Source: Polaribacter sp. BAL334
GTDB taxonomy: Bacteria > Bacteroidota > Bacteroidia > Flavobacteriales > Flavobacteriaceae
Length of the DNA: 64,000 bases
Direction: 5' to 3'
Assembly: GCF_015767435.1 (NCBI RefSeq)
Contig: NZ_JADWOV010000301.1
Coordinates: 248,001 to 312,000 of the forward strand
The translations under genes were made by a program, and so were the position numbers. Each line of letters starts with the position of its first letter. The first letter of the stretch is position 1. The notes beneath the pieces are model-generated. The model was not told the origin of the DNA, did no database searches, and was given only the letters and a program-made list of their open reading frames with translations. Of this stretch, positions 1-64,000 are shown piece by piece.

Positions 1-1958
1 CCAGCATTGTTTTGGAAAACTGCCCAAAGTACACCAGAAACAGTAACTCCAGCCATATAACCACCTAACATTTCAGCAATTAATTGGTTATTGTCACCAT
101 ACACTAATTTGCCCAAAAGTACAATTGCAATTGGAAAACCAATAGTTAAAATACCAGGCAACATCATTTCACGTAAGGCAGCTTTTGTAGAAATTTCAAC
201 ACATTTACCATATTCAGGTTTTCCAGTTCCTTCCATAATTCCTGGAATTTCTTTGAACTGACGACGCACTTCATACACCATATCCATTGCAGCTTTTCCA
301 ACAGAATTCATAGCTAATGCAGAGAAAACCACAGGAATCATACCTCCTACAAATAGCATTGCTAAAACTGGCGCTTTGAAAATATTGATTCCGTCAATTC
401 CTGTAAAGGTTACATATGCAGCAAACAAAGCCAAAGAAGTTAATGCTGCTGAAGCAATCGCAAAACCTTTTCCAGTTGCTGCAGTTGTGTTACCTACAGA
501 ATCTAAAATATCAGTTCTTGTACGAACTTCTTTTGGTAATTCACTCATTTCAGCGATTCCACCTGCATTATCAGAAATTGGTCCGAAAGCGTCAATCGCT
601 AATTGCATAGCTGTTGTTGCCATCATTGCAGATGCTGCTAATGCCACACCATAAAAACCTGCAAAAGCATACGAAGCCCAAATTGCAGCAGCAAATAACA
701 ATACTGTTGGAAATGTTGAAATCATTCCAGTTGCCAAACCAGCAATCACGTTTGTTCCTGCTCCTGTTGAAGATTTTTGAACAATTGCCAACACTGGTTT
801 TGTACCTAAACCTGTATAATATTCCGTTACCGAAGAAATTACTCCACCAACAACTAAACCAACAATTGTTGCATAAAACACTCTTATTGATGATATTTCT
901 TTAGCTCCTTCTCCATAGAATTCCATAGTCATTACTTCTGGTAACATAAAATCTACTAGGAAAAAACATGAAATCAATGTTAAAATAATAGAAACCCAAT
1001 TCCCAATATTTAATGCTCCTTGAACTTGTTTTTCTTTGGCATCATCACTTGAAATTTTCACTAACATTGTTCCAATGATAGAGAATAAAATCCCAAAACC
1101 AGCAATTGCCATTGGTAGTAAAATTGGACCAATTCCGCCAAAAGCGTCATTGATACTTCCTCCCATATCTTTAATCACATAGTTTCCTAAAACCATGGCA
1201 GCCAATACTGTAGCTACATAAGAACCAAATAAATCTGCTCCCATACCAGCAACATCTCCTACATTATCTCCCACATTATCTGCAATTGTAGCAGGATTTC
1301 TTGGATCATCTTCTGGAATTCCAGCTTCTACTTTTCCAACTAAATCTGCTCCAACATCTGCTGCTTTTGTATAAATTCCTCCTCCAACTCTTGCAAATAA
1401 AGCAATTGATTCAGCTCCTAAAGAGAATCCAGCCAAAGTTTCTAAAACGATGGTCATTTGCTCTGTAGTTGTCCAAACACCACCCATAAAGAAATGGTAA
1501 AAGAAAATAAAGAAAGCTGTCAAACCCAAAACTGCCAAACCTGCAACTCCTAATCCCATTACTGTTCCACCACCAAAAGAAACTTTCAATGCTTGAGGTA
1601 AACTTGTACGCGCTGCTTGAGTTGTTCTAACGTTTGTTTTTGTAGCAATTTTCATTCCCATATTTCCAGCCAAAGCTGAAAAAATAGCTCCGAAAACAAA
1701 TGCTACTACTATTAATATGTGTGTTGTTGGTACAATAAATGAAATCCCTGCTAATACAATACTAGCGCCAATCACAAAAAAAGTTAACAATCTATATTCT
1801 GCTTTTAAAAATGCAAGGGCTCCTTCATAGATATAATCTGAAATTTCTTTCATTTTACCATCTCCAGCATCTTGTTTTAATACCCAAGCTCTTTTAGCAT
1901 ACATAAAAAGTAAGCCAATAATTGCCATTACAATTGGCACATAAATCATTAATTCCAT
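1..1958 (-). CDS. hppA: Membrane-bound K+-dependent pyrophosphatase (ion pump), 3' part outside window
   Basis: Membrane pyrophosphatase that couples PPi hydrolysis to export of H+ and/or Na+. The visible ~652 residues start MELMIYVPIV and are almost entirely hydrophobic segments. The substrate-binding loop reads DVGADLVGKVE, followed by NPATIADNVGDNVGDVAG, both diagnostic of the family. The loop GNTTAATGKG has Ala where K+-independent enzymes have Lys, so the enzyme should be K+-dependent (family knowledge). The transported ion cannot be decided from what is visible. The C-terminus lies beyond base 1. It sits downstream of the soluble pyrophosphatase on the same strand but a terminator separates them, so it probably has its own promoter. 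Confidence 0.97.
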   Translation of the reverse strand, partial: MELMIYVPIVMAIIGLLFMYAKRAWVLKQDAGDGKMKEISDYIYEGALAFLKAEYRLLTFFVIGASIVLAGISFIVPTTHILIVVAFVFGAIFSALAGNMGMKIATKTNVRTTQAARTSLPQALKVSFGGGTVMGLGVAGLAVLGLTAFFIFFYHFFMGGVWTTTEQMTIVLETLAGFSLGAESIALFARVGGGIYTKAADVGADLVGKVEAGIPEDDPRNPATIADNVGDNVGDVAGMGADLFGSYVATVLAAMVLGNYVIKDMGGSINDAFGGIGPILLPMAIAGFGILFSIIGTMLVKISSDDAKEKQVQGALNIGNWVSIILTLISCFFLVDFMLPEVMTMEFYGEGAKEISSIRVFYATIVGLVVGGVISSVTEYYTGLGTKPVLAIVQKSSTGAGTNVIAGLATGMISTFPTVLLFAAAIWASYAFAGFYGVALAASAMMATTAMQLAIDAFGPISDNAGGIAEMSELPKEVRTRTDILDSVGNTTAATGKGFAIASAALTSLALFAAYVTFTGIDGINIFKAPVLAMLFVGGMIPVVFSALAMNSVGKAAMDMVYEVRRQFKEIPGIMEGTGKPEYGKCVEISTKAALREMMLPGILTIGFPIAIVLLGKLVYGDNNQLIAEMLGGYMAGVTVSGVLWAVFQNNA

Positions 1959-2009
1959 AAAGTATAGTTAATTTGATTAGTTTAAAATGGGGGTAAAAGT
2001 AATAAAATC

Positions 2010-2053
2010 AAAATGAAATAAAAAACCTCAAAAAGGTTTAATTTTTTGAGGTT
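2010..2053 (-). terminator. Intrinsic terminator of ppa
   Basis: Stem 2024-2034 / 2043-2053 (AACCTCAAAAA with TTTTTGAGGTT) and an 8-base loop. On the minus strand it is followed by a T-rich run. It lies between ppa and hppA and suggests separate transcripts. Confidence 0.75.
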
Positions 2054-2077
2054 CTTATTTTTTTAGGTACTATTTTA

Positions 2078-2593
2078 TTAAATCGAGAAATAATTTGTCT
2101 TTTTATAGTCACTATTATTATATCTCTCAACACAATCTTTGTATATTCTTTCAGATTCAGCTGCATCTCCCCAGCCACCGACAGCAACTTTTTTCTTTTC
2201 TAAATCCTTGTAAACTTGAAAAAAATGCTCAATTTCTTTCAATCTATGTGGATTTAAATCAAAAATATCTTTTCTATTATTCCAAATTGGGTCAGAAACA
2301 GGGACACAAATTATTTTTTCATCAGGCCCTTTTTCATCTGTCATGTGAAAAACACCAATTGGTTTTACTTCCATCACACACATTGGAAAGCTTGGCTCAT
2401 GACCCAAAACTAAAACATCTAGTGGATCACCATCCAAGGCCAATGTTTCAGGAACAAATCCATAATCAGCTGGATACATCATAGAAGAAAATAGCATTCT
2501 GTCAAATCGGATTTTATTCAATTTAAAATCGTATTCGTATTTGTTTCTACTTCCTTTTGGAATTTCAATAAGCACATCAAAAGTTATATTCAT
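2078..2593 (-). CDS. ppa: Soluble inorganic pyrophosphatase (family I)
   Basis: Cytoplasmic Mg2+-dependent hydrolysis of PPi to two phosphates, pulling biosynthetic reactions forward. At 171 residues it matches the prokaryotic family I length (about 175). The signature DGDPLDVLVL, with its metal-binding aspartates, lies near residues 55-65 after DYGFVPETLA. It is upstream of the membrane pyrophosphatase on the same strand, so a dissipating and an energy-conserving enzyme for the same substrate are neighbours. A perfect TAnnTTTG box sits about 25 bases before the start. Confidence 0.97.
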   Translation of the reverse strand: MNITFDVLIEIPKGSRNKYEYDFKLNKIRFDRMLFSSMMYPADYGFVPETLALDGDPLDVLVLGHEPSFPMCVMEVKPIGVFHMTDEKGPDEKIICVPVSDPIWNNRKDIFDLNPHRLKEIEHFFQVYKDLEKKKVAVGGWGDAAESERIYKDCVERYNNSDYKKTNYFSI

Positions 2594-2618
2594 TTTTTTT
2601 CTTTTTATTTTCTGTTCA

Positions 2619-2626
2619 CAAAAATA
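2619..2626 (-). promoter_or_regulatory. Putative -7 box for ppa
   Basis: On the minus strand the bases read TATTTTTG, a perfect match to the Bacteroidota -7 consensus TAnnTTTG, placed just upstream of the ppa start. No clear -33 TTTG was found at the expected distance. Confidence 0.55.
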
Positions 2627-2690
2627 GGGATTTGTGTGTCTATAATTATGAAATTTTAATCGGATTTACGCAAAGGTTTTCGGATAGAAT

Positions 2691-2725
2691 AAAAAAAGCC
2701 TTTCATTTTTTGAAAGGCTTTTTTT
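2691..2725 (-). terminator. Strong intrinsic terminator of pdhB
   Basis: A perfect 15-base stem (2691-2705 with 2711-2725; core GCCTTTCA/TGAAAGGC) and a 5-base T loop, flanked by A and T runs so that it can work in both directions. It lies just downstream of the pdhB stop. Confidence 0.92.
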
Positions 2726-2735
2726 ATAGTAAAAT

Positions 2736-3719
2736 TTATTTTTTCAGATACAATACTTCTTTTACTGCTTTTACAACGTCATCCGAATTTGGAATCCATT
2801 TTTCAAACAATGCAGATGAATAAGGAGCAGGAGTATCAGCAGTTGTGATTCTTTTGATGGGTGCATCTAAAAAGTCAAATGCTTCACTTTGAATTCTGTA
2901 GGTTATTTCTGAAGAAACACTTGCAAAAGGCCAAGCTTCTTCTAGAATAACCAATCTATTTGTTTTCTTAACAGATTTAACGATGGCTGCATGATCCATA
3001 GGACGCACAGTTCTTAAATCGATAATTTCTATGGAAATATTTTCTTTTGCTAATTCATCTGCAGCTTTGTAGGCTTCTTTAATAATTTTTCCAAAAGAAA
3101 CTACAGTAACATCAGTTCCTTCTCTTTTGATATCAGCAACTCCAATTGGAATCAAATATTCTCCTTCAGGAATTTCCATTTTATCACCATACATTTGCTC
3201 AGATTCCATGAAAATAACTGGATCATCATCACGAATTGCAGCTTTCAATAAGCCTTTTGCATCATAAGGATTTGAAGGTACAATTACTTTTAATCCTGGT
3301 GTATTTGAAAACCAATTTTCAAAAGCTTGCGAGTGTGTTGCTCCTAATTGACCAGCAGAAGCTGTTGGACCTCTAAAAACAATAGGGCAATTTAATTGAC
3401 CTCCAGACATTTGTCTGATTTTTGCAGCATTGTTAATGATTTGATCAATTCCAACTAACGAAAAATTAAACGTCATGTATTCTACAATCGGTCTATTTCC
3501 ATTCATAGCTGATCCAATGGCAATTCCGGCAAAACCAAGTTCTGCAATAGGCGTGTCAATTACCCTTTTTGGACCAAATTCATCCAACATTCCTTTACTC
3601 GCTTTGTAAGCACCATTATACTCTGCAACTTCTTCACCCATCAAATAAACGCTTTCATCTCTGCGCATTTCCTCGCTCATTGCTTCACAAATAGCTTCTC
3701 TAAATTGAACTGTTTTCAT
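2736..3719 (-). CDS. pdhB: Pyruvate dehydrogenase E1 component, beta subunit
   Basis: Beta chain of the thiamine-diphosphate E1 enzyme that decarboxylates pyruvate for acetyl-CoA formation. At 327 residues it has the usual length. The N-terminal transketolase-type pyrimidine-binding domain contains LMGEEVAEYNGAYKASKG and DTPIAELGFAGIAIG. The C-terminal transketolase domain (about residues 195-320) contains IEIIDLRTVRPMD and EEAWPFASV. No E1 alpha or E2 gene is adjacent, so the complex is encoded at separate loci. A pyruvate-specific rather than branched-chain E1 is favoured by overall similarity. It is divergent from etfBA across 220 bases. Confidence 0.93.
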   Translation of the reverse strand: MKTVQFREAICEAMSEEMRRDESVYLMGEEVAEYNGAYKASKGMLDEFGPKRVIDTPIAELGFAGIAIGSAMNGNRPIVEYMTFNFSLVGIDQIINNAAKIRQMSGGQLNCPIVFRGPTASAGQLGATHSQAFENWFSNTPGLKVIVPSNPYDAKGLLKAAIRDDDPVIFMESEQMYGDKMEIPEGEYLIPIGVADIKREGTDVTVVSFGKIIKEAYKAADELAKENISIEIIDLRTVRPMDHAAIVKSVKKTNRLVILEEAWPFASVSSEITYRIQSEAFDFLDAPIKRITTADTPAPYSSALFEKWIPNSDDVVKAVKEVLYLKK

Positions 3720-3752
3720 GTAAAATTAAATCTTGTATTATTTTCAATCTTG

Positions 3753-3760
3753 CAAAAGTA
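3753..3760 (-). promoter_or_regulatory. Putative -7 box for pdhB
   Basis: Reads TACTTTTG on the minus strand, a perfect TAnnTTTG match, 34 bases upstream of the pdhB start codon. Confidence 0.6.
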
Positions 3761-3867
3761 ATGAATTAATTATCATTTTTTTTGAATCAATTTCAGAAAC
3801 TACTCTTAAATAATTCTTCTAAAAAGCGCAATCGTTTTCGATAAATGTTAAAATCTTGAAAATTTAT

Positions 3868-3908
3868 TATGCATGCATAGTATTTTTTAAAAAAAAGCTG
3901 TAATTTCG
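3868..3908 (+). promoter_or_regulatory. etfBA promoter region with 12-bp palindrome
   Basis: A perfect palindrome TATGCATGCATA occupies 3868-3879. The best -7 candidate for etfB, TAATTTCG (7 of 8 to TAnnTTTG), is at 3901-3908, which places the palindrome over the expected -33 region. This geometry suits an operator, but the regulator is not known from this window. Confidence 0.4.
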
Positions 3909-3939
3909 TTCCGTATAAAAATGATAAAATAGCCCGATT

Positions 3940-4686
3940 ATGAAAATTTTGGTTTGTATAAGTCACGTACCAGACACCACTTCAAAGATTAATTTTACAG
4001 ATAATGATACAAAATTTGATACCAATGGAGTTCAATTTGTGATCAATCCTTATGATGAGTTTTGTTTGACAAGAGCTATGTGGTTTAAAGAAAAACAAGG
4101 AGCGTCCATTACTGTTTTAAATGTTGGAAATGCCTCTACTGAACCTACTTTGAGAAAAGCTTTGGCAATTGGTGCTGATGATGCAATTCGTGTAAATGCA
4201 GAACCTACAGATGGATTGTCTGTAGCAAAAGAAATTGCAGCTGTTGTGAAAAATGGAGGGTATGATTTGGTTTTAGCAGGAAGAGAATCCATTGATTATA
4301 ATGGAGGAATGGTTCCAGGAATGGTGGCTTCTTTGGTTGATTATCATTTTGTAAACGGTTGTGTAGGAGTTGAAATTGATGGAAATTCAGCTACTTTGAT
4401 AAGAGAAATTGATGGTGGAAATGAAACGTTAAGCTCAACTTTACCAATGGTAATTGCTGGTCAAAAAGGAATTGTAGAAGAAAAAGATTTAAGAATTCCA
4501 AACATGCGTGGTATTATGATGGCGCGTCAAAAACCATTGCAAGTTGTTGATTCTGTGGCTTCTGAAAAAGCTACTGAAGTGCAATCGTATCAAAAACCAG
4601 CACCAAAAGGCGCTGTGAAATTAGTTGCTGCAGATAATATTGATGAATTAATCAATTTATTGCACAATGAAGCGAAAGTGATTTAA
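3940..4686 (+). CDS. etfB: Electron transfer flavoprotein subunit beta
   Basis: Small subunit of the soluble ETF heterodimer that carries electrons from acyl-CoA and other flavin dehydrogenases to the quinone pool through ETF dehydrogenase. At 248 residues it opens MKILVCISHVPDT, typical of the family. The segment VLAGRESIDYNGGMVPGMVA is the usual nucleotide-binding region, and TLPMVIAGQKGI is conserved. etfA follows 60 bases downstream, forming an operon. No acyl-CoA dehydrogenase or ETF-quinone oxidoreductase gene is in this window. Confidence 0.96.
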   Translation: MKILVCISHVPDTTSKINFTDNDTKFDTNGVQFVINPYDEFCLTRAMWFKEKQGASITVLNVGNASTEPTLRKALAIGADDAIRVNAEPTDGLSVAKEIAAVVKNGGYDLVLAGRESIDYNGGMVPGMVASLVDYHFVNGCVGVEIDGNSATLIREIDGGNETLSSTLPMVIAGQKGIVEEKDLRIPNMRGIMMARQKPLQVVDSVASEKATEVQSYQKPAPKGAVKLVAADNIDELINLLHNEAKVI

Positions 4687-4746
4687 ATCAAAAAAAATAA
4701 CAAGAATCTGAACACATTCTTTTCAGAATTTAAAAAAATATAAAAT

Positions 4747-5709
4747 ATGTCAGTTTTAGTTTTTGCAGATGCCTCAAATGGCAAGTTTAAAAAAAGTGCT
4801 TTTGAAGTAGTTTCTTATGGAAAAAAAGTAGCAGAACAGTTGAATACAAATCTTGTTGCAGTAACTATTAATGTTACTGAAAATCAAGAATTATTTACTT
4901 ATGGGGCAGAGAAAGTAGTTTCAGTTTCTGAAAGTAAGTTAACTTCATTCAACGCAAAAGGGTATTCATCCATCATAAAACAAATTGCTGATGCTGAAAA
5001 TGCAACAGTAATTGTGTTGGATTCAAGTATAGATACTATGCATGTTGCGCCTTTAGTGGCAGTATCTTTGGATGCTGGGTATGCCTCAAATGTGGTAGAA
5101 TTGCCATCGTCAACAAATCCTTTTACGATTAAAAGAAAGGTTTTTTCGAATAAAGGTTTTGCAAATACTGTAATTTCAACAGAGAAAAAAATTGTTGGAG
5201 TTGCAAAAAATTCTTTTGGGATTCACGAAAATCCAGTTTCAGGAATTGTTGAAAACAAAACGATTTCTTTATCAGATACAGATTTTGGGGTAAAATCAGA
5301 AAAAGTGGAAAAAGCTTCTGGAAAAGTGACCATAGCAGATGCTGATGTAGTAGTTTCTGCAGGAAGAGGTTTAAAAGGTCCAGAAAACTGGGGAATGATT
5401 GAAGAATTAGCCACTGTTTTAGGAGCAGCAACTGCTTGTTCAAAACCAGTTTCTGATTTAGGATGGCGTCCTCATGGAGAACATGTTGGACAAACAGGAA
5501 AACCTGTGGCTTCCAATTTATATATAGCTATCGGAATTTCTGGAGCGATTCAGCATTTAGCTGGTGTAAACGCATCAAAAGTAAAAGTAGTCATCAATTC
5601 TGATCCTGAAGCGCCTTTTTTCAAAGCAGCTGACTATGGAATTGTAGGAGATGCATTTCAAGTTGTGCCAGAATTAATTACAAAATTAAAAGCATTCAAA
5701 GAAGCGTAG
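4747..5709 (+). CDS. etfA: Electron transfer flavoprotein subunit alpha
   Basis: Large, FAD-binding subunit of ETF, 320 residues. The C-terminal FAD domain (about residues 190-320) has VVSAGRGLKGPENW and the PROSITE-type alpha signature LYIAIGISGAIQHLAG followed by INSDPEAPFFKAADYGIVGD. The N-terminal domain packs with EtfB. It lies directly downstream of etfB and ahead of a terminator hairpin, completing a two-gene unit. Confidence 0.97.
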   Translation: MSVLVFADASNGKFKKSAFEVVSYGKKVAEQLNTNLVAVTINVTENQELFTYGAEKVVSVSESKLTSFNAKGYSSIIKQIADAENATVIVLDSSIDTMHVAPLVAVSLDAGYASNVVELPSSTNPFTIKRKVFSNKGFANTVISTEKKIVGVAKNSFGIHENPVSGIVENKTISLSDTDFGVKSEKVEKASGKVTIADADVVVSAGRGLKGPENWGMIEELATVLGAATACSKPVSDLGWRPHGEHVGQTGKPVASNLYIAIGISGAIQHLAGVNASKVKVVINSDPEAPFFKAADYGIVGDAFQVVPELITKLKAFKEA

Positions 5710-5736
5710 ACATTTCTTTTTGAATACTTTACCTTT

Positions 5737-5775
5737 TAAAACCCATTAGTTTCAACACTTTTGGGTTTTACTTTT
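5737..5775 (+). terminator. Terminator of etfBA
   Basis: Stem TAAAACCCA (5737-5745) with TGGGTTTTA (5762-5770) and a 16-base loop, followed by a T-rich stretch, 28 bases after the etfA stop. Confidence 0.65.
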
Positions 5776-5894
5776 ATAAAAACTATCAAAATATCAATTT
5801 ACACTAACTATTTTTATTAAATTGTGCCTCAATTCTAGCGTGAAAATTTTCAACTAATTTTCAATCGTTTTTTAGTTTTTTTGCAGAGAGATAT

Positions 5895-6500
5895 ATGAGT
5901 TTAATACAATTAACCATCAAAGGAATTTCATACAGTCAAACTCAAACTGGAGCTTATGCTTTGGTTTTGAGCGAAATAGAAGGAACAAGAACCTTGCCTA
6001 TAATTATTGGTGCTTTTGAAGCGCAATCTATTGCAATAGCTTTGGAAACTGAAATCAGACCTCCAAGACCACTTACACACGATTTATTTAAGACATTTTC
6101 TGACACATTTGGTATCGTAATCAAAGAAGTGATTATTCATAAATTGGTAGATGGTGTCTTTTTTTCAAGTATGGTATGTGAGAAAAATGGCAAAGAAGTG
6201 ATGATTGATGCACGAACTTCGGATGCAATTGCAATCGCTGTTCGTTTTGATGCGCCAATTTATACCTATGAAAATATACTAGACAAAGCTGGAGTGATTT
6301 TAAAATTAGAAGAGGAAATGGCTCTTGAAGGCAAGAAAGAAATCGAAAAAATTCCTGCTGATTTGAGCGATTCAAAAGAAAAATCTACTTTCTCGAAACT
6401 GACATTGACTCAATTACAAGACCAATTGCAACAAGCTGTCATCAATGAAAATTATGAATTAGCAGCAAAAATAAGAGACGAAATAAGCAAACGTTCTTAA
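5895..6500 (+). CDS. Bifunctional nuclease (DUF151) domain protein with C-terminal UVR motif
   Basis: 201-residue soluble protein. Residues about 1-130 form a BFN/DUF151 domain (GTRTLPIIIGAFEAQSIA; ARTSDAIAIAVR). Residues about 165-201 form a UvrB/UvrC-type helical hairpin (QLQQAVINENYELAAKIRDE). BFN domains have been linked to dual RNase/DNase activity in plants. In bacteria the role is unsettled, and the UVR motif suggests contact with repair or Clp-type partners (inference). It lies 12 bases before the nucleoside transporter and may be co-transcribed with it. Confidence 0.88.
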   Translation: MSLIQLTIKGISYSQTQTGAYALVLSEIEGTRTLPIIIGAFEAQSIAIALETEIRPPRPLTHDLFKTFSDTFGIVIKEVIIHKLVDGVFFSSMVCEKNGKEVMIDARTSDAIAIAVRFDAPIYTYENILDKAGVILKLEEEMALEGKKEIEKIPADLSDSKEKSTFSKLTLTQLQDQLQQAVINENYELAAKIRDEISKRS

Positions 6501-6511
6501 TTTACCACTTT

Positions 6512-8236
6512 ATGAAACATATTTTAATAGCGTTTTTTTTCCTAATTTCTTTAAACTCTTTTGGTCAACAATTAGAAAATAATTGGAAATTTTCATCCAT
6601 AAAAAAACAATCAAGTGATGAAATTGTAACAATTGATTCTACAGACATTCTTTCACTATTTGACGGAAAATTTACGTTTAAATTAAAGCAAAATTCAGAC
6701 TCAATCTCCTCAGGAAATTACATCAGACAGCATAATTTATTGATTCTTAATTTCAATAAACCTAAAGATACAGTTCGTTATTTCAATATTGTTTCTCTGG
6801 ATTCTTTACAACTTGTTTTAACTGAAAATGATACGAATTACAAGTTGAGTTCTTCCATTGCTGCACAAAAAAATGTTCCAAACGAATCAGAAATTTCTAA
6901 AAATACTATTTCAAATGAAATAAAACCTAGTCAAGGATTTTCAATTGAAAGTCTTTGGAGAGGCGTTTTAGGAATGTTTGTGTTGATAATCATCACATTT
7001 TTATTCAGTAGTAATCGAAAAGCGATTGATTGGAAAAAAGTTGGAATTGGTTTATCATTACAATTGATCATTGCAATTGGAGTTTTGAAAGTGCCATTTA
7101 TTCAAAGTATTTTCGAATTTGTTGGAGGAATTTTCATTTCTATTTTAGAATATACCAAAGCTGGAAGTAAGTTTTTGTTTGAAGGTTTAGTAGCAGATAT
7201 GAATACTTTTGGATACATTTTTGCCTTCCAAGTTTTGCCTACAATTATCTTTTTCTCAGCATTAACCTCCTTACTTTTTTATCTTGGAATCATTCAAAAA
7301 GTAGTAAAATGGTTGGCAATAGCATTGTCCAAATTCCTTGGAATTTCGGGAATGGAGAGTTTATCAGTTGCAGGAAATATTTTTCTTGGTCAAACTGAAG
7401 CGCCACTTTTAATCAAAGCATATTTGGAAAAAATGAACAGATCTGAAATGCTTTTGGTCATGATTGGTGGAATGGCTACTGTTGCAGGTGCTGTTTTGGC
7501 AGCTTATATCGGATTTTTAGGTGGAGGTGATAAAGCTTTAGAGTTGATTTTTGCGAAACATTTATTGGCAGCTTCAGTAATGGCAGCTCCTGGAGCGATT
7601 GTAATTTCAAAAATTTTATATCCACAAACTGAAAAAGTAAATACTGATGTTAGTGTATCTCAAGAAAAAATTGGTTCCAATATTTTGGATGCTATTGCAA
7701 ATGGAACTACTGAAGGCTTGCGATTGGCAGTAAATGTTGGAGCAATGTTATTGGTTTTTGTAGCAATTATAGCCATGTTAAACGGAATTTTGGGTTGGGT
7801 AGGAGAACTTACAACGTTGAATTCTTGGATGGCAAAAAATACTGCGTACACAACTTTTTCTATTGAAGCTATTTTGGGATATTTATTTGCACCTTTAATG
7901 TGGTTGATTGGTGTAGCTAAAGAAGACATGGCTTTGATGGGGCAATTATTAGGTATTAAATTGGCTGCAAGTGAGTTTATTGCTTATATTCAGTTGGCTG
8001 ATTTGAAAAATATCGCAAGTGCTGTTCATTTAAATTATGATAAATCGATTATCATGGCAACTTATATGTTGTGTGGTTTTGCCAATTTTGCTTCCATTGG
8101 AATTCAAATAGGAGGAATTGGATCTTTAGCACCAAAACAACGAAAAACCTTATCTGAATTTGGAATGAAAGCATTGATTGGTGGTACAATAGCCTCTTTG
8201 ATGTCTGCTGCCATTGCAGGAATGATTATTGGTTAA
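6512..8236 (+). CDS. Concentrative nucleoside transporter (NupC/CNT family) with secreted N-terminal domain
   Basis: 574 residues. From about residue 145 it is a CNT-family nucleoside:cation symporter: many membrane helices, GNIFLGQTEAPLLIKAYL (the conserved substrate-site QTEAP), MATVAGAVLAAYI, and the C-terminal gate and core helices with NFASIGIQIGGIGSLAP. Ahead of it lie a signal-peptide-like segment (MKHILIAFFFLISLNSFGQQ) and about 110 soluble residues rich in alternating beta pattern (WKFSSI..., DGKFTFKL..., NLLILNF), which look lipocalin-like. Ordinary CNTs lack this part. The likely substrate is uridine or other nucleosides, salvaged into the pool that thyA downstream uses. Confidence 0.93.
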   Translation: MKHILIAFFFLISLNSFGQQLENNWKFSSIKKQSSDEIVTIDSTDILSLFDGKFTFKLKQNSDSISSGNYIRQHNLLILNFNKPKDTVRYFNIVSLDSLQLVLTENDTNYKLSSSIAAQKNVPNESEISKNTISNEIKPSQGFSIESLWRGVLGMFVLIIITFLFSSNRKAIDWKKVGIGLSLQLIIAIGVLKVPFIQSIFEFVGGIFISILEYTKAGSKFLFEGLVADMNTFGYIFAFQVLPTIIFFSALTSLLFYLGIIQKVVKWLAIALSKFLGISGMESLSVAGNIFLGQTEAPLLIKAYLEKMNRSEMLLVMIGGMATVAGAVLAAYIGFLGGGDKALELIFAKHLLAASVMAAPGAIVISKILYPQTEKVNTDVSVSQEKIGSNILDAIANGTTEGLRLAVNVGAMLLVFVAIIAMLNGILGWVGELTTLNSWMAKNTAYTTFSIEAILGYLFAPLMWLIGVAKEDMALMGQLLGIKLAASEFIAYIQLADLKNIASAVHLNYDKSIIMATYMLCGFANFASIGIQIGGIGSLAPKQRKTLSEFGMKALIGGTIASLMSAAIAGMIIG

Positions 8237-8258
8237 TAACTTATTAAGAATTTTTTTT

Positions 8259-8290
8259 AAAGCATCAAGAATTTTTATTGATGCTTTTTT
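8259..8290 (+). terminator. Terminator after the nucleoside transporter
   Basis: Stem AAAGCATCAA (8259-8268) with TTGATGCTTT (8278-8287), 9-base loop, then a T run. Confidence 0.85.
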
Positions 8291-8315
8291 ATTTTTACAC
8301 AAATAATGAAGGATT

Positions 8316-9140
8316 ATGAAACAATACCATGATTTAGTAAAACACGTTTTAGAAAACGGAAATGAAAAAGGAGACAGAACTGGAACTGGAACAAAAAGTG
8401 TTTTTGGCTATCAAATGCGTTTTGATTTGAGTGAAGGTTTTCCAATGGTAACCACAAAAAAATTGCATTTAAAATCAATAATTTATGAGTTATTATGGTT
8501 CATAAAAGGTGATACGAATATCAATTATTTACAAGAAAATGGTGTCCGAATTTGGAATGAATGGGCAGATGAAAATGGTGATTTAGGTCCAGTTTATGGT
8601 CATCAATGGCGCAATTGGAATAGTGATGAAATTGATCAGCTGAAAGAAGTCATTGAAACTTTACAAAAGAATCCAAATTCAAGAAGAATGTTGGTTTCTG
8701 CTTGGAATCCATCAGTGTTGCCAGATACCTCCAAATCTTTTGCTGAAAATGTAGCTAATGGAAAAGCAGCATTGCCTCCTTGTCATGCATTTTTTCAGTT
8801 TTATGTGGCTGATGGTAAATTATCTTGCCAATTATACCAAAGAAGTGCTGATATCTTTTTAGGAGTCCCTTTTAATATTGCTTCTTACGCATTGTTTACG
8901 ATGATGATAGCACAAGTTTGTGGTTTCGAGGCAGGTGAATTTATTCACACTTTTGGTGATGCTCATATCTATAACAATCATATTGAACAATTGGAATTGC
9001 AACTGTCAAGAGACATCAGGCCTTTGCCAACTATGAAAATCAATCCAGCAATAAAAAATATCGAAGATTTTACATTCGAAGATTTTGAATTACTCAATTA
9101 CGATCCACATCCTCACATCAAAGGAATTGTTGCGGTTTAA
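8316..9140 (+). CDS. thyA: Thymidylate synthase
   Basis: Converts dUMP and methylene-tetrahydrofolate to dTMP and dihydrofolate in the cytoplasm. It has 274 residues against 264 in E. coli. The catalytic cysteine is Cys156 in [13 protein letters not shown]. Other conserved parts are the phosphate-binding RTGTGT loop near residue 21, GPVYGHQWR, and the dUMP-binding [19 protein letters not shown] with D and N. Dihydrofolate reductase, which recycles its product, is encoded about 1 kb downstream on the same strand, though a terminator lies between. Confidence 0.98.
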
Positions 9141-9151
9141 AAACAAATAAA

Positions 9152-9186
9152 AAAAAGAGCTTTCTAAATTTAGAAAGCTCTTTTTA
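9152..9186. terminator. Bidirectional terminator between thyA and the CBM48 gene
   Basis: Perfect palindrome with arms GAGCTTTCTAAA (9157-9168) and TTTAGAAAGCTC (9169-9180), flanked by six A and five T. It serves the convergent genes on both sides. Confidence 0.92.
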
Positions 9187-9192
9187 ATTTTT

Positions 9193-9489
9193 TTACAAAC
9201 TCAACACGCTATTTTCTGCTCCAGCAAAATCGCTCCAAGCATAGCTGTCAGCTTCTTCATCATTCACATAGTCACCATCAACTAAGTATTTGAATTCATA
9301 AGAAATTCCAGATTCTAAATCGACTGTACCTTTAAATGTACCATTTTTCAATTTGCTAAGTGGAGTTGCTTTTTCATCCCAACCATTAAAACTTCCTACA
9401 ACTGCAACATTTTCTGCGTTTTCAGGTTGTATAGAAAAAGTTACTTTACAAACTGGTTTGCTTTTTAAAAATTGTTTTTTGATAGCCAT
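9193..9489 (-). CDS. Isoamylase N-terminal-like (CBM48/E-set) domain protein
   Basis: 98 residues consisting of a single glycogen-binding E-set fold: CKVTFSIQPENAENVAVVGSFNGWDEKATPLSKL, FKGTVDLESGISYEFKYLVDG. The motif VVGSFNGWD and the FKYLVDG strand are typical of CBM48, as in AMPK beta or branching enzyme N-domains. There is no catalytic domain and no signal peptide, so a cytoplasmic glucan-binding or scaffold role is inferred. It is convergent with thyA. Confidence 0.85.
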   Translation of the reverse strand: MAIKKQFLKSKPVCKVTFSIQPENAENVAVVGSFNGWDEKATPLSKLKNGTFKGTVDLESGISYEFKYLVDGDYVNDEEADSYAWSDFAGAENSVLSL

Positions 9490-9776
9490 AATTTTATGTT
9501 TAAATTATCGAGGTAAAATTAGATAAGAACTTTGTGATGGCAAATTTTATTGATGTTGAATTGATTCGATTTGCGAGTTTGGTAAAATCTTCACTCAAAA
9601 ACCTCACAATTCAGAATAAAACAATTGTTAAATTGTAGGATTTTTAAAATCTTATGAATTTTTTTTTCATTGATTTTCAGCACTTTTGCTCCTAAAACGG
9701 TTTCGTAAACAGTATTTTTTTTATCAAAAATGATAAAAAACATCAAATCTGAACACTTTTGCATTATTTTTGAAGC
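9490..9776. other. Intergenic region without a recognised gene
   Basis: Largest gene-free stretch of the window (287 bases). It holds the divergent upstream regions of the CBM48 gene and the following exported protein. A symmetrical hairpin TTTTATCA/TGATAAAA (9719-9726 with 9731-9738) lies ahead of the downstream gene. TATTTTTG at 9765-9772 matches a -7 box but is too close to the start codon to serve it. Nothing else stands out. Confidence 0.5.
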
Positions 9777-10214
9777 ATGAGAATAACTTTCCTATTTTTT
9801 TACACGTTATTTTTTAATTCAATAGTTTCTCAAGAGAATACTAAAATTTACTCTTTGAATGATGTTGAGGAATTTCCTGTTTTTTATCAAATTGAATTTC
9901 AGCATTCGCAAAAAAATAAATTAGTAGTTTTTCAAGCAAAATTGCAGCAGTATTTTATTACAAATATGGATGCAAAAAAGCTAATTCATTTTGAATCAAG
10001 TTCGCCACTTAGTTTAAAATTATTGGCAACTTTTGATGGTAAATTACTTATTGAAAATACCTCAGATTTCAACAATTTACAATTAGTAGAATTAAACAAA
10101 ATTCTTGAAAAACTCAGCATCAAAAAAGCAGCTATGAAAGCAGGAAAAGAAGTGTCTGTAACATTTTCAATTCCTTTACAATTAAAATTTACAGAGATTA
10201 AAACCGTCAAATAA
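9777..10214 (+). CDS. Exported TonB-C-terminal-like protein of unknown function
   Basis: 145 residues with a signal peptide (MRITFLFFYTLFFNSIVSQ). The mature part begins DVEEFPVFYQIEF and ends in KILEKLSIKKAAMKAGKEVSVTFSIPLQLKF. That ending recalls the last strand-helix-strand of TonB C-terminal domains (compare MTPGEHEGKKVAVKYSIPF in the M56 protein of this window). It is therefore a periplasmic, stand-alone and divergent TonB_C-like domain without the usual membrane anchor and proline-rich linker. The function is unknown. It ends 3 bases before folA and is likely co-transcribed with it. Confidence 0.72.
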   Translation: MRITFLFFYTLFFNSIVSQENTKIYSLNDVEEFPVFYQIEFQHSQKNKLVVFQAKLQQYFITNMDAKKLIHFESSSPLSLKLLATFDGKLLIENTSDFNNLQLVELNKILEKLSIKKAAMKAGKEVSVTFSIPLQLKFTEIKTVK

Positions 10215-10217
10215 TTT

Positions 10218-10712
10218 ATGATTACACTTATTGCTGCCATTGCTCAAAACAATGCTTTAGGAAAAAACAATGATTTGATTTGGCATTTACCTGCCGATTT
10301 AAAGCATTTTAGGCAATTGACTACAGGTCATCATATCATTATGGGCAGAAAAACATATGAATCTATTGGCAAACCTTTGCCTAATAGAACTACAATTATA
10401 GTTACTAGAAATAAAGAGTATTTTCAAGAAGGATGTTTGACAGCCTCAAGTTTGGAAGAGGCAATTGAAATCTGTAAAAACGAAAAAACTGTTTGTATTG
10501 TTGGTGGAGAACAAATTTACAGGCAAGCCCTTGAGAATAATGTTGTTGATTTTTTAGAAATCACTTTGGTACATCACGAATTTGATGCTGATGCTTTTTT
10601 TCCAAAAATTGATATAACTATTTGGGAAGAAATTTCAAGAGAGGATTTTAAGGCAGATGAAAAAAACAAATACGATTATAGTTTTTTTAAATATCAGAAA
10701 AAATCTAATTAA
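10218..10712 (+). CDS. folA: Dihydrofolate reductase
   Basis: NADPH-dependent reduction of dihydrofolate to tetrahydrofolate. 164 residues, the usual length. Opening ITLIAAIAQNNALGKNNDLIWHLPADLKHF carries the catalytic acid Asp27. The NADPH-site GRKTYESIGKPLPNRTTIIV and CIVGGEQIYRQAL are also present. It follows an exported protein by 3 bases. Its last bases overlap the 3' end of the convergent lipoprotein gene by 8 bases. Confidence 0.97.
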   Translation: MITLIAAIAQNNALGKNNDLIWHLPADLKHFRQLTTGHHIIMGRKTYESIGKPLPNRTTIIVTRNKEYFQEGCLTASSLEEAIEICKNEKTVCIVGGEQIYRQALENNVVDFLEITLVHHEFDADAFFPKIDITIWEEISREDFKADEKNKYDYSFFKYQKKSN

Positions 10713-11139
10713 TTCTAATATTCGTAAATCCACCTCCTAAATTCATTCTATATTTTTGTTGAGCAAACAAAAAATAATTGAATAATTTATAATTCACTTC
10801 ATAGCCATAATCAATATTTGGTTGATAATCAATGATATTTTCGTAGATATTTGGATTGTATTGTAATGGATTTTGTGCTCTCATGTTCCAAGTTGTCACC
10901 CAAGCAATGTTTCGAACTTCCATATAATTTTGAGTGTAGTAACCAACAGGTTGAGCAACAGCGTTCAAAAAATAGTTGAATCCAGGATCAATAATGATAA
11001 TTTCATACTCTAAACTATCATTTGCAATTACAACAGGTTCCTCTTTTTCAATCGTTTTTTTTGAAATTGGCACAGAACTACAATTCCATAAAATAAGAGA
11101 AATTAAAGAAAATAGGACAAGTGGTTTTAGGATTTTCAT
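10705..11139 (-). CDS. Lipoprotein of unknown function (resembles DUF6146)
   Basis: 144 residues with a lipoprotein signal (LISLILWNCSS; lipid Cys at about residue 20). The mature part is rich in aromatic and Asn residues: DPGFNYFLNAVAQPVGYYTQNYME, NIAWVTTWNMRA, YQPNIDYGYEVNYKLFNYFLFAQQKY. This pattern is like the Bacteroidota family DUF6146, from memory. The function is unknown and it is probably an inner-leaflet outer-membrane lipoprotein. It is convergent with folA with overlapping stops. Confidence 0.75.
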   Translation of the reverse strand: MKILKPLVLFSLISLILWNCSSVPISKKTIEKEEPVVIANDSLEYEIIIIDPGFNYFLNAVAQPVGYYTQNYMEVRNIAWVTTWNMRAQNPLQYNPNIYENIIDYQPNIDYGYEVNYKLFNYFLFAQQKYRMNLGGGFTNIRIN

Positions 11140-11161
11140 CTTACAAATGAATTAAGTACTG

Positions 11162-11169
11162 TAAATTTG
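11162..11169 (+). promoter_or_regulatory. Putative -7 box for the M24 peptidase gene
   Basis: TAAATTTG, a perfect TAnnTTTG match. It overlaps an upstream in-frame TTG/ATG-like start at 11167, so the transcript should begin after it. This supports the downstream ATG at 11242. Confidence 0.55.
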
Positions 11170-11241
11170 CAAAAAATATTTCAAATTCGATTGGTTTTCA
11201 TCTCTTTTAACAGTATTTTTAAAATCTTTAAAATCAATGTT

Positions 11242-12588
11242 ATGCTCAAAAAAATTCTTTATATCTGTATAATTTTAGGCTCTTTCTCTTGTCAAAAAAA
11301 CAACAATGAAATTCCAAAATTTACTATTTTATCGGAAAAAGAACGTGCTATTTTGAAAGACGAACTTTTGGAAGATCGTTTTTCAAATCTTTTACCAAAA
11401 TTAATGGACGATTCAGGTATTGATATGTGGTTGTTGATTTCAAGAGAGTATAATGAAGATCCTGTTTTGAAAACCATGTTGCCTGCAACTTGGTTAAATG
11501 CTCGTAGAAGAACCATCATTGTTTTTTATAGAAACAAAGAAAAAAATACATTAGAACGTTTGGCAGTTGCAAGATATGATATTGGAAAAAGTATCAAATC
11601 AGCTTGGAATAAAGAACAACAACCTGATCAATGGAAAGCGTTAACGGCGATTATCGAAGAGAAAAATCCAAACAAAATAGGAATGAATTTCTCAAAACAC
11701 TTTGCTTTGGCTGATGGTTTGGTAAAAACAGATTATGAAGAATTTTTAGAGAATTTACCAACAGCATTTCATTCAAAAATTGTGTCTGCAGAAAATTTGG
11801 CTATTGCTTGGATAGAAACCAGAACAGCAAAAGAAATGCTGCTTTTCAAAGATTTAGTAAAAATTACGCATGACATTATTGATGAAGCTTTTTCTGATAA
11901 AATGATCAAACCCGGAATCACAACTACTGAAGATGTGGTTTGGTTTTTACGTCAAAAAGTGACTGATTTGGGTTTAGAAACTTGGTTTCATCCCACTATT
12001 GATGTCCAAAGAAAAAATGACCCATTAAAATCGCATATCGAATCTTTTTCGAAACAAAAAGAAGAAGAAATTATTGTAGAAGGCGATTTATTACATTGTG
12101 ATTTTGGAATTACTTATATAGGTTTAAATACTGATTGTCAGCAACATGCATATGTTTTAAAATCAAATGAAAATGAAGTTCCCTCTTTTTTGAAAGAAGC
12201 TTTTCAAAAAGGAAATCGTGTACAAGACTTGCTTACATCCAACATGAAATCTGGAAAAACTGGAAATGAAATTTTGTCAAAATCTTTAGCTGATGGAAAA
12301 AATGAAGGATTAAGGCCCTCAATTTACACACATCCTTTAGGTACTTTTGGGCACAGTGCAGGAACCACAATTGGCATGTGGGATTCACAAAATGGTGTGC
12401 CTTTTACAGGTGATTACGCTTTGCGAAAAAATACAGTGTATGCTATTGAGTTAAATACCACAGTTTTCATCAAAGAATGGAACAAAGACATCAGAATTAT
12501 GTTGGAGGAAGCTGGATTTTTTGGAGATGATTTTTTTGAATATGTAAATGAACGTCAAACAGCAATCAAACCAATCAAAGCAAAATAA
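11242..12588 (+). CDS. M24-family metallopeptidase lipoprotein (Xaa-Pro aminopeptidase-like)
   Basis: 448 residues from the chosen ATG. That start gives a clean lipoprotein signal (MLKKILYICIILGSFSCQK), and the frame can be extended 25 codons upstream only over the promoter box. The C-terminal half is the pita-bread fold with all five metal ligands visible: two Asp in HCDFGITYIGLNTDCQQHAY, His in HPLGTFGHSAGTTIG, Glu in YAIELNTT and Glu in RIMLEEAGFF. Family knowledge suggests removal of an N-terminal residue ahead of proline, here at the periplasmic or outer surface. It ends one base before tag. Confidence 0.9.
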   Translation: MLKKILYICIILGSFSCQKNNNEIPKFTILSEKERAILKDELLEDRFSNLLPKLMDDSGIDMWLLISREYNEDPVLKTMLPATWLNARRRTIIVFYRNKEKNTLERLAVARYDIGKSIKSAWNKEQQPDQWKALTAIIEEKNPNKIGMNFSKHFALADGLVKTDYEEFLENLPTAFHSKIVSAENLAIAWIETRTAKEMLLFKDLVKITHDIIDEAFSDKMIKPGITTTEDVVWFLRQKVTDLGLETWFHPTIDVQRKNDPLKSHIESFSKQKEEEIIVEGDLLHCDFGITYIGLNTDCQQHAYVLKSNENEVPSFLKEAFQKGNRVQDLLTSNMKSGKTGNEILSKSLADGKNEGLRPSIYTHPLGTFGHSAGTTIGMWDSQNGVPFTGDYALRKNTVYAIELNTTVFIKEWNKDIRIMLEEAGFFGDDFFEYVNERQTAIKPIKAK

Positions 12589-12589
12589 T

Positions 12590-13156
12590 ATGAAAAATCG
12601 TTGTTTTTGGGTCACAGATAGTAAAATCTATCAAGAATATCATGATCATGAATGGGGAGTTCCTGTTTTTGATGATGCCATTTTATTCGAATTTTTGTTG
12701 CTTGAAACCTTTCAAGCAGGATTGAATTGGTTGACAATTTTAAATAAAAGAGAAAATTTCAGAAAAGCTTTTGATGATTTTGATTACCAAAAAATCGCCA
12801 CATATTCTGAATCTAAGTACCAAGAATTATTGCAAAATGAGGGAATTATCAGAAATCGTTTGAAGATTCAAAGTGCCATCACAAATGCACAATTATTTAT
12901 GGAAATTCAAGCAGAATTTGGTTCTTTTTCTAGCTTTATTTGGAGTTATGTTGATGGAAAACCAATAGTAAATTGTTGTCATCAAAGAGAAGAAGTTCCT
13001 GCAAAAACTATAATTTCTGATAAAATTTCTAAAGATTTGAAAAAACGCGGATTCAAATTTGTGGGCTCAACAGTCATGTATGCTTTTATGCAGGCAGTTG
13101 GAATGGTCAATGATCATACAAGAAATTGCTTTAAATTTCATGACTCATGCAAGTAA
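12590..13156 (+). CDS. tag: DNA-3-methyladenine glycosylase I
   Basis: Base-excision enzyme removing 3-methyladenine. 188 residues, matching E. coli Tag (187), using the ATG one base after the preceding stop. A further 14-codon extension would overlap the upstream gene. The zinc site is complete: Cys5 (RCFWV), His18 (EYHDHEWG), His176 and Cys180 (NDHTRNCF). The segment ETFQAGLNWLTILNKRENFRKAF is the conserved helix-hairpin region. It is probably co-transcribed with the peptidase. Confidence 0.96.
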   Translation: MKNRCFWVTDSKIYQEYHDHEWGVPVFDDAILFEFLLLETFQAGLNWLTILNKRENFRKAFDDFDYQKIATYSESKYQELLQNEGIIRNRLKIQSAITNAQLFMEIQAEFGSFSSFIWSYVDGKPIVNCCHQREEVPAKTIISDKISKDLKKRGFKFVGSTVMYAFMQAVGMVNDHTRNCFKFHDSCK

Positions 13157-13186
13157 AATGTTGATAAAAACCCTAATTATTGAAAA

Positions 13187-13393
13187 TTAGTTTCCGAAAA
13201 TAATTCTCAGAGCCACAAAAATAGCGATGATAATTCCACCATAAATAGCTACTTTTTTACCTGCATTTTTATAATAACGCTCGTGATTTTTGATGTCTTT
13301 TTTATAACTCCAAACTAAAACTGAAGTAAAAGCAATCACAAAAAAGAGGATAAAAATGATTCTTCCAGTAGAAAAAAAGGCACTTAAAAACAT
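13187..13393 (-). CDS. Small two-helix membrane protein
   Basis: 68 residues with two hydrophobic helices (about 8-30 and 47-66) joined by a basic cytoplasmic loop (YKKDIKNHERYYKNAGKK). No family function is recognised. Proteins of this shape recur in Flavobacteria. A perfect -7 box (TAATTTTG on the minus strand, 13464-13471) lies about 70 bases upstream, which supports expression. Confidence 0.7.
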   Translation of the reverse strand: MFLSAFFSTGRIIFILFFVIAFTSVLVWSYKKDIKNHERYYKNAGKKVAIYGGIIIAIFVALRIIFGN

Positions 13394-13463
13394 AGCTATA
13401 ATTCTTAATTGATTTTAAAAAAAATCAGACTTCTTTTAAAAAAGTTTCTGTATTTTTCGAATG

Positions 13464-13471
13464 CAAAATTA
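13464..13471 (-). promoter_or_regulatory. Putative -7 box for the small membrane protein gene
   Basis: TAATTTTG on the minus strand, a perfect TAnnTTTG match, about 70 bases upstream of the 13393 start. Confidence 0.45.
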
Positions 13472-13536
13472 CGAATTAAATCAAGAAAGAATGCTATTTT
13501 TCAATTGTTAAAAATAGTCTAAAATCCATCTAAAAA

Positions 13537-13923
13537 ATGAAAGATAAAATACAAGCAGTAACCGATTTTCATGAAGCTTTTAAACTGAATATTCAACAAA
13601 AACCAACAGTTGATATTGGCGAAGACCGAAAATTATTGCGCTATAAATTGATGCGCGAAGAAAACGAAGAATATTTAGAAGCTGCAAATAATAACGATTT
13701 GGTGGAAGTTGCAGATGCTTTAGGAGACATGTTATACATTCTTTGTGGCACTATTATCGAGCATGGAATGCAAGACAAAATTGAGGAAGTTTTCAATGAA
13801 ATTCAACGCAGTAATATGAGTAAATTGGGTGAAGATGGCAAACCCATTTACAGAGAAGATGGAAAAGTGTTAAAAGGACCTAATTATTTTAAACCAAATA
13901 TTGAAGAAATTTTGAATAAATAA
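13537..13923 (+). CDS. MazG-like nucleotide pyrophosphohydrolase
   Basis: 128 residues of the all-alpha NTP-PPase superfamily. The acidic metal site is visible as LMREENEEYLEA (ExxE type) and EVADALGDMLYILCG (ExxD type). The tail EIQRSNMSKLGEDGKPIYREDGKVLKGPNYF is typical of the small phosphoribosyl-ATP-pyrophosphohydrolase-like branch. A house-cleaning role on non-canonical NTPs is inferred, and histidine biosynthesis is unlikely because no his genes are near. It converges on the NTF2-like gene with only 3 bases between. Confidence 0.88.
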   Translation: MKDKIQAVTDFHEAFKLNIQQKPTVDIGEDRKLLRYKLMREENEEYLEAANNNDLVEVADALGDMLYILCGTIIEHGMQDKIEEVFNEIQRSNMSKLGEDGKPIYREDGKVLKGPNYFKPNIEEILNK

Positions 13924-13926
13924 AAA

Positions 13927-14379
13927 TCATTGCTCAATCACAAAAATCTTATTAGTGATTTTCCAATTTTGATTTATTTTTTGGAGTGATAAAATATCGA
14001 TATAAGTAATTGTATCCACTTTCATACTGATTTTTGCACTTGCTATTTTTTGATCAACAATATCTATATTCAAAATAGTCAAAGCACATTTTTTTAAAAC
14101 ATCATCTGATAATTTCTCTCTAGAACTCCATTTTTGAATTAAATCTTTAAAGAAATGATTTTGGAAACCTATGATTTTTTCATCTTTTAAAATGGGAACC
14201 TTCATTGTTCCATTTTGATGATCAAATGCTTTTTCTAAAAGCATAAAATCTCTATTAATGTATCCATTGTAATAATTTTCAATGGTGGTTTTTATCAAAT
14301 CTACCTCGTTTTTTTTATCTTGACTAAAAGTCGAGAATGATAAAAGGAGTAGAAAAATGATGAGAGATTTTTTAATCAT
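13927..14379 (-). CDS. Exported NTF2-like / lumazine-binding-like protein
   Basis: 150 residues from the ATG that begins MIKKSLIIFLLLLSFSTFSQ, a clear signal peptide. An ATG 8 codons upstream would overlap the beta-galactosidase stop. The mature part (VDLIKTTIENYYNGYINRDFMLLEKAFD, then KISMKVDTITYIDILSLQKINQNWKITNKIF) has the helix plus curved-sheet pattern of NTF2/SnoaL-like proteins. The function is unknown. It follows the GH2 gene by 16 bases and is probably in the same operon. Confidence 0.8.
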   Translation of the reverse strand: MIKKSLIIFLLLLSFSTFSQDKKNEVDLIKTTIENYYNGYINRDFMLLEKAFDHQNGTMKVPILKDEKIIGFQNHFFKDLIQKWSSREKLSDDVLKKCALTILNIDIVDQKIASAKISMKVDTITYIDILSLQKINQNWKITNKIFVIEQ

Positions 14380-14395
14380 TACTTTAATTTTAAAA

Positions 14396-16840
14396 TCAAT
14401 CATTTAAAACAGCTTCCAATTCAATAATTCCCTTTTTCAAGCCTTTTCCTGAAACTTTCAATTCAATTTTTCCAGCTTCTTTTGTGGATTTTACCAAAAC
14501 AACCAATTTTCCACTAAATAATTTCATCGTTGGCAAATGAAACAATTCTAATGAAGTTGCATCACCATTACAAGCAGCTCTAAAAGTACCTTTTCCAGTT
14601 ACTTCAAATTGCAATTGGTTGGTGGCTGTTGGGCAAGGAATTCCGTTTTTATCCACTACAGAAACCGTCACAAAACTCAAATCTTCTCCATTAGATTTGA
14701 TGGTTTTTCTATCAGTTTCTAAGACTATTTTATGTGGTTTTCCAGCAGTTTTCATTTCTTTTTCAGCAATAGCTTTTCCGTTTTTGTCGAAAGCAACTAC
14801 TTTTAAAATTCCTGGTTCGTAAATGACATCATTCCATAGTAAACGATATCGCTCTTGTGGATTTCCATTTTTGATTTTTTTCTGAATTCCTTGGCTTTTT
14901 CCGTTCACAAAAAGTTCAGCACTTTCATAATTGGTATACACAAAAACAGGCGTTTTTTCTCCTTCACGTCCTTCCCAATTCCAATGTGGTAAAATGTGTA
15001 AAGTTTCGGCTTTGGTATTCCATCTACTTCTGTATAAATAATAGCGGTCTTTTGGAATTCCTGCCAAATCAATCATGCCAAAATACGAACTTCTTGAAGG
15101 CCATTTTTCGTCATAAGGAGTTGGTTCGCCCAAATAATCAAAACCTGTCCAAACAAATTCGCCAATAACCCAAGGTTTATCATCTTGCAAAATAAAATCG
15201 TCTTCAGGCAAATTAGACCAACTGCAATATTCCAAATCATAAGACGAACTTTGAAAATCGTCATATTGTTTCATAGACCCTTTTTCTACAGGAAATTTAT
15301 AAATACCCCTTGAACTCACAGTGGATGCAGTTTCAGAACCCAAAATAAATCCTTGAGGAAATTTTTCATACGCTTCTTCATACAAATGAACACGATAATT
15401 CAATCCTGGAATGTCCATTATGGCACCAAAACCAGATTCCATCACTGCTTTTACTTGATCCATTCCAACAGTTACTGGTCTTGTTGGGTCTTCTGTATGG
15501 AAAATATCTTGCAACCATTTGGCACGTTTTACGCCTTCAGTTCCCCATTGATCAGGCACTTCATTTCCTGAACTCCACATAACTATTGATGGATGATTTC
15601 TGGTTGCACGAACTAAATTTACGATGTCTTTTTCAGCATATTCATCAAAAAATCGATTGTAACCATTTTCTACTTTGGGTTTTTTCCATTCGTCAAATGA
15701 TTCTGCTAAAAATAAAAAACCCATATCGTCTGCCAATTCTAGTTGCTCAAAAGAAGGCATATTGTGCGAACTTCTGATGGCATTCACGCCCATATCTTTT
15801 AGAATAATCATCTGTCTTTTTAAAGCAGCTATATTGATAGCAGTTCCTAATGGACCTAAATCATGATGCAAACAAACGCCCTTAAATTTGGTGATTTCTC
15901 CATTTAAAACAAATCCTTTTTCGCGAGTAAATTCAATTTTCCGAACACCAAAACGCGTGGTTATTTCATCAGAAAGTTTGTTATTGACGAAATATTCCGT
16001 TTTTGCGGTGTATAAATAAGGAGTTTCAGGACTCCATAATGTTGGATTTTCTAGTGGAATATTTTGTTCAAATTCATGTCCAAAAATCGTACTTGATTCT
16101 TTAGAAATTAATGTTTTTCCTTCAGCATCAAAAATGGTTGTTTTTACAAATCCTTTATCTGAATTTATCCTTGTTTTTATATTGATTTTGGCGAGAGAAT
16201 CTGTCACAAAAGGTGTTGTGATAAAAGTTCCCCATTGAGCAATACTCTCTTGATTTTTGATAATCAAACGAACATTTCTATACAAACCAGCTCCTGGATA
16301 CCATCTTGAAGCAAATTCTTTATTGGTGAGTTTTACAGCGATTGTATTTTTACCTTCAATGATGTTTTCTGAAATGTCAAAATAAAAATAACTGTATCCA
16401 TATTTCCATTCACCTACTTTTTTTCCGTTGATAAAAACTTCAGGTTCACTCATTGCACCTTCAAAAAGCAACATGATTTTTTTCGAAGTTTCAATTGTAG
16501 AAAGACTAAATTCATTGCGATACCAAGCTGTTCCTATGTGAGGCAAGGAGCCTGTTCTGCCAGTTTTTTCTGTTGGAATTTTTTCTCCATTTTGAGTAAT
16601 TGCCACATTTTGTTTGTCAATTTCTTTGTCAAAAGGACCATAAATTGCCCAATCATGAGGCACAGAAACTTTTTGCCATTTTGCATCATCAAAAGTGATG
16701 TTTTGTGCATTTTCAATAATTCCTTTTTGAAACTTCCAGTTTTCTTTTAATGTGATGACTTTTCTTGTTTGAGCTTGAAAACTTAGTGATAAAACACTTA
16801 AAAAAAGGATAGCAATTGATTTAAAATTTGAAATTATCAT
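14396..16840 (-). CDS. Beta-galactosidase-like glycoside hydrolase, family GH2
   Basis: 814 residues with a signal peptide (to about residue 24), so secreted or periplasmic. Domains in order: jelly-roll sugar-binding (about 25-200), Ig-like (about 205-310), TIM barrel (about 315-600), then C-terminal Ig-like/DUF4982-type parts (TPVFVYTNYESAELFVNG, SFVTVSVVDKNGIPCP). The acid/base Glu is in SIVMWSSGNEVPDQWG and the nucleophile Glu is in KPWVIGEFVWTGFDYLGE. The exact linkage and sugar are not decided; galactosidase, glucuronidase and marine-glycan enzymes share this scaffold. No SusC/SusD pair is nearby, so it is not in an obvious polysaccharide utilisation locus. Confidence 0.93.
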   Translation of the reverse strand: MIISNFKSIAILFLSVLSLSFQAQTRKVITLKENWKFQKGIIENAQNITFDDAKWQKVSVPHDWAIYGPFDKEIDKQNVAITQNGEKIPTEKTGRTGSLPHIGTAWYRNEFSLSTIETSKKIMLLFEGAMSEPEVFINGKKVGEWKYGYSYFYFDISENIIEGKNTIAVKLTNKEFASRWYPGAGLYRNVRLIIKNQESIAQWGTFITTPFVTDSLAKINIKTRINSDKGFVKTTIFDAEGKTLISKESSTIFGHEFEQNIPLENPTLWSPETPYLYTAKTEYFVNNKLSDEITTRFGVRKIEFTREKGFVLNGEITKFKGVCLHHDLGPLGTAINIAALKRQMIILKDMGVNAIRSSHNMPSFEQLELADDMGFLFLAESFDEWKKPKVENGYNRFFDEYAEKDIVNLVRATRNHPSIVMWSSGNEVPDQWGTEGVKRAKWLQDIFHTEDPTRPVTVGMDQVKAVMESGFGAIMDIPGLNYRVHLYEEAYEKFPQGFILGSETASTVSSRGIYKFPVEKGSMKQYDDFQSSSYDLEYCSWSNLPEDDFILQDDKPWVIGEFVWTGFDYLGEPTPYDEKWPSRSSYFGMIDLAGIPKDRYYLYRSRWNTKAETLHILPHWNWEGREGEKTPVFVYTNYESAELFVNGKSQGIQKKIKNGNPQERYRLLWNDVIYEPGILKVVAFDKNGKAIAEKEMKTAGKPHKIVLETDRKTIKSNGEDLSFVTVSVVDKNGIPCPTATNQLQFEVTGKGTFRAACNGDATSLELFHLPTMKLFSGKLVVLVKSTKEAGKIELKVSGKGLKKGIIELEAVLND

Positions 16841-16957
16841 TGAGTGATTAAATGTTGTTTTTTAAAGAAAAAACGGTTTAAAATGTAGCAAACGATTCAC
16901 TTTTATATTTGTTGTTAGAAAAACAAAATAGTCAATAAATTTTTTATTCAACCCAAA

Positions 16958-17158
16958 TTATCGAACAATACTCAAAGCTCCTGAAGGGCATTTTGCAACT
17001 TGATCAATAATTTCTTGCTTTGTAGCGTTTTCTTGCTGAATCCAAGGTTTTTTAGTGGGTTTAAAAACTGCGGATAATCCTTTCACACAATTCGCAGAAT
17101 GTGTACATTTTTCTGGTTCCCAACCAATTTTGATGTCTTCTTTTGGATATGTTTTCAT
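16958..17158 (-). CDS. Small divergent 4Fe-4S (Fer4_19-like) protein
   Basis: 66 residues from the ATG giving MKTYPKEDIKIGWEPEKC. An upstream in-frame ATG would run through the ilvE terminator hairpin. The cysteines are arranged CTHSANCVKGL near the N-terminus and VAKCPSGALSI at the C-terminus, the pattern of the single-cluster Fer4_19 family. Likely a small electron carrier or cluster-binding protein. It sits between ilvE and the GH2 gene on the same strand. Confidence 0.85.
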   Translation of the reverse strand: MKTYPKEDIKIGWEPEKCTHSANCVKGLSAVFKPTKKPWIQQENATKQEIIDQVAKCPSGALSIVR

Positions 17159-17206
17159 CAGATAGATTTTATGATTTGAAAGGTACTCAAAATTTATGAA
17201 ACAAAA

Positions 17207-17233
17207 AAAGCACCAACTTTTGATTGGTGCTTT
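17207..17233 (-). terminator. Terminator of ilvE
   Basis: Stem AAAGCACCAA (17207-17216) with TTGGTGCTTT (17224-17233), loop of 7, with a run of T on the minus strand beyond it. Confidence 0.88.
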
Positions 17234-17251
17234 CACTATGATTTTATAAAA

Positions 17252-18310
17252 TTAATCAACAAAAACCCTCCATCCATAAGGATCTGCAGCTTTATTGGTT
17301 TGAATGTCAGTTATTTTTTTCTTCAATTGAGAAGCAAAAGAATCTTCTAAAACTGGCAATTCATAATCGTTTTCTTGATATCCAAAACCAGCAATTGGCG
17401 AAATTACAGCAGCAGTTCCTGCACCAAACATTTCTTTTAAATTACCATTTTTTGCTGCTTCTACAACTTCTCCAACTGAAATTTTTCTTACTTCTGTTTG
17501 AATTCCAGCATCTTCTGCAATTTGTAAAATACTCTTTCTGGTTATTCCATCTAAAATACGATCACTTGTAGGACTCGTTATTAAGGTATCATTGATACGA
17601 ATAAAAATATTCATAGCGCCAGCTTCTTCAATAAATTGATGCGTATTATCATCTGTCCAAATAACTTGATTATAGCCTTTGTCCATCGCTAATTGTGTTG
17701 GGTAAAATTGCGCAGCATAGTTTCCACCAGCTTTTGCATATCCTACTCCACCATTCGCAGCACGTGCATATTTTTCTTCTATTAATACTTTTACTTTTCC
17801 GGCAAAATAAGCTCCTGAAGGTGCAGTTGCAATGATGAATTTATATTCATTAGCTGGTGAAGCGTGAAACCCATTTCCAGTTGCAAACATAAATGGTCTT
17901 ATATATAAAGAACTTCCGTCGTTTGTTGGAATCCAATCGTTATCAACTTTTAAAAGTTCTTTTAAACCCTCCATAAAAATCTCTTCAGGAATTTGAGGAA
18001 TCATCAAACGTTCAGCTGATTTATTCAATCGTTTCCAGTTATCTAAAGGTCTGAAAAGCAAGGTTTTTCCAGCTTCATCTTTATAGGCTTTCATCCCTTC
18101 AAAAATGGATTGTCCATAATGAAAAATCTTCGAAGATGGGTCTAGTGAAATTGGTGAAAATGGCTTAATTACGGGAGTTTCCCAAGCGCCATTTTTAAAG
18201 TTACACTCTAGCATGTGGTCAGAATAAACACTACCAAAAGGTAAATTGCTAAAATCTACTGAGGTTATCTTCGATTTTTCTATGCGTTGAATTTCTATTT
18301 GAGTTGTCAT
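17252..18310 (-). CDS. ilvE: Branched-chain amino acid aminotransferase
   Basis: PLP-dependent fold-type IV transaminase, last step of Leu/Ile/Val synthesis and first of their breakdown. 352 residues, the length of the BCAT-II (eukaryote-like) branch. The PLP lysine lies in VGYAKAGGNYAAQFYPTQLA. Other marks are the conserved QFIEEAGAMNIFIRIND and LFGAGTAAVISPI-like MFGAGTAAVISPI. It stands alone with its own promoter box and a terminator; no ilv or leu genes are adjacent. Confidence 0.96.
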   Translation of the reverse strand: MTTQIEIQRIEKSKITSVDFSNLPFGSVYSDHMLECNFKNGAWETPVIKPFSPISLDPSSKIFHYGQSIFEGMKAYKDEAGKTLLFRPLDNWKRLNKSAERLMIPQIPEEIFMEGLKELLKVDNDWIPTNDGSSLYIRPFMFATGNGFHASPANEYKFIIATAPSGAYFAGKVKVLIEEKYARAANGGVGYAKAGGNYAAQFYPTQLAMDKGYNQVIWTDDNTHQFIEEAGAMNIFIRINDTLITSPTSDRILDGITRKSILQIAEDAGIQTEVRKISVGEVVEAAKNGNLKEMFGAGTAAVISPIAGFGYQENDYELPVLEDSFASQLKKKITDIQTNKAADPYGWRVFVD

Positions 18311-18338
18311 TATAGAATTTTAATTTTTATAATTGCTG

Positions 18339-18346
18339 CAAAGTTA
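18339..18346 (-). promoter_or_regulatory. Putative -7 box for ilvE
   Basis: TAACTTTG on the minus strand, a perfect TAnnTTTG match, 29 bases upstream of the ilvE start. Confidence 0.55.
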
Positions 18347-18401
18347 CATAAATTATTTATCTGAAAAAGCCTTAAAAAAACGCTTTGTTTTTTAAATTTC
18401 C

Positions 18402-18409
18402 TACCTTTG
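18402..18409 (+). promoter_or_regulatory. Putative -7 box for the DUF4920 gene
   Basis: TACCTTTG, a perfect TAnnTTTG match, 26 bases before the ATG at 18436. It supports that start over an in-frame ATG at 18385. Confidence 0.55.
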
Positions 18410-18435
18410 TAAAAAATAAATCAAAATCAAAAAAC

Positions 18436-18942
18436 ATGAGATTAATTGTAAAAACAATTCTAGTTGCTTTGCTAGTTTTTACTGCTTGTAAAAATGAAAG
18501 ATCAGAAAAAAAAGCTACAGAAACTCCTGAAACTACTGCAAGTTTTGACTCTTTTGGAGCCGTTATTTCTGAGAATGATGCACTTTCATCTGCTGAAATG
18601 TTATCAAAATTCAATTCATTACAAGTTGGTGACACTTTGAATGTTAAATTTGCCTCTTCTATCAAAGAAGTGTGTTCTAAAAAGGGATGTTGGATGAAAC
18701 TTCCTTTAAATTTAGAAACAGAAACAATGGTTCGTTTTAAAGACTATGGTTTTTTTATGCCTTTAGATTCAAAAGATCGTGAAGTAATTGTAGAAGGTAA
18801 AGCCTATGTAACTGAAGTTTCTGTAGATGATTTAAAACATTATGCAGAAGATGCAGGGAAATCTGCTGAAGAAATTGCCAAAATTACAACTCCAAAAAAG
18901 GAATTTGCTTTTGAAGCCAATGGCGTTTTAATGAAAAAATAA
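18436..18942 (+). CDS. DUF4920 lipoprotein
   Basis: 168 residues from the ATG that gives a lipoprotein signal (MRLIVKTILVALLVFTACKN). The mature domain contains FGAVISENDALSSAEM, EVCSKKGCWMKLPL with a Cys pair, MVRFKDYGFFMPLDSKDREV and VEGKAYV, matching DUF4920. The CSKKGCW motif suggests a metal or redox site (inference). Its stop shares a base with the start of the next lipoprotein, so the two are translationally coupled. Confidence 0.85.
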   Translation: MRLIVKTILVALLVFTACKNERSEKKATETPETTASFDSFGAVISENDALSSAEMLSKFNSLQVGDTLNVKFASSIKEVCSKKGCWMKLPLNLETETMVRFKDYGFFMPLDSKDREVIVEGKAYVTEVSVDDLKHYAEDAGKSAEEIAKITTPKKEFAFEANGVLMKK

Positions 18943-19370
18943 TGAAAAAAGCTGTTCTTTTTTTATTCATTATTTTAGGGTTAAGTTGTTCAAATAAGGA
19001 CAAAGAAAAATCAAATTCAACAAAAAATAGCACCTATAAGCAGTCAGAAATGGCTGCTTTAATGCTTGAAATGTATGCCTTAAATTTAGAAAACAAAGCA
19101 CTCATTTTAGAAGGTAAAAAACCTAAGGAATTCCCTAGTGAATTTTTAAAAATCCATTCTGCAACACTTACAGATCCTTCAGATAGAAACGCAGCATTTG
19201 AAGGTTTTTCCGAAATTTATATAAAATCGTATGAGGAAATGCTGTTGTCTTCAACAGATTCTATGAAAGGAATGCACAATAAAACGATCAATAGTTGTAT
19301 TGCTTGTCACAAAACAACGTGTATTGGGCCGATTCCAAAAATTAAAAAGTTGCTAATTTCAACAAATTGA
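18942..19370 (+). CDS. Haem-binding-motif (CXXCH) lipoprotein
   Basis: 142 residues with a lipoprotein signal (FLFIILGLSCSNK). A four-helix-like region (EMAALMLEMYALNLENKALI) is followed near the C-terminus by NSCIACHKTTCIGPIPKIKKL, a single c-type haem attachment site CIACH with an extra Cys. It is best read as a small periplasm-facing cytochrome-like lipoprotein. No distal Met is evident after the motif. It is coupled to the DUF4920 gene upstream and overlaps mnmD downstream. Confidence 0.8.
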   Translation: MKKAVLFLFIILGLSCSNKDKEKSNSTKNSTYKQSEMAALMLEMYALNLENKALILEGKKPKEFPSEFLKIHSATLTDPSDRNAAFEGFSEIYIKSYEEMLLSSTDSMKGMHNKTINSCIACHKTTCIGPIPKIKKLLISTN

Positions 19371-20026
19371 AAAGAGAAATACGCATCACTTCTGATGGTT
19401 CAACTACGATTCATTTGCCTGAATGGAATGAACAATATCATTCAAAACATGGTGCTATTCAAGAAGCAAAACATGTGTTTATAAAGAATGGTTTTAGCAC
19501 CATTTCCTCTGATAAAATTTCGATTTTAGAAATTGGTTTTGGAACGGGATTGAATGCATTTATTACTTTTTTAGAAGCAAAAAAATCAACAAAAAACATT
19601 GATTATGTGGGAGTTGAAGCGTATCCCGTTGAAGATTTAGAAATTCAACAACTCAATTATGTTTCGGAACTAAATGCACAAGAATTTCAAGCTATTTTTG
19701 AGGAAATGCATGCTATTTCTTGGGAAGAAAAATTTCAGATTTCAACTAATTTTTCATTGACGAAAAGAAAGCAATTTTTCAATGAAATTACGGATGAAAA
19801 TACGTTTGATATCATCTTTTTTGATGCTTTTGGTGTGAGAGTTCAACCAGAATTATGGACGGAAATAATTTTCTCAAAAATGTACAAAGCATTGAAAAAC
19901 GATGGGATTTTAGTAACGTATGCTGCAGCAGGAAGTGTAAGAAGAGCAATGCAATCTGTAGGATTTACCATTGAAAAATTGCAAGGACCACCAGGAAAGA
20001 GAGAAATGTTGAGAGGAGTAAAATAG
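19367..20026 (+). CDS. mnmD: tRNA 5-methylaminomethyl-2-thiouridine methyltransferase (MnmD type)
   Basis: SAM-dependent enzyme equivalent to the N-terminal half of E. coli MnmC, which methylates the wobble-uridine side chain in tRNA. 219 residues, starting with TTG inside a TTGA overlap with the upstream stop. Motifs: SDGSTTIHLPEWNEQYHSKHGA, EIGFGTGLNAF (SAM loop), DIIFFDAFG, and YAAAGSVRRAM...GPPGKREML. The oxidase half is absent, as in many Gram-positives and Bacteroidota. Its stop is followed at once by a heptad array. Confidence 0.93.
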   Translation: MKREIRITSDGSTTIHLPEWNEQYHSKHGAIQEAKHVFIKNGFSTISSDKISILEIGFGTGLNAFITFLEAKKSTKNIDYVGVEAYPVEDLEIQQLNYVSELNAQEFQAIFEEMHAISWEEKFQISTNFSLTKRKQFFNEITDENTFDIIFFDAFGVRVQPELWTEIIFSKMYKALKNDGILVTYAAAGSVRRAMQSVGFTIEKLQGPPGKREMLRGVK

Positions 20027-20061
20027 TTTTTAGTCTTTAGTTGTTAGTTGTTGGTTTTTTG
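20027..20061 (+). repeat. Heptanucleotide array directly after the mnmD stop
   Basis: Five in-register 7-base units: TTTTTAG, TCTTTAG, TTGTTAG, TTGTTGG, TTTTTTG. The first unit starts at the base after the stop codon, and the last seven bases of the gene (AAAATAG) fit the same unit. Confidence 0.75.
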
Positions 20062-20115
20062 AAATATTTTTAAAAAATTATTGATTAAGTTTGTACTTAT
20101 TTCAATAACTACAAG

Positions 20116-20247
20116 ATGGAATTCAGACGAAAATTTGGAAGGAAAAAAGAGAAAAAATCAATAAAGGGATTGTTTTTAGTCGTTTTATTGGTGGTGGTTT
20201 TATATTTGTGGTTCAATGCAGATTCTTTGTTAAAAGCATTATTTTAA
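20116..20247 (+). CDS. Putative 43-residue single-span membrane protein
   Basis: Short frame from ATG to TAA. A very basic N-terminus ([18 protein letters not shown]) is followed by one hydrophobic helix ([15 protein letters not shown]) and a short tail. The positive-inside layout of a real membrane protein, plus its fit into the gap before ruvC, argue for a gene. No family is recognised. Either a membrane-anchored peptide or a leader of ruvC remains possible. Confidence 0.5.
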
Positions 20248-20257
20248 ATCCCATTTT

Positions 20258-20812
20258 TTGATAACAGAAAAAATTATTTTAGGAATTGACCCTGGCACAA
20301 CTATTATGGGTTTTGGACTCATTAAAGTGGTTGGAAAAAAGATGGAGTTTATTCAAATGAACGAATTGCAACTCTCAAAATACGATGATCATTACTTAAA
20401 ATTAAAACATATTTTCGAACGAACTATTGAATTGATTGACACCCACAATCCTGATGAAATTGCCATTGAAGCACCTTTTTACGGAAAAAATGTGCAATCT
20501 ATGTTGAAATTAGGAAGAGCGCAAGGTGTTGCCATGGCTGCAGGATTATCTCGTCAAATTCCAATAACAGAATATCTGCCAAAAAAGATAAAAATGGCCA
20601 TTACAGGAAATGGAAATGCGAGCAAAGAGCAAGTCGCTTTGATGCTAAAATCCCTTTTAAATCTTCAAAGTTTACCAAAAAATTTGGACGCTACTGATGG
20701 TTTGGCTGCTGCAGTTTGTCATTTTTACAATTCTGGAAAAGTGGAAGGTGCAACCAATTATTCTGGTTGGGAAAGTTTTGTGAAACAAAATGAGAAACGA
20801 GTTAAAAAATGA
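20258..20812 (+). CDS. ruvC: Crossover junction endodeoxyribonuclease RuvC
   Basis: Resolves Holliday junctions with RuvAB. 184 residues from a TTG start; no ATG or GTG lies upstream in frame that keeps the catalytic [14 protein letters not shown] at the N-terminus. Acidic active-site residues are in [16 protein letters not shown] and the C-terminal [13 protein letters not shown]. Its last bases overlap the hemW start (ATGA), so the two are translationally coupled. Confidence 0.96.
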
Positions 20813-21942
20813 GCGGCATCTACATTCACATTCCATTTTGTAAGCAAGCTTGTTATTATTGTGATTTTCATTTTTCTACTTCTTTAAAAAAGAAAGATGA
20901 AATGATTGCTGCTATTATTAAAGAAATTGAACTCAGGAAAAACGAACTCGAAAACACCATTATTGAAACCATTTATTTTGGAGGGGGTACTCCTAGTTTG
21001 TTGTCAATCAGTGAAATAAATTCAATTATGGAGGCTGTTTACGAACATCATGAAGTTGTTGAAAATCCAGAAATTACCTTGGAAGCAAATCCAGATGATT
21101 TATCAAACAAAAAAATAATTGAACTTTCTCAATCAAAAATCAACAGATTAAGTATTGGCATTCAGTCTTTTTTTGAGTACGATTTAAAATTGATGAATCG
21201 CGCTCACAATGCTGATGAAGCAAAAAAATGTTTGGAAATTGCAACTAAATATTTTGAAAATATTTCTATTGATTTGATATATGGAATTCCAGATTGTACC
21301 AATGAACAATGGATTGAAAATATCAATACTGCATTGAGTTTTGGGATTCCTCATATTTCAAGTTATGCATTGACTGTGGAGCCTAAAACTGCTTTAGCAA
21401 GTTTCATTAAAAAGGGAATCATCAAAAATGTGGATGATGAAAAAGCACAAGCACAATTTTATATTTTAAAGGATATTTTAGATAAAAATCAATTTATCCA
21501 TTATGAAACTTCCAATTTTGGCAAAGAAGGATTTTTTAGTAAAAATAATACAGGATATTGGTTGGGTAAATCGTATCTTGGAATTGGCCCTTCAGCACAT
21601 TCTTTTGACGGAAATCAGCGCAGTTGGAATGTAAGAAATAATGCAAAATATATCAAAGCTATTCAAGAAAATAGCTTGCCTATTGAAAGAGAAATCTTGT
21701 CAACAACCGATAAATATAATGAATATATCATGACAGGTTTGCGCACTATTTGGGGTGTTTCTATAGCTAAAATTACCCAAGATTTTGGCGAAAAATACGC
21801 TTCTTATTTGGCAATTCAATCCCAAAAATACATAGAAGATGAATTGTTGATTTTTGAAAATGGTATTTTAAAAACCACTCACAAAGGTCAGTTTTTATCA
21901 GATGGAATTGCTTCAGATTTATTCATGTTGAATTTGGCTTGA
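20809..21942 (+). CDS. hemW: Radical SAM haem chaperone HemW
   Basis: 377 residues. The radical SAM cluster site is Cys11, Cys15, Cys18 in [10 protein letters not shown]; the following Asp-Phe, rather than a fourth Cys, fits HemW rather than coproporphyrinogen dehydrogenase HemN. Also [25 protein letters not shown] and the C-terminal winged-helix part ([14 protein letters not shown]). It inserts or transfers haem to respiratory proteins. It is coupled to ruvC. Confidence 0.95.
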
Positions 21943-21984
21943 TTTTTTTAAAAAATAAAAATTCAAAATAAAAATCTTAAATAC

Positions 21985-21992
21985 TATCTTTG
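21985..21992 (+). promoter_or_regulatory. Putative -7 box for the cyclase gene
   Basis: TATCTTTG, a perfect TAnnTTTG match, 25 bases before the start at 22018. Confidence 0.5.
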
Positions 21993-22017
21993 AAAAGCAT
22001 CAAATAAAATCCTCAAA

Positions 22018-22770
22018 ATGAAAGCAACCATTGAATACAATTCAAGAAAAATTCAAATAGATGTTTCAAAACCCATTGATATTTCAATTGCAATTGATCC
22101 AAAAAAGCAGAACGTAAATGCTTGGTATATAGAAGATCCAACCATTTTTCCACAAGAATTTGATGGTGAAAAAATTCTAGTTTCTGAGGGTGCTGTAGTC
22201 AATTTTAACAACATTCATTTCAATCCACATTCGCACATTACGCATACAGAATGTGTTGGGCATATTACTGAAAAAGTTCATTCTGTCAATCAAAATTTAA
22301 AACATTATTTTTTTCTAGCTGAGGTAATTACAGTTGCTCCAGAATTTAGAGGAGAGGATTTTGTCATTTCTCAAAAACAATTGCAAACCGCATTGAGAAA
22401 CAAAAAAAGAGATGCTGTTGTGATTAGAACCTTACCAAATTTAAGAATTGATAAAAAACAAATGCGTTATTCCAATACAAATCCTCCTTATTTATTAGAG
22501 GAAACTGCCATTTATTTAAGAGAAAAAGGCATCAAACATTTGTTAGTTGATTTGCCTTCAGTGGATAAAGAAAAAGATGATGGCGAATTATTGGCACACA
22601 ATGCTTTTTGGAATACTTCAGGCGAACTGAGAATGGATGCTACAATTACGGAGTTTATTTATGTGTCTAACAAAGTGAAAGATGGCGAATATTTATTGAA
22701 TTTGATGATTGCTCCATTTGAAAATGATGCGACTCCCAGTAAACCAATTTTATATGAAATTTTATCATAA
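22018..22770 (+). CDS. Cyclase / kynurenine formamidase-like family protein
   Basis: 250 residues of the Pfam cyclase family (amide hydrolases with a di-metal His/Asp site). The metal region reads FNPHSHITHTECVGHIT, a variant of the classical HxGTHxDxPxH motif, with further conserved DLPSVDKEKDDGELLAHNAFW. The substrate is not known; kynurenine formamidase or a related amidase is possible, but no kyn genes are near. It is followed after 3 bases by an alpha/beta hydrolase, so the two may act together. Confidence 0.8.
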   Translation: MKATIEYNSRKIQIDVSKPIDISIAIDPKKQNVNAWYIEDPTIFPQEFDGEKILVSEGAVVNFNNIHFNPHSHITHTECVGHITEKVHSVNQNLKHYFFLAEVITVAPEFRGEDFVISQKQLQTALRNKKRDAVVIRTLPNLRIDKKQMRYSNTNPPYLLEETAIYLREKGIKHLLVDLPSVDKEKDDGELLAHNAFWNTSGELRMDATITEFIYVSNKVKDGEYLLNLMIAPFENDATPSKPILYEILS

Positions 22771-22773
22771 TTT

Positions 22774-23721
22774 ATGAGGAGAGGTTCACTTTTAAAGCGG
22801 TTTTTTTTAGGAGTTTTTTTGTTGATTTCAGTGCTTATTTATCAAGGAATTTATTCAGATATTTCGCCTGAAGAACTTAAAAAAATCTATGCAAGCAAGC
22901 ATTCTAAATTCATTGAAATTGATGGAATGCAAGTGCATTATAGAGATGAAGGAACTGGTTTTCCTATTGTTTTACTGCATGGAACAGCAGCTTCCTTGCA
23001 CACTTGGGGCGCTTGGAATCAAGAACTTATCAAAAATTATAGAGTCATCAGAATGGATTTGCCAGCATTTGGCATTACAGGTCCAAATAAAAACGCAGAT
23101 TATTCTATTAAAAACTACACAAAATTTTTACATCAATTTTTGTCAAAATTACAAATTGAAAAATGTTATTTAGCTGGAAATTCTTTAGGAGGAAATATTG
23201 CTTGGAATTATACAGCAGAATATCCTGAAAAAATTGCCAAACTTATTTTGATAGATGCAAGTGGTTTGCCCACAAACAAAGCACAACCTTTCGTTTTTAA
23301 AATGGCAAAAACACCCATTTTAAATTCTCTTTTCTTGTATTTTACACCCAAATTTTTCATCGAAAAAAACATCAAAGAAGTGTATGCTGATGATTCAAAA
23401 ATTTCATCAGAGTTGATTGAAAGATATCATAAAATGGCATTAAGAGAAGGGAACAGACAAGCTTTTATTGACAGAGCAAAAACGGATTTCACTCCAAATG
23501 AATTCAAAAATTCTGATAAATTGAGAAGCATTCAAACACCAACTTTACTTATTTGGGGTGCAAAAGATGAGTGGATTCCTTTAGAAAACGGAAAACGCAT
23601 GAATAATTTGTTGCCAAATGCAACCTTATATATTATTGAGAATTCAGGACATGTTCCAATGGAAGAGAATCCAAAAGAAAGTTTGTTGATTTTAAAGGAG
23701 TTTTTTGCTGAAAGTTTTTGA
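22774..23721 (+). CDS. Membrane-anchored alpha/beta hydrolase
   Basis: 315 residues. One N-terminal membrane helix (FFLGVFLLISVLIYQGI), then a hydrolase fold with oxyanion motif LLHGTAASLHTW, nucleophile Ser137 in GNSLGG, acid Asp in LLIWGAKDEWIPLENG and His in IENSGHVPMEENP. The triad is complete. Substrate unknown; esterase or lipase-like. It is in an operon with the cyclase gene and converges on corA. Confidence 0.88.
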   Translation: MRRGSLLKRFFLGVFLLISVLIYQGIYSDISPEELKKIYASKHSKFIEIDGMQVHYRDEGTGFPIVLLHGTAASLHTWGAWNQELIKNYRVIRMDLPAFGITGPNKNADYSIKNYTKFLHQFLSKLQIEKCYLAGNSLGGNIAWNYTAEYPEKIAKLILIDASGLPTNKAQPFVFKMAKTPILNSLFLYFTPKFFIEKNIKEVYADDSKISSELIERYHKMALREGNRQAFIDRAKTDFTPNEFKNSDKLRSIQTPTLLIWGAKDEWIPLENGKRMNNLLPNATLYIIENSGHVPMEENPKESLLILKEFFAESF

Positions 23722-23740
23722 AATTTTAGTTTAAAACATC

Positions 23741-24721
23741 CTAAAACCACTTTTTTCGTTTAAAATACCAAACAATTAAAATACCAATCAAAAACATAAT
23801 TCCAATCAATATGAAATATCCGTATTGAAATTTCAGTTCGGGCATGTTTTCAAAATTCATTCCATAGATTCCTGCTAAAAATGTTAACGGAATAAAAATT
23901 ACCGACAAAATTGTCAACGTTTTCATCACTTCATTCAAACGATGACCTTGAATACTGAAAATCAAGTTGATTTTACTTTCTAATTCTTGCAATTCAAAAT
24001 CGATATTGGTAATTAAATTGTTAATTTGTTCTTTCAATTCACTAAAATATTTAGTGTTAAAACCTTTAATTTCGATATTTTCGAGTTTCATAACAACATC
24101 TCTCAAACTCAAGGTCGCCTTTTTGAAATTGAACAATTCCTGTTTTCTTTTCTCCACTAATGAAGTAAATTCAGGTGTTGGTTTTACTCTAGAAATATCC
24201 AAATTATCAGAACTAATGGCAGCATTTTTTTGATAGGTTTCTAGATAATTATCTACAATAGATTCCAATAACAAAAACAACAAATAATCACTTTTTTTCT
24301 TTCTAACAACTCCTTTATTCGCCTCAATTCGCTCACGAATCCAACCAAAGTAATCGCCTTTTTTTTCTTGAATACTCCACAAAAAATGAGAAGAAATCAT
24401 GAAAAGCATTTGTTCTGAATTTAATTTTTTTTCGTCAGTTTTTAAAACACGAATGGTCAGAAAAATCAAATTATCCAATATAATAACTTTGTTAGGATGT
24501 TCATCGTCACTCAATAATTTCAGTAAAAAATCATCCAAATTCGAGTTTTGAACCACCATTTTACATTCATTTTTAAAATGCAATCCATATGTGTTCAGCC
24601 ATTTAATTTCGTCAGAATTATCCGTTAATAAGATTTCAGAAATATCATTAAAAGTGCTCTTTTCATGCTTTTTTGGAGCATACGTAATCAATGAAGTTTG
24701 TGCGAGAAAATTGGATTCCAT
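23741..24721 (-). CDS. CorA-family divalent cation channel
   Basis: 326 residues from the ATG giving MESNFLAQTSLITYAPKK. A 56-codon extension would run over the divergent gene and its promoter and has no CorA similarity. The long cytoplasmic alpha/beta and helical domain is followed by two C-terminal membrane helices, the first ending in the signature YGMNFENMPE (GMN motif). Mg2+ or Co2+ influx is expected from the family; Zn2+ export of the ZntB type cannot be excluded. It is divergent from the YjbR gene. Confidence 0.92.
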   Translation of the reverse strand: MESNFLAQTSLITYAPKKHEKSTFNDISEILLTDNSDEIKWLNTYGLHFKNECKMVVQNSNLDDFLLKLLSDDEHPNKVIILDNLIFLTIRVLKTDEKKLNSEQMLFMISSHFLWSIQEKKGDYFGWIRERIEANKGVVRKKKSDYLLFLLLESIVDNYLETYQKNAAISSDNLDISRVKPTPEFTSLVEKRKQELFNFKKATLSLRDVVMKLENIEIKGFNTKYFSELKEQINNLITNIDFELQELESKINLIFSIQGHRLNEVMKTLTILSVIFIPLTFLAGIYGMNFENMPELKFQYGYFILIGIMFLIGILIVWYFKRKKWF

Positions 24722-24735
24722 TTGCAAAAGAATTG

Positions 24736-24743
24736 TATTTTTG
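24736..24743 (+). promoter_or_regulatory. Putative -7 box for the YjbR-family gene
   Basis: TATTTTTG, perfect TAnnTTTG, 57 bases upstream of the ATG at 24801. It argues against the longer frame beginning at 24591. Confidence 0.5.
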
Positions 24744-24800
24744 AATCGAAAGATACTTTTTTTAGTTGGTATTTCTATCGTTTTTTTAAAATCAATTTGT

Positions 24801-25169
24801 ATGCACATTGAACAATTTCGAGATTTTTGTTTGTCTAAAAAAGGGGTTACTGAACATTTTCCCTTTGATGAAGTCACACTTGTATTCAAAGTAATGGGAA
24901 AAATGTTTGCTTTGGCGGGTTTGGATGATTGGGAAAAAGGGAATCAAAAAATAAACCTAAAATGCAATCCAGAATGGGCATTAGAATTACGAGAAGAATA
25001 TGAAGGTATCAATCCTGGTTGGCACATGAATAAAAATTTATGGAACACAGTTGCACTAAATTCGGCAGATGTTTCTGACGAATTGGCAATAAAACTCATC
25101 AATCATTCCTATGATGAAGTAGTTAAAGGTTTGACTAAAAAATTGCAAAAAGAATTATCGGAAATGTAA
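24801..25169 (+). CDS. MmcQ/YjbR family protein
   Basis: 122 residues from the ATG that gives MHIEQFRDFCLSKKGVTEHF. Domain marks: FPFDEVTLVFKVMGKMFAL, KINLKCNPEWALELRE, GINPGWHMNKNLWNTV and LINHSYDEVV. These match the CyaY-like YjbR fold, a putative double-stranded DNA-binding family without a settled role. The frame is open 70 codons further upstream, but that part is antisense to corA. Confidence 0.9.
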   Translation: MHIEQFRDFCLSKKGVTEHFPFDEVTLVFKVMGKMFALAGLDDWEKGNQKINLKCNPEWALELREEYEGINPGWHMNKNLWNTVALNSADVSDELAIKLINHSYDEVVKGLTKKLQKELSEM

Positions 25170-25179
25170 ATCATATTTT

Positions 25180-25206
25180 CCTGCAAGGTTTTCAAAACCT
25201 TGTAGG
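25180..25206. repeat. REP-like palindrome
   Basis: Arms CCTGCAAGG (from 25180) and CCTTGTAGG (to 25206) pair with one G-T wobble around a TTTTCAAAA centre. There is no T run on the plus side, so it is not a standard terminator. This palindrome type recurs in flavobacterial genomes (recollection). Confidence 0.6.
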
Positions 25207-25282
25207 AATTAAAATAAGGAATCTCTTTTACCCATTTTTCACAGATTTTCAATAACTTTAAAGCATTAAAAAACAATTTACA

Positions 25283-26239
25283 ATGACATTCAATTGGGAA
25301 GGCGTAATGCCTGCAGTGTTTACATGGCTAAAAGAGTCAAAATCAGGTGGTCTTGAAATTGACTTTGATACAACGCAAAAACTGGCCGCAGGTATTTTAA
25401 AAGTTCAAGGAAAGGGTGGAAGCAGAATGAGCGGACTTGTCGGTTCTGGTACTCTGGGTGAGAATAGTTATTTGAGTACCAAACAGCGACTTTCATTGCT
25501 TAAATCCCTTTCTGAGGTTGCTAAAGAATACAATGTTCCGTTGATCAGCGGAGCTTCAGCAGAAACTAAGAATGAACTTGCCAAAATAATTGAAGGACTT
25601 GCAACAGTCGGAGTTGATACAGTCATGGTTATGCCACCAAAAACGAAGGCGGTTCCTTCTGAAAAAGAAATGTATGAGTATTTTGCACTTTCTGAAGCCA
25701 TTGCAAAAGAAGTAGATGTAACCATTATGCCTTATAACAATCCTGATGCAGCTGGTTATCATGCGCTATCAACAGACCTTCTCTTAAGGCTTTCTGTGCT
25801 TCCTAAAGTAACTGCGCTTAAAATATCTACTATAGATGTTTCAATTATTGAAACGTTGATGTTAGAGAACAAAGATTTAAAAATTTTAGCAGGAGTAGAT
25901 ACAGTTACTGTACATGCAGGACTTGCAGGAGCATGTGGTGGAATTACGGGTGTAGGTTGTATCTTTCCAAAAGCTAGTGTTACTATGCAGGAGTATATTT
26001 TAAATGGAGAATGGGCTGAGGCAAACAAAATTTCACAAGCTTTAAATTCGCTGTCGTATTTAGATGCTCAACCGCTACTTTTGGAATATCTTAAGTTGTC
26101 TATGGGAATTCATCACGATGATATTGCAGGAGGTTTACGAACCTTTGGAAAGAAATTAACAAAACAGCAAATTGACGATGTACATGCAAGATACATTCTG
26201 GCGAAAGAAAGACTTGAAGTTTTAGATTTAATAAGTTGA
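25283..26239 (+). CDS. DHDPS/NAL-family protein, likely 1-pyrroline-4-hydroxy-2-carboxylate deaminase
   Basis: 318 residues of the class I aldolase family. The entry loop is LVGSGTLGENSYLS (like GTTGE), the Tyr region is MPYNNPDAAGYHAL, and the Schiff-base lysine is in VTALKISTIDVS. The genes around it supply the other steps of trans-4-hydroxy-L-proline catabolism, where a DHDPS-fold enzyme deaminates and dehydrates the pyrroline to alpha-ketoglutarate semialdehyde. The assignment rests on that context. Leu codons are mostly CTN (10 of the first 14) whereas neighbours use TTA/TTG, a hint of a different origin. Confidence 0.82.
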   Translation: MTFNWEGVMPAVFTWLKESKSGGLEIDFDTTQKLAAGILKVQGKGGSRMSGLVGSGTLGENSYLSTKQRLSLLKSLSEVAKEYNVPLISGASAETKNELAKIIEGLATVGVDTVMVMPPKTKAVPSEKEMYEYFALSEAIAKEVDVTIMPYNNPDAAGYHALSTDLLLRLSVLPKVTALKISTIDVSIIETLMLENKDLKILAGVDTVTVHAGLAGACGGITGVGCIFPKASVTMQEYILNGEWAEANKISQALNSLSYLDAQPLLLEYLKLSMGIHHDDIAGGLRTFGKKLTKQQIDDVHARYILAKERLEVLDLIS

Positions 26240-26359
26240 TTTTTTATAAAAATCAAAAATGACAAACTTTCGTTTTAAACAATTATCACAGATACACTCA
26301 TCATAAAAATACTTACAAAATAGTAAATTTACAAAAGAGCATTTAGAAAATAAGTAAAG

Positions 26360-27943
26360 ATGATTACAGGAAAAAACTATATAGGAAATCAAGTATCAGC
26401 CAAAGGAAATAAAACATTTAAAACGTTTAATCCAGAATTAGACCAAGAAAATGAAATTATTTTTACAGAAGCAACTTCAGAAGAAATTGAAGAAGCAGTT
26501 TTGTTAGCTTCGATAGCTTTTAAAGAATATAGTAAAATTTCTGGTGCTAAAAAAGCGGCTTTTTTAAATGCCATTGCTGATGAAATTTTAGGGTTAGACC
26601 AAGATTTAATTCACATGTATTGTGCTGAAACTGGATTACCTGAAGGAAGAGCTATTGGCGAAAGAGGAAGAACTGTAGGTCAATTGCGTAGTTTTGCGAA
26701 CCTAGTTTTAGAAGGTTCTTGGGTGGAAGCAACCATAGATTTGGCGCAACCAAAAAGAGAGCCTTTGCCAAAATCTGACCTCAGAAAAATGCTCATTCCT
26801 ATTGGTCCAGTAGTAGTTTTTGGAGCTAGTAATTTTCCTTTGGCATATTCCACTGCAGGTGGAGATACAGCAGCAGCTTTGGCTGCAGGTTGTCCTGTCA
26901 TTGTAAAATCGCATCCAATGCATGCTGGAACAGGTGAACTAGTAGCATCAGCAATTGTAAAAGCAGCCCAAAAAATGGGCATGCCAAATGGTGTTTTTTC
27001 CAATTTGAATTCGAGCGGAATTGAAGTTGGTCAACTTTTGGTGCAACATCCCAAAGTGAAAGCAGTTGGATTTACAGGCAGCTTCAAAGGAGGTAGAGCT
27101 TTGTACGATTTGGCTGCTAAAAGAGAGGAACCAATTCCTGTTTTTGCAGAAATGGGCAGTATCAATCCTGTAGTAATTTTGCCAAAAGCATTAAAAAATA
27201 GACATCAAGAAATCGCAAAAACCTATGCAAATTCCATTACGGTAGGAACAGGTCAGTTTTGCACCAATCCAGGATTGATATTGGGAATTCAAAGTGATGC
27301 TTTCACAAGTTTTATCAAGAATTTATCAGACGAAATCCTAAAAATTCATCCTTCTTGCATGTTGCATCCCACTATTAAAAATGGGTATGAAATCAATAAA
27401 ACCAAAATTATCTCTCAAAAAAATGTTTCAGTAGTTGCAAATTTTGATCTGGAAGTTTCAAACAATTTTGCACAACAAGCAATTGTAACTGTTGATGGAA
27501 CTACTTTTTTAGAAAATCCAACATTGCACTTAGAGGTTTTTGGTCCTTTTTCTATGGTTGTTCAATGTGAAAATAAAGCTGAATTGGAAACCGTAATTAC
27601 TCATTTAGAAGGTCAATTGACAGGAACAATACTTGCGGATGACCAAGAAATTGAGAATTATGAAAACATCATTTTAGCCTTGCAAAATAGAGTTGGACGA
27701 ATTATTTTTAATGGTGTTCCAACAGGAGTTGAAGTATGTGAATCCATGGTTCATGGAGGACCTTATCCTGCTTCTACTGATTCAAGATTTACAGCTGTTG
27801 GCGTAAATTCTATCAAACGTTGGGTAAGACCATTTTGTTATCAAGATTGGCCAAATGAATTGTTGCCCAAAGAGTTGCAGAATGAAAATCCGTTAGGAAT
27901 TAATAGAAAAGTTGATGGAATTAGCACCACTGAAAAAATATAA
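26360..27943 (+). CDS. Aldehyde dehydrogenase, likely alpha-ketoglutarate semialdehyde dehydrogenase
   Basis: 527 residues, NAD(P)+-dependent. Motifs: VFGASNFPLAYSTAGGDTA, FTGSFKGGRALYDLAA, catalytic Glu in FAEMGSINPVVIL and catalytic Cys in VGTGQFCTNPGL. Length and the NADP-type sequence fit the KGSADH-III branch that ends hydroxyproline (and some sugar-acid) pathways in alpha-ketoglutarate. It stands between the DHDPS-like deaminase and a co-translated DUF885 gene, which supports the role. Confidence 0.9.
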   Translation: MITGKNYIGNQVSAKGNKTFKTFNPELDQENEIIFTEATSEEIEEAVLLASIAFKEYSKISGAKKAAFLNAIADEILGLDQDLIHMYCAETGLPEGRAIGERGRTVGQLRSFANLVLEGSWVEATIDLAQPKREPLPKSDLRKMLIPIGPVVVFGASNFPLAYSTAGGDTAAALAAGCPVIVKSHPMHAGTGELVASAIVKAAQKMGMPNGVFSNLNSSGIEVGQLLVQHPKVKAVGFTGSFKGGRALYDLAAKREEPIPVFAEMGSINPVVILPKALKNRHQEIAKTYANSITVGTGQFCTNPGLILGIQSDAFTSFIKNLSDEILKIHPSCMLHPTIKNGYEINKTKIISQKNVSVVANFDLEVSNNFAQQAIVTVDGTTFLENPTLHLEVFGPFSMVVQCENKAELETVITHLEGQLTGTILADDQEIENYENIILALQNRVGRIIFNGVPTGVEVCESMVHGGPYPASTDSRFTAVGVNSIKRWVRPFCYQDWPNELLPKELQNENPLGINRKVDGISTTEKI

Positions 27944-27945
27944 TT

Positions 27946-29682
27946 ATGAAAAACCTTACAACTTATTTTTTATTCGTTTTTATTATTTTCATTTCCAATG
28001 TGAATGCAACTGGAAAATGCGAATCATCAAAAAAACAGCTTGAAAAAATCATCAAATCGTATGAAAAACATGAAGGGTTTGATCGTCAAAAATTTCCTTT
28101 AGGTCTTTATACCAAAGAATATTATAAAGCTGAAGCCGATTTTGCAGCTTCACTTTTAAAAGAATTTGAGTGCATTCAATTAGCCGAATTATCGGAAACT
28201 GAACAAATTTCTACCAAATTATTGCAATTTGTATTGCAAGATGACATTGATTTTTACAAGTTTGAAAGGTATTTAAATCCACTTTTATCTGATGCTGGTT
28301 TTCACAGCAGTTTAAATTATCAAATCAGACCCATCAATAATTTATGGCAAGCAAAATCATATTTGGATAAATTGAATGCTTTGCCAACATTTGTGGATCA
28401 ACATTTTGTGAATTTAAAAGAAGGATTGCGAAAAGGAGTTTCGCAACCCAAAGTGATTTTTATAGGTTATGAATCTACCTATAATGATCATATTGTGGAT
28501 GATTATCAAAAAAGTCCTTTTTATCAACCCTTTCAAAAATTGCCTGAAAGTATTTCTGTAAAACAAAAAGATTCAATTTTATTAGCCGCAAAAGAGGCGA
28601 TTGAGAAAAAAGTTGTGCCACAATTTAAACGGATTAAAGCTTTTTTTGAAACTGAATATTTGCCTAAAACAAGAACTTCTTTAGGTGTTTCACAAACACC
28701 AAATGGAGTTGCATATTATCAAAACAGAATCAATTTTTACACCACAAGTACTCAATATTCAGCAGAAGATATTCATCAAATTGGATTGAAAGAAGTTGCA
28801 AGAATCAAGGCTGAAATGGAAAAAATCATTGAAGAATTGAAATTTAAAGGAAGTTTTGCTGATTTTTTTCAATTTTTAAGAACTGATCCACAGTTTTTTG
28901 CAAAAACTCCAAAAGAAATTTTAATGATTGCAAGAGATATTGCCAAAAGAGTAGATGCTGAGTTGCCCCGTTTTTTCAAAACTTTGCCAAGAAAACCCTA
29001 TGGGGTTGCACCTGTGCCTGACGCAATTGCGCCAAAATATACAAGTGGACGATATATTGGAACCTCAAAAAATAGTACAGAGCCAGGATATTATTGGGTA
29101 AATACCTATGATTTGCCAAGTAGAACTTTGTACACATTACCAGCATTAACGGTGCATGAAGCAGTTCCTGGACATCATTTACAGGGGAGTTTGAACAATG
29201 AATTAGGGGATTCCATTCCGCAATTTCGTCGAAATTTATACCTTTCAGCGTATGGTGAAGGTTGGGGATTGTATTCCGAATTTTTAGCAGATGAAATGGG
29301 AATTTATACAACACCTTATGAGCAATTTGGAAAATTAACCTACGAAATGTGGCGTGCTTGCAGATTGGTGGTGGACACAGGAATTCATGCAAAAAATTGG
29401 ACAAGAGAACAAGTTGTCAAATACATGTCCGAAAATACGGCGCTTTCATTGCACGAAATCAATACAGAAACAGACAGGTATATTTCTTGGCCAGGACAAG
29501 CGTTATCCTATAAAATGGGAGAAATTAAAATCAGAGAATTGCGCACAAAAGCTGAAAAAGAATTAGGAAACAAGTTCAATATTAGAGATTTTCATGAAGT
29601 TATTTTAGAGCAAGGCACTGTTTCTTTGGCTATTTTAGAAGAAAGAATCAATAATTACATACAGAAAGTTAACAATGAGTAA
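27946..29682 (+). CDS. Secreted DUF885 putative metallopeptidase
   Basis: 578 residues with a signal peptide (MKNLTTYFLFVFIIFISNVNA). The DUF885 core has the metal-like motif LTVHEAVPGHHLQ and, 30 residues on, YGEGWGLYSEFLADEMG, as expected for a zinc peptidase with a Glu ligand. It starts 2 bases after the aldehyde dehydrogenase stop and its end overlaps the epimerase start by 8 bases, so it belongs to the same operon. Inference: it releases hydroxyproline or hydroxyprolyl peptides outside the cytoplasm. Direct evidence for substrate is lacking. Confidence 0.85.
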   Translation: MKNLTTYFLFVFIIFISNVNATGKCESSKKQLEKIIKSYEKHEGFDRQKFPLGLYTKEYYKAEADFAASLLKEFECIQLAELSETEQISTKLLQFVLQDDIDFYKFERYLNPLLSDAGFHSSLNYQIRPINNLWQAKSYLDKLNALPTFVDQHFVNLKEGLRKGVSQPKVIFIGYESTYNDHIVDDYQKSPFYQPFQKLPESISVKQKDSILLAAKEAIEKKVVPQFKRIKAFFETEYLPKTRTSLGVSQTPNGVAYYQNRINFYTTSTQYSAEDIHQIGLKEVARIKAEMEKIIEELKFKGSFADFFQFLRTDPQFFAKTPKEILMIARDIAKRVDAELPRFFKTLPRKPYGVAPVPDAIAPKYTSGRYIGTSKNSTEPGYYWVNTYDLPSRTLYTLPALTVHEAVPGHHLQGSLNNELGDSIPQFRRNLYLSAYGEGWGLYSEFLADEMGIYTTPYEQFGKLTYEMWRACRLVVDTGIHAKNWTREQVVKYMSENTALSLHEINTETDRYISWPGQALSYKMGEIKIRELRTKAEKELGNKFNIRDFHEVILEQGTVSLAILEERINNYIQKVNNE

Positions 29683-30685
29683 ACATATCTTTGTTTGTAT
29701 AGATGCCCATACTTGCGGAAATCCTGTAAGAGTGATTAAAAGTGGAGGACCTGATTTGGTGGGGAAAACCATGAATGAAAAAAGGCTTCATTTTTTAAAA
29801 GAATTCGATTGGATTCGTAGAGGTTTGATGTTCGAACCTAGAGGTCATGATATGATGAGTGGCAGTATTTTGTATCCTCCACACAATCCAGAGAATGATT
29901 TTGCTATTTTATTTATTGAAACTTCTGGCTGTTTGCCTATGTGTGGGCATGGAACAATTGGCACCATAACAATTGCTATTGAAGAAGGATTAATTACTCC
30001 CAAAATCCCGGGCAAAATAAAAATGGAAGCACCTGCAGGTTTGGTTGAAATAGAGTATGCCATGAAAAAAGATAAAGTGGAATGGGTAAAATTAACCAAT
30101 GTCAAAAGTTATTTAGCTGCCGAAAATTTAACCATAGATTGCCCTGAATTGGGCGAAATTACCTTTGATGTTTCTTATGGAGGAAATTTTTATGCAATTG
30201 TAGATCCTCAGAAAAACTTTTCAGGAATTCAAGATTTTACGGCTTCAAAAATTGTTCAATATTCGCAAATTGTTAGAGAACGCATCAACCAAAAATATCC
30301 AAATTGGTTTGTGCATCCTGAAAACGAAAGCATCAAAAATGTGACTCATTTATTGTGGACAGGAACCCCAATTGCTGAAAATTCACACGGAAGAAATGCC
30401 GTTTTTTATGGCGACAAAGCCATTGATAGAAGTCCTTGTGGAACAGGAACTTCAGCAAGATTGGCGCAATTATATGCCAAAGGGAAATTGAAAATTGGCG
30501 AAAAATTCATCCATGAAAGTTTTATAGGAAGCACTTTTATAGGTTGCGTTGAACAAGAAACTATGATTGGTGGAAAGTTGGCAATCATTCCAAGTATTCA
30601 AGGTTGGGCGAAAATTTATGGTCACAATACCATCACAATTGACCCAGAAGATGATCCATATGCCTTTGGATTTAGCGTTATTTAA
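29675..30685 (+). CDS. 4-hydroxyproline 2-epimerase (proline racemase family)
   Basis: 336 residues. Both catalytic thiols are present: Cys90 in GCLPMCGHGTIG and Cys255 in DRSPCGTGTSARLAQL. That separates it from trans-3-hydroxyproline dehydratases, in which the second is replaced by Thr (family knowledge). FDWIRRGLMFEPRGHDMMSG is typical of the epimerase group. It inverts trans-4-hydroxy-L-proline to cis-4-hydroxy-D-proline for the oxidase encoded next. It overlaps the DUF885 gene. Confidence 0.93.
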   Translation: MSKHIFVCIDAHTCGNPVRVIKSGGPDLVGKTMNEKRLHFLKEFDWIRRGLMFEPRGHDMMSGSILYPPHNPENDFAILFIETSGCLPMCGHGTIGTITIAIEEGLITPKIPGKIKMEAPAGLVEIEYAMKKDKVEWVKLTNVKSYLAAENLTIDCPELGEITFDVSYGGNFYAIVDPQKNFSGIQDFTASKIVQYSQIVRERINQKYPNWFVHPENESIKNVTHLLWTGTPIAENSHGRNAVFYGDKAIDRSPCGTGTSARLAQLYAKGKLKIGEKFIHESFIGSTFIGCVEQETMIGGKLAIIPSIQGWAKIYGHNTITIDPEDDPYAFGFSVI

Positions 30686-30687
30686 TG

Positions 30688-30735
30688 AATTAATGTAGCA
30701 ATGAGAAAATGTAACAATTCAGCAATCAATTAATT
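30688..30735 (+). repeat. Octanucleotide array after the epimerase stop
   Basis: Six consecutive 8-base units: AATTAATG, TAGCAATG, AGAAAATG, TAACAATT, CAGCAATC, AATTAATT. The second half of each unit stays close to AATG/AATT. It begins 2 bases after the stop and fills most of the gap to the next gene. Confidence 0.65.
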
Positions 30736-30745
30736 AAAATTAAAG

Positions 30746-31993
30746 ATGAGTAAAGAAATCATCATTATAGGAGGTGGAATCATAGGTTTGTCCTCAGCAT
30801 ATTATCTTCAAAAAGAAGGACATCAAGTTACTGTAATTGACCAATCTGATTTTTCAAGTGGTGCTTCTTATGTCAATGCAGGATATATTTCGCCAAGTCA
30901 TATTGTTTCTTTGGCTGCTCCAGGAATGATTTCAAAAGGGATCAAATGGATGTTCAATCCTGCAAGTCCTTTTTATGTGAAACCGAGATTGGAGACTGAT
31001 TTTTTAAATTGGGCGTTGGCTTTTAAAAAATCGGCAACTGCTTCAAAAGTTGAAAAATCAATGCCTATTATCAAAGATATTACTGTGTTCAGCAGACAAT
31101 TGTTTGAGGAAATGTATGCTTCCAAAGAGTTTGATTTTTTTTATGAACACAAAGGGTTGATGATGTATTACAAAACCGAAAAAGCAGGAGAAGAAGAATG
31201 GAACGTTGGCAAAAAAGCCATAGAATTGGGATTGAAAGTAGAAAATTTATCAAAAGAAGGCGTTCAGAAAATCGAGAAAAATATTGATGTAAACGTCAAA
31301 GGTGCTGTGTATTATCATTCTGATGCGCACATGACCCCCAATGAATTCATGCCGCAATTGAAAAAATACTTAGAGAAAAATGGAGTAGTGATTCATTCCA
31401 ACAAAATAGTGGAGGATGTTGTTTTTTCAGGTGATAAAATCACTTCAATTCGTGTGAATCAAGAGTATTTTACTGCGGATGAATTCGTCTTTGCCACAGG
31501 TTCTTGGACACAGAATTTTGTCAAAAAGCTAGGCTTGAATATTTCAATTCAGGCAGGAAAAGGCTATCGAATTAATGTGGAAAGACCCACCAATATTAGC
31601 ATTCCAGGAATTTTGATGGAAGCAAAAGTGGCAGTAACGCCCATGAACGGATTTACGCGTTTTGCAGGAACTATGGAAATTGGCGGCATCAATCACCACA
31701 TCAATCCTGTGCGTGTCAAAGCAATTGCAAACGCTGCTGAAAATTACTATGCTGGTTTGAAAATTAATTCGCAAGAAATTGAAAATGCACAATGTGGTTT
31801 GCGACCTTGTTCTCCTGATGGATTGCCTTATGTAGGAAAATCTACCAAATTTAAAAACGCCACTTTTGCTACTGGTCATGCCATGATGGGTTGGAGTTTG
31901 GGTCCTGCAACAGGAAAATTGGTGGCAGAAATTATCTCCGATAAAAAAACTTCCTTAGATGTAAGTCCTTTTCATGTGGATCGAAAGTTTTGA
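30746..31993 (+). CDS. FAD-dependent D-amino-acid dehydrogenase, likely D-hydroxyproline dehydrogenase
   Basis: 415 residues of the DadA/DAO family. The Rossmann motif EIIIIGGGIIGLSSAYYL opens the protein, followed by DQSDFSSGASYVNAGYISPSH. The C-terminal FAD part has GLRPCSPDGLPYVGKS and ATGHAMMGWSLGPATGKL. In the order of the cluster it oxidises cis-4-hydroxy-D-proline to the pyrroline taken by the DHDPS-like deaminase. Electrons presumably go to the respiratory chain. D-alanine or D-proline dehydrogenase would be the alternative without the context. Confidence 0.9.
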   Translation: MSKEIIIIGGGIIGLSSAYYLQKEGHQVTVIDQSDFSSGASYVNAGYISPSHIVSLAAPGMISKGIKWMFNPASPFYVKPRLETDFLNWALAFKKSATASKVEKSMPIIKDITVFSRQLFEEMYASKEFDFFYEHKGLMMYYKTEKAGEEEWNVGKKAIELGLKVENLSKEGVQKIEKNIDVNVKGAVYYHSDAHMTPNEFMPQLKKYLEKNGVVIHSNKIVEDVVFSGDKITSIRVNQEYFTADEFVFATGSWTQNFVKKLGLNISIQAGKGYRINVERPTNISIPGILMEAKVAVTPMNGFTRFAGTMEIGGINHHINPVRVKAIANAAENYYAGLKINSQEIENAQCGLRPCSPDGLPYVGKSTKFKNATFATGHAMMGWSLGPATGKLVAEIISDKKTSLDVSPFHVDRKF

Positions 31994-32080
31994 AGGTGAG
32001 GTTATTTTTGAGTGTTGATTTGGGGATTGATTTTAAATTTGCTATTTAAGTTTAAAACTTTTATAATAAAAAAAGAAGAA

Positions 32081-32302
32081 TTAATACTTTTTAAGAAAAT
32101 AGATAAATGAAACAATTCCAATTATAAGTTGAATTGTACCCCAAAAAAAATTATGCCACTTATCAAAGTATTTGCCTAAAATCTTTTCTGAAAGGTAAGA
32201 AGTAACAGGTAATTCAAAATGAATTGTTTTCTTATTTTTAAATACAGCATAATAAGAATATAATCCATGGATTATTAAAAAGATACTTACAATTAATTCC
32301 AT
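32081..32302 (-). CDS. Small two-helix membrane protein of unknown function
   Basis: 73 residues from the ATG giving MELIVSIFLIIHGLYSYYAV. Two hydrophobic helices flank a polar loop with SYLSEKILGKYFDKWHNFF. No family is recognised. The plausible membrane layout and its place between two larger genes support it, but expression signals are not clear. Seven upstream codons in frame are ignored. Confidence 0.55.
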   Translation of the reverse strand: MELIVSIFLIIHGLYSYYAVFKNKKTIHFELPVTSYLSEKILGKYFDKWHNFFWGTIQLIIGIVSFIYFLKKY

Positions 32303-32344
32303 AAATAAAATTTTAAAACACAATTAGTATATTTTATAGTTCCT

Positions 32345-32400
32345 TTAAATTTTACTGCTTAAAGCCTACTGCCTAAAGCCTTCAGCCTTCAGCCAAGAAC
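32345..32400 (-). repeat. Heptanucleotide array directly after the amidohydrolase stop
   Basis: Read on the minus strand from the base after the stop: GTTCTTG, GCTGAAG, GCTGAAG, GCTTTAG, GCAGTAG, GCTTTAA, GCAGTAA, AATTTAA. Eight units keep register without a gap. Stop triplets TGA, TAG and TAA fall in all three frames. Confidence 0.82.
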
Positions 32401-35400
32401 TTACTCATGACAACTACACGTTGGCGCAATAAATGAGTTGGTGTCAAAATTCAATGGAACTCCTTGGTTGTATCCTTCCTTTTCAAAGTAAAATGGAGAC
32501 CTTTTTGTGGTGTAATTTCCTATTTCATTCATTGTATTTACATCGTACAAACGTCCATTGATCATGGTATATATCACTGAATTGGAGTTTTTGATATCTT
32601 CTAAAGGATTTTTGTCCAAAATGATTAAATCTGCTAATTTTCCTGAAACCAAAGAACCCAATTCATTTCCAACTCCAATATAATTTGCACCATTGATGGT
32701 GGCCGCTTTTAGGGCTTCATGATTGGACAAACCTCCTTGTTGCAGCATCCACAATTCCCAATGAGCACCCAAACCTTGCAATTGACCATGGGCACCTAAA
32801 TTTACTTTTACGCCCAATTTTGCCAAATCAGTCACTGTTTTGGAAGTCAAAATGTGTCCGTTTTCATATTCCTCTTCAGGCACCATTGTTCTGTGTCTTG
32901 AACGCGAATCCACCACATATCTTGGAGTGTATTTTAGCAATGTGCTGTTTTCCCAAACATTCATTTTTTGATACCATTCAAATTCGCCATTCATACCTCC
33001 ATAATTGACAATTAAAGTAGGAGTGTAGCCAGTTTTGCTGTTTTTCCAAAGCGTTAAAACATCTTTATACACAGGATTTACAGGAATATTATGCTCAATT
33101 CCTGTGTGACCATCAAAAATCATATTCATGTTTGAAAAGAAATTGGAACCTCCTTCAGGCACCACATTCACACCCAATTCTTTGGCTGCTTGCATGATTT
33201 GTTGACGTTGTTCTCTTCTTGGTTGATTGTAACTTTTGATCGATTTTGCGCCAAAAGCTTTCGTTCTTGCAATGGCAAATCTGGCATCCTCAAGATTGTT
33301 AATAACAGCTTTGAAATCGCCTTCTGCACCATATAAAATAAATCCTGTTGAAAACAATCTTGGACCCACAGTTTGTCCACTTTTTTGCAATTCTTCTAGC
33401 GTAAATGCAGCTGCTGTGTGCACTGAAGGGTCATGAGAAGTGGTCACTCCAAAAGCCAAATTTGCATAAAATTGCCAATGTTTTTTTGTACTCAAACCGT
33501 TTCTGAAAGCACCTACATGCGCATGAACATCCACGATTCCAGGCATGATTGTTTTGCCATTCATATCAAAAACTTTTGCATCTGAAGGAATGGTAATTGC
33601 ACTGGTTTTGCCCACTTTTTCAATTTTATTTCTATGGATGATAATGGTGCCATCTTCGATAATTTTATCACCATCCATCGTAATAATTCGTGCATTTTTA
33701 AAAGCAATTCTTCCTTCAGGAATGTCTGATTTTGTGGTTAAATTGATGTCAATTGCAACGTTTTCAATGGCAGATAAGTTTGTTTTTGCAAACGGATTTG
33801 TGGTGTTATTTTCAATCGATTTTGAATAATATTTATCTCCTAAAGTCCAAAAAACGGTGCTGTTTTTTTCATTCCAATGCAAGTTGATTCCAGCGTTTTT
33901 AGACAAACTTTCTACGTTGAAAGCTTTGGTATTTTCGTCCAAATCGATTTCAGTTCCGTTTAAAAATAAAGGTGCAACATACAATTTGTGCAAGTGAATA
34001 AAAGAAATCCATGTATTGTTTTTGCTTGGCACTAATCTGTTGGCTAATTTTGAAGAAACATGACTTCTTTCGTCTTTTCCCTCCAAGTCAACACTGAGTA
34101 ATTTTTTAGTCAATCCACCAAAAAAAGAACCTCCTGTTTGAAAGAAAATTCTAAAATCATCAGCAGAAAATGAAGGAAATTCTCCTGATTTTGAGACTAA
34201 TTTTGGGGCTGTTCCATCCAAATTTGCAATGTAAATGCCAGTTTCTTTGGTATAATCAAAACCTTGATCACCATTACCAGCTTCTTTTCTATAAGCGATT
34301 TTTGTTCCTGAATTGTTATAAACTGGTGTTCTGTATATTCCTTTTTCTTGGGTGATTTTCTCCAAACCAGTACCATCTAAATTTATTGTATAAATCGCTC
34401 CCAAATTTTCATCATTCCAAGTCACAAACAATACCGATTTTCCATCTACAGAAAAACTTGGTTCAGCTTCAAAATCAGGCAAATTGGTAATTTTTGTTGG
34501 AATTCCATCAGGCAAATTTTTCTTATAAATGTGCCCCAAAGCAGTAAAAACGATTGTTTTTTCGTCTGGAGAAGTTTGCACATCTTTGATCATTTTCGAA
34601 GTAAATTCCTCTTCAAACGCCTTTCTTTGCACTTGATGTGTTTCCGCTAATTTCAAATCTGCGTTCACTTCAAAAGGAATATTTTCAATTTGTTTGGTTT
34701 CAATAGTTATTTTATTGATTTTTCCTTGCGCCCAAATCACAATATCTTGGTTATTTGGCATCCATGCAAAGTTTGGATATACCCCAAAAACAGCCCAAGC
34801 CTCTTGCTGATCTTTACTCAGATTTTCATAAATCGGAAATTCTTTTCCAGTTTCCAATTCATGAATATACAATACTGATTTTGTTCTCACACGTTTCACA
34901 AACGCCAACATTTTTCCGTCTTTTGAAATGACAGGTTTTGCTGCACCTCCAGGACCACCTGTAATTTGAGTGATTTCTCCCGTTTCAAAATTGAATTGTT
35001 TGATGACATAAATCTGTTTGTTTGGATCTTTGTTATATTCAAAAGCACCTCCTGGATACATGTCTTCTGCAAAATACAAGTATTTTCCGTCTGACGAAAT
35101 GGAGGGATCATTCACATCTTGTTGGTCGTTTTTGCGTTTTGTCAATTGCAAACCTGCTGCACCAGAAAGTGGATATTGCCACATTTCGCCTGCACCAACA
35201 GAACGTTCAGACGTAAAATGTTTTCTTGCAACCAACGATTTTCCATCTGGAGTCCAAACAGCATTGTTGAGCAATCTGAATTTTTCTTTGGTGATGGATT
35301 TCGCATTTTTACCATCAGCAGTCATTACCCAAATATTATCTCCACCTTCTGCATCACTCGTAAATGAGATGTATTTTCCATCTGGACTGAATTTTGGTTG

Positions 35401-35679
35401 GATTTCATACGCCAAACCAGCTCTTAAAACGGTGGCTTTTCCTCCTGAAATTGGCATCGAATAAATGTCTCCTAACAAATCAAAAACGATGGTTTTCCCA
35501 TCAGGAGAAACATCTAAATTCATCCAAGTTCCTTCATCAGTACTGAGCTTAAAAGTGTTGAATTTCCAATCCTTATAAGGATTATTTACATTCCATTCAG
35601 TTGATTTTTCCTCTTTTTTTTGAGCATTTATGACAAAAGTAACACTTAAAAAAAGTAATGAGATTAGATTTTTATACAT
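32401..35679 (-). CDS. Exported TolB-propeller/amidohydrolase fusion protein
   Basis: 1092 residues with a signal peptide (MYKNLISLLFLSVTFVINAQ). Residues about 50-640 carry repeated PD40/TolB beta-propeller blades (SPDGKTIVF, FSPDGKYISF, SVDGKSVLF and others). Residues about 660-1080 form an amidohydrolase (imidazolonepropionase-like) barrel: MPGIVDVHAHVG, KSIKSYNQP, FDGHTGIEHN, LGAHGQLQGLGAHWE. The usual barrel-end Asp is not obvious at the last motif, as seen in this family. A periplasmic dipeptidase or prolidase-like role is inferred. It converges with the hydroxyproline cluster. The coding stop is followed by a heptad array. Confidence 0.9.
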   Translation of the reverse strand: MYKNLISLLFLSVTFVINAQKKEEKSTEWNVNNPYKDWKFNTFKLSTDEGTWMNLDVSPDGKTIVFDLLGDIYSMPISGGKATVLRAGLAYEIQPKFSPDGKYISFTSDAEGGDNIWVMTADGKNAKSITKEKFRLLNNAVWTPDGKSLVARKHFTSERSVGAGEMWQYPLSGAAGLQLTKRKNDQQDVNDPSISSDGKYLYFAEDMYPGGAFEYNKDPNKQIYVIKQFNFETGEITQITGGPGGAAKPVISKDGKMLAFVKRVRTKSVLYIHELETGKEFPIYENLSKDQQEAWAVFGVYPNFAWMPNNQDIVIWAQGKINKITIETKQIENIPFEVNADLKLAETHQVQRKAFEEEFTSKMIKDVQTSPDEKTIVFTALGHIYKKNLPDGIPTKITNLPDFEAEPSFSVDGKSVLFVTWNDENLGAIYTINLDGTGLEKITQEKGIYRTPVYNNSGTKIAYRKEAGNGDQGFDYTKETGIYIANLDGTAPKLVSKSGEFPSFSADDFRIFFQTGGSFFGGLTKKLLSVDLEGKDERSHVSSKLANRLVPSKNNTWISFIHLHKLYVAPLFLNGTEIDLDENTKAFNVESLSKNAGINLHWNEKNSTVFWTLGDKYYSKSIENNTTNPFAKTNLSAIENVAIDINLTTKSDIPEGRIAFKNARIITMDGDKIIEDGTIIIHRNKIEKVGKTSAITIPSDAKVFDMNGKTIMPGIVDVHAHVGAFRNGLSTKKHWQFYANLAFGVTTSHDPSVHTAAAFTLEELQKSGQTVGPRLFSTGFILYGAEGDFKAVINNLEDARFAIARTKAFGAKSIKSYNQPRREQRQQIMQAAKELGVNVVPEGGSNFFSNMNMIFDGHTGIEHNIPVNPVYKDVLTLWKNSKTGYTPTLIVNYGGMNGEFEWYQKMNVWENSTLLKYTPRYVVDSRSRHRTMVPEEEYENGHILTSKTVTDLAKLGVKVNLGAHGQLQGLGAHWELWMLQQGGLSNHEALKAATINGANYIGVGNELGSLVSGKLADLIILDKNPLEDIKNSNSVIYTMINGRLYDVNTMNEIGNYTTKRSPFYFEKEGYNQGVPLNFDTNSFIAPTCSCHE

Positions 35680-35734
35680 GGGTTTTGATATTGAAATTGA
35701 TGGTTTTAAAAGTACTAATTATTTTCCTGATGTG

Positions 35735-36514
35735 CTAAAAAGCACTATTTTTTGATGACAATCCTTCCAATTTAAATAACAAATTCGGATTTGGGCAAAC
35801 ATTTTTCCAAAATTCAATTTCACTTTCAAAAGCCACACCTGGAAAATCATTTTGATACTCTAATAAAGTCAACATGATTTGAAAATGCAAATGAGGAACC
35901 CAATCTCCATTTTCGTTGGCATCTCCCAATTCCGCAATTTTTTCACCTTTTTTAATCACATCTCCAATGACATTTTTCAAAGCACTTTTTACGGAAAGAT
36001 GTCCATACAACGAATAAAAATGAAAGTTTTCGAGAGTATGTTTTAAAATCACCAAACCTCCATACCCTTTGTGTTCCAAATCCACAGAAGCACACACAAC
36101 TTCGCCTTCTATAATGGCATGAATTGGCGTGTTTTTGGGAAGCCAAAAATCAATTCCTAAATGCGTATTTCTTCTATCAAATTCATCGTTTATTTTTCTG
36201 ACAAACAAAGAAGAGGTGTATAATGCACGTTTTTCTAAATAACCACCTGCAATGATTTTATCAGGATTTTCAGCTTGTAGTTTTTCTATTTTTTCTTCAA
36301 AAAAAGGCAAGTTGTTAAACTCTTCCTCACCACCAATCCAAGTGCTATTGATGCTGACATCCAAAGGGCAAATGGCTGTTTTATGAATGGTTGGAAATAA
36401 TTCAATCAAAGAAAAATGTTGTGTTTTTGCCCATTTTTCAAATTTATTTTCATTCGGATGTTTTAAAAATCCGTAGTTGTTTTTAATAGCGATGAAATTT
36501 TCCTGTTGTTCCAT
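35735..36514 (-). CDS. M23-family peptidase domain protein without signal peptide
   Basis: 259 residues from the ATG giving MEQQENFIAIKNNYGF. The LytM/M23 zinc site is complete: His and Asp in NTHLGIDFWLPKNTPIHA and HxH in WVPHLHFQ, with GGLVILKH and YGHLS between. There is neither signal peptide nor membrane helix, unlike cell-wall M23 endopeptidases, so the substrate may not be peptidoglycan. An in-frame ATG 13 codons upstream adds no export signal. It is divergent from adenine deaminase. Confidence 0.88.
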   Translation of the reverse strand: MEQQENFIAIKNNYGFLKHPNENKFEKWAKTQHFSLIELFPTIHKTAICPLDVSINSTWIGGEEEFNNLPFFEEKIEKLQAENPDKIIAGGYLEKRALYTSSLFVRKINDEFDRRNTHLGIDFWLPKNTPIHAIIEGEVVCASVDLEHKGYGGLVILKHTLENFHFYSLYGHLSVKSALKNVIGDVIKKGEKIAELGDANENGDWVPHLHFQIMLTLLEYQNDFPGVAFESEIEFWKNVCPNPNLLFKLEGLSSKNSAF

Positions 36515-36570
36515 AAAGTAAAAATAAGATAAAGTTGAGAATTCGCACAACAACCCTCTTTTATAATTTG

Positions 36571-36578
36571 TAAATTTG
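36571..36578 (+). promoter_or_regulatory. Putative -7 box for adenine deaminase
   Basis: TAAATTTG, a perfect TAnnTTTG match, 16 bases before the start codon. Confidence 0.5.
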
Positions 36579-36594
36579 TGAAAATTCAGTACAA

Positions 36595-38217
36595 ATGATT
36601 ATCAAAGGAATTATTGTTGACATTCAAAATCGGACACAATTTAAAGGAGAAATTGAGGTTGAAAATGGAAAAATTAGGGACATTCGACCATCAAATCATA
36701 CCATTGAAAACTATATTCTACCAGGTTTTGTGGATGCGCATATTCACATAGAAAGTTCGATGTTGGTTCCGTCAGAATTTGCAAAAATCGCTGTAACACA
36801 TGGCACAGTTGCCACAGTTTCTGACCCGCATGAAATTGCCAATGTTTTGGGCGTAAAAGGTGTAGAATTTATGATTGAAAATGGCAAAAAAGTACCTTTT
36901 AAATTCAATTTTGGCGCTCCAAGTTGTGTGCCTGCCACTACTTTTGAAAGTGCAGGAGCAGTAATTGATTCAGAAGATATCAAAAAAATGATGGAAAACC
37001 CGGACATCAAATATTTGGCAGAAATGATGAATTATCCTGGAGTTTTGTTTGATGATGAAGAAGTTTTGGCAAAAATTAATCACGCCAAAAAGAATCAAAA
37101 ACCCATTGATGGTCACGCACCAGGTTTGAGAGGTGAAAAAATCACAAAATATATTGCAGCAGGAATTTCTACAGATCATGAATGTTTTACGTTTGAAGAA
37201 GCTTTTGAGAAATTGCAAAAAGGCATGAAAGTGTTGATTAGAGAGGGAAGTGCTGCTAAAAACTTTGATGCTTTGATTGATTTATTGCCTGAACATTTCG
37301 AAAATATGATGTTTTGTTCCGATGACAAACATCCAGATGATTTGTTGTTAGGGCATATCAATCAGTTGTGTCAAAGAGCTGTTAAGAAAGGAATTGACGT
37401 TTATAAAGTATTGCAAGCGGCTTGTATAAATCCCTTAAAACACTATAATTTAGACGTTGGTTTGTTGCAAAAAGGAGTTGCAGCTGATTTTATTTTGGTC
37501 AATAATTTGACTGATTTCAATGTTTTAGAAACGTATATTGACGGAAAATTGGTGGCGAAAAACGGAACTTCTTTTATTGAATCGGTTGCTATTGAGATTG
37601 TAAACAATTTCAATGTTGATTTTAAAAAAGTGTCAGATTTTGAATTTCATTCAGCTTCTGAAAAAATCAGAGTCATTGAAGCGTTGGATGGTGAATTGGT
37701 TACCAATGAAATTGAATCTGATTCTTTGATTGTAGATGGCAATTTGGTTTCAAATATTAACGCAGATATTTTGAAAATGACCGTTGTAAATCGTTATCAA
37801 AATTCAACACCATCAATTGCTTTTATCAAAAATTTCGGATTAAAAGAAGGTGCTATTGCAAGTTCAGTGGGGCATGATTCTCATAATATTATTGCAGTTG
37901 GAGTTTCAGACGAGGCTATTTGTAGGGCTGTAAATCTCATTATTCAGCAAAAAGGGGGAGTTTGTGCGGTAAATATCTCTGAAGAAAAAATACTGCCATT
38001 ACCAATTGCAGGAATTATGTCAGAAAAATCTGCTCAAGAAACTGGAAAATCGTACGCAGAAATTGACAAAATGGCTAAAGAAATGGGCAGCACTTTGAGA
38101 GCGCCTTTTATGACCTTGTCTTTCATGGCGTTGTTGGTAATTCCGTCTTTAAAATTATCAGACAAAGGCTTATTTGATGGAACTTCTTTTCAATTTACAT
38201 CGTTAGAAATTAAATAA
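36595..38217 (+). CDS. ade: Adenine deaminase
   Basis: Hydrolyses adenine to hypoxanthine and ammonia in purine salvage. 540 residues. The amidohydrolase metal motif is [16 protein letters not shown]; further conserved parts are [48 protein letters not shown] and the C-terminal [15 protein letters not shown]. The two-domain architecture with the C-terminal adenine deaminase part is complete. PhnA follows 35 bases downstream and may be co-transcribed. Confidence 0.96.
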
Positions 38218-38252
38218 AAAGAAGCAGTACATTTGCCAAAAATCAATCAAAA

Positions 38253-38843
38253 ATGAGTTTATTAGAAGACCTAAAAAAAAGAAGTGGCAATCAATGTGAA
38301 TTTTGCACATCAACAGAAAATTTACAGATTTATGAAGTGAAACCCGTTTCAAATGGAGGTTTTGATGGAAGTGTTTTGGCTTGTGAAACTTGTGTGACTC
38401 AAATTGATAACGTTATTGAAACTGACGCAAATCATTGGCGTTGTTTGAACGATTCTATGTGGAGTGAATTTTCGCCAGTAAAAGTGGTGGCTTGGAGAAT
38501 GTTGCATCGCTTGAAAAAAGAAGGTTGGTCTAAAGATTTGCTAGAAATGATGTACTTGGATGAATCAGAATTGGCTTTTGCACAACTTTCAGGTGAACAT
38601 TTGGAAGAAGGAGAAAAAATCATTCATAGAGATTGCAATGGCGTCATTTTAGAATCTGGAGATTCTGTAGTGTTGATTAAAGATTTGAAAGTCAAGGGTT
38701 CAAGTATGGTTGCCAAACAAGGAACAGCCGTTCGTAGAATTTCTTTAGACCATGAAAATGCCAAATATATTGAAGGAAAAGTAAACGGAACTCAAATTGT
38801 GATCATCACAGATTATGTGAAAAAAATGAGTGAAAAGGAGTAA
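38253..38843 (+). CDS. PhnA/YjdM-family zinc-ribbon protein
   Basis: 196 residues. The N-terminal zinc ribbon has CEFCTSTENLQIY and CETC. The C-terminal SH3-like PhnA domain has VILESGDSVVLIKDLKVKG, AKQGTAVRRISL and KVNGTQIVIITDYVKK. The middle (about residues 65-125) is an extra segment seen in Bacteroidota members. Despite the old name, the family is not part of C-P lyase and its role is unsettled. It is followed by a clear terminator. Confidence 0.87.
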   Translation: MSLLEDLKKRSGNQCEFCTSTENLQIYEVKPVSNGGFDGSVLACETCVTQIDNVIETDANHWRCLNDSMWSEFSPVKVVAWRMLHRLKKEGWSKDLLEMMYLDESELAFAQLSGEHLEEGEKIIHRDCNGVILESGDSVVLIKDLKVKGSSMVAKQGTAVRRISLDHENAKYIEGKVNGTQIVIITDYVKKMSEKE

Positions 38844-38867
38844 ATAAAAACATTTTTTCAATCTTAG

Positions 38868-38914
38868 AAAAACACCAATAGAATTTTATACAATTCCTCT
38901 TGGTGTTTTTTTTT
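38868..38914 (+). terminator. Terminator of phnA-type gene
   Basis: Stem AAACACCAA with TTGGTGTTT, extended inside by GAATT/AATTC, then a run of T (38905-38914). Confidence 0.8.
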
Positions 38915-38921
38915 GATATTT

Positions 38922-38964
38922 TTAACTAAAAAATTAGTTCAAACTAATATTTTAGTTATATTTG
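38922..38964 (+). promoter_or_regulatory. blaI-type operator and promoter
   Basis: AACTAA-AAAA-TTAGTT is followed by the 14-base palindrome TTAGTTCAAACTAA (38934-38947) and a further TTAGTT half-site (38952-38957). A perfect -7 box TATATTTG lies at 38957-38964. Overlapping dyads on the promoter of a BlaI-type repressor fit autorepression. Confidence 0.68.
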
Positions 38965-38993
38965 TCACTATAAATGAAATAAGTAGTTGAAAA

Positions 38994-39365
38994 ATGGACA
39001 AGCAATTGACTAAAGCAGAAGAGCAAATTATGCAGGTTTTATGGGTTTTAGAGGAAGCCACAGTAAAAGAAGTAATTGAACAATTACCAAATCCAAAACC
39101 CGCATATAATACTGTTTCCACAATTATTAGAATACTAGAAACCAAAGAATTTTTGAGCCACAAAGCCATTGGAAGAGGTTTTGTATATTATCCAATTATC
39201 GATAAAGAAACGTACACAAAACAAAGTTTGCACAAATTGATGAATGGTTATTTTGAAGGCTCATTTAAAAGTTTGGTGTCTTTTTTTGTCAAAGAAAATA
39301 ACATGAATGTGAAAGAATTAGAATCTATTTTGAAAGAAGTAACTAAAAATAAAAGCGATGATTAA
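38994..39365 (+). CDS. BlaI/MecI/CopY-family transcriptional repressor
   Basis: 123 residues. The winged helix (LTKAEEQIMQVLWVLEEATVKEVIEQL, then AYNTVSTIIRILETKEFL and GRGFVYYPIIDKETY) is followed by a dimerisation helix region. It overlaps the M56 peptidase gene by 8 bases, the usual repressor/sensor-protease pair in which the protease leads to repressor cleavage. Dyads in its own promoter suggest autoregulation. Since no beta-lactamase is adjacent, the target is not necessarily resistance. Confidence 0.94.
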   Translation: MDKQLTKAEEQIMQVLWVLEEATVKEVIEQLPNPKPAYNTVSTIIRILETKEFLSHKAIGRGFVYYPIIDKETYTKQSLHKLMNGYFEGSFKSLVSFFVKENNMNVKELESILKEVTKNKSDD

Positions 39366-40908
39366 TTATATTTTACAGGTTGTTTTATACCAAGTATTGT
39401 TTTTAGCCATTTATGATTTTTACCTAAGTAAAGAGACATTTTTCACTAAAAACAGGTGGTATTTAGTATTCACGCCCATACTTTCTTTTTTAATTCCGTT
39501 GATAAAAATTCCGAGTTTTCAAAAAACGGTTTCACAAGAATTTATGGTGGTTTTACCAGAAATCGTTTTATCGCCCGAAAAAACAATTCAACGAAACTTT
39601 TCAGAAACTACCTTGGATGTTTCTATAAATTATGTCAGCCTGTTTTTTTGGATGGGAGTTGTCCTTTTTTCAGTATTATTTTTAATAAAATTAGTTCGAA
39701 TTTTTATGCTCATCAAAAAGCATGAAACCATTCAACATGCTGAGTTTACGCTGATTTTTATTCCAAATCAAGCAACTGCTTTTTCGTTTTTTAATTACAT
39801 TTTTTTAGGAAAAGACATTCCAAAAGATCAACACGAAAAAATCATTCAACACGAAAAAGTACATAGCCAGCAAAAACATTCTATGGATTTATTGTTGTTT
39901 GAAATTTTAAAAATTGTCATGTGGTTTAATCCAATGATTTATGTATATCAAAAACGAATTTCATTGGTTCATGAATACATTTCTGATGCTATTGTAGCAA
40001 AATCCGATACCAAAGAACTGTATATCAATAATTTATTGTCTTGCTTGTTTCAGGTTGAAAATATTTCATTTATCAATCAATTTCACAAACCTTCTTATTT
40101 AAAAAAACGAATTCTTATGATGACAAAAAAGCAATCCCACAAAATAAATCAACTGAAATATTTGGTGTTGGTTCCTGTATTATTGAGCATGCTTTTTTAT
40201 AGTGCTTGTAATGAAAGATCAATTGACAATGAAGTTTCGTCAAAAAAACAATTACAAACCAAATATAGAAATAGCTTTGGTAAATTAGTAAGTTTTGAAG
40301 GTTATGAAGAAACCTATTTAGACGATTATATGGGAGATACACTTCCAAAAGAAGTAAAAGAAATTTCTTTTCATGATTTAACTTCGAATGAAAAAGAAGA
40401 GTTTAATAATTATTTAAAAAGAGAAAAAGAATATTATAAAAACAGACCAGAAATTTTAAAAAATATACATTATAAATTTTTTAAAATGCCTACAGGTAGA
40501 AATGCTTATGGAACTATAGAAAAGGGCATGAATTTTTTGGGGAAGAATAAAAAAAGTAATGAGTCTAATGACATTTCGTTCCTAAAAATAGATAAAGCAC
40601 CTACTTTTCCTGGTTGTGATGATGGTGATAAAGAATGTTTTTCAAAAAATATAAAAAAACATTTTGACTCTAATTTTATAATTCAAAATTATCCAGAATT
40701 AGAATCAGGAAAGAAAAGAGTATTTGTTGGTTTTAAAATTGATATTGAAGGAAATATTCAAGATATTGTAGTAAAAGCTCCTCACGAAAATATTGAAAAA
40801 GAAGTAATAAGAGTAATAAGTTCGCTTCCAAAAATGACTCCTGGAGAACATGAGGGTAAAAAGGTAGCTGTAAAATATTCAATCCCATTTGTTGTAAATG
40901 TACTTTAA
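39358..40908 (+). CDS. M56-family (BlaR1-like) membrane metallopeptidase with TonB C-terminal domain
   Basis: 516 residues. Four membrane helices (about 3-20, 32-50, 92-115, 266-285) surround the zinc site His165-Glu166-x-x-His169 (QHEKVHSQQKH) with Glu in SLVHEYISDA. After the last helix (LVLVPVLLSMLFYSAC) comes a periplasmic region of about 120 residues and, from about residue 410, a TonB_C-like domain (APTFPGCDD...DIEGNIQDIVV...LPKMTPGEHEGKKVAV). It has no penicillin-sensor domain. The sensor input is therefore likely the TonB-like domain (inference). Confidence 0.92.
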   Translation: MINYILQVVLYQVLFLAIYDFYLSKETFFTKNRWYLVFTPILSFLIPLIKIPSFQKTVSQEFMVVLPEIVLSPEKTIQRNFSETTLDVSINYVSLFFWMGVVLFSVLFLIKLVRIFMLIKKHETIQHAEFTLIFIPNQATAFSFFNYIFLGKDIPKDQHEKIIQHEKVHSQQKHSMDLLLFEILKIVMWFNPMIYVYQKRISLVHEYISDAIVAKSDTKELYINNLLSCLFQVENISFINQFHKPSYLKKRILMMTKKQSHKINQLKYLVLVPVLLSMLFYSACNERSIDNEVSSKKQLQTKYRNSFGKLVSFEGYEETYLDDYMGDTLPKEVKEISFHDLTSNEKEEFNNYLKREKEYYKNRPEILKNIHYKFFKMPTGRNAYGTIEKGMNFLGKNKKSNESNDISFLKIDKAPTFPGCDDGDKECFSKNIKKHFDSNFIIQNYPELESGKKRVFVGFKIDIEGNIQDIVVKAPHENIEKEVIRVISSLPKMTPGEHEGKKVAVKYSIPFVVNVL

Positions 40909-40917
40909 AAAAAATCT

Positions 40918-42168
40918 ATGAAAAAGAAAATTATCCTTGTATTATTATTTGTAATTGTAAAAGTTGAAGCGCAAACTTCAACTTTTGCTGTTTCTGATAG
41001 TTTGTTTGCAAAAGGCAGGTATCAATTGGCATTGAAACATTTAGAAAAAATGCCTCAAAGTTTTGAAACAAACTTAAAAATGGCAGTTATTTATGAATCG
41101 ATTGACGATGATAAAAAAGCTGCAAATTCACTTGAAAAAGCATTGACTTTTAAAAATGATTTCAATACAAAATGGAAGTTGGCAAAAGCCTATCAACGTA
41201 TAGAAAAACCAACTTTGGCTGTTCCTATTTATGAAGAATTGGTGGCTAAGGATTCATTAAATCTGTTGATACAATACCAATTAGGAAAATTATATCTGAC
41301 CACAAAAAGAACTGAAAAAGCTATTGAAACGTTCTCTCAATTGATCAAAAATGATAATTCAAATGCTAATTATTCGTATCATTTAGCATTGGCTTATGCC
41401 TTGAAAAATGACAGAGATAGAATGATCAATAGTTTTATTGATACTTTTAAAAAAGACACATTGCATTTAAAAGCAATTGCTCATTTAGCTTCTAGTTTCG
41501 CTAAATTAGGAGATTTGGATTCAACCATGTTATTTGTGGACAAAGGATTGATGTTGGATAAAAATCATATCAATCTCAATAGAATAAAAATCAATCAATT
41601 ATTTAGAGATAAAAAATATATGGAAACGCTTCCTTTATTATTGAATTTGGATACGATTGATAAAAGTGATACCTATAGTTTGTCTTTGTTGGGTAAAGTT
41701 TATTTTAATTTAGATAGTCTAGACAAAGCAAAAAAGTATTTTCAAAAGTTATCAAATGTTGACAAAGAGGACTTCAAAGCCAACACGTATTTGGGCCATA
41801 TCGCTTTCAAAGAAAAGGATTACAGAAGTGCAACTATGAACTATATGTTTGCCACTAGAAAAGGAAAGAAAAGTCGAGATGAAGAATTTTACGGATTAGG
41901 AAGCGTATTTTTTGAAACAGAAAAACCAAGAGATGCTATGGATGCATTTGAAAATGCATACAAAGAAAATCCTAGAAATTACAGAGCATTATATCAATGG
42001 GCAAAATTATCAGACGATTTTTACAAAGAAAAAAAGACTGCGTATAAACTTTATGTCAGATATATTGATAATTTTCGTGATACTGATACAGTAATTTCTG
42101 ATTTTGTAAATCGAAGAATTCAAGATATCAAAAAAGAGTATTTTATGAAAGGAGAAACCTTGGATTAA
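40918..42168 (+). CDS. Exported TPR-repeat protein
   Basis: 416 residues with a signal peptide (MKKKIILVLLFVIVKVEAQ) and about nine tetratricopeptide-like repeats spread over the mature part (KMAVIYESIDDDKKAANSLE, YQLGKLYLTTKRTEKAIE, LGSVFFETEKPRDAMDAFE). A periplasmic protein-interaction scaffold is expected. It lies 9 bases after the M56 gene and is likely the third gene of the blaI operon. No enzymatic domain is visible. Confidence 0.88.
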   Translation: MKKKIILVLLFVIVKVEAQTSTFAVSDSLFAKGRYQLALKHLEKMPQSFETNLKMAVIYESIDDDKKAANSLEKALTFKNDFNTKWKLAKAYQRIEKPTLAVPIYEELVAKDSLNLLIQYQLGKLYLTTKRTEKAIETFSQLIKNDNSNANYSYHLALAYALKNDRDRMINSFIDTFKKDTLHLKAIAHLASSFAKLGDLDSTMLFVDKGLMLDKNHINLNRIKINQLFRDKKYMETLPLLLNLDTIDKSDTYSLSLLGKVYFNLDSLDKAKKYFQKLSNVDKEDFKANTYLGHIAFKEKDYRSATMNYMFATRKGKKSRDEEFYGLGSVFFETEKPRDAMDAFENAYKENPRNYRALYQWAKLSDDFYKEKKTAYKLYVRYIDNFRDTDTVISDFVNRRIQDIKKEYFMKGETLD

Positions 42169-42205
42169 ATTCAGTAAATTTTAGTAAATTCACGCCATAA
42201 ATATA

Positions 42206-42685
42206 ATGATGATAGTGCGTGTTTTTTCTTTTTTGATTTTACTGATGTTTTGCACTTCGTGCGAAAATTTCCCATTTTCAAAAAAACAACAAAAACCAGT
42301 TTTAGATACCATTATCAATTTTAATGAAGTCGATTTTTCTCCATCTTTTAAAATATGTGATTCTATTATAGAAAAGGAAGCAAAATCGGATTGTTTTAGA
42401 GCAACAATTCATCAAAAAATAGGAGAGGAGTTGCAAAAACAAGTTTTTACCATTCAAGATTCTATTGATGAAATCGTCAATGTTTCTCTGATTATTGATT
42501 CAAAAGGAAAAATTCAATTTGAGAAAATGGATGCTTCCGAAATCATAAAAAATCAACTTCCTAAATTGGATAGTGTTATTTCAGCAAGTATTCAGAAAAT
42601 TCCAGCAATTTATCCAGCAATCAAAAGAGGAATTCCAGTGACAACGAAATATACGTTGCCGATTAGAATTCAGTTGAAAGAGTAA
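42206..42685 (+). CDS. Lipoprotein with TonB-C-terminal-like domain
   Basis: 159 residues with a lipoprotein signal (FLILLMFCTSCENFP). The mature part VDFSPSFKICDSI...CFRATIHQKI...VNVSLIIDSKGKIQFEKM...KIPAIYPAIKRGIPVTTKYTLPI repeats, in a degenerate form, the order of the M56 protein's TonB_C domain, including the two-cysteine PxFPxCD...C start. It is likely the fourth gene of that operon, and a competitor or partner of the M56 sensor domain is a possibility. Confidence 0.78.
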   Translation: MMIVRVFSFLILLMFCTSCENFPFSKKQQKPVLDTIINFNEVDFSPSFKICDSIIEKEAKSDCFRATIHQKIGEELQKQVFTIQDSIDEIVNVSLIIDSKGKIQFEKMDASEIIKNQLPKLDSVISASIQKIPAIYPAIKRGIPVTTKYTLPIRIQLKE

Positions 42686-42776
42686 ATTTTAAATAAACAT
42701 TATTCTACAATATAACTTTTCTAATTGTAAAGACTTGGTGAGTCAAATATTCGAAGCGGTGTTAACCATTAACTCA

Positions 42777-43217
42777 TTATTTTTTTTCTAACGATTCAAC
42801 ATAAATCTCATTATCAATTCCAGCTCTCACTCTTTTGATTGTTTTTATATCTTTCAATCTCACTTGATCTATGATATAAAGTCTGTTGATTCCTTCACCA
42901 AAAATGACTTCGCCATCGTAATAAACTGTTGTAAGACTTGGACTTCCATAACCAAATTCTTTATTACCTCTCAAATTTTGATTTTCATAAGTTCCTCCGT
43001 TCATCTTTCTTTGATCTTCAATCATTTTTGAAAGTTTATCATTGCTAAATCTTGCATCTCTTGTTAAAAACTCTAATAATAAAAGGTTTTTTCTTTCTTC
43101 TCCTTCAACATCAATAGTGATAAAAGCTTCTTTTTCTGTTTTATTTTTTTTCTCTTGAGCTGAAAAAGTAACAGAAAGTAAGGTAATGATTGCGAGTAAA
43201 AAGTTTTTAGTTTTCAT
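42777..43217 (-). CDS. Exported protein with plug-like C-terminal half
   Basis: 146 residues with a signal peptide (MKTKNFLLAIITLLSVTFSAQ). The C-terminal half (TVYYDGEVIFGEGINRLYII, then VRLKDIKTIKRVRAG) recalls the strand order of TonB-receptor plug domains, in which a displayed variable name precedes a conserved IxxIxVL strand. No barrel follows. No known family is recognised with certainty. It is downstream of the large exported protein on the same strand. Confidence 0.7.
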   Translation of the reverse strand: MKTKNFLLAIITLLSVTFSAQEKKNKTEKEAFITIDVEGEERKNLLLLEFLTRDARFSNDKLSKMIEDQRKMNGGTYENQNLRGNKEFGYGSPSLTTVYYDGEVIFGEGINRLYIIDQVRLKDIKTIKRVRAGIDNEIYVESLEKK

Positions 43218-43285
43218 ATGGATTAATTTAGTGGTTTATATATTTTTTTGATTATCAAGAATCATTCCGTTAAGTTATTGAAATT

Positions 43286-45433
43286 TTAATTTTCAAAAGT
43301 TATTTTTTCAGTTAAAAAGTTTCCTTGATTATCAATTCCTTCTATTTGTAGTACTATATTTTTTTGATTGTTGTTAGGAATATGAAATTCTATAAAAGAA
43401 TTTGCATCAATTTCAATATTAGGTTTCCAAAAAATTGCTCCATAATTTACATAAGTTTGTTCATCTAATGAGGAATATTTTGGAGAGTAATATTCTTTTT
43501 TACTCATAAATCCGATAGGTAATTTATATTCGTAAAATTCTTTTATAATTTTATCTGAAAAATGCACTTCTGCTGGATTTGAGATTCCTTCTAAAGTATA
43601 CAAGCCGTTTTGTTCAATAAAATTCCTACATGTTTTTTGCTTATATTCTATGACAGGTATTCGTTTTCTTATAGGATAAGTGCTCCATCTAGAAGTTGTA
43701 TAATTATATGTAAAGTTGGAGCTTTTTGACTCATTTTTTATTGAATTCTTTTCTTCAATTGAAAAAGAATCATTTTCTAATAATGATGAAAAATTAGAGT
43801 TTTTGAAGATTGCTTTTTGCTGAGTTAAATTTAAATTATCAGAAAGTGAATGAGATGAAAAAGATAAACTGGGCCCGATTTTATAAAAGTTATTGTTTTT
43901 TTTCATAGAAAAATGAATAGTAGAATTTTTGATGAAAAAACTATTTTTAATAGTGTAAATATTCTCTTTTGTGAAAGGCAAAGCTCCATGAAATTTGTTT
44001 TCATCTGAGTTGATAATAAAAATGTTATCAGTTGCAACTTTTTGACTAATTTTTAAAGTGATGTCAATTCCATTCTCAAATTTATAAACTTCTGAAGGAG
44101 GATTGTTAAAAATATCATCCCACTTATATTTACTCCAACCTTGAGTTAATAGCAACAAATCTAAATCAGTAAGCCTATTTTTATTCGCGCTTGTAAAATA
44201 ATAATTTGGATTTTCAATAGCTCCAGAAATAAATGGAGTTAATAAAAAAGAAGAAGCAATACTGTTTTCAGGATTGTAAGCTTTTGTTTTTAGTGGTAAA
44301 AATGATGTGCTTAAAGATATTTTTCCTTTATGATTATTTTGAATTTTTATTTTTATTGAATCATAATTGGTGTTTTCAATACTTGTTTTTAGCGAGTTTG
44401 AAAGTATTCTTGATGACTCATTAAAAAACAATCGCTCTAAAATTGGTTTATTTTCTTCGTTAAAAACAGTAATGATATTGATGCCTTCAAGGATATTATT
44501 TTTTTCTAAAATAAAACTATACTCTTTTTTGTCTTCTTTAAAATCGATAAAACTTTGAATGTATTTTCGAGTATTATGAATAAAGATTTTAAATTTTTTT
44601 TCTTTGATATTTTTCAAAGTGTTTGAATTGGTGGCTATGTTTAAAAGAAACCTATTATTTTCTATATCATTTGCTAAATTCAAAGTAATTCCTAATTTTT
44701 CAACAGTAGGTGTGTATGCTTCAATTTTTTGATTTTCTTTTGTAATTGCCTCAAAAATATATTTTTGATTTTCATTGAAAGGCAGAAAAGCCATTCCAAT
44801 TCCAAATTGATTGGTACTAAAAGAATCAATTACATTGCCATTTTCATCCTTTACATGACCTTTTTTTATTCTAATTCCTTTATTATTTCCATCTTTAATT
44901 AAAATTCCAATTTTATTGTAGGTATTTGCTAGTAAATGTCCACCTTCAGGAAAAAGTTGAAAATCGTACTTTTCATTTTTCTGACTATTTTTTTCTGAAG
45001 ATTCATCTTTGATAATTTCTATTTTTTGAAAGTAAGCATTTTCTTCATTGAAGTTTTTCATCCAATTTGTGGAAGCTTTTATATAATAGGTTTCATTTGT
45101 AAATGTTGAGTCAATTAGTATATTTCCTGAGCCAATTCCATTTTCAATAGGAATCAAATGCTGGTCTTTCAAATTGCTGTTTTCGTCAAATATTGAGACA
45201 TATAAGTTAGAAGTTGCATTATGAAGTTGTTCTGAATTTTGATCTAAAACATACGCTTGAATCCAAATATTTTCACCATTTAAAAAAGAAGTTTTGTTTA
45301 AATGTAAATGAGGAATTTCTCTAGTTTTTTTAAAATATTCCTGATAAGAACTATCAATTATTTCTGAGGTTTGACTATTTAAAAAATTAAATAAAAATAA
45401 TGATAAAATGAGAAGGTATTTTTTAAAACTCAT
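43286..45433 (-). CDS. Large exported MG2-like / carrier-type surface protein
   Basis: 715 residues from the ATG giving [20 protein letters not shown], a signal peptide; a 20-codon upstream extension lacks one. The N-terminal part (EIPHLHLNKTSFLNGENIWIQAYVLD, IENGIGSGNILIDSTFTNET, ASTNWMKNFNEENAYFQ) has the alpha-2-macroglobulin MG2/MG3-like pattern found in Bacteroidota exported proteins that usually also contain a plug domain. Here no plug is evident, and the short downstream gene carries plug-like sequence. It is more AT-rich and poorer in G than its neighbours. Function unknown. Confidence 0.78.
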   Translation of the reverse strand: MSFKKYLLILSLFLFNFLNSQTSEIIDSSYQEYFKKTREIPHLHLNKTSFLNGENIWIQAYVLDQNSEQLHNATSNLYVSIFDENSNLKDQHLIPIENGIGSGNILIDSTFTNETYYIKASTNWMKNFNEENAYFQKIEIIKDESSEKNSQKNEKYDFQLFPEGGHLLANTYNKIGILIKDGNNKGIRIKKGHVKDENGNVIDSFSTNQFGIGMAFLPFNENQKYIFEAITKENQKIEAYTPTVEKLGITLNLANDIENNRFLLNIATNSNTLKNIKEKKFKIFIHNTRKYIQSFIDFKEDKKEYSFILEKNNILEGINIITVFNEENKPILERLFFNESSRILSNSLKTSIENTNYDSIKIKIQNNHKGKISLSTSFLPLKTKAYNPENSIASSFLLTPFISGAIENPNYYFTSANKNRLTDLDLLLLTQGWSKYKWDDIFNNPPSEVYKFENGIDITLKISQKVATDNIFIINSDENKFHGALPFTKENIYTIKNSFFIKNSTIHFSMKKNNNFYKIGPSLSFSSHSLSDNLNLTQQKAIFKNSNFSSLLENDSFSIEEKNSIKNESKSSNFTYNYTTSRWSTYPIRKRIPVIEYKQKTCRNFIEQNGLYTLEGISNPAEVHFSDKIIKEFYEYKLPIGFMSKKEYYSPKYSSLDEQTYVNYGAIFWKPNIEIDANSFIEFHIPNNNQKNIVLQIEGIDNQGNFLTEKITFEN

Positions 45434-45495
45434 AGCTAATAGTTTATAATTAATTAAAAAATCATCAACAATTATGCCTAAAATTTTTACCATAA

Positions 45496-45528
45496 AAAAA
45501 TCCGTTAGAAAACTTCTAACGGATTTTT
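45496..45528 (-). terminator. Terminator of groESL
   Basis: A 15-base stem (AAAAATCCGTTAGAA with TTCTAACGGATTTTT) and a 3-base loop, A/T-flanked, 126 bases beyond the groEL stop. Confidence 0.9.
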
Positions 45529-45653
45529 GAGTTCAAGTATTCTTGAAACATTTTTTAGATTTCAATAATCATCAAATATCAAGGTGATGACAAATTATTC
45601 CATTGTGTTTGCAGTGAAACATCAAGAAAATACTTGCTTGCCAATGCTATTGG

Positions 45654-47353
<1,700 letters not shown>

Positions 47354-47629
47354 TTAGATGATTGCTAAAATATCAGATTCACGCATCATCAAATAATCCT
47401 TTCCTTCTAATTTTAAGTCTGTTCCTCCGTATTTACTATACAAAACAGTGTCACCAACTTTTACAGTTAATGGCTCGTCTTTTTTCCCATTTCCAATGGC
47501 AACAACAGTTCCTTTTTGAGGTTTTTCTTTGGCATTGTCTGGAATGATAATTCCTGAAGCTGTTTTTGTTTCTGCTGGAGCAGGTTCTACAAGAACTCTG
47601 TCTGCTAAAGGTTTAATGTTTACTCCCAT
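47354..47629 (-). CDS. groES: Co-chaperonin GroES (10 kDa)
   Basis: 91 residues. Opens [18 protein letters not shown] and contains the mobile loop [16 protein letters not shown], then [28 protein letters not shown] and [13 protein letters not shown], matching the family end to end. First gene of the groESL operon. The upstream region on the minus strand contains TTGGCAC 62 bases from the start, a partial sigma-54-like -24 element (see findings). Confidence 0.98.
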
Positions 47630-47755
47630 TTTTTATATAAATTTAGTGAATTAAAAATTATTTTTTTCGATTACCTACTAGTCAGAAATTGTGCCAAGCC
47701 AATGAAACTGACATTTTTTCGCTGATTCTATTTTTTGGTTTTCTTTCTGATAAAA

Positions 47756-47792
47756 AAAAATGCCAACGTGTCATTTCGTTGGCATTTTTTTG
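47756..47792 (-). terminator. Terminator of secG
   Basis: Stem AAAAATGCCAACG (47756-47768) with CGTTGGCATTTTT (47777-47789), loop of 8, followed by further A/T runs in both directions. It lies 20 bases beyond the secG stop. Confidence 0.92.
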
Positions 47793-47808
47793 TCTCGTAA
47801 ACGATTGC

Positions 47809-48132
47809 TTATTTCAATGTATCGTTTGTAGTATTTGTTGTTTTTGGAGCAGTTGACTCAACTCCATCCAAAGTTTTGTCTAATTTAAAATCTTTCTCTC
47901 CATCTCTTGGAATGGCAAAATTTGCTAACAAAATTAAAGCGAACATCGCAATTGCCAATGTCCAAGTAGTTCTGTCTAGAAAATTATTGGTGTTTTGAAC
48001 ACCTCCTAAAGCTTGCGCTCCACCACCAAAAGAAGAAGATAATCCTCCACCTTTAGGATTTTGAACCATTACAATTAAGATTAATGCAACAGCTACAATC
48101 AAAATCAGAATTAAAAATGCTGTATAATTCAT
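47809..48132 (-). CDS. secG: Preprotein translocase subunit SecG
   Basis: 107 residues. Two membrane helices (about 4-24 and 55-75) flank the conserved cytoplasmic loop VQNPKGGGLSSSFGGG, then QNTNNFLDRTTWTLA. The C-terminal tail is polar and Thr-rich. It is the last gene of an operon with the TPR protein and lptE; its start overlaps the upstream stop by 4 bases. Confidence 0.94.
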   Translation of the reverse strand: MNYTAFLILILIVAVALILIVMVQNPKGGGLSSSFGGGAQALGGVQNTNNFLDRTTWTLAIAMFALILLANFAIPRDGEKDFKLDKTLDGVESTAPKTTNTTNDTLK

Positions 48133-48884
48133 TGTTTGTATTTTTGTAAAATTTGTACTCTTTTAATTTGGTCTGCAAAGAAACCACTTTTTTCTGGATA
48201 TTTCAAACTTAAAATTCGGTAAGCTTGAATTGCATTTTCATATTTTTTTTGTTCCAAATATACTTTCGCCAAAGTTTCGGTCATTAAAGAGGAATCAGCC
48301 TTGTTTTCTGATACAGGAACTATAATATTTTTATCTTTTGGAAGCGGAATGATTTTTGGATTATTTTGAATAAATTTTTCGATAATTTCCTCTTTTTCTG
48401 ATGCAATTTTTGGAGTTGCATTTTCTGTTCTTTCAATTGGTTTTTTTGAGGCTAATTGCAACCATTGATTGAAAGAATAGGTTTCAGTAGAATTGAATGC
48501 AATTGGTTTTCCAATGGTTAATTTTTCTTCAATTTCTTCAGATGAATTTTCAATAAAAGTGGGCTTTGAAACTTCATTAATTTCTATTTTTTTCTCTTCA
48601 GAAATCTTTTCTTTGAGTTGCTGATGAATGTCTTTTTTGGGATTATTAAAGTTGGTTGAAGTGATAAAATCAAACAATACAGTTCTATCAGAAGTATAAG
48701 CTGCTGTGATTTTAAGTTCATTATTGTATTTGAAACTTTCTTGATTTTTAAGACCTTTCAAATACAATGCTCTTGCTGATTGAAAATAAGGAAAAGCATC
48801 AATAACCCCTTTCAATTCAGCAGTTTCTACTTGTTGAATTGGGCTGTTTTTTTGTAAAATATCCAAAAAACTTGCTTTTTTCAT
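48129..48884 (-). CDS. TPR-containing cytoplasmic protein between lptE and secG
   Basis: 251 residues, no signal peptide. The N-terminus (FLDILQKNSPIQQVETAELKGVIDAFPYFQSARAL) and one or two C-terminal TPR units (LAKVYLEQKKYENAIQAYRILSLKYPEKSGFFADQIK) are the recognisable parts. The middle is Lys/Glu-rich. The gene order lptE - this gene - secG is typical of Bacteroidota. Function unknown; envelope biogenesis is a guess from the neighbours. Confidence 0.88.
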   Translation of the reverse strand: MKKASFLDILQKNSPIQQVETAELKGVIDAFPYFQSARALYLKGLKNQESFKYNNELKITAAYTSDRTVLFDFITSTNFNNPKKDIHQQLKEKISEEKKIEINEVSKPTFIENSSEEIEEKLTIGKPIAFNSTETYSFNQWLQLASKKPIERTENATPKIASEKEEIIEKFIQNNPKIIPLPKDKNIIVPVSENKADSSLMTETLAKVYLEQKKYENAIQAYRILSLKYPEKSGFFADQIKRVQILQKYKQ

Positions 48885-48896
48885 TTGCTTACATTC

Positions 48897-49403
48897 TTAC
48901 CATTTTGCTACAGAAGCGTTGAAAATATCTTGTGTTATTCGTTCAACAATTTCATCCAACGCAGTTTCCAAAACACTTCCTGTTAATTGTGCATTAGCAT
49001 CATAATCTGAATAAAATGAAAAGGTTTTCTCGAAGCTATCTTTTTCTACAAATTTATTTACAAATCGAACATTTACAGAAACCGTCAATCTATTTTGAGC
49101 AGCAGTTTGGTCTGATGTTCCACTCATGGGTGTTACTCTAAAATCAGTAATTTCTCCGCTAAAATGCAAATCTCCGTTTGAATTTGTGAGTGTTAAATTG
49201 GTTTGACGCGTAAACAAATCCTGTAAATCATTGGTAAAACGTTGTGTCAAAGCAGGTTCTACTAAAGGTGCTTGATTTGGGAAAAAATCAATTTGGATGG
49301 TTTTGGCATCTCCAGTATTTCCTCCTGTAAATGAATAGGCACCACATGCAAGAATTAACAAACTTGTTAGGGTGAAAATGGAAATATATAGTAGTTTTTT
49401 CAT
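48897..49403 (-). CDS. lptE: LPS-assembly lipoprotein LptE family
   Basis: 168 residues with a lipoprotein signal (TSLLILACGAYSFTG). Matches the Bacteroidota LptE domain: KTIQIDFFPNQAPLVEPALTQ, FTNDLQDLFTRQTNLTL, LHFSGEITDFRVTPMS. It plugs the LptD barrel in the outer membrane and helps deliver lipopolysaccharide. It follows the sigma-54 activator gene across a heptad array and precedes secG's operon partner. Confidence 0.93.
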   Translation of the reverse strand: MKKLLYISIFTLTSLLILACGAYSFTGGNTGDAKTIQIDFFPNQAPLVEPALTQRFTNDLQDLFTRQTNLTLTNSNGDLHFSGEITDFRVTPMSGTSDQTAAQNRLTVSVNVRFVNKFVEKDSFEKTFSFYSDYDANAQLTGSVLETALDEIVERITQDIFNASVAKW

Positions 49404-49484
49404 TCTTTTAGTTTAAAATTTCGGGTTTAAAATTTCGAGTTCAAAGTACAACCTTGAATTTTAAATTTTAAACCTTGAACCTAT
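49404..49484 (-). repeat. Heptanucleotide array filling the gap between the sigma-54 activator and lptE
   Basis: From the activator stop on the minus strand: ATAGGTT, CAAGGTT, TAAAATT, TAAAATT, CAAGGTT, GTACTTT, GAACTCG, AAATTTT, AAACCCG, AAATTTT, AAACTAA, then AAGA and the lptE ATG. Eleven units run in register. Exact repeats are TAAAATT twice, CAAGGTT twice and AAATTTT twice. Confidence 0.8.
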
Positions 49485-50711
49485 TTACAAATCATATTGT
49501 TTGATTTTTCGATACAAAGTTCGTTCAGAAATACCCAATTCTTTCGCAGCTAATTTACGTTTATTATTGTTTTTTTCTAATGAACGTTTGATCATTTCGA
49601 TTTCTTTGTCTTGCAAAGACAAACTTTCATCTTCTTCAATAGTTTCGATAAAATCATAATTTTTTTCTACAGCAACTTTTTGTGGTATGTTCAACACCTC
49701 AATATTCGAGCTTTTGGGTTCTTTATTTCCATAGATTTTTTCAATCAACTGATGATTTTCTTGCTGTACATCTTCAATATTTTCGCTGTTCAATAAATCT
49801 AAAGTCAATTTTTTCAAATCGTTGATATCATTGCGCATGTCAAATAAAATTTTGTACATGATATCACGTTCGTTTGAAAAATCATTTTCTTTTTTTGAAC
49901 CTCCAATAATCGCCGGTAAATGTCCTTTATGATCAGGTAAATATAGTTGTAATTTCGCGGCAGAAATAGTTCTACTTTCTTCAATTACAGATATTTGTTC
50001 TGCCAAATTTTTTAGTTGACGGATATTTCCAGGAAATCTGTAATTCAATAAAACCTGAACAGCATCATCTTCCAATCTTACTGCAGGCATTCTATATTTT
50101 TGTGCAAAATCCGAAGCAAATTTTCGGAACAGCAAATGGATGTCTTGAAGGCGTTCTCTGAGCGCAGGTAAATGAATTTCTACGGTACTTAATCTGTAAT
50201 ACAAATCTTCTCTAAAACGCTCTTTTTCTATAGCTGTATGCATATTCACATTGGTTGCAGCTACAATTCGAACGTCCGTTTTTTGCACAATTGATGAACC
50301 AACTTTTATAAATTCACCATTTTCTAAGACGCGTAACAATCGGACTTGAGTGGTTAAAGGCAATTCGCCAACTTCATCTAAAAAAATTGTGCCACCATCA
50401 GCTACTTCAAAATAGCCTTTTCTATCTTGAGTTGCACCTGTAAAAGAACCTTTTTCATGACCAAATAATTCACTATCAATAGTTCCCTCTGGAATGGCAC
50501 CACAGTTTACAGCAATGTATTTGGCATGTTTTCTGTGCGATAATTGATGAATAATTTTCGGAATATTTTCTTTACCAACACCACTTTCTCCAGTCACCAA
50601 AACAGAAATATCAGTAGGCGCAACACGCACTGCTTTTTCCAATGCCATATTGAGATGAACATCATTTCCAATGATGCCAAATCGCAGTTTTAATGTTTGT
50701 AAATCTTCCAT
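49485..50711 (-). CDS. Sigma-54-interacting transcriptional activator without receiver domain
   Basis: 408 residues. An AAA+ domain starts almost at the N-terminus: Walker A GESGVGKE, sigma-54 loop GSFTGATQDRKG (canonical is GAFTGA), Walker B GTIFLDEVGEL, and VRIVAATN. A linker of about 90 residues leads to a Fis-type helix-turn-helix at the C-terminus (KLAAKELGISERTLYRKI). It lacks a response-regulator receiver or GAF domain. Regulation by partner protein or expression level is therefore likely. Targets are unknown. It is between miaB and lptE. Confidence 0.95.
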   Translation of the reverse strand: MEDLQTLKLRFGIIGNDVHLNMALEKAVRVAPTDISVLVTGESGVGKENIPKIIHQLSHRKHAKYIAVNCGAIPEGTIDSELFGHEKGSFTGATQDRKGYFEVADGGTIFLDEVGELPLTTQVRLLRVLENGEFIKVGSSIVQKTDVRIVAATNVNMHTAIEKERFREDLYYRLSTVEIHLPALRERLQDIHLLFRKFASDFAQKYRMPAVRLEDDAVQVLLNYRFPGNIRQLKNLAEQISVIEESRTISAAKLQLYLPDHKGHLPAIIGGSKKENDFSNERDIMYKILFDMRNDINDLKKLTLDLLNSENIEDVQQENHQLIEKIYGNKEPKSSNIEVLNIPQKVAVEKNYDFIETIEEDESLSLQDKEIEMIKRSLEKNNNKRKLAAKELGISERTLYRKIKQYDL

Positions 50712-50775
50712 TTTTATTTTCTAGATAAAAGAAAAAAGAGTCAATCTATATTCTTTTTTCTCTTTTCTTGTTTTT
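50712..50775 (-). repeat. Heptanucleotide array with hairpin between miaB and the activator gene
   Basis: From the miaB stop on the minus strand: AAAAACA, AGAAAAG, AGAAAAA, AGAATAT, AGATTGA, CTCTTTT, TTCTTTT, ATCTAGA, AAATAAA, then A and ATG. The A/G-rich left part pairs with the C/T-rich right part (GAAAAGAGAAAAAAGA with TCTTTTTTCTTTT), so it can also act as a terminator for miaB. Confidence 0.65.
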
Positions 50776-52230
50776 TTAGTTATTATCAGAATACCCAACA
50801 GCAGTTCCTCTCAAAGTTGCAGACGTGCAATCTTCCACTTTCACCATTACAAAATCACCCAATTTATAGTGCTCTTTGGGAAAAACGATCACTGTATTTT
50901 GGGTATTTCTTCCTTTCCATTCATTTGGATTTTTCTTTGAAACACCTTCAATCAAAACTTCTTCAATTTTCCCTAAATGTTGTTGCGTTCTGTATAAGGC
51001 ATGTTTTTGTTGCAAGGCAATCACTTCTTCTAAACGTCTTTTTTTCACTTCTTCAGGCACATCATCTACCATTTTTTTGGCAGCTAAAGTTCCTGGTCTT
51101 TCAGAATAGGCAAACATAAATCCAAAATCATATTTTACATATTCCATTAAGTTCAACGTATCTTTATGATCATCTTCTGTTTCTCCACAAAAACCAACAA
51201 TCATATCTTGAGACAATGCCATTTCTGGAATTATTTTATAGATATTATTCACCAATTGCATATATTCTTCACGTGTATGCTGTCTGTTCATCGCTTTTAG
51301 CATATTGTTGCTTCCACTTTGAACAGGTAAATGAATGTATTTGCAAATATTTTTGTGTTTTGCCATGACGTGAATCACCTCCAAACTCATGTCTTGAGGA
51401 TTTGAAGTTGAAAAACGAAAACGTGTTTTTGGAAATTCTGTAGCGCACATATCTAACAATTCCGCAAAATTTACAGCAGTTGCTTGCGCCATTTCTGATG
51501 CTTTGTTGAAATCTTTTTTCAATCCACCACCAAACCAAAGATAACTGTCCACATTTTGACCAAGAAGTGTGATTTCCTTATAGTTACTTTCAACCATATT
51601 TCGGATTTCATCCAAAATACTTTGTGGATCACGACTTCTTTCACGACCTCTAGTAAAAGGAACCACGCAAAAAGTACACATATTATCACAACCTCTTGTA
51701 ATCGAAACAAATGCAGAAACTCCATTCGAATTCAAACGAACTGGAGACACATCACCATAGGTTTCGTCTTTGGATAAAATGACATTGACAGCATCTCTTC
51801 CTGCTTCAATTTCTTCTAATAAATTAGGTAAATCACGATACGCATCTGGTCCTACAACCAAATCAACAATTTTTTCTTCTTCTAAAAATTTTTCTTTCAG
51901 ACGTTCTGCCATACAACCCAAAACACCTACTTTCATGTTTTTGTTGATTTTTTTGACAGCATTGTATTTTTTCAAACGATTACGAACCGTAGTTTCTGCT
52001 TTTTCGCGAATGGAACAGGTATTTACCAATACCAAATCAGCTTCTTCTAAGATTTGAGTGGTGTTAAAACCTTGATCAGCAAGGATGGAAGCCACAATTT
52101 CACTATCATTCATATTCATTTGACAGCCATAGCTTTCAATGAATAATTTCTTGGTATTTCCTTCTTTATGTTGTGTTACAAGTGCTTTGCCTTGCAATCG
52201 TTCGTCAATAACTTTTTCTACAGGTTCCAT
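50776..52230 (-). CDS. miaB: tRNA-2-methylthio-N6-dimethylallyladenosine synthase
   Basis: Radical SAM methylthiotransferase modifying A37 of tRNA. 484 residues. The N-terminal cluster domain has FIESYGCQMNMNDSEI, NTCSIREKAE and VGVLGCMAE. The radical SAM site is RGCDNMCTFCVVPFTRG (three Cys). HLPVQSGSNNML and the C-terminal TRAM domain (VIVFPKEHYKLGDFVMVKV) complete it. Standard length. Stop followed by a heptad array. Confidence 0.98.
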   Translation of the reverse strand: MEPVEKVIDERLQGKALVTQHKEGNTKKLFIESYGCQMNMNDSEIVASILADQGFNTTQILEEADLVLVNTCSIREKAETTVRNRLKKYNAVKKINKNMKVGVLGCMAERLKEKFLEEEKIVDLVVGPDAYRDLPNLLEEIEAGRDAVNVILSKDETYGDVSPVRLNSNGVSAFVSITRGCDNMCTFCVVPFTRGRERSRDPQSILDEIRNMVESNYKEITLLGQNVDSYLWFGGGLKKDFNKASEMAQATAVNFAELLDMCATEFPKTRFRFSTSNPQDMSLEVIHVMAKHKNICKYIHLPVQSGSNNMLKAMNRQHTREEYMQLVNNIYKIIPEMALSQDMIVGFCGETEDDHKDTLNLMEYVKYDFGFMFAYSERPGTLAAKKMVDDVPEEVKKRRLEEVIALQQKHALYRTQQHLGKIEEVLIEGVSKKNPNEWKGRNTQNTVIVFPKEHYKLGDFVMVKVEDCTSATLRGTAVGYSDNN

Positions 52231-52348
52231 GAACTAAATTTAGATATAATGGGATGCAAAGATACAACCAAAATTCATTTTTTATGACAAATTGGCAGAA
52301 AAATTAGATTGATTTTTTGTTAAATTGTTTTGATTTTCAAAGAATAAA

Positions 52349-52378
52349 TTTGAAATAAAAAAAAACTACATACTTTTG
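52349..52378 (+). promoter_or_regulatory. topA promoter
   Basis: TTTG at 52349-52352 (-33) and TACTTTTG at 52371-52378 (-7) with 18 bases between them. This is the clearest complete Bacteroidota-type promoter of the window, 52 bases upstream of topA. Confidence 0.72.
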
Positions 52379-52430
52379 CAGTCGAAAATGAAACACGCTA
52401 CCAAAGCGTTTTTAGCTACAAATCAAAAAA

Positions 52431-54917
52431 ATGGCAAAAAATTTAGTAATCGTAGAGTCTCCAGCAAAAGCAAAAACCATCGAAAAATTTCTGGGTTCAG
52501 ATTTTCAAGTAGAATCGAGTTATGGGCATATTGCAGATTTACCATCCAAAGAATTAGGAATTGATATTGAGGGAGATTTTTCACCAAAATATATAGTTTC
52601 CGATGATAAAATTGCATTGGTTGACAGGTTGAAAAAATTAGCAAAAAAAGCAGATACAATTTGGTTAGCAAGTGATGAAGATCGTGAAGGAGAGGCAATT
52701 GCGTGGCATTTAAAAGAGCAATTAGAGCTAAAAGATGCCAATACAAAACGTATTGTTTTTCATGAAATTACGAAGAATGCCATTTTAAAAGCCGTTGAAA
52801 ATCCAAGAGATATTGACTATAATATGGTCAATGCACAACAAGCACGAAGAGTTTTAGACAGGCTTGTAGGGTATGAATTATCGCCCGTTTTGTGGCGTAA
52901 AGTAAAAGGAGGTTTGTCTGCAGGAAGAGTGCAATCTGTAGCAGTCAGATTGATTGTTGAAAGAGAAAGAAGTATTCAAGAATTTGTTTCGGAAATTCAT
53001 TATAAAGTAGTTGCTGAGTTTGTAAATTCGGAAGGGAAATCATTCAAAGCAAGTATTCCTAAGAATTTTGACACGAAAGGAGAAGCGCAAGAATTTTTAA
53101 CTTCTTCTAAAAATGCCTTATTTTCAATTGCTGAATTATCCAAAAAACCAGCCTCAAAAACACCAGCTGCACCTTTTACAACGTCCACATTGCAACAAGA
53201 AGCTGCTAGAAAATTGGGTTTTGCAGTGTCAAGAACCATGCAAGTTGCACAGCGTTTATACGAAGCAGGTTTGATTACTTATATGAGAACAGATAGTGTA
53301 AATCTTTCAGTAGAAGCAAGAAATGCTGCTGCAAAAGAAATCACAAACTATTATGGAAAAGAATATAGTTTTCCAAGAGTTTTCAAATCGAAAGCAAAAG
53401 GAGCTCAAGAAGCGCATGAGGCAATCAGACCCACCAACATGGAAATGCATTCGATTCAAGTGGATTATGATCAAGACAAATTATATGATTTGATTTGGAA
53501 AAGAACCTTAGCTTCGCAAATGAGTGATGCATTGTTAGAAAGAACCAATGTGAAAATCGAAAATACTTCTAACGAAAAAATATTTACAGCAAATGGTGAA
53601 ATGATTCAGTTTGACGGTTTTCTGAAAGTGTATTTAGAAGGAAATGACAATGAAGATGAAGAGCAAGAAGGCATGTTGCCAAATTTATTTGTCAATGAAA
53701 AATTAGGATATCAGTACATCAACGCTACACAACGATTTTCAACACCACCTTATCGTTTTACGGAAGCATCTTTGGTAAAACAATTAGAAGAATTGGGAAT
53801 AGGAAGACCATCAACCTATGCTCCAACAATTTCTACCATTCAAAAAAGAGGTTATGTAGAAAAAGGACAAAATGAAGGAGAAATTAGAGAATACGAACAA
53901 TTTAGTTTGATTAAAGGAAACATCACTAAAAAGATTTTATCAGAAAAAACAGGCGCTGACAAAGGAAAATTGGTACCAACAGATATTGGAAATATCGTAA
54001 ATGACTTTTTGGTAGCAAATTTTTCATCGATTTTAGATTTCGGATTTACAGCAAAAGTAGAATCGTCTTTTGATGATATTTCTGAAGGAACAGAAAATTG
54101 GACAGCCATGATTCGTGATTTTTATAAAAAATTCCACGATAATGTTGAAGATGTTAAAGAAAATGCGGAAAGAGAAAGTGGAGAACGAATTTTAGGAGAA
54201 CATCCAGAAACAGGAAAAACAGTCTTAGTTCGTTTAGGAAAGTTTGGTGCCATGGCTCAAATTGGTGCTCCTGATGATGATGAAAAGCAATTTGCAAGTT
54301 TAAATCCAGATCAAAATTTAGGAACCATCACCCTTGAGGAAGCCTTAGAATTATTTTTATTGCCCAAAACAGTTGGAAAATATAAAAATGAAGAAGTCAT
54401 TGTTTCCAATGGACGTTTTGGGCCATATGTAAAATTTGGAGATTTATTTGTTTCTCTTGACAGAAATGAAAATCCAATGGAAGTGGATTTAGAAAGAGCT
54501 ATTGAATTGATAAAAGCCAAGCAAGAAGCAGATGCGCCAATTGCAACCTATGAAGGTTTTCCAGTTCAAAAAGGCACAGGACGTTTTGGGCCTTTTATCA
54601 AATGGAATGCTATTTTTATCAATGTTTCAAAAAAATATGATTTTGATAATTTATCCAATGCTGATATTGTACAATTGATTGAAGATAAAAAGCAAAAAGA
54701 AATTGACAAAGTAATATATGATTGGCAAGATGTGGGTGTTGTTGTTGAAAAAGCAAGATGGGGAAGATTTCATTTGATGAAAGGAAAAATCAAAATTGAG
54801 TTGCCAAAAACCACCAATATCGAAAAACTGACCAAAGAAAAAGCACTTGAAATGATTGAGGCGAAAATGCCAAAGAAAAAAGTAACAAAAAAGAAAACTA
54901 CCGCAAAAAAGAAGTAA
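52431..54917 (+). CDS. topA: DNA topoisomerase I
   Basis: Type IA topoisomerase relaxing negative supercoils. 828 residues. The Toprim domain has VIVESPAKAKTIEKFLG and SDEDREGEAIAWHLKE. The catalytic Tyr is in AGLITYMRTDSVNLS. After GRPSTYAPTISTIQKRGYVE, the C-terminus carries three topoisomerase repeat units (NGRFGPYVKFGDLF, KGTGRFGPFIKW, KARWGRFHLMKG) without Cys4 zinc fingers, as in other Bacteroidota. It ends in a Lys-rich tail (PKKKVTKKKTTAKKK) expected to bind DNA. It has its own promoter and is upstream of the arginase-fold/gld block. Confidence 0.98.
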   Translation: MAKNLVIVESPAKAKTIEKFLGSDFQVESSYGHIADLPSKELGIDIEGDFSPKYIVSDDKIALVDRLKKLAKKADTIWLASDEDREGEAIAWHLKEQLELKDANTKRIVFHEITKNAILKAVENPRDIDYNMVNAQQARRVLDRLVGYELSPVLWRKVKGGLSAGRVQSVAVRLIVERERSIQEFVSEIHYKVVAEFVNSEGKSFKASIPKNFDTKGEAQEFLTSSKNALFSIAELSKKPASKTPAAPFTTSTLQQEAARKLGFAVSRTMQVAQRLYEAGLITYMRTDSVNLSVEARNAAAKEITNYYGKEYSFPRVFKSKAKGAQEAHEAIRPTNMEMHSIQVDYDQDKLYDLIWKRTLASQMSDALLERTNVKIENTSNEKIFTANGEMIQFDGFLKVYLEGNDNEDEEQEGMLPNLFVNEKLGYQYINATQRFSTPPYRFTEASLVKQLEELGIGRPSTYAPTISTIQKRGYVEKGQNEGEIREYEQFSLIKGNITKKILSEKTGADKGKLVPTDIGNIVNDFLVANFSSILDFGFTAKVESSFDDISEGTENWTAMIRDFYKKFHDNVEDVKENAERESGERILGEHPETGKTVLVRLGKFGAMAQIGAPDDDEKQFASLNPDQNLGTITLEEALELFLLPKTVGKYKNEEVIVSNGRFGPYVKFGDLFVSLDRNENPMEVDLERAIELIKAKQEADAPIATYEGFPVQKGTGRFGPFIKWNAIFINVSKKYDFDNLSNADIVQLIEDKKQKEIDKVIYDWQDVGVVVEKARWGRFHLMKGKIKIELPKTTNIEKLTKEKALEMIEAKMPKKKVTKKKTTAKKK

Positions 54918-54950
54918 GGATTTGCTATCTTGCGACTGCAAAAAAAATAG

Positions 54951-56111
54951 ATGAATACAGCCTTTTTAACTCCTGTTGAAGAAAATGCCATTGCACATTT
55001 GGTGCTGCATTCGCCATCATGTATTGGGAGAAAAATTCAAATTCATACAATTAGAGAAGGTTTTCCAGATTTAGAAGATGTGAAAATTGCCATTTTTGGT
55101 GTTCAAGAAGATCGAAATTCAGAAAATAATTTTGGTTGTGGAGAAAATCTGCATTTCATCAGAAGAAAGTTTTACGAACTTTTTCCTGGAGATTGGCATA
55201 CTGAAATTGCAGATTTAGGGGATGTGATCAAAGGGCATGAAGTAAATGATACTTATTTTGCAGTGGCAGAAATTATCAATTATCTGCTGAAAAAAAATAT
55301 CATTCCTGTGATTTTAGGAGGTGGTCAAGATATTACCTATGTCAATTACAGAGCCTATGACTCGCTTGAGCAGACAGTAAATATCACAGCAGTGGATAGT
55401 CGTTTTGATTTAGGAAGTTTCGAAGACGGATTGACTTCTCAGTCTTATTTGAGCAAAATCATCATGCAAGAACCCAACAATTTATTCAATTATACCAATG
55501 TTGGCTATCAAACCTATTTCAATCCGCAAGATGAAATTGATTTGCTTGAAAGTCTTTATTTTGATACGTATAGACTAGGAAAAGCCAAAGAATTAGAAAA
55601 TATTGAACCTGCTTTTAGAGATGCAGATATAGTTTCCATTGACATTGGTGCTGTAAAACAAAGTGATGCTCCAGCAAATAATAATGCTTCACCAAACGGT
55701 TTTTATGGTGATGAAATTTGCGCCATTGCAAGATATGCAGGAATTAGTGATAAAGTTTCTTCATTCGGCATTTATGAGTACAATTCAAAATACGATCAAA
55801 ATCATCAAACAGCTAGTTTAATAGCTCAAATGATGTGGTATTTTATTGAAGGTGTGAATTTTAGAGTAAAAGATTATCCGTTTTCAAACAAAGAAAATTA
55901 CCAAAAATTTACTGTTTTATTTGAAGATGATGATCCATTGGTTTTTTATAAAAGTCATAAAACGGGAAGATGGTGGATTGAAGTTCAAATTTTATCAGAT
56001 AATAAATTTAAAAGGCATGCGTTAATACCATGTACATATCAAGATTATCAGCAAGCAACAGCGCATCATATTCCTGAAAGATGGTATAAAGCGATGAAAA
56101 AATTGGTGTAA
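54951..56111 (+). CDS. Arginase/ureohydrolase-fold protein with substituted metal ligands
   Basis: 386 residues, soluble. The fold is recognisable (IPVILGGGQDITYVNYRAY; ITAVDSRFDLGSFEDG; ADIVSIDIGAVKQSDAPANNNASPNGF; ICAIARYAGISDKVSSFGIYE). The Mn ligands of true ureohydrolases are changed, however: GGDH is GGGQ, DxHxD is DSRFD, and SxDxD is SIDIG, so two His and one Asp are missing. It would usually be annotated as formimidoylglutamase, but it is probably not an active Mn hydrolase. It lies between topA and gldK, a position I recall from other gliding Flavobacteria. Confidence 0.87.
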   Translation: MNTAFLTPVEENAIAHLVLHSPSCIGRKIQIHTIREGFPDLEDVKIAIFGVQEDRNSENNFGCGENLHFIRRKFYELFPGDWHTEIADLGDVIKGHEVNDTYFAVAEIINYLLKKNIIPVILGGGQDITYVNYRAYDSLEQTVNITAVDSRFDLGSFEDGLTSQSYLSKIIMQEPNNLFNYTNVGYQTYFNPQDEIDLLESLYFDTYRLGKAKELENIEPAFRDADIVSIDIGAVKQSDAPANNNASPNGFYGDEICAIARYAGISDKVSSFGIYEYNSKYDQNHQTASLIAQMMWYFIEGVNFRVKDYPFSNKENYQKFTVLFEDDDPLVFYKSHKTGRWWIEVQILSDNKFKRHALIPCTYQDYQQATAHHIPERWYKAMKKLV

Positions 56112-56212
56112 TCAAAAAAATATTAAAAATAGAAAGTTAAAAACACTCGTAAGATTGTATTTTAGCAAAAAAAATAATAGGTTTACGAACTTTTAGTAAA
56201 GACAAATTTTTT

Positions 56213-57577
56213 ATGAAGAAAGCAGCAGTATTTGCACTTTTAATAACCTTTTTTTATAGTTGCGGTTCCAAAGATAGAGGGGAATTAGTAGGAGTGAAAG
56301 CCAAGAAAAAGTGGTTTTCTGAAAAACCCTATGGAATGGCACTAATTCCAGGAGGTTCATTTACCATGGGAAAACAAGATCAAGACATGATAGGTACCTT
56401 AAACGCACCTACAAAAACGGTGACTGTTAGGCCTTATTACATGGATGAAACTGAAATCACTAACAACGAATACAAAGAATTTGTGTATTGGGTTAGAGAT
56501 TCAATCGTAAGAACTCGTTTGGCGTATCAAGCAGAATTTGCAGCATTAGGAAACACAGATCCTGATCCAAATGGAAGAAAGCGTAATGCAGGGATTCAGC
56601 AGTATGCTTTTAAAACTGCAGATACTACGAATTTATCTCCTTATCAAAAATACATGTTCGAAAACTATTACCAGTTTGATACTATTCAGCCTTTGAATTG
56701 GGAAACTGAATTGGTTTGGAAAAAAGACGAATATCCTGATACAGACTATGTGGAAGTGATGGATTCTTTATACATCAAAAAAGATGATGCTGTAGATGGT
56801 GTTAGAACTTTCAATACAAAGTTTTTAAACTATAAATACTCTTGGTTTGATAGAGATAATGCAGCTAGAAAAGGCGGAGATAGAAAAAAATTCGTCCAAA
56901 CAGAAGTATTGAATATTTATCCAGATACTACAGTTTGGGTAAAAGATTTCAATTATTCTTACAATGATCCAATGCATCAAGATTACTTTTATCATCAATC
57001 TTATGGAGAATATCCAGTTGTGGGTGTTACTTGGAATCAAGCAAATGCTTTTTGTAATTGGAGAACTAAAAAGAAAAATAGTTTTTTAAGAACTCAAAAA
57101 AATGTAACCCTTGTTCCAGATTTCAGATTACCAACAGAGGCTGAATGGGAATATGCTGCAAGAGGAGGACTAGAATTCGCAACCTATCCTTGGGGAACAG
57201 GAAGCACTACAAGCGATAGAGGTTGTTTCTTGGCAAACTTTAAACCAGTGAGAGGAAATTATGCTGTAGATGGCGCATTGTACACAATGGAAGCAAAATC
57301 ATTCAACGCAAACGATTATGGTTTGTATAACATGGCAGGAAACGTTGCTGAATGGACAAATACGGCATATAATCTATCTTCTTATTACATGGCATCAACC
57401 ATGAACCCAAATGTAGAAGATCGAAAAAATCAACGAAAAATTACACGTGGTGGTTCTTGGAAAGACGTTGCGTATTATTTAGAAGTTGCTTCAAGAGATT
57501 TCGAGTATGCAGATACTGCGAGGAGTTATATTGGTTTTAGAACCGTTCAGAATTATATAGGTACAGGAAATAAATAA
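56213..57577 (+). CDS. gldK: Gliding motility / type IX secretion lipoprotein GldK
   Basis: 454 residues, lipoprotein signal (ALLITFFYSCGSK). SUMF1/formylglycine-enzyme-type fold: MALIPGGSFTMGKQDQD, YYMDETEITNNEYKEFVYW, YPVVGVTWNQANAFCNWR, FRLPTEAEWEYAARGG, NMAGNVAEWT, ITRGGSWKDV. With GldN it forms the periplasmic ring attached to the outer membrane in the T9SS core. First gene of gldKLMN. Confidence 0.97.
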   Translation: MKKAAVFALLITFFYSCGSKDRGELVGVKAKKKWFSEKPYGMALIPGGSFTMGKQDQDMIGTLNAPTKTVTVRPYYMDETEITNNEYKEFVYWVRDSIVRTRLAYQAEFAALGNTDPDPNGRKRNAGIQQYAFKTADTTNLSPYQKYMFENYYQFDTIQPLNWETELVWKKDEYPDTDYVEVMDSLYIKKDDAVDGVRTFNTKFLNYKYSWFDRDNAARKGGDRKKFVQTEVLNIYPDTTVWVKDFNYSYNDPMHQDYFYHQSYGEYPVVGVTWNQANAFCNWRTKKKNSFLRTQKNVTLVPDFRLPTEAEWEYAARGGLEFATYPWGTGSTTSDRGCFLANFKPVRGNYAVDGALYTMEAKSFNANDYGLYNMAGNVAEWTNTAYNLSSYYMASTMNPNVEDRKNQRKITRGGSWKDVAYYLEVASRDFEYADTARSYIGFRTVQNYIGTGNK

Positions 57578-57613
57578 GAAAATTAAAATTAAAATTACAA
57601 AATAATATCAAAA

Positions 57614-58249
57614 ATGGCACAGTCAAGATCTTACAAAAAAACAATGAATTTCGTATATGGAATGGGAGCTGCAGTAGTAATCATTGGAGCGTTATTCAAA
57701 ATTCAACATATTACAATAGGTCCATTAACTGGAGGTTTAATGCTTACAATTGGATTATTAGTAGAAGCAGGAGTTTTTGCAGTTTCGGCTTTTGATACTC
57801 CAGAAGATGATTTTGATTGGACAAAAGTATATCCTGAATTAGGACAAGACGGATTGGTTACTGATGAAAAACTAGGTGCTGACGGAATGCTTTCTCAAAA
57901 ATTAGACAACCTACTTCAAGAAGCAAAAATCGATTCAGCTTTAATGGAAAGTTTAGGTTCAAGTATGAAAAATTTTCAAAATGCTGCTGTAGGATTATCT
58001 GCAGCTTCAGAAAGTGTTGCTTCAACAAACAAATACAATGAGCAAGTTTCTTTAGCAGCTGTTCAAATGGAAACGTTGAATAGCTTGTACAAATCTCAAG
58101 TTGAAAATTCAAGCAAACAAGCTGAATTGAATGCAGAAGTAGTTGAAAATACACAAAAATTGAAAGATCAAATGGAATCTTTAGCTAAAAACTTATCTTC
58201 TTTAAACGGTGTTTATGGAGGAATGCTTTCCGCAATGACCGTTAAATAA
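57614..58249 (+). CDS. gldL: Gliding motility / T9SS motor protein GldL
   Basis: 211 residues. Two membrane helices (about 13-31 and 37-58) with a conserved Glu (Glu51, in GLLVEAGVFAVSAFDTP) that matches the proton-coupling Glu49 of Flavobacterium johnsoniae GldL. A cytoplasmic, coiled-coil-like C-terminus follows. With GldM it makes the proton-driven motor of gliding and type IX secretion. 36 bases after gldK. Confidence 0.97.
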   Translation: MAQSRSYKKTMNFVYGMGAAVVIIGALFKIQHITIGPLTGGLMLTIGLLVEAGVFAVSAFDTPEDDFDWTKVYPELGQDGLVTDEKLGADGMLSQKLDNLLQEAKIDSALMESLGSSMKNFQNAAVGLSAASESVASTNKYNEQVSLAAVQMETLNSLYKSQVENSSKQAELNAEVVENTQKLKDQMESLAKNLSSLNGVYGGMLSAMTVK

Positions 58250-58298
58250 TTAGTGAAAAATAACAACGAAAACTTTTACAAAAAAAACTAGTTAGAAA

Positions 58299-59831
58299 AT
58301 GGCAGCAGGAAAAATGTCGGCAAGACAAAAGATGATAAACCTAATGTATCTTGTATTTATTGCAATGTTAGCAATGAATATGAGCAAAGAGGTATTGTCA
58401 GCTTTTGGTTTTATGAATGAGAAACTCACAGAAAACAATCTTTCCACAACACTAAAAAATAACAGTGCTTACGAAAACTTAGCAACCAAAGCTTCTGAAC
58501 AAGCAGCAAAATTTAAAGTTTTAAATGAACAAGCAAAAGAAATCAAAAAATACTCATCTGATTTTTATACCTATCTAGATAGTTTAAAAACGAAGATGAC
58601 AGCGAGTATTGAAGATAAAACGGATTATGAATCTATGGATAAAACCGATTTTTTAGATGCTTATTTCTTTAAAGGTGATGCTTTTACTAAGGAAGGAAAT
58701 GAGTTTTTGAATCAAATCAATAGCTATAGAACAAATTTAATTAAAATTGTTGGAGAAAAAAGTCAGTTTGCAGCAGTAATCAACAAGCGTTTCAATACAG
58801 ATGACGTTCCTGTTCCTGATTCAAATAAAAAAACACTTTGGTTAAAAGCTCGTTACGAAGGTTTTCCAATGGTAGCTTCTTTAACCAATTTCACACAAAT
58901 GCAAGCGGATATTAAAAATACCGAAAGCGATATTGTGACAAGTTTATTAGGAGGAAAATTAGAAGAATCTTTAAAACTTAGCAATTATAAAGGAATTGTA
59001 AGTTTAGATAAAACTGCTTATTTTGCCGGTGAAAAAGTTACTGGAACAGTAGTTTTAGGACGTTATGATGCAACATTAGTCCCAAACAAGGTAGTTTTAA
59101 ATGGTGTTGATGTTACAAATACAGCAAAAGATGGACAAGTACCCATAAATATTGCTGCTGGAAATGTTGGTGAAAAAACCATTAAAGGAACTATTTCCTT
59201 TATGGAGAATGGTGTTCCTTTTCCTGTTCCTTTTGAAAGTACATATTCTGTAATTCCAGAACCAAATAGTGCTGTGGTTTCTGCTGATAAAATGAATGTT
59301 GTGTATAGGGGTTTAGAGAACCCAATTTCGGTTTCTTTGCCTGGAGTTGGCGCAAACAATATCAATGTTTCTGCTTCAGGTGGCGTAATATCAGGAAGTA
59401 ATGGAAAATATATTTTAAAGCCTGGAGCAGGCAATGAAGCTGTTGTAACTGTAACAGCTAAGTTAAGTAGTGGTAAAACGATTTCCCCAAAAACAGTATT
59501 CAGAATCAAAGATATTCCACCAGCCATGGGTTCTGTACGTGAGCAATATGGAATTGTTTCTATGCCAAAAACAGGATTGGCAAATGCACCAATTGCAGCT
59601 GGTTTGCCAGATTTTGAATTCGATTTGAGTATTGTTGTTCAAGGATTTAAAATAAAAGTACCTGGACAATTAACGATTATAGTAAATGGTTCAACCTTAA
59701 ATGCAGCTGCAAAAGCGGCTTTATCAAAAGCACAAAGAGGAGATATCATCAATATATATGACATTCAAGCGACTGCTAATGGCGTGCCAATCAAAAAAGT
59801 ATTGCCTGTAAGTATTGACATTACAAATTAG
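58299..59831 (+). CDS. gldM: Gliding motility / T9SS motor protein GldM
   Basis: 510 residues. A single N-terminal helix (MINLMYLVFIAMLAMNM) is preceded by Arg9 (GKMSARQKM), the residue that pairs with the GldL Glu in the known motor. The rest is periplasmic: a helical domain to about residue 220, then Ig-like domains (VVLGRYDATLVPNKVVLNGV, KGTISFMENGVPFPVPFEST, IDITN end). It transmits rotation to the GldKN ring. Confidence 0.97.
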   Translation: MAAGKMSARQKMINLMYLVFIAMLAMNMSKEVLSAFGFMNEKLTENNLSTTLKNNSAYENLATKASEQAAKFKVLNEQAKEIKKYSSDFYTYLDSLKTKMTASIEDKTDYESMDKTDFLDAYFFKGDAFTKEGNEFLNQINSYRTNLIKIVGEKSQFAAVINKRFNTDDVPVPDSNKKTLWLKARYEGFPMVASLTNFTQMQADIKNTESDIVTSLLGGKLEESLKLSNYKGIVSLDKTAYFAGEKVTGTVVLGRYDATLVPNKVVLNGVDVTNTAKDGQVPINIAAGNVGEKTIKGTISFMENGVPFPVPFESTYSVIPEPNSAVVSADKMNVVYRGLENPISVSLPGVGANNINVSASGGVISGSNGKYILKPGAGNEAVVTVTAKLSSGKTISPKTVFRIKDIPPAMGSVREQYGIVSMPKTGLANAPIAAGLPDFEFDLSIVVQGFKIKVPGQLTIIVNGSTLNAAAKAALSKAQRGDIINIYDIQATANGVPIKKVLPVSIDITN

Positions 59832-59845
59832 AAAAAATAAACAAT

Positions 59846-60700
59846 ATGTTTCAAAAGATTTATATCGTATTTTTCATCAGCATTTTCAGTACAGCTGTGT
59901 ATGCTCAAACCAACTTGTTAAACGCAAAAACCGTTGAGCAAATTGGTAAAAAAAATGAAAACCAATTGATGGCAGATAATGATGGTCCAATTCCTTATGG
60001 GTATGTGGATGACAGAGATATTATGTGGTCAAAAGTAGTGTGGGAATTTGTTGATTTGAATCAAAAAATCAATTTACCTTACTATTTTCCAATTGATACT
60101 ATCAATATTTCTTCTGATAGACGTTCGTTATTTGACACCTTAATTCGTGGTATCAAACAAGGTAAAATCAAAGAAGCGTATTCAGACTCTTTTTTCACTT
60201 CAAAAATTACTCAAAATGAAATTGAATCAAGATTGGTAAATATCCGTGAGGAGAATGGCTATAAAGATACGTTCAGAATTCAAACTCAAGATGTTCAGGG
60301 ATATATGTTGAAAGGGATGTGGTATTTTGACAAACGTCAAGGAGAATTAAAGTATCGTTTATTGGCTTTAGCACCAATGGGAAAAGATGTACAAACATTG
60401 GGAATCAAAGAAATTGAAGACGAAAATTTATACGAATTATTTTGGATATTTTTCCCATCAGCAAGAGAGGTTTTACACGATACCAAAGTATTTAATCCAG
60501 ACAACGCTGTCAATGCGATTTCTTTTGATCATTTGTTAAACGCTCGAAGATTTAGTTCTGTAATTGTGCGTGAAGAAAATATTTACGGCAATAGAGCTAT
60601 TGCGGATTACGTTCGCGGAAACTCCTTATTCCAATTATTGGAAGCTGACAAAATCAAAGAGGATATCAGAAACAAAGAAATAGATATGTGGAATTATTAA
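59846..60700 (+). CDS. gldN: Gliding motility / T9SS periplasmic protein GldN
   Basis: 284 residues with a signal peptide (MFQKIYIVFFISIFSTAVYAQ). Typical of the family: DDRDIMWSKVVWEFVDLNQKINLPYYFP, RSLFDTLIRGIKQGKI, and ELFWIFFPSAREVLHDTKVFNP. Partner of GldK in the periplasmic ring. Last gene of gldKLMN; a hairpin terminator follows 23 bases later. Confidence 0.97.
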   Translation: MFQKIYIVFFISIFSTAVYAQTNLLNAKTVEQIGKKNENQLMADNDGPIPYGYVDDRDIMWSKVVWEFVDLNQKINLPYYFPIDTINISSDRRSLFDTLIRGIKQGKIKEAYSDSFFTSKITQNEIESRLVNIREENGYKDTFRIQTQDVQGYMLKGMWYFDKRQGELKYRLLALAPMGKDVQTLGIKEIEDENLYELFWIFFPSAREVLHDTKVFNPDNAVNAISFDHLLNARRFSSVIVREENIYGNRAIADYVRGNSLFQLLEADKIKEDIRNKEIDMWNY

Positions 60701-60723
60701 AATTCCAATTTCAATAAAACTAC

Positions 60724-60754
60724 AAAACGTTTGCGTGAGCAAGCGTTTTTTTTT
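60724..60754 (+). terminator. Terminator of gldKLMN
   Basis: Stem AAAACGTTTGC (60724-60734) with GCAAGCGTTTT (60739-60749), GTGA tetraloop, one T-G wobble, then T run. Confidence 0.88.
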
Positions 60755-60758
60755 GATG

Positions 60759-60901
60759 AGCTATTTCCTGCTTTTCGCTGCAAGTCCTCGTTTAAAAAAG
60801 CATTTTTGTAAGTCTTTTTATTGGCTTCTTGCAGTCGCCCCAAAAAGCCAACAAAAATTAGCATTTTTAAACTTCGGGCTTTTCGCTGCAATCAGGGCTA
60901 A
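60759..60901. repeat. Structured intergenic repeat-like element downstream of gldN
   Basis: The 14-base sequence GCTTTTCGCTGCAA occurs twice, at 60770-60783 and 60878-60891. An inverted pair TTTTTATTGGCTT (60815-60827) and AAGCCAACAAAAA (60845-60857) with one wobble lies between them. The ends AGCTATTTCCTG and CAGGGCT are an imperfect inverted repeat. It is richer in G+C than the flanking DNA, and short frames across it look non-coding. Confidence 0.6.
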
Positions 60902-60952
60902 GCCAATTTGTAAACTCAGTTCAATTTTCTAGAAAATAGTCTTCAACTTGCG

Positions 60953-60960
60953 TACTTTTG
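60953..60960 (+). promoter_or_regulatory. Putative -7 box for the FAD oxidoreductase gene
   Basis: TACTTTTG, perfect TAnnTTTG, 4 bases before the GTG start. If used, the transcript would be leaderless or the start would lie downstream. Confidence 0.4.
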
Positions 60961-60964
60961 TCTT

Positions 60965-62008
60965 GTGAAAATAGATTATATCATTGTAGGTTTAGGATTG
61001 GCAGGTCTTGCTTTTGCAGAAGAATTATTGCATGCCAACAAATCATTTATTGTTTTTGAAGATGATTCTCAAACATCTTCTTTGGTGGCAGGAGGCGTTT
61101 ACAATCCTGTTATTTTAAAAAGGTTCACACCAGTTTGGAATGCAAAAGAGCAATTGGAAATTGCCTTACCTTTTTATGAAAAGCTAGCACAAAAATTCAA
61201 GCAACAATTTGATGAAAAGTTCATCACCAAAAAGGTTTTCAAATCGATTGAAGAACAAAATAATTGGTTTGCGGCACTTGACAAACCCAATTTAACAGCT
61301 TATTTAGACCCAAATTTGGATACCAAAAAATACGAAGGTGTTATTGGAAATTTAGGTTTTGGAAACGTCAAAGAAACTGGGAGAATTGACACAAAAAAAT
61401 TAGTAGAAGCTTACAGAGATTTTCTTCAAAAAGAAGACAAAATCAGATTTGAAAAGTTTGAGTATGCTCAAATTCAGTTTGAAGAAAATAGCATCACTTA
61501 CAAAAATATCACAGCAAACAACATCGTTTTTTGCGAAGGTTTTGGCATGAAACAAAATCCCTTCTTCAATCATTTGCCATTAAATGAAGCAAAAGGTGAA
61601 TTGATTACAATTCATGCACCTAAATTACATATTGATTTTTTAGTGAAATCAACCTTGTTTGTATTGCCTTTAGGAAATCATGTGTATAAAGTGGGCGCCA
61701 CTTTTAATTGGAAAGACAAAACTTCTGAACCATCAGAAGAAGGAAAAAACGAATTAGTGGAAAAACTAGAAAAAGTATTGAATGTTCCCTACAAAATTGT
61801 AGAACAAACTGCAGGAATCAGACCCACAGTCAAAGATAGAAGACCTTTGGTTGGTGTGCATTCAAAATACAAACAATTGGCAATTTTAAATGGTTTAGGA
61901 ACACGTGGTGTCATGATTGCGCCAACAGTAGCCAAGCAATTATTTCAGCATTTGGAACATCACCAAAAATTAGATACTGAGATTGATATTAGTCGTTTTT
62001 CTTCGTAA
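60965..62008 (+). CDS. DAO-type FAD-dependent oxidoreductase
   Basis: 347 residues from a GTG start that keeps the Rossmann motif at the very N-terminus (IDYIIVGLGLAGLAFAEELL). SSLVAGGVYNPVILKRFTPVW and GIRPTVKDRRPLVGVHS fit the FAD family. The AGGVYNPV segment resembles the oxidase half of MnmC, which in this organism would be the partner of the stand-alone MnmD (inference, weak). It follows the gld operon. Its 3' end overlaps the convergent DUF983 gene by 20 bases. Confidence 0.86.
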   Translation: MKIDYIIVGLGLAGLAFAEELLHANKSFIVFEDDSQTSSLVAGGVYNPVILKRFTPVWNAKEQLEIALPFYEKLAQKFKQQFDEKFITKKVFKSIEEQNNWFAALDKPNLTAYLDPNLDTKKYEGVIGNLGFGNVKETGRIDTKKLVEAYRDFLQKEDKIRFEKFEYAQIQFEENSITYKNITANNIVFCEGFGMKQNPFFNHLPLNEAKGELITIHAPKLHIDFLVKSTLFVLPLGNHVYKVGATFNWKDKTSEPSEEGKNELVEKLEKVLNVPYKIVEQTAGIRPTVKDRRPLVGVHSKYKQLAILNGLGTRGVMIAPTVAKQLFQHLEHHQKLDTEIDISRFSS

Positions 62009-62378
62009 ATTTTTTATCAAAACTCACAAACATATTGATCCAAAGAATTCGCGATAAACGTAAATTGAAAGGAGCTAAAATCAATAAAACCAAGAAAATA
62101 CTTAAAAAAGACTGTAATAAATTTAGTTCAAAAAACACTTTTGAAATCACAAAAACAGCCACAGAAATCGCCACTGTAATTCCATAATTTACATACATTG
62201 CCCCATAAAAAAAGGAAGGTTCCATCATGTATTTTAAATTACAATTCGGACAATGAGAATGAATTTCTGTCACTTTTGAAGGTCGATAATTGAATTTATT
62301 TTTATAGAACTCACCTTCATGACATCTTGGACATTTTGCCTTGAAAATACTATACAATTTGGTGCCTTTTTTAAACAT
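61989..62378 (-). CDS. DUF983 zinc-ribbon membrane protein
   Basis: 129 residues. An N-terminal zinc ribbon (KCPRCHEGEFYKN and HCPNCNLKY, four Cys) precedes PSFFYGAMYVNYGITVAI and two membrane helices (about 60-80 and 88-107). Matches DUF983. Some members are linked to cytochrome oxidase loci, but here it stands alone and its role is unknown. It converges on the FAD oxidoreductase with overlapping ends. Confidence 0.88.
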   Translation of the reverse strand: MFKKGTKLYSIFKAKCPRCHEGEFYKNKFNYRPSKVTEIHSHCPNCNLKYMMEPSFFYGAMYVNYGITVAISVAVFVISKVFFELNLLQSFLSIFLVLLILAPFNLRLSRILWINMFVSFDKKFTKKND

Positions 62379-62398
62379 GATACAAATTAAAATTTACA

Positions 62399-62406
62399 TA
62401 CTTTTG
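62399..62406 (+). promoter_or_regulatory. Putative -7 box for the ABC-F gene
   Basis: TACTTTTG, perfect TAnnTTTG, 49 bases before the start codon. Confidence 0.5.
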
Positions 62407-62455
62407 CAAAAGTAAATTTTTAAAAACTCATACTGAGTAACAATTATCACATTTT

Positions 62456-64000
62456 ATGTTAAACGTACACAATTTATCAGTCACCTTCATGGGAACTGAC
62501 TTGTTTTCAGGCATTACTTTCAAACTAAATAAAGGAGATAGAATTGGATTGATAGGGAAAAATGGTGCTGGAAAATCCACACTTTTAAAAGTGCTTTCTA
62601 GAGATATTGAAAGTAGTGGAGGCACTATGGCTTTTGACAAAGATGTGAGAATTGGTTTTCTACGTCAAGATATTGATTTTGTGCAAGGACGAACCATTTT
62701 GGAAGAAGCGTATCAAGCATTTGTGGAAATCAAAGAAATTGAAGTAAAACTGGAGGGAATTAATGAACAATTGGTGACAAGAACGGATTATGAAAGTGAA
62801 GAATACAGCCAATTAATTCATGATTTGACCGATTTAACTGAGCGTTACGAATTGCTAGGAGGGTATAATTATCAAGGAGATACTGAGAAAATATTACAAG
62901 GTTTAGGATTTCAAAGAGAAGATTTTGATAAGTTGACAGATACTTTTTCTGGTGGATGGAGAATGCGAATTGAATTGGCAAAATTACTGTTGCAGAACAA
63001 TGATATTTTGTTACTAGATGAGCCTACAAACCACTTGGATATTGAATCCATTATTTGGTTAGAAAACTTTTTAAAGAATTATTCAGGTGCCATTGTGTTG
63101 GTTTCTCACGATAAAATGTTCTTAGACAACGTAACAAATAGAACTATTGAAATTTCTTTAGGTCAAATTTACGATTACAAAAAACCGTATTCTCAATTTT
63201 TAGAATTGCGAGGAGAAATCAAAGAAAAACAGTTACAGGCTCAGAAAAATCAGGACAAGGAAATCAAAGCAAAACAATTGTTGATTGATAAATTCCGTGC
63301 AAAAGCCAACAAAGCTTCTATGGCACAATCACTCATCAAACAGTTGGATAAAGTAGAGCGAATTGAAGTAGATCAGGATGACAATGCTGTGATGAATGTG
63401 CGATTTGCCATCTCTAAAGAACCAGGAAGAATCATTGTGGAGGCAGAAAATGTTTCCAAATATTATGGTGATAAAAAAATTCTAGAAAACGTAAACTTGC
63501 TGATTGAACGCAACAGTAAAATTGCGTTTGTAGGACAAAATGGACAAGGAAAATCTACCTTAGCCAAAATGATGGTGGGCGAAATTCCGTTCAAAGGTCA
63601 TTTAAAATTAGGGCACAACGTACAAGTTGGGTATTTTGCGCAAAATCAATCAGAATATTTGCCACCAGAAAAAACGGTGTTGGAAATTATGGAGGATTCA
63701 GCAACAGATGGCAACAGAATGCGCGTAAGAGACATGTTAGGTTCGTTTTTATTTGGAGGTGATGCTGTTGATAAAAAAGCAAAAGTATTGTCTGGAGGAG
63801 AGCGTAATAGATTGGCATTGTGTAAGTTATTATTGCAGCCATTCAATGTCTTGATTATGGATGAGCCTACAAATCACTTGGACATTGCCTCAAAAAATGT
63901 GTTGAAAGAAGCGTTGAAACAGTTCAATGGAACATTGATTTTAGTTTCTCACGACCGTGAATTTTTACAAGGATTGACCACAACAGTTTATGGGTTTAAA
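62456..64000 (+). CDS. ABC-F family ATPase, 3' end outside window
   Basis: 515 codons visible, running off the end in frame. Two ATP-binding cassettes without membrane parts: Walker A GKNGAGKSTLLK and GQNGQGKSTLAK; signatures FSGGWRMRIELAKLLL and LSGGERNRLALCKLLL; Walker B LLLDEPTNHLDIES and LIMDEPTNHLDI. The linker between them is basic and helical (KEKQLQAQKNQDKEIKAKQ), as in translation factors of the Uup/EttA type. A ribosome-linked housekeeping role is more likely than antibiotic resistance, but the subfamily cannot be fixed here. Confidence 0.95.
   Translation, partial: MLNVHNLSVTFMGTDLFSGITFKLNKGDRIGLIGKNGAGKSTLLKVLSRDIESSGGTMAFDKDVRIGFLRQDIDFVQGRTILEEAYQAFVEIKEIEVKLEGINEQLVTRTDYESEEYSQLIHDLTDLTERYELLGGYNYQGDTEKILQGLGFQREDFDKLTDTFSGGWRMRIELAKLLLQNNDILLLDEPTNHLDIESIIWLENFLKNYSGAIVLVSHDKMFLDNVTNRTIEISLGQIYDYKKPYSQFLELRGEIKEKQLQAQKNQDKEIKAKQLLIDKFRAKANKASMAQSLIKQLDKVERIEVDQDDNAVMNVRFAISKEPGRIIVEAENVSKYYGDKKILENVNLLIERNSKIAFVGQNGQGKSTLAKMMVGEIPFKGHLKLGHNVQVGYFAQNQSEYLPPEKTVLEIMEDSATDGNRMRVRDMLGSFLFGGDAVDKKAKVLSGGERNRLALCKLLLQPFNVLIMDEPTNHLDIASKNVLKEALKQFNGTLILVSHDREFLQGLTTTVYGFK

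Follow-up and report, generated by a model that had tools for sequence, protein, structure and literature searches.

Seven-base units with variable positions occur in cyanobacterial STRR sequences and in tRNA-Leu intron heptads, which belong to another phylum and have other sequences than the array analysed here. Long simple sequence repeats were surveyed by Mrazek et al. in 2007, reportedly with 7-nt units over-represented and slippage proposed; as far as the citing papers tell, this general survey covers neither polarity nor degenerate arrays. Closer systems are two kinds of intergenic heptamers reported from Xanthomonas and Nostoc, GGGAATC and GGGGA(T/C)T (Rehm et al. 2015, PMC4692102), which lie nearer to their 5' neighbouring ORF whatever its orientation, on the antisense strand when upstream of an ORF and on the sense strand when downstream of a stop. 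They were linked to quadruplexes, which formed in vitro, and their function was left open by the authors (PMC4692102). Furthermore, TAACTGA direct repeats are described in Beggiatoaceae, Cyanobacteria and five Bacteroidetes, mostly just before starts (MacGregor 2015, PMC4679880); one set of Flexibacter litoralis immediately follows a stop and is in the reverse orientation, in Microcystis the orientation is mixed, and other heptamers are noted beside these repeats. Hence, the original prediction, according to which no named element of this structure was known in Bacteroidota, has to be corrected, as intergenic arrays of heptanucleotides placed in the same way have been published (PMC4692102; PMC4679880), five Bacteroidetes included. 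A search of the open-access literature, with subscription journals outside its scope, found no description of degenerate post-stop heptads in Bacteroidota.

The array examined here is located at 32345..32400 on the (-) strand of the window, i.e. the whole 64 kb stretch of DNA that was analysed, on contig C225 of a 3.30 Mb draft genome of 329 contigs (G000). It directly follows the stop codon of a gene for a secreted-type PD40 beta-propeller / amidohydrolase protein of 1092 aa (32401..35679, (-)), assigned from its ORF, Pfam and orthologs; the best orthologous loci are those of Polaribacter, for which reason the genome is termed Polaribacter-like, and the C-terminus, with which the protein stops before the array, agrees with the Polaribacter orthologs. 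After the stop TAA the minus strand reads GTTCTTG, GCTGAAG twice, GCTTTAG, GCAGTAG, GCTTTAA, GCAGTAA and AATTTAA, and the letters, the strand, the heptad register and the start at the base after the stop are all as first described. The units at both ends of the array are weak; periodicity is clear over 32353-32394 (-), a part of about six units which can be read as GGCTGAA twice, GGCTTTA, GGCAGTA, GGCTTTA and AGCAGTA, with the GGC strand directed outward from the gene. The array thus holds three unit types (GGCTGAA, GGCTTTA and GGCAGTA) and not near-identical units; exact TAACTGA is absent and the longest G run is GG. On the far side of the array a small ORF is found at 32081..32323 (-), of 80 aa from TTG or 73 aa from ATG at 32302, with no Pfam match and with no counterpart in any other genome among the 40 genus genomes searched. 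Judged by eye, its product is possibly membrane-bound.

By its period, place and polarity the window array is a degenerate variant of the heptanucleotide intergenic repeats, with neither published unit. The arrays described below share with those of Xanthomonas and Nostoc, as far as the latter are reported, the seven-base unit, a mostly non-coding location, some inverted pairs, the overlap with stops and the same placement rule, and in both cases the arrays of related species vary in length and sequence (PMC4692102). However, they belong to other phyla, have other units and are more degenerate, and while the Xanthomonas and Nostoc units contain runs of three or four G (PMC4692102), the CAGT/TAGT units contain none and the window GGC units only G pairs, which would allow at most a putative two-layer quadruplex. 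TAACTGA, read as ACTG+ATA, is a member of the ACTGNNN class and has no G-runs; at starts its ACTG lies on the coding strand, with the same polarity as the arrays here, and the reported F. litoralis set behaves likewise (PMC4679880). It is nevertheless one exact unit found mainly before starts (PMC4679880), whereas the window array follows a stop and combines several different units. The placement rule of the quadruplex-forming heptamers therefore extends to Bacteroidota units of unrelated sequence without G-runs and, since CAGT/TAGT units obey it, G-quadruplex formation cannot be its general cause. Two questions are thereby made testable, namely what favours seven-base tandem repeats in bacteria and what makes them point away from genes.

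In order to evaluate the periodicity, the lag-7 identity of the window array was compared with shuffled sequences. It amounts to 32/49 over the 56 bases, while 20,000 dinucleotide shuffles gave a mean of 12.5 and a maximum of 28, none reaching 32; no other segment of this length in the 64 kb scores as high at lag 7, and the best value in 100 shuffles of the complete window was 31. Tandem Repeats Finder reports between 32353 and 32394 a 14-base unit repeated 2.1 times (93%), the duplication of GGCTTTA GGCAGTA, beside a 7-base unit repeated 2.6 times (100%), the duplication of GGCTGAA. The periodicity is hence not due to chance, as had been proposed, but the accompanying claim that the array is no slipped microsatellite is not supported, in view of these nested 7- and 14-base duplications and of the long homogeneous arrays at other loci of relatives, both of the kind that slippage produces; the mixed units would be a decayed or shuffled form of such arrays. 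The distinction initially drawn between nearly fixed and variable unit positions is no better than random (P = 1.0 for 6, 7 or 8 units) and, among 34 arrays found without assuming a core, the mean number of invariant positions was 2.32 for 2.52 expected. A fixed core with a hypervariable spacer, suggested by the ACTGNNN matches, was accordingly rejected, those matches preselecting a fixed core and the core-free test being non-significant. For the window site, a terminator or a stable hairpin was rejected, in agreement with the first description: no intrinsic terminator, with a T run behind a G+C-rich stem, was found there, and the RNA fold is no better than that of shuffles, with z of -0.3 and +0.3 on the array strand and +1.4 on the other.

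Period 7 was next sought without assuming any unit in 428 kb (the whole of C225, and C250) of the 3.3 Mb genome. Ten of 11 lag-7 arrays are intergenic, compared to 0-2 intergenic arrays at periods 4, 5, 8, 10, 11 and 13; nine of these ten overlap an upstream stop or are no more than 10 nt away from it, and for four the gap is so short that a start is within 10 nt as well. The autocorrelation check proposed with the original prediction was run on the same 428 kb, and among 157 segments of 63 nt taken after stops, 9 attain the threshold of 19/28 at lag 7, compared to 0-2 at lags 4, 5, 8, 10, 11, 13 and 14 and to a mean of 0.49 (maximum 3) in 200 dinucleotide-shuffled sets. Among segments taken 70-133 nt after stops, 1/76 passes the threshold. 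Period 7 is thus enriched beside stop codons in this part of the genome, as anticipated. The excess is weaker in 1.56 Mb around 80 orthologous genes, where 13 intergenic arrays have period 7, four of them after a stop and three before a start, while other periods give 1-5. In 0.8 Mb of eight genus genomes, chosen regardless of arrays, there are 11 such arrays, four after a stop and six before a start, compared to 0-7 at other periods, the highest count coming from period 8. Moreover, tetramers repeated at least four times have a spacing of 7 in 42 places of 3.19 Mb, 16 of which come from G002 stretches partly picked around known arrays, while the other spacings from 5 to 16 are found in 1-14 places.

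The window contains two further arrays. One, at 20024..20059 (+), reads TAGTTTT, TAGTCTT, TAGTTGT, TAGTTGT and TGGTTTT (L394) and overlaps the stop of an ORF ending at 20026; the other is a degenerate heptad array at 49438..49482 (-), which follows the stop of ORF 49485-50711 at a distance of 2 nt. This latter array is AT-rich, as is a stretch at 50723-50785 (-) that verges on low complexity; both have a degenerate period of 7 and adjoin the stop of a neighbouring ORF.

The window array and that at 20024..20059 belong to a class of scattered heptanucleotide arrays, with YRGTNNN or GGCNNNN on the outward strand, present in the own genome and in relatives. Four consecutive GGCNNNN units are found in 16/59 relatives, often in long and homogeneous arrays. 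In the own genome they are found in the window array only, a looser GC pattern gave 5 matches for 8 in the backwards control, and a DNA search with the window array returned a single match. ACTGNNN x4 is present in 26/59 relatives, with backwards controls that are mostly zero but reach 19 in G012 and 15 in G013, and ACTANNN x4 in 31/59, with higher backwards controls in several genomes (G012, G020, G025, G051, G052). The own genome displays no match to ACTGNNN x4, 12 to ACTANNN x4 (backwards control 0) and 31 to ACYRNNN x4 (backwards control 3), these counts including overlapping matches from single arrays; the 31 form 19 arrays. In the phylum sample ACTRNNN x5 is found in 172/392 genomes, not all of which is signal given that the backwards control is as high or higher in some families (G247, G270). 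An origin of the TAGT type by AT drift is not supported, the GC content of the stretches being 31.4% in G000 and 29.0-30.7% in the CAGT-type genomes.

The YRGTNNN arrays abut the CDS at stops and at starts with their YRGTNNN strand pointing outward. Genes were called by a simple longest-ORF script and not by a trained gene finder, and arrays inside called ORFs or with no called neighbour were dropped. Among 67 CAGT-type arrays (9 dropped from 76, at 70 loci), 54 have a CDS edge no further than 20 nt from the 5' side of their CAGT strand and 1 has it that close to the 3' side; for the 54, this edge is a stop in 33 arrays and a start in the other 21. In a larger set of loci analysed with strict cores, 104/113 arrays (13 dropped from 126) are nearer to the CDS on their 5' side and 91 compared to 7 are within 20 nt of it, with ATG accounting for 30 of the 34 start codons involved; the pooled figure overstates independence since some arrays are orthologous between species. 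Convergent gene pairs, in which start-codon choice plays no part, follow the polarity rule for 17/19 arrays. The same polarity is observed in single genomes, with 17/17 class arrays of the own genome (2 dropped from 19) nearer to the CDS on the 5' side and 14 compared to 1 within 20 nt, and with 20/21 in G013, 9/9 in G021, 12/14 in G020 and 7/7 in G001. All 11 GGC arrays, the window array included, are within 20 nt of a CDS on the side given by the outward rule and 3/11 on the other side; for the window array itself (L011) the distances are 6 nt and 40 nt, respectively. Arrays from unselected stretches give 5 versus 0 of 8. Outside the genus the polarity is weaker, with 14 versus 3 of 26 in the phylum sample and 19 versus 5 of 24 for the ACTA arrays of relatives.

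The window array is absent at 25/25 orthologous gene ends of the genus, i.e. 28 loci minus the own one and two without the gene (L455 and L456 left out), where the best score is 17/28 versus 22, and a conserved element was therefore rejected for it. The sister-species comparison proposed at the outset thus speaks against conservation. The array is likewise absent at all 32 orthologous ends inspected out of 80 loci, with stop placement doubtful in a few distant ones (e.g. L062) and with species shared between the two sets. Other, unrelated heptad arrays are found beside the amidohydrolase ortholog in 3/80 loci, directly after the stop in L107, 62 nt after it in L096 and before the start in L097; that of L107 (6371-9731), a Flammeovirgaceae MAG ortholog, is a degenerate NNNNAAG array. 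Elsewhere, an array shared between species differs by 14 bases (L228 vs L243), and another is kept at the same gene ends between species with different unit letters (L234 and L264, and L375 in the own genome).

The rpoB-rpoC spacer, found in 98/116 genus genomes, allows heptad hairpins and a conserved spacer to be compared at one site among relatives. Seventy spacers (L298-L367, with L358 mis-called and L366 incomplete) were taken, 30 as the best matches to a heptad-bearing query and 40 hand-picked, so that their proportions are not representative. In 39 of them a CAGT/TAGT arm follows the rpoB stop and an ACTG/ACTA arm precedes the rpoC start, or a derived form of this arrangement is seen; the own genome belongs to this group (L328, G000:C187:116508-117944). 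Thirty others contain a conserved, hairpin-bearing spacer of some 100 nt, with AATTCGAATCCATTA usually preceding the start, and one is different. Heptad hairpin arms hence occupy the place of the conserved spacer in part of the genus. Both forms are interleaved on a tree of the flanking genes, much of which is weakly supported and from which G000, G006 and G092 were left out by a stricter start pattern; among its 11 rows classified as other, 10 are CAGT-derived spacers with a changed stem and one (G026) is another hairpin. The central 14-pair stem was compared in 12 spacers, picked from 30 for their differing stems, a choice that favours covariation: 99.4% of the cells are paired, changes on both sides occur at 11 pairs, and 0/500 shuffles are as high. 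Furthermore, the unit type at rpoB-rpoC is that of the rest of the genome in G000, G005 and G006 (TAGT) and in G013, G001, G034, G009, G015 and G011 (CAGT), G021 being close to a tie and G024 a tie. Relatedness may explain part of this agreement.

We lean, with some reservation, towards the window array being a partly decayed heptad array produced by slippage and template switching and bounded by coding sequence. Arrays would be built and rewritten, in DNA free of coding constraint, by a polymerase slipping 7 or 14 bases at a time, an occasional switch onto the complementary strand would produce the inverted partner arms, and the 3' end of the ACTG/GCC strand would advance towards the neighbouring CDS until purifying selection halts its growth at the stop or start codon. 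The nested 7- and 14-base duplications and the homogeneous long arrays of relatives support slippage, the 0/25 orthologous sites and the 14-base difference between L228 and L243 support turnover, and the observed polarity would require directional growth. The window array would then be without function, and a function at this site is not supported. Against such a mutational origin, plain slippage inserts units and would not alone bring an array to the edge of a CDS, the polarity is weaker beyond the genus, and the GGC unit is single in the own genome. Short repeats are indeed frequent in the window (56 rows in the tandem-repeat listing) and periodicity could in principle arise by chance in AT-rich intergenic DNA, but given the 20,000 shuffles and the excess of period 7 over other periods this explanation is practically out of the question. 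Another reading is that of a back-up device placing stops in all frames after the gene, since each complete unit of the window array overlaps a stop triplet. Stops in every frame had been put forward from the start and are present to a mild excess, all frames being stopped within 45 nt after 26/57 array-bearing stops versus 162/549 others (odds ratio 2.0, p = 0.016); as a purpose, however, the proposal is not supported. A further in-frame stop is not enriched after array-bearing stops (0.67 vs 0.68), stop-free units (GGCTATT, GGCTGTT, CAGTATT) occupy the same post-stop position, and arrays are found before starts as well (21 of the 54 edge-abutting CAGT-type arrays). A stop device as general purpose is thus largely refuted, and we regard it as very unlikely for the window array.

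A selected RNA or DNA element deserves more weight. In such a case coding regions would be delimited by arrays and partner arms that serve as spacer hairpins, as stability elements or as binding sites for a multimeric protein recognising a motif at 7-nt spacing, and unit types would differ through co-evolution of site and reader. The agreement of unit types within genomes and the conserved pairing at rpoB-rpoC could reflect selection, and some arrays persist at the same gene ends across species (L234/L264/L375). However, the both-side changes come from spacers chosen for differing stems and inverted-template mutation can alter both arms together, the agreement is a tie in G024 and close to one in G021, many homogeneous arrays have no partner arm, the window array is neither conserved nor better folded than shuffles, and the polarity mirrors the CDS and not the direction of transcription, unlike a transcript-level signal; on the whole, we doubt this explanation, though it may apply. 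We find it improbable that the arrays are dispersed mobile or recombining elements, copied with defined flanks between loci or imported between species. The interleaving of heptad and conserved rpoB-rpoC spacers on the flanking-gene tree would fit such copying, as would a shared 3' flank, CAAAA being found within 12 nt 3' of the array in 15/31 homogeneous arrays versus 1/82 mixed ones (and further out in 2/31), and the 3' flanks of L254 and L260, two arrays of one genome, being alike by eye; but the window array has a single DNA match in its genome and array lengths vary by units of 7. Returning to slippage and template switching, a broader version may be suggested, quite tentatively: several phyla might share a directional process that writes seven-base arrays up to the CDS edge on a fixed outward strand, in a genome-specific unit 'dialect', and that reaches even the rpoB-rpoC spacer. 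It would be an unrecognised mutational or regulatory system and not a quadruplex effect, given that units without G-runs follow the rule.

Several minor features of the arrays were also observed. Homogeneous arrays often end in CAAAAATAAAAA on their 3' side (L254, L260, L209, L251, L027), the complement of which resembles the Bacteroidota -7 promoter box, and ACTG/TAGT may be comparable to the seven-base operators of RHH proteins. Several genomes of the genus contain AATTNNN heptad arrays in which the spacers vary widely (L160 17993, L162 18110, L172 16773, L144 3930, L148 564); their core is palindromic and their polarity is therefore unreadable. At L258 (G020:C1:2261000-2266100), CAGTNNN arrays form a cluster in which they alternate with copies of a dispersed repeat containing TGTCATTCCGAAATGAGG.
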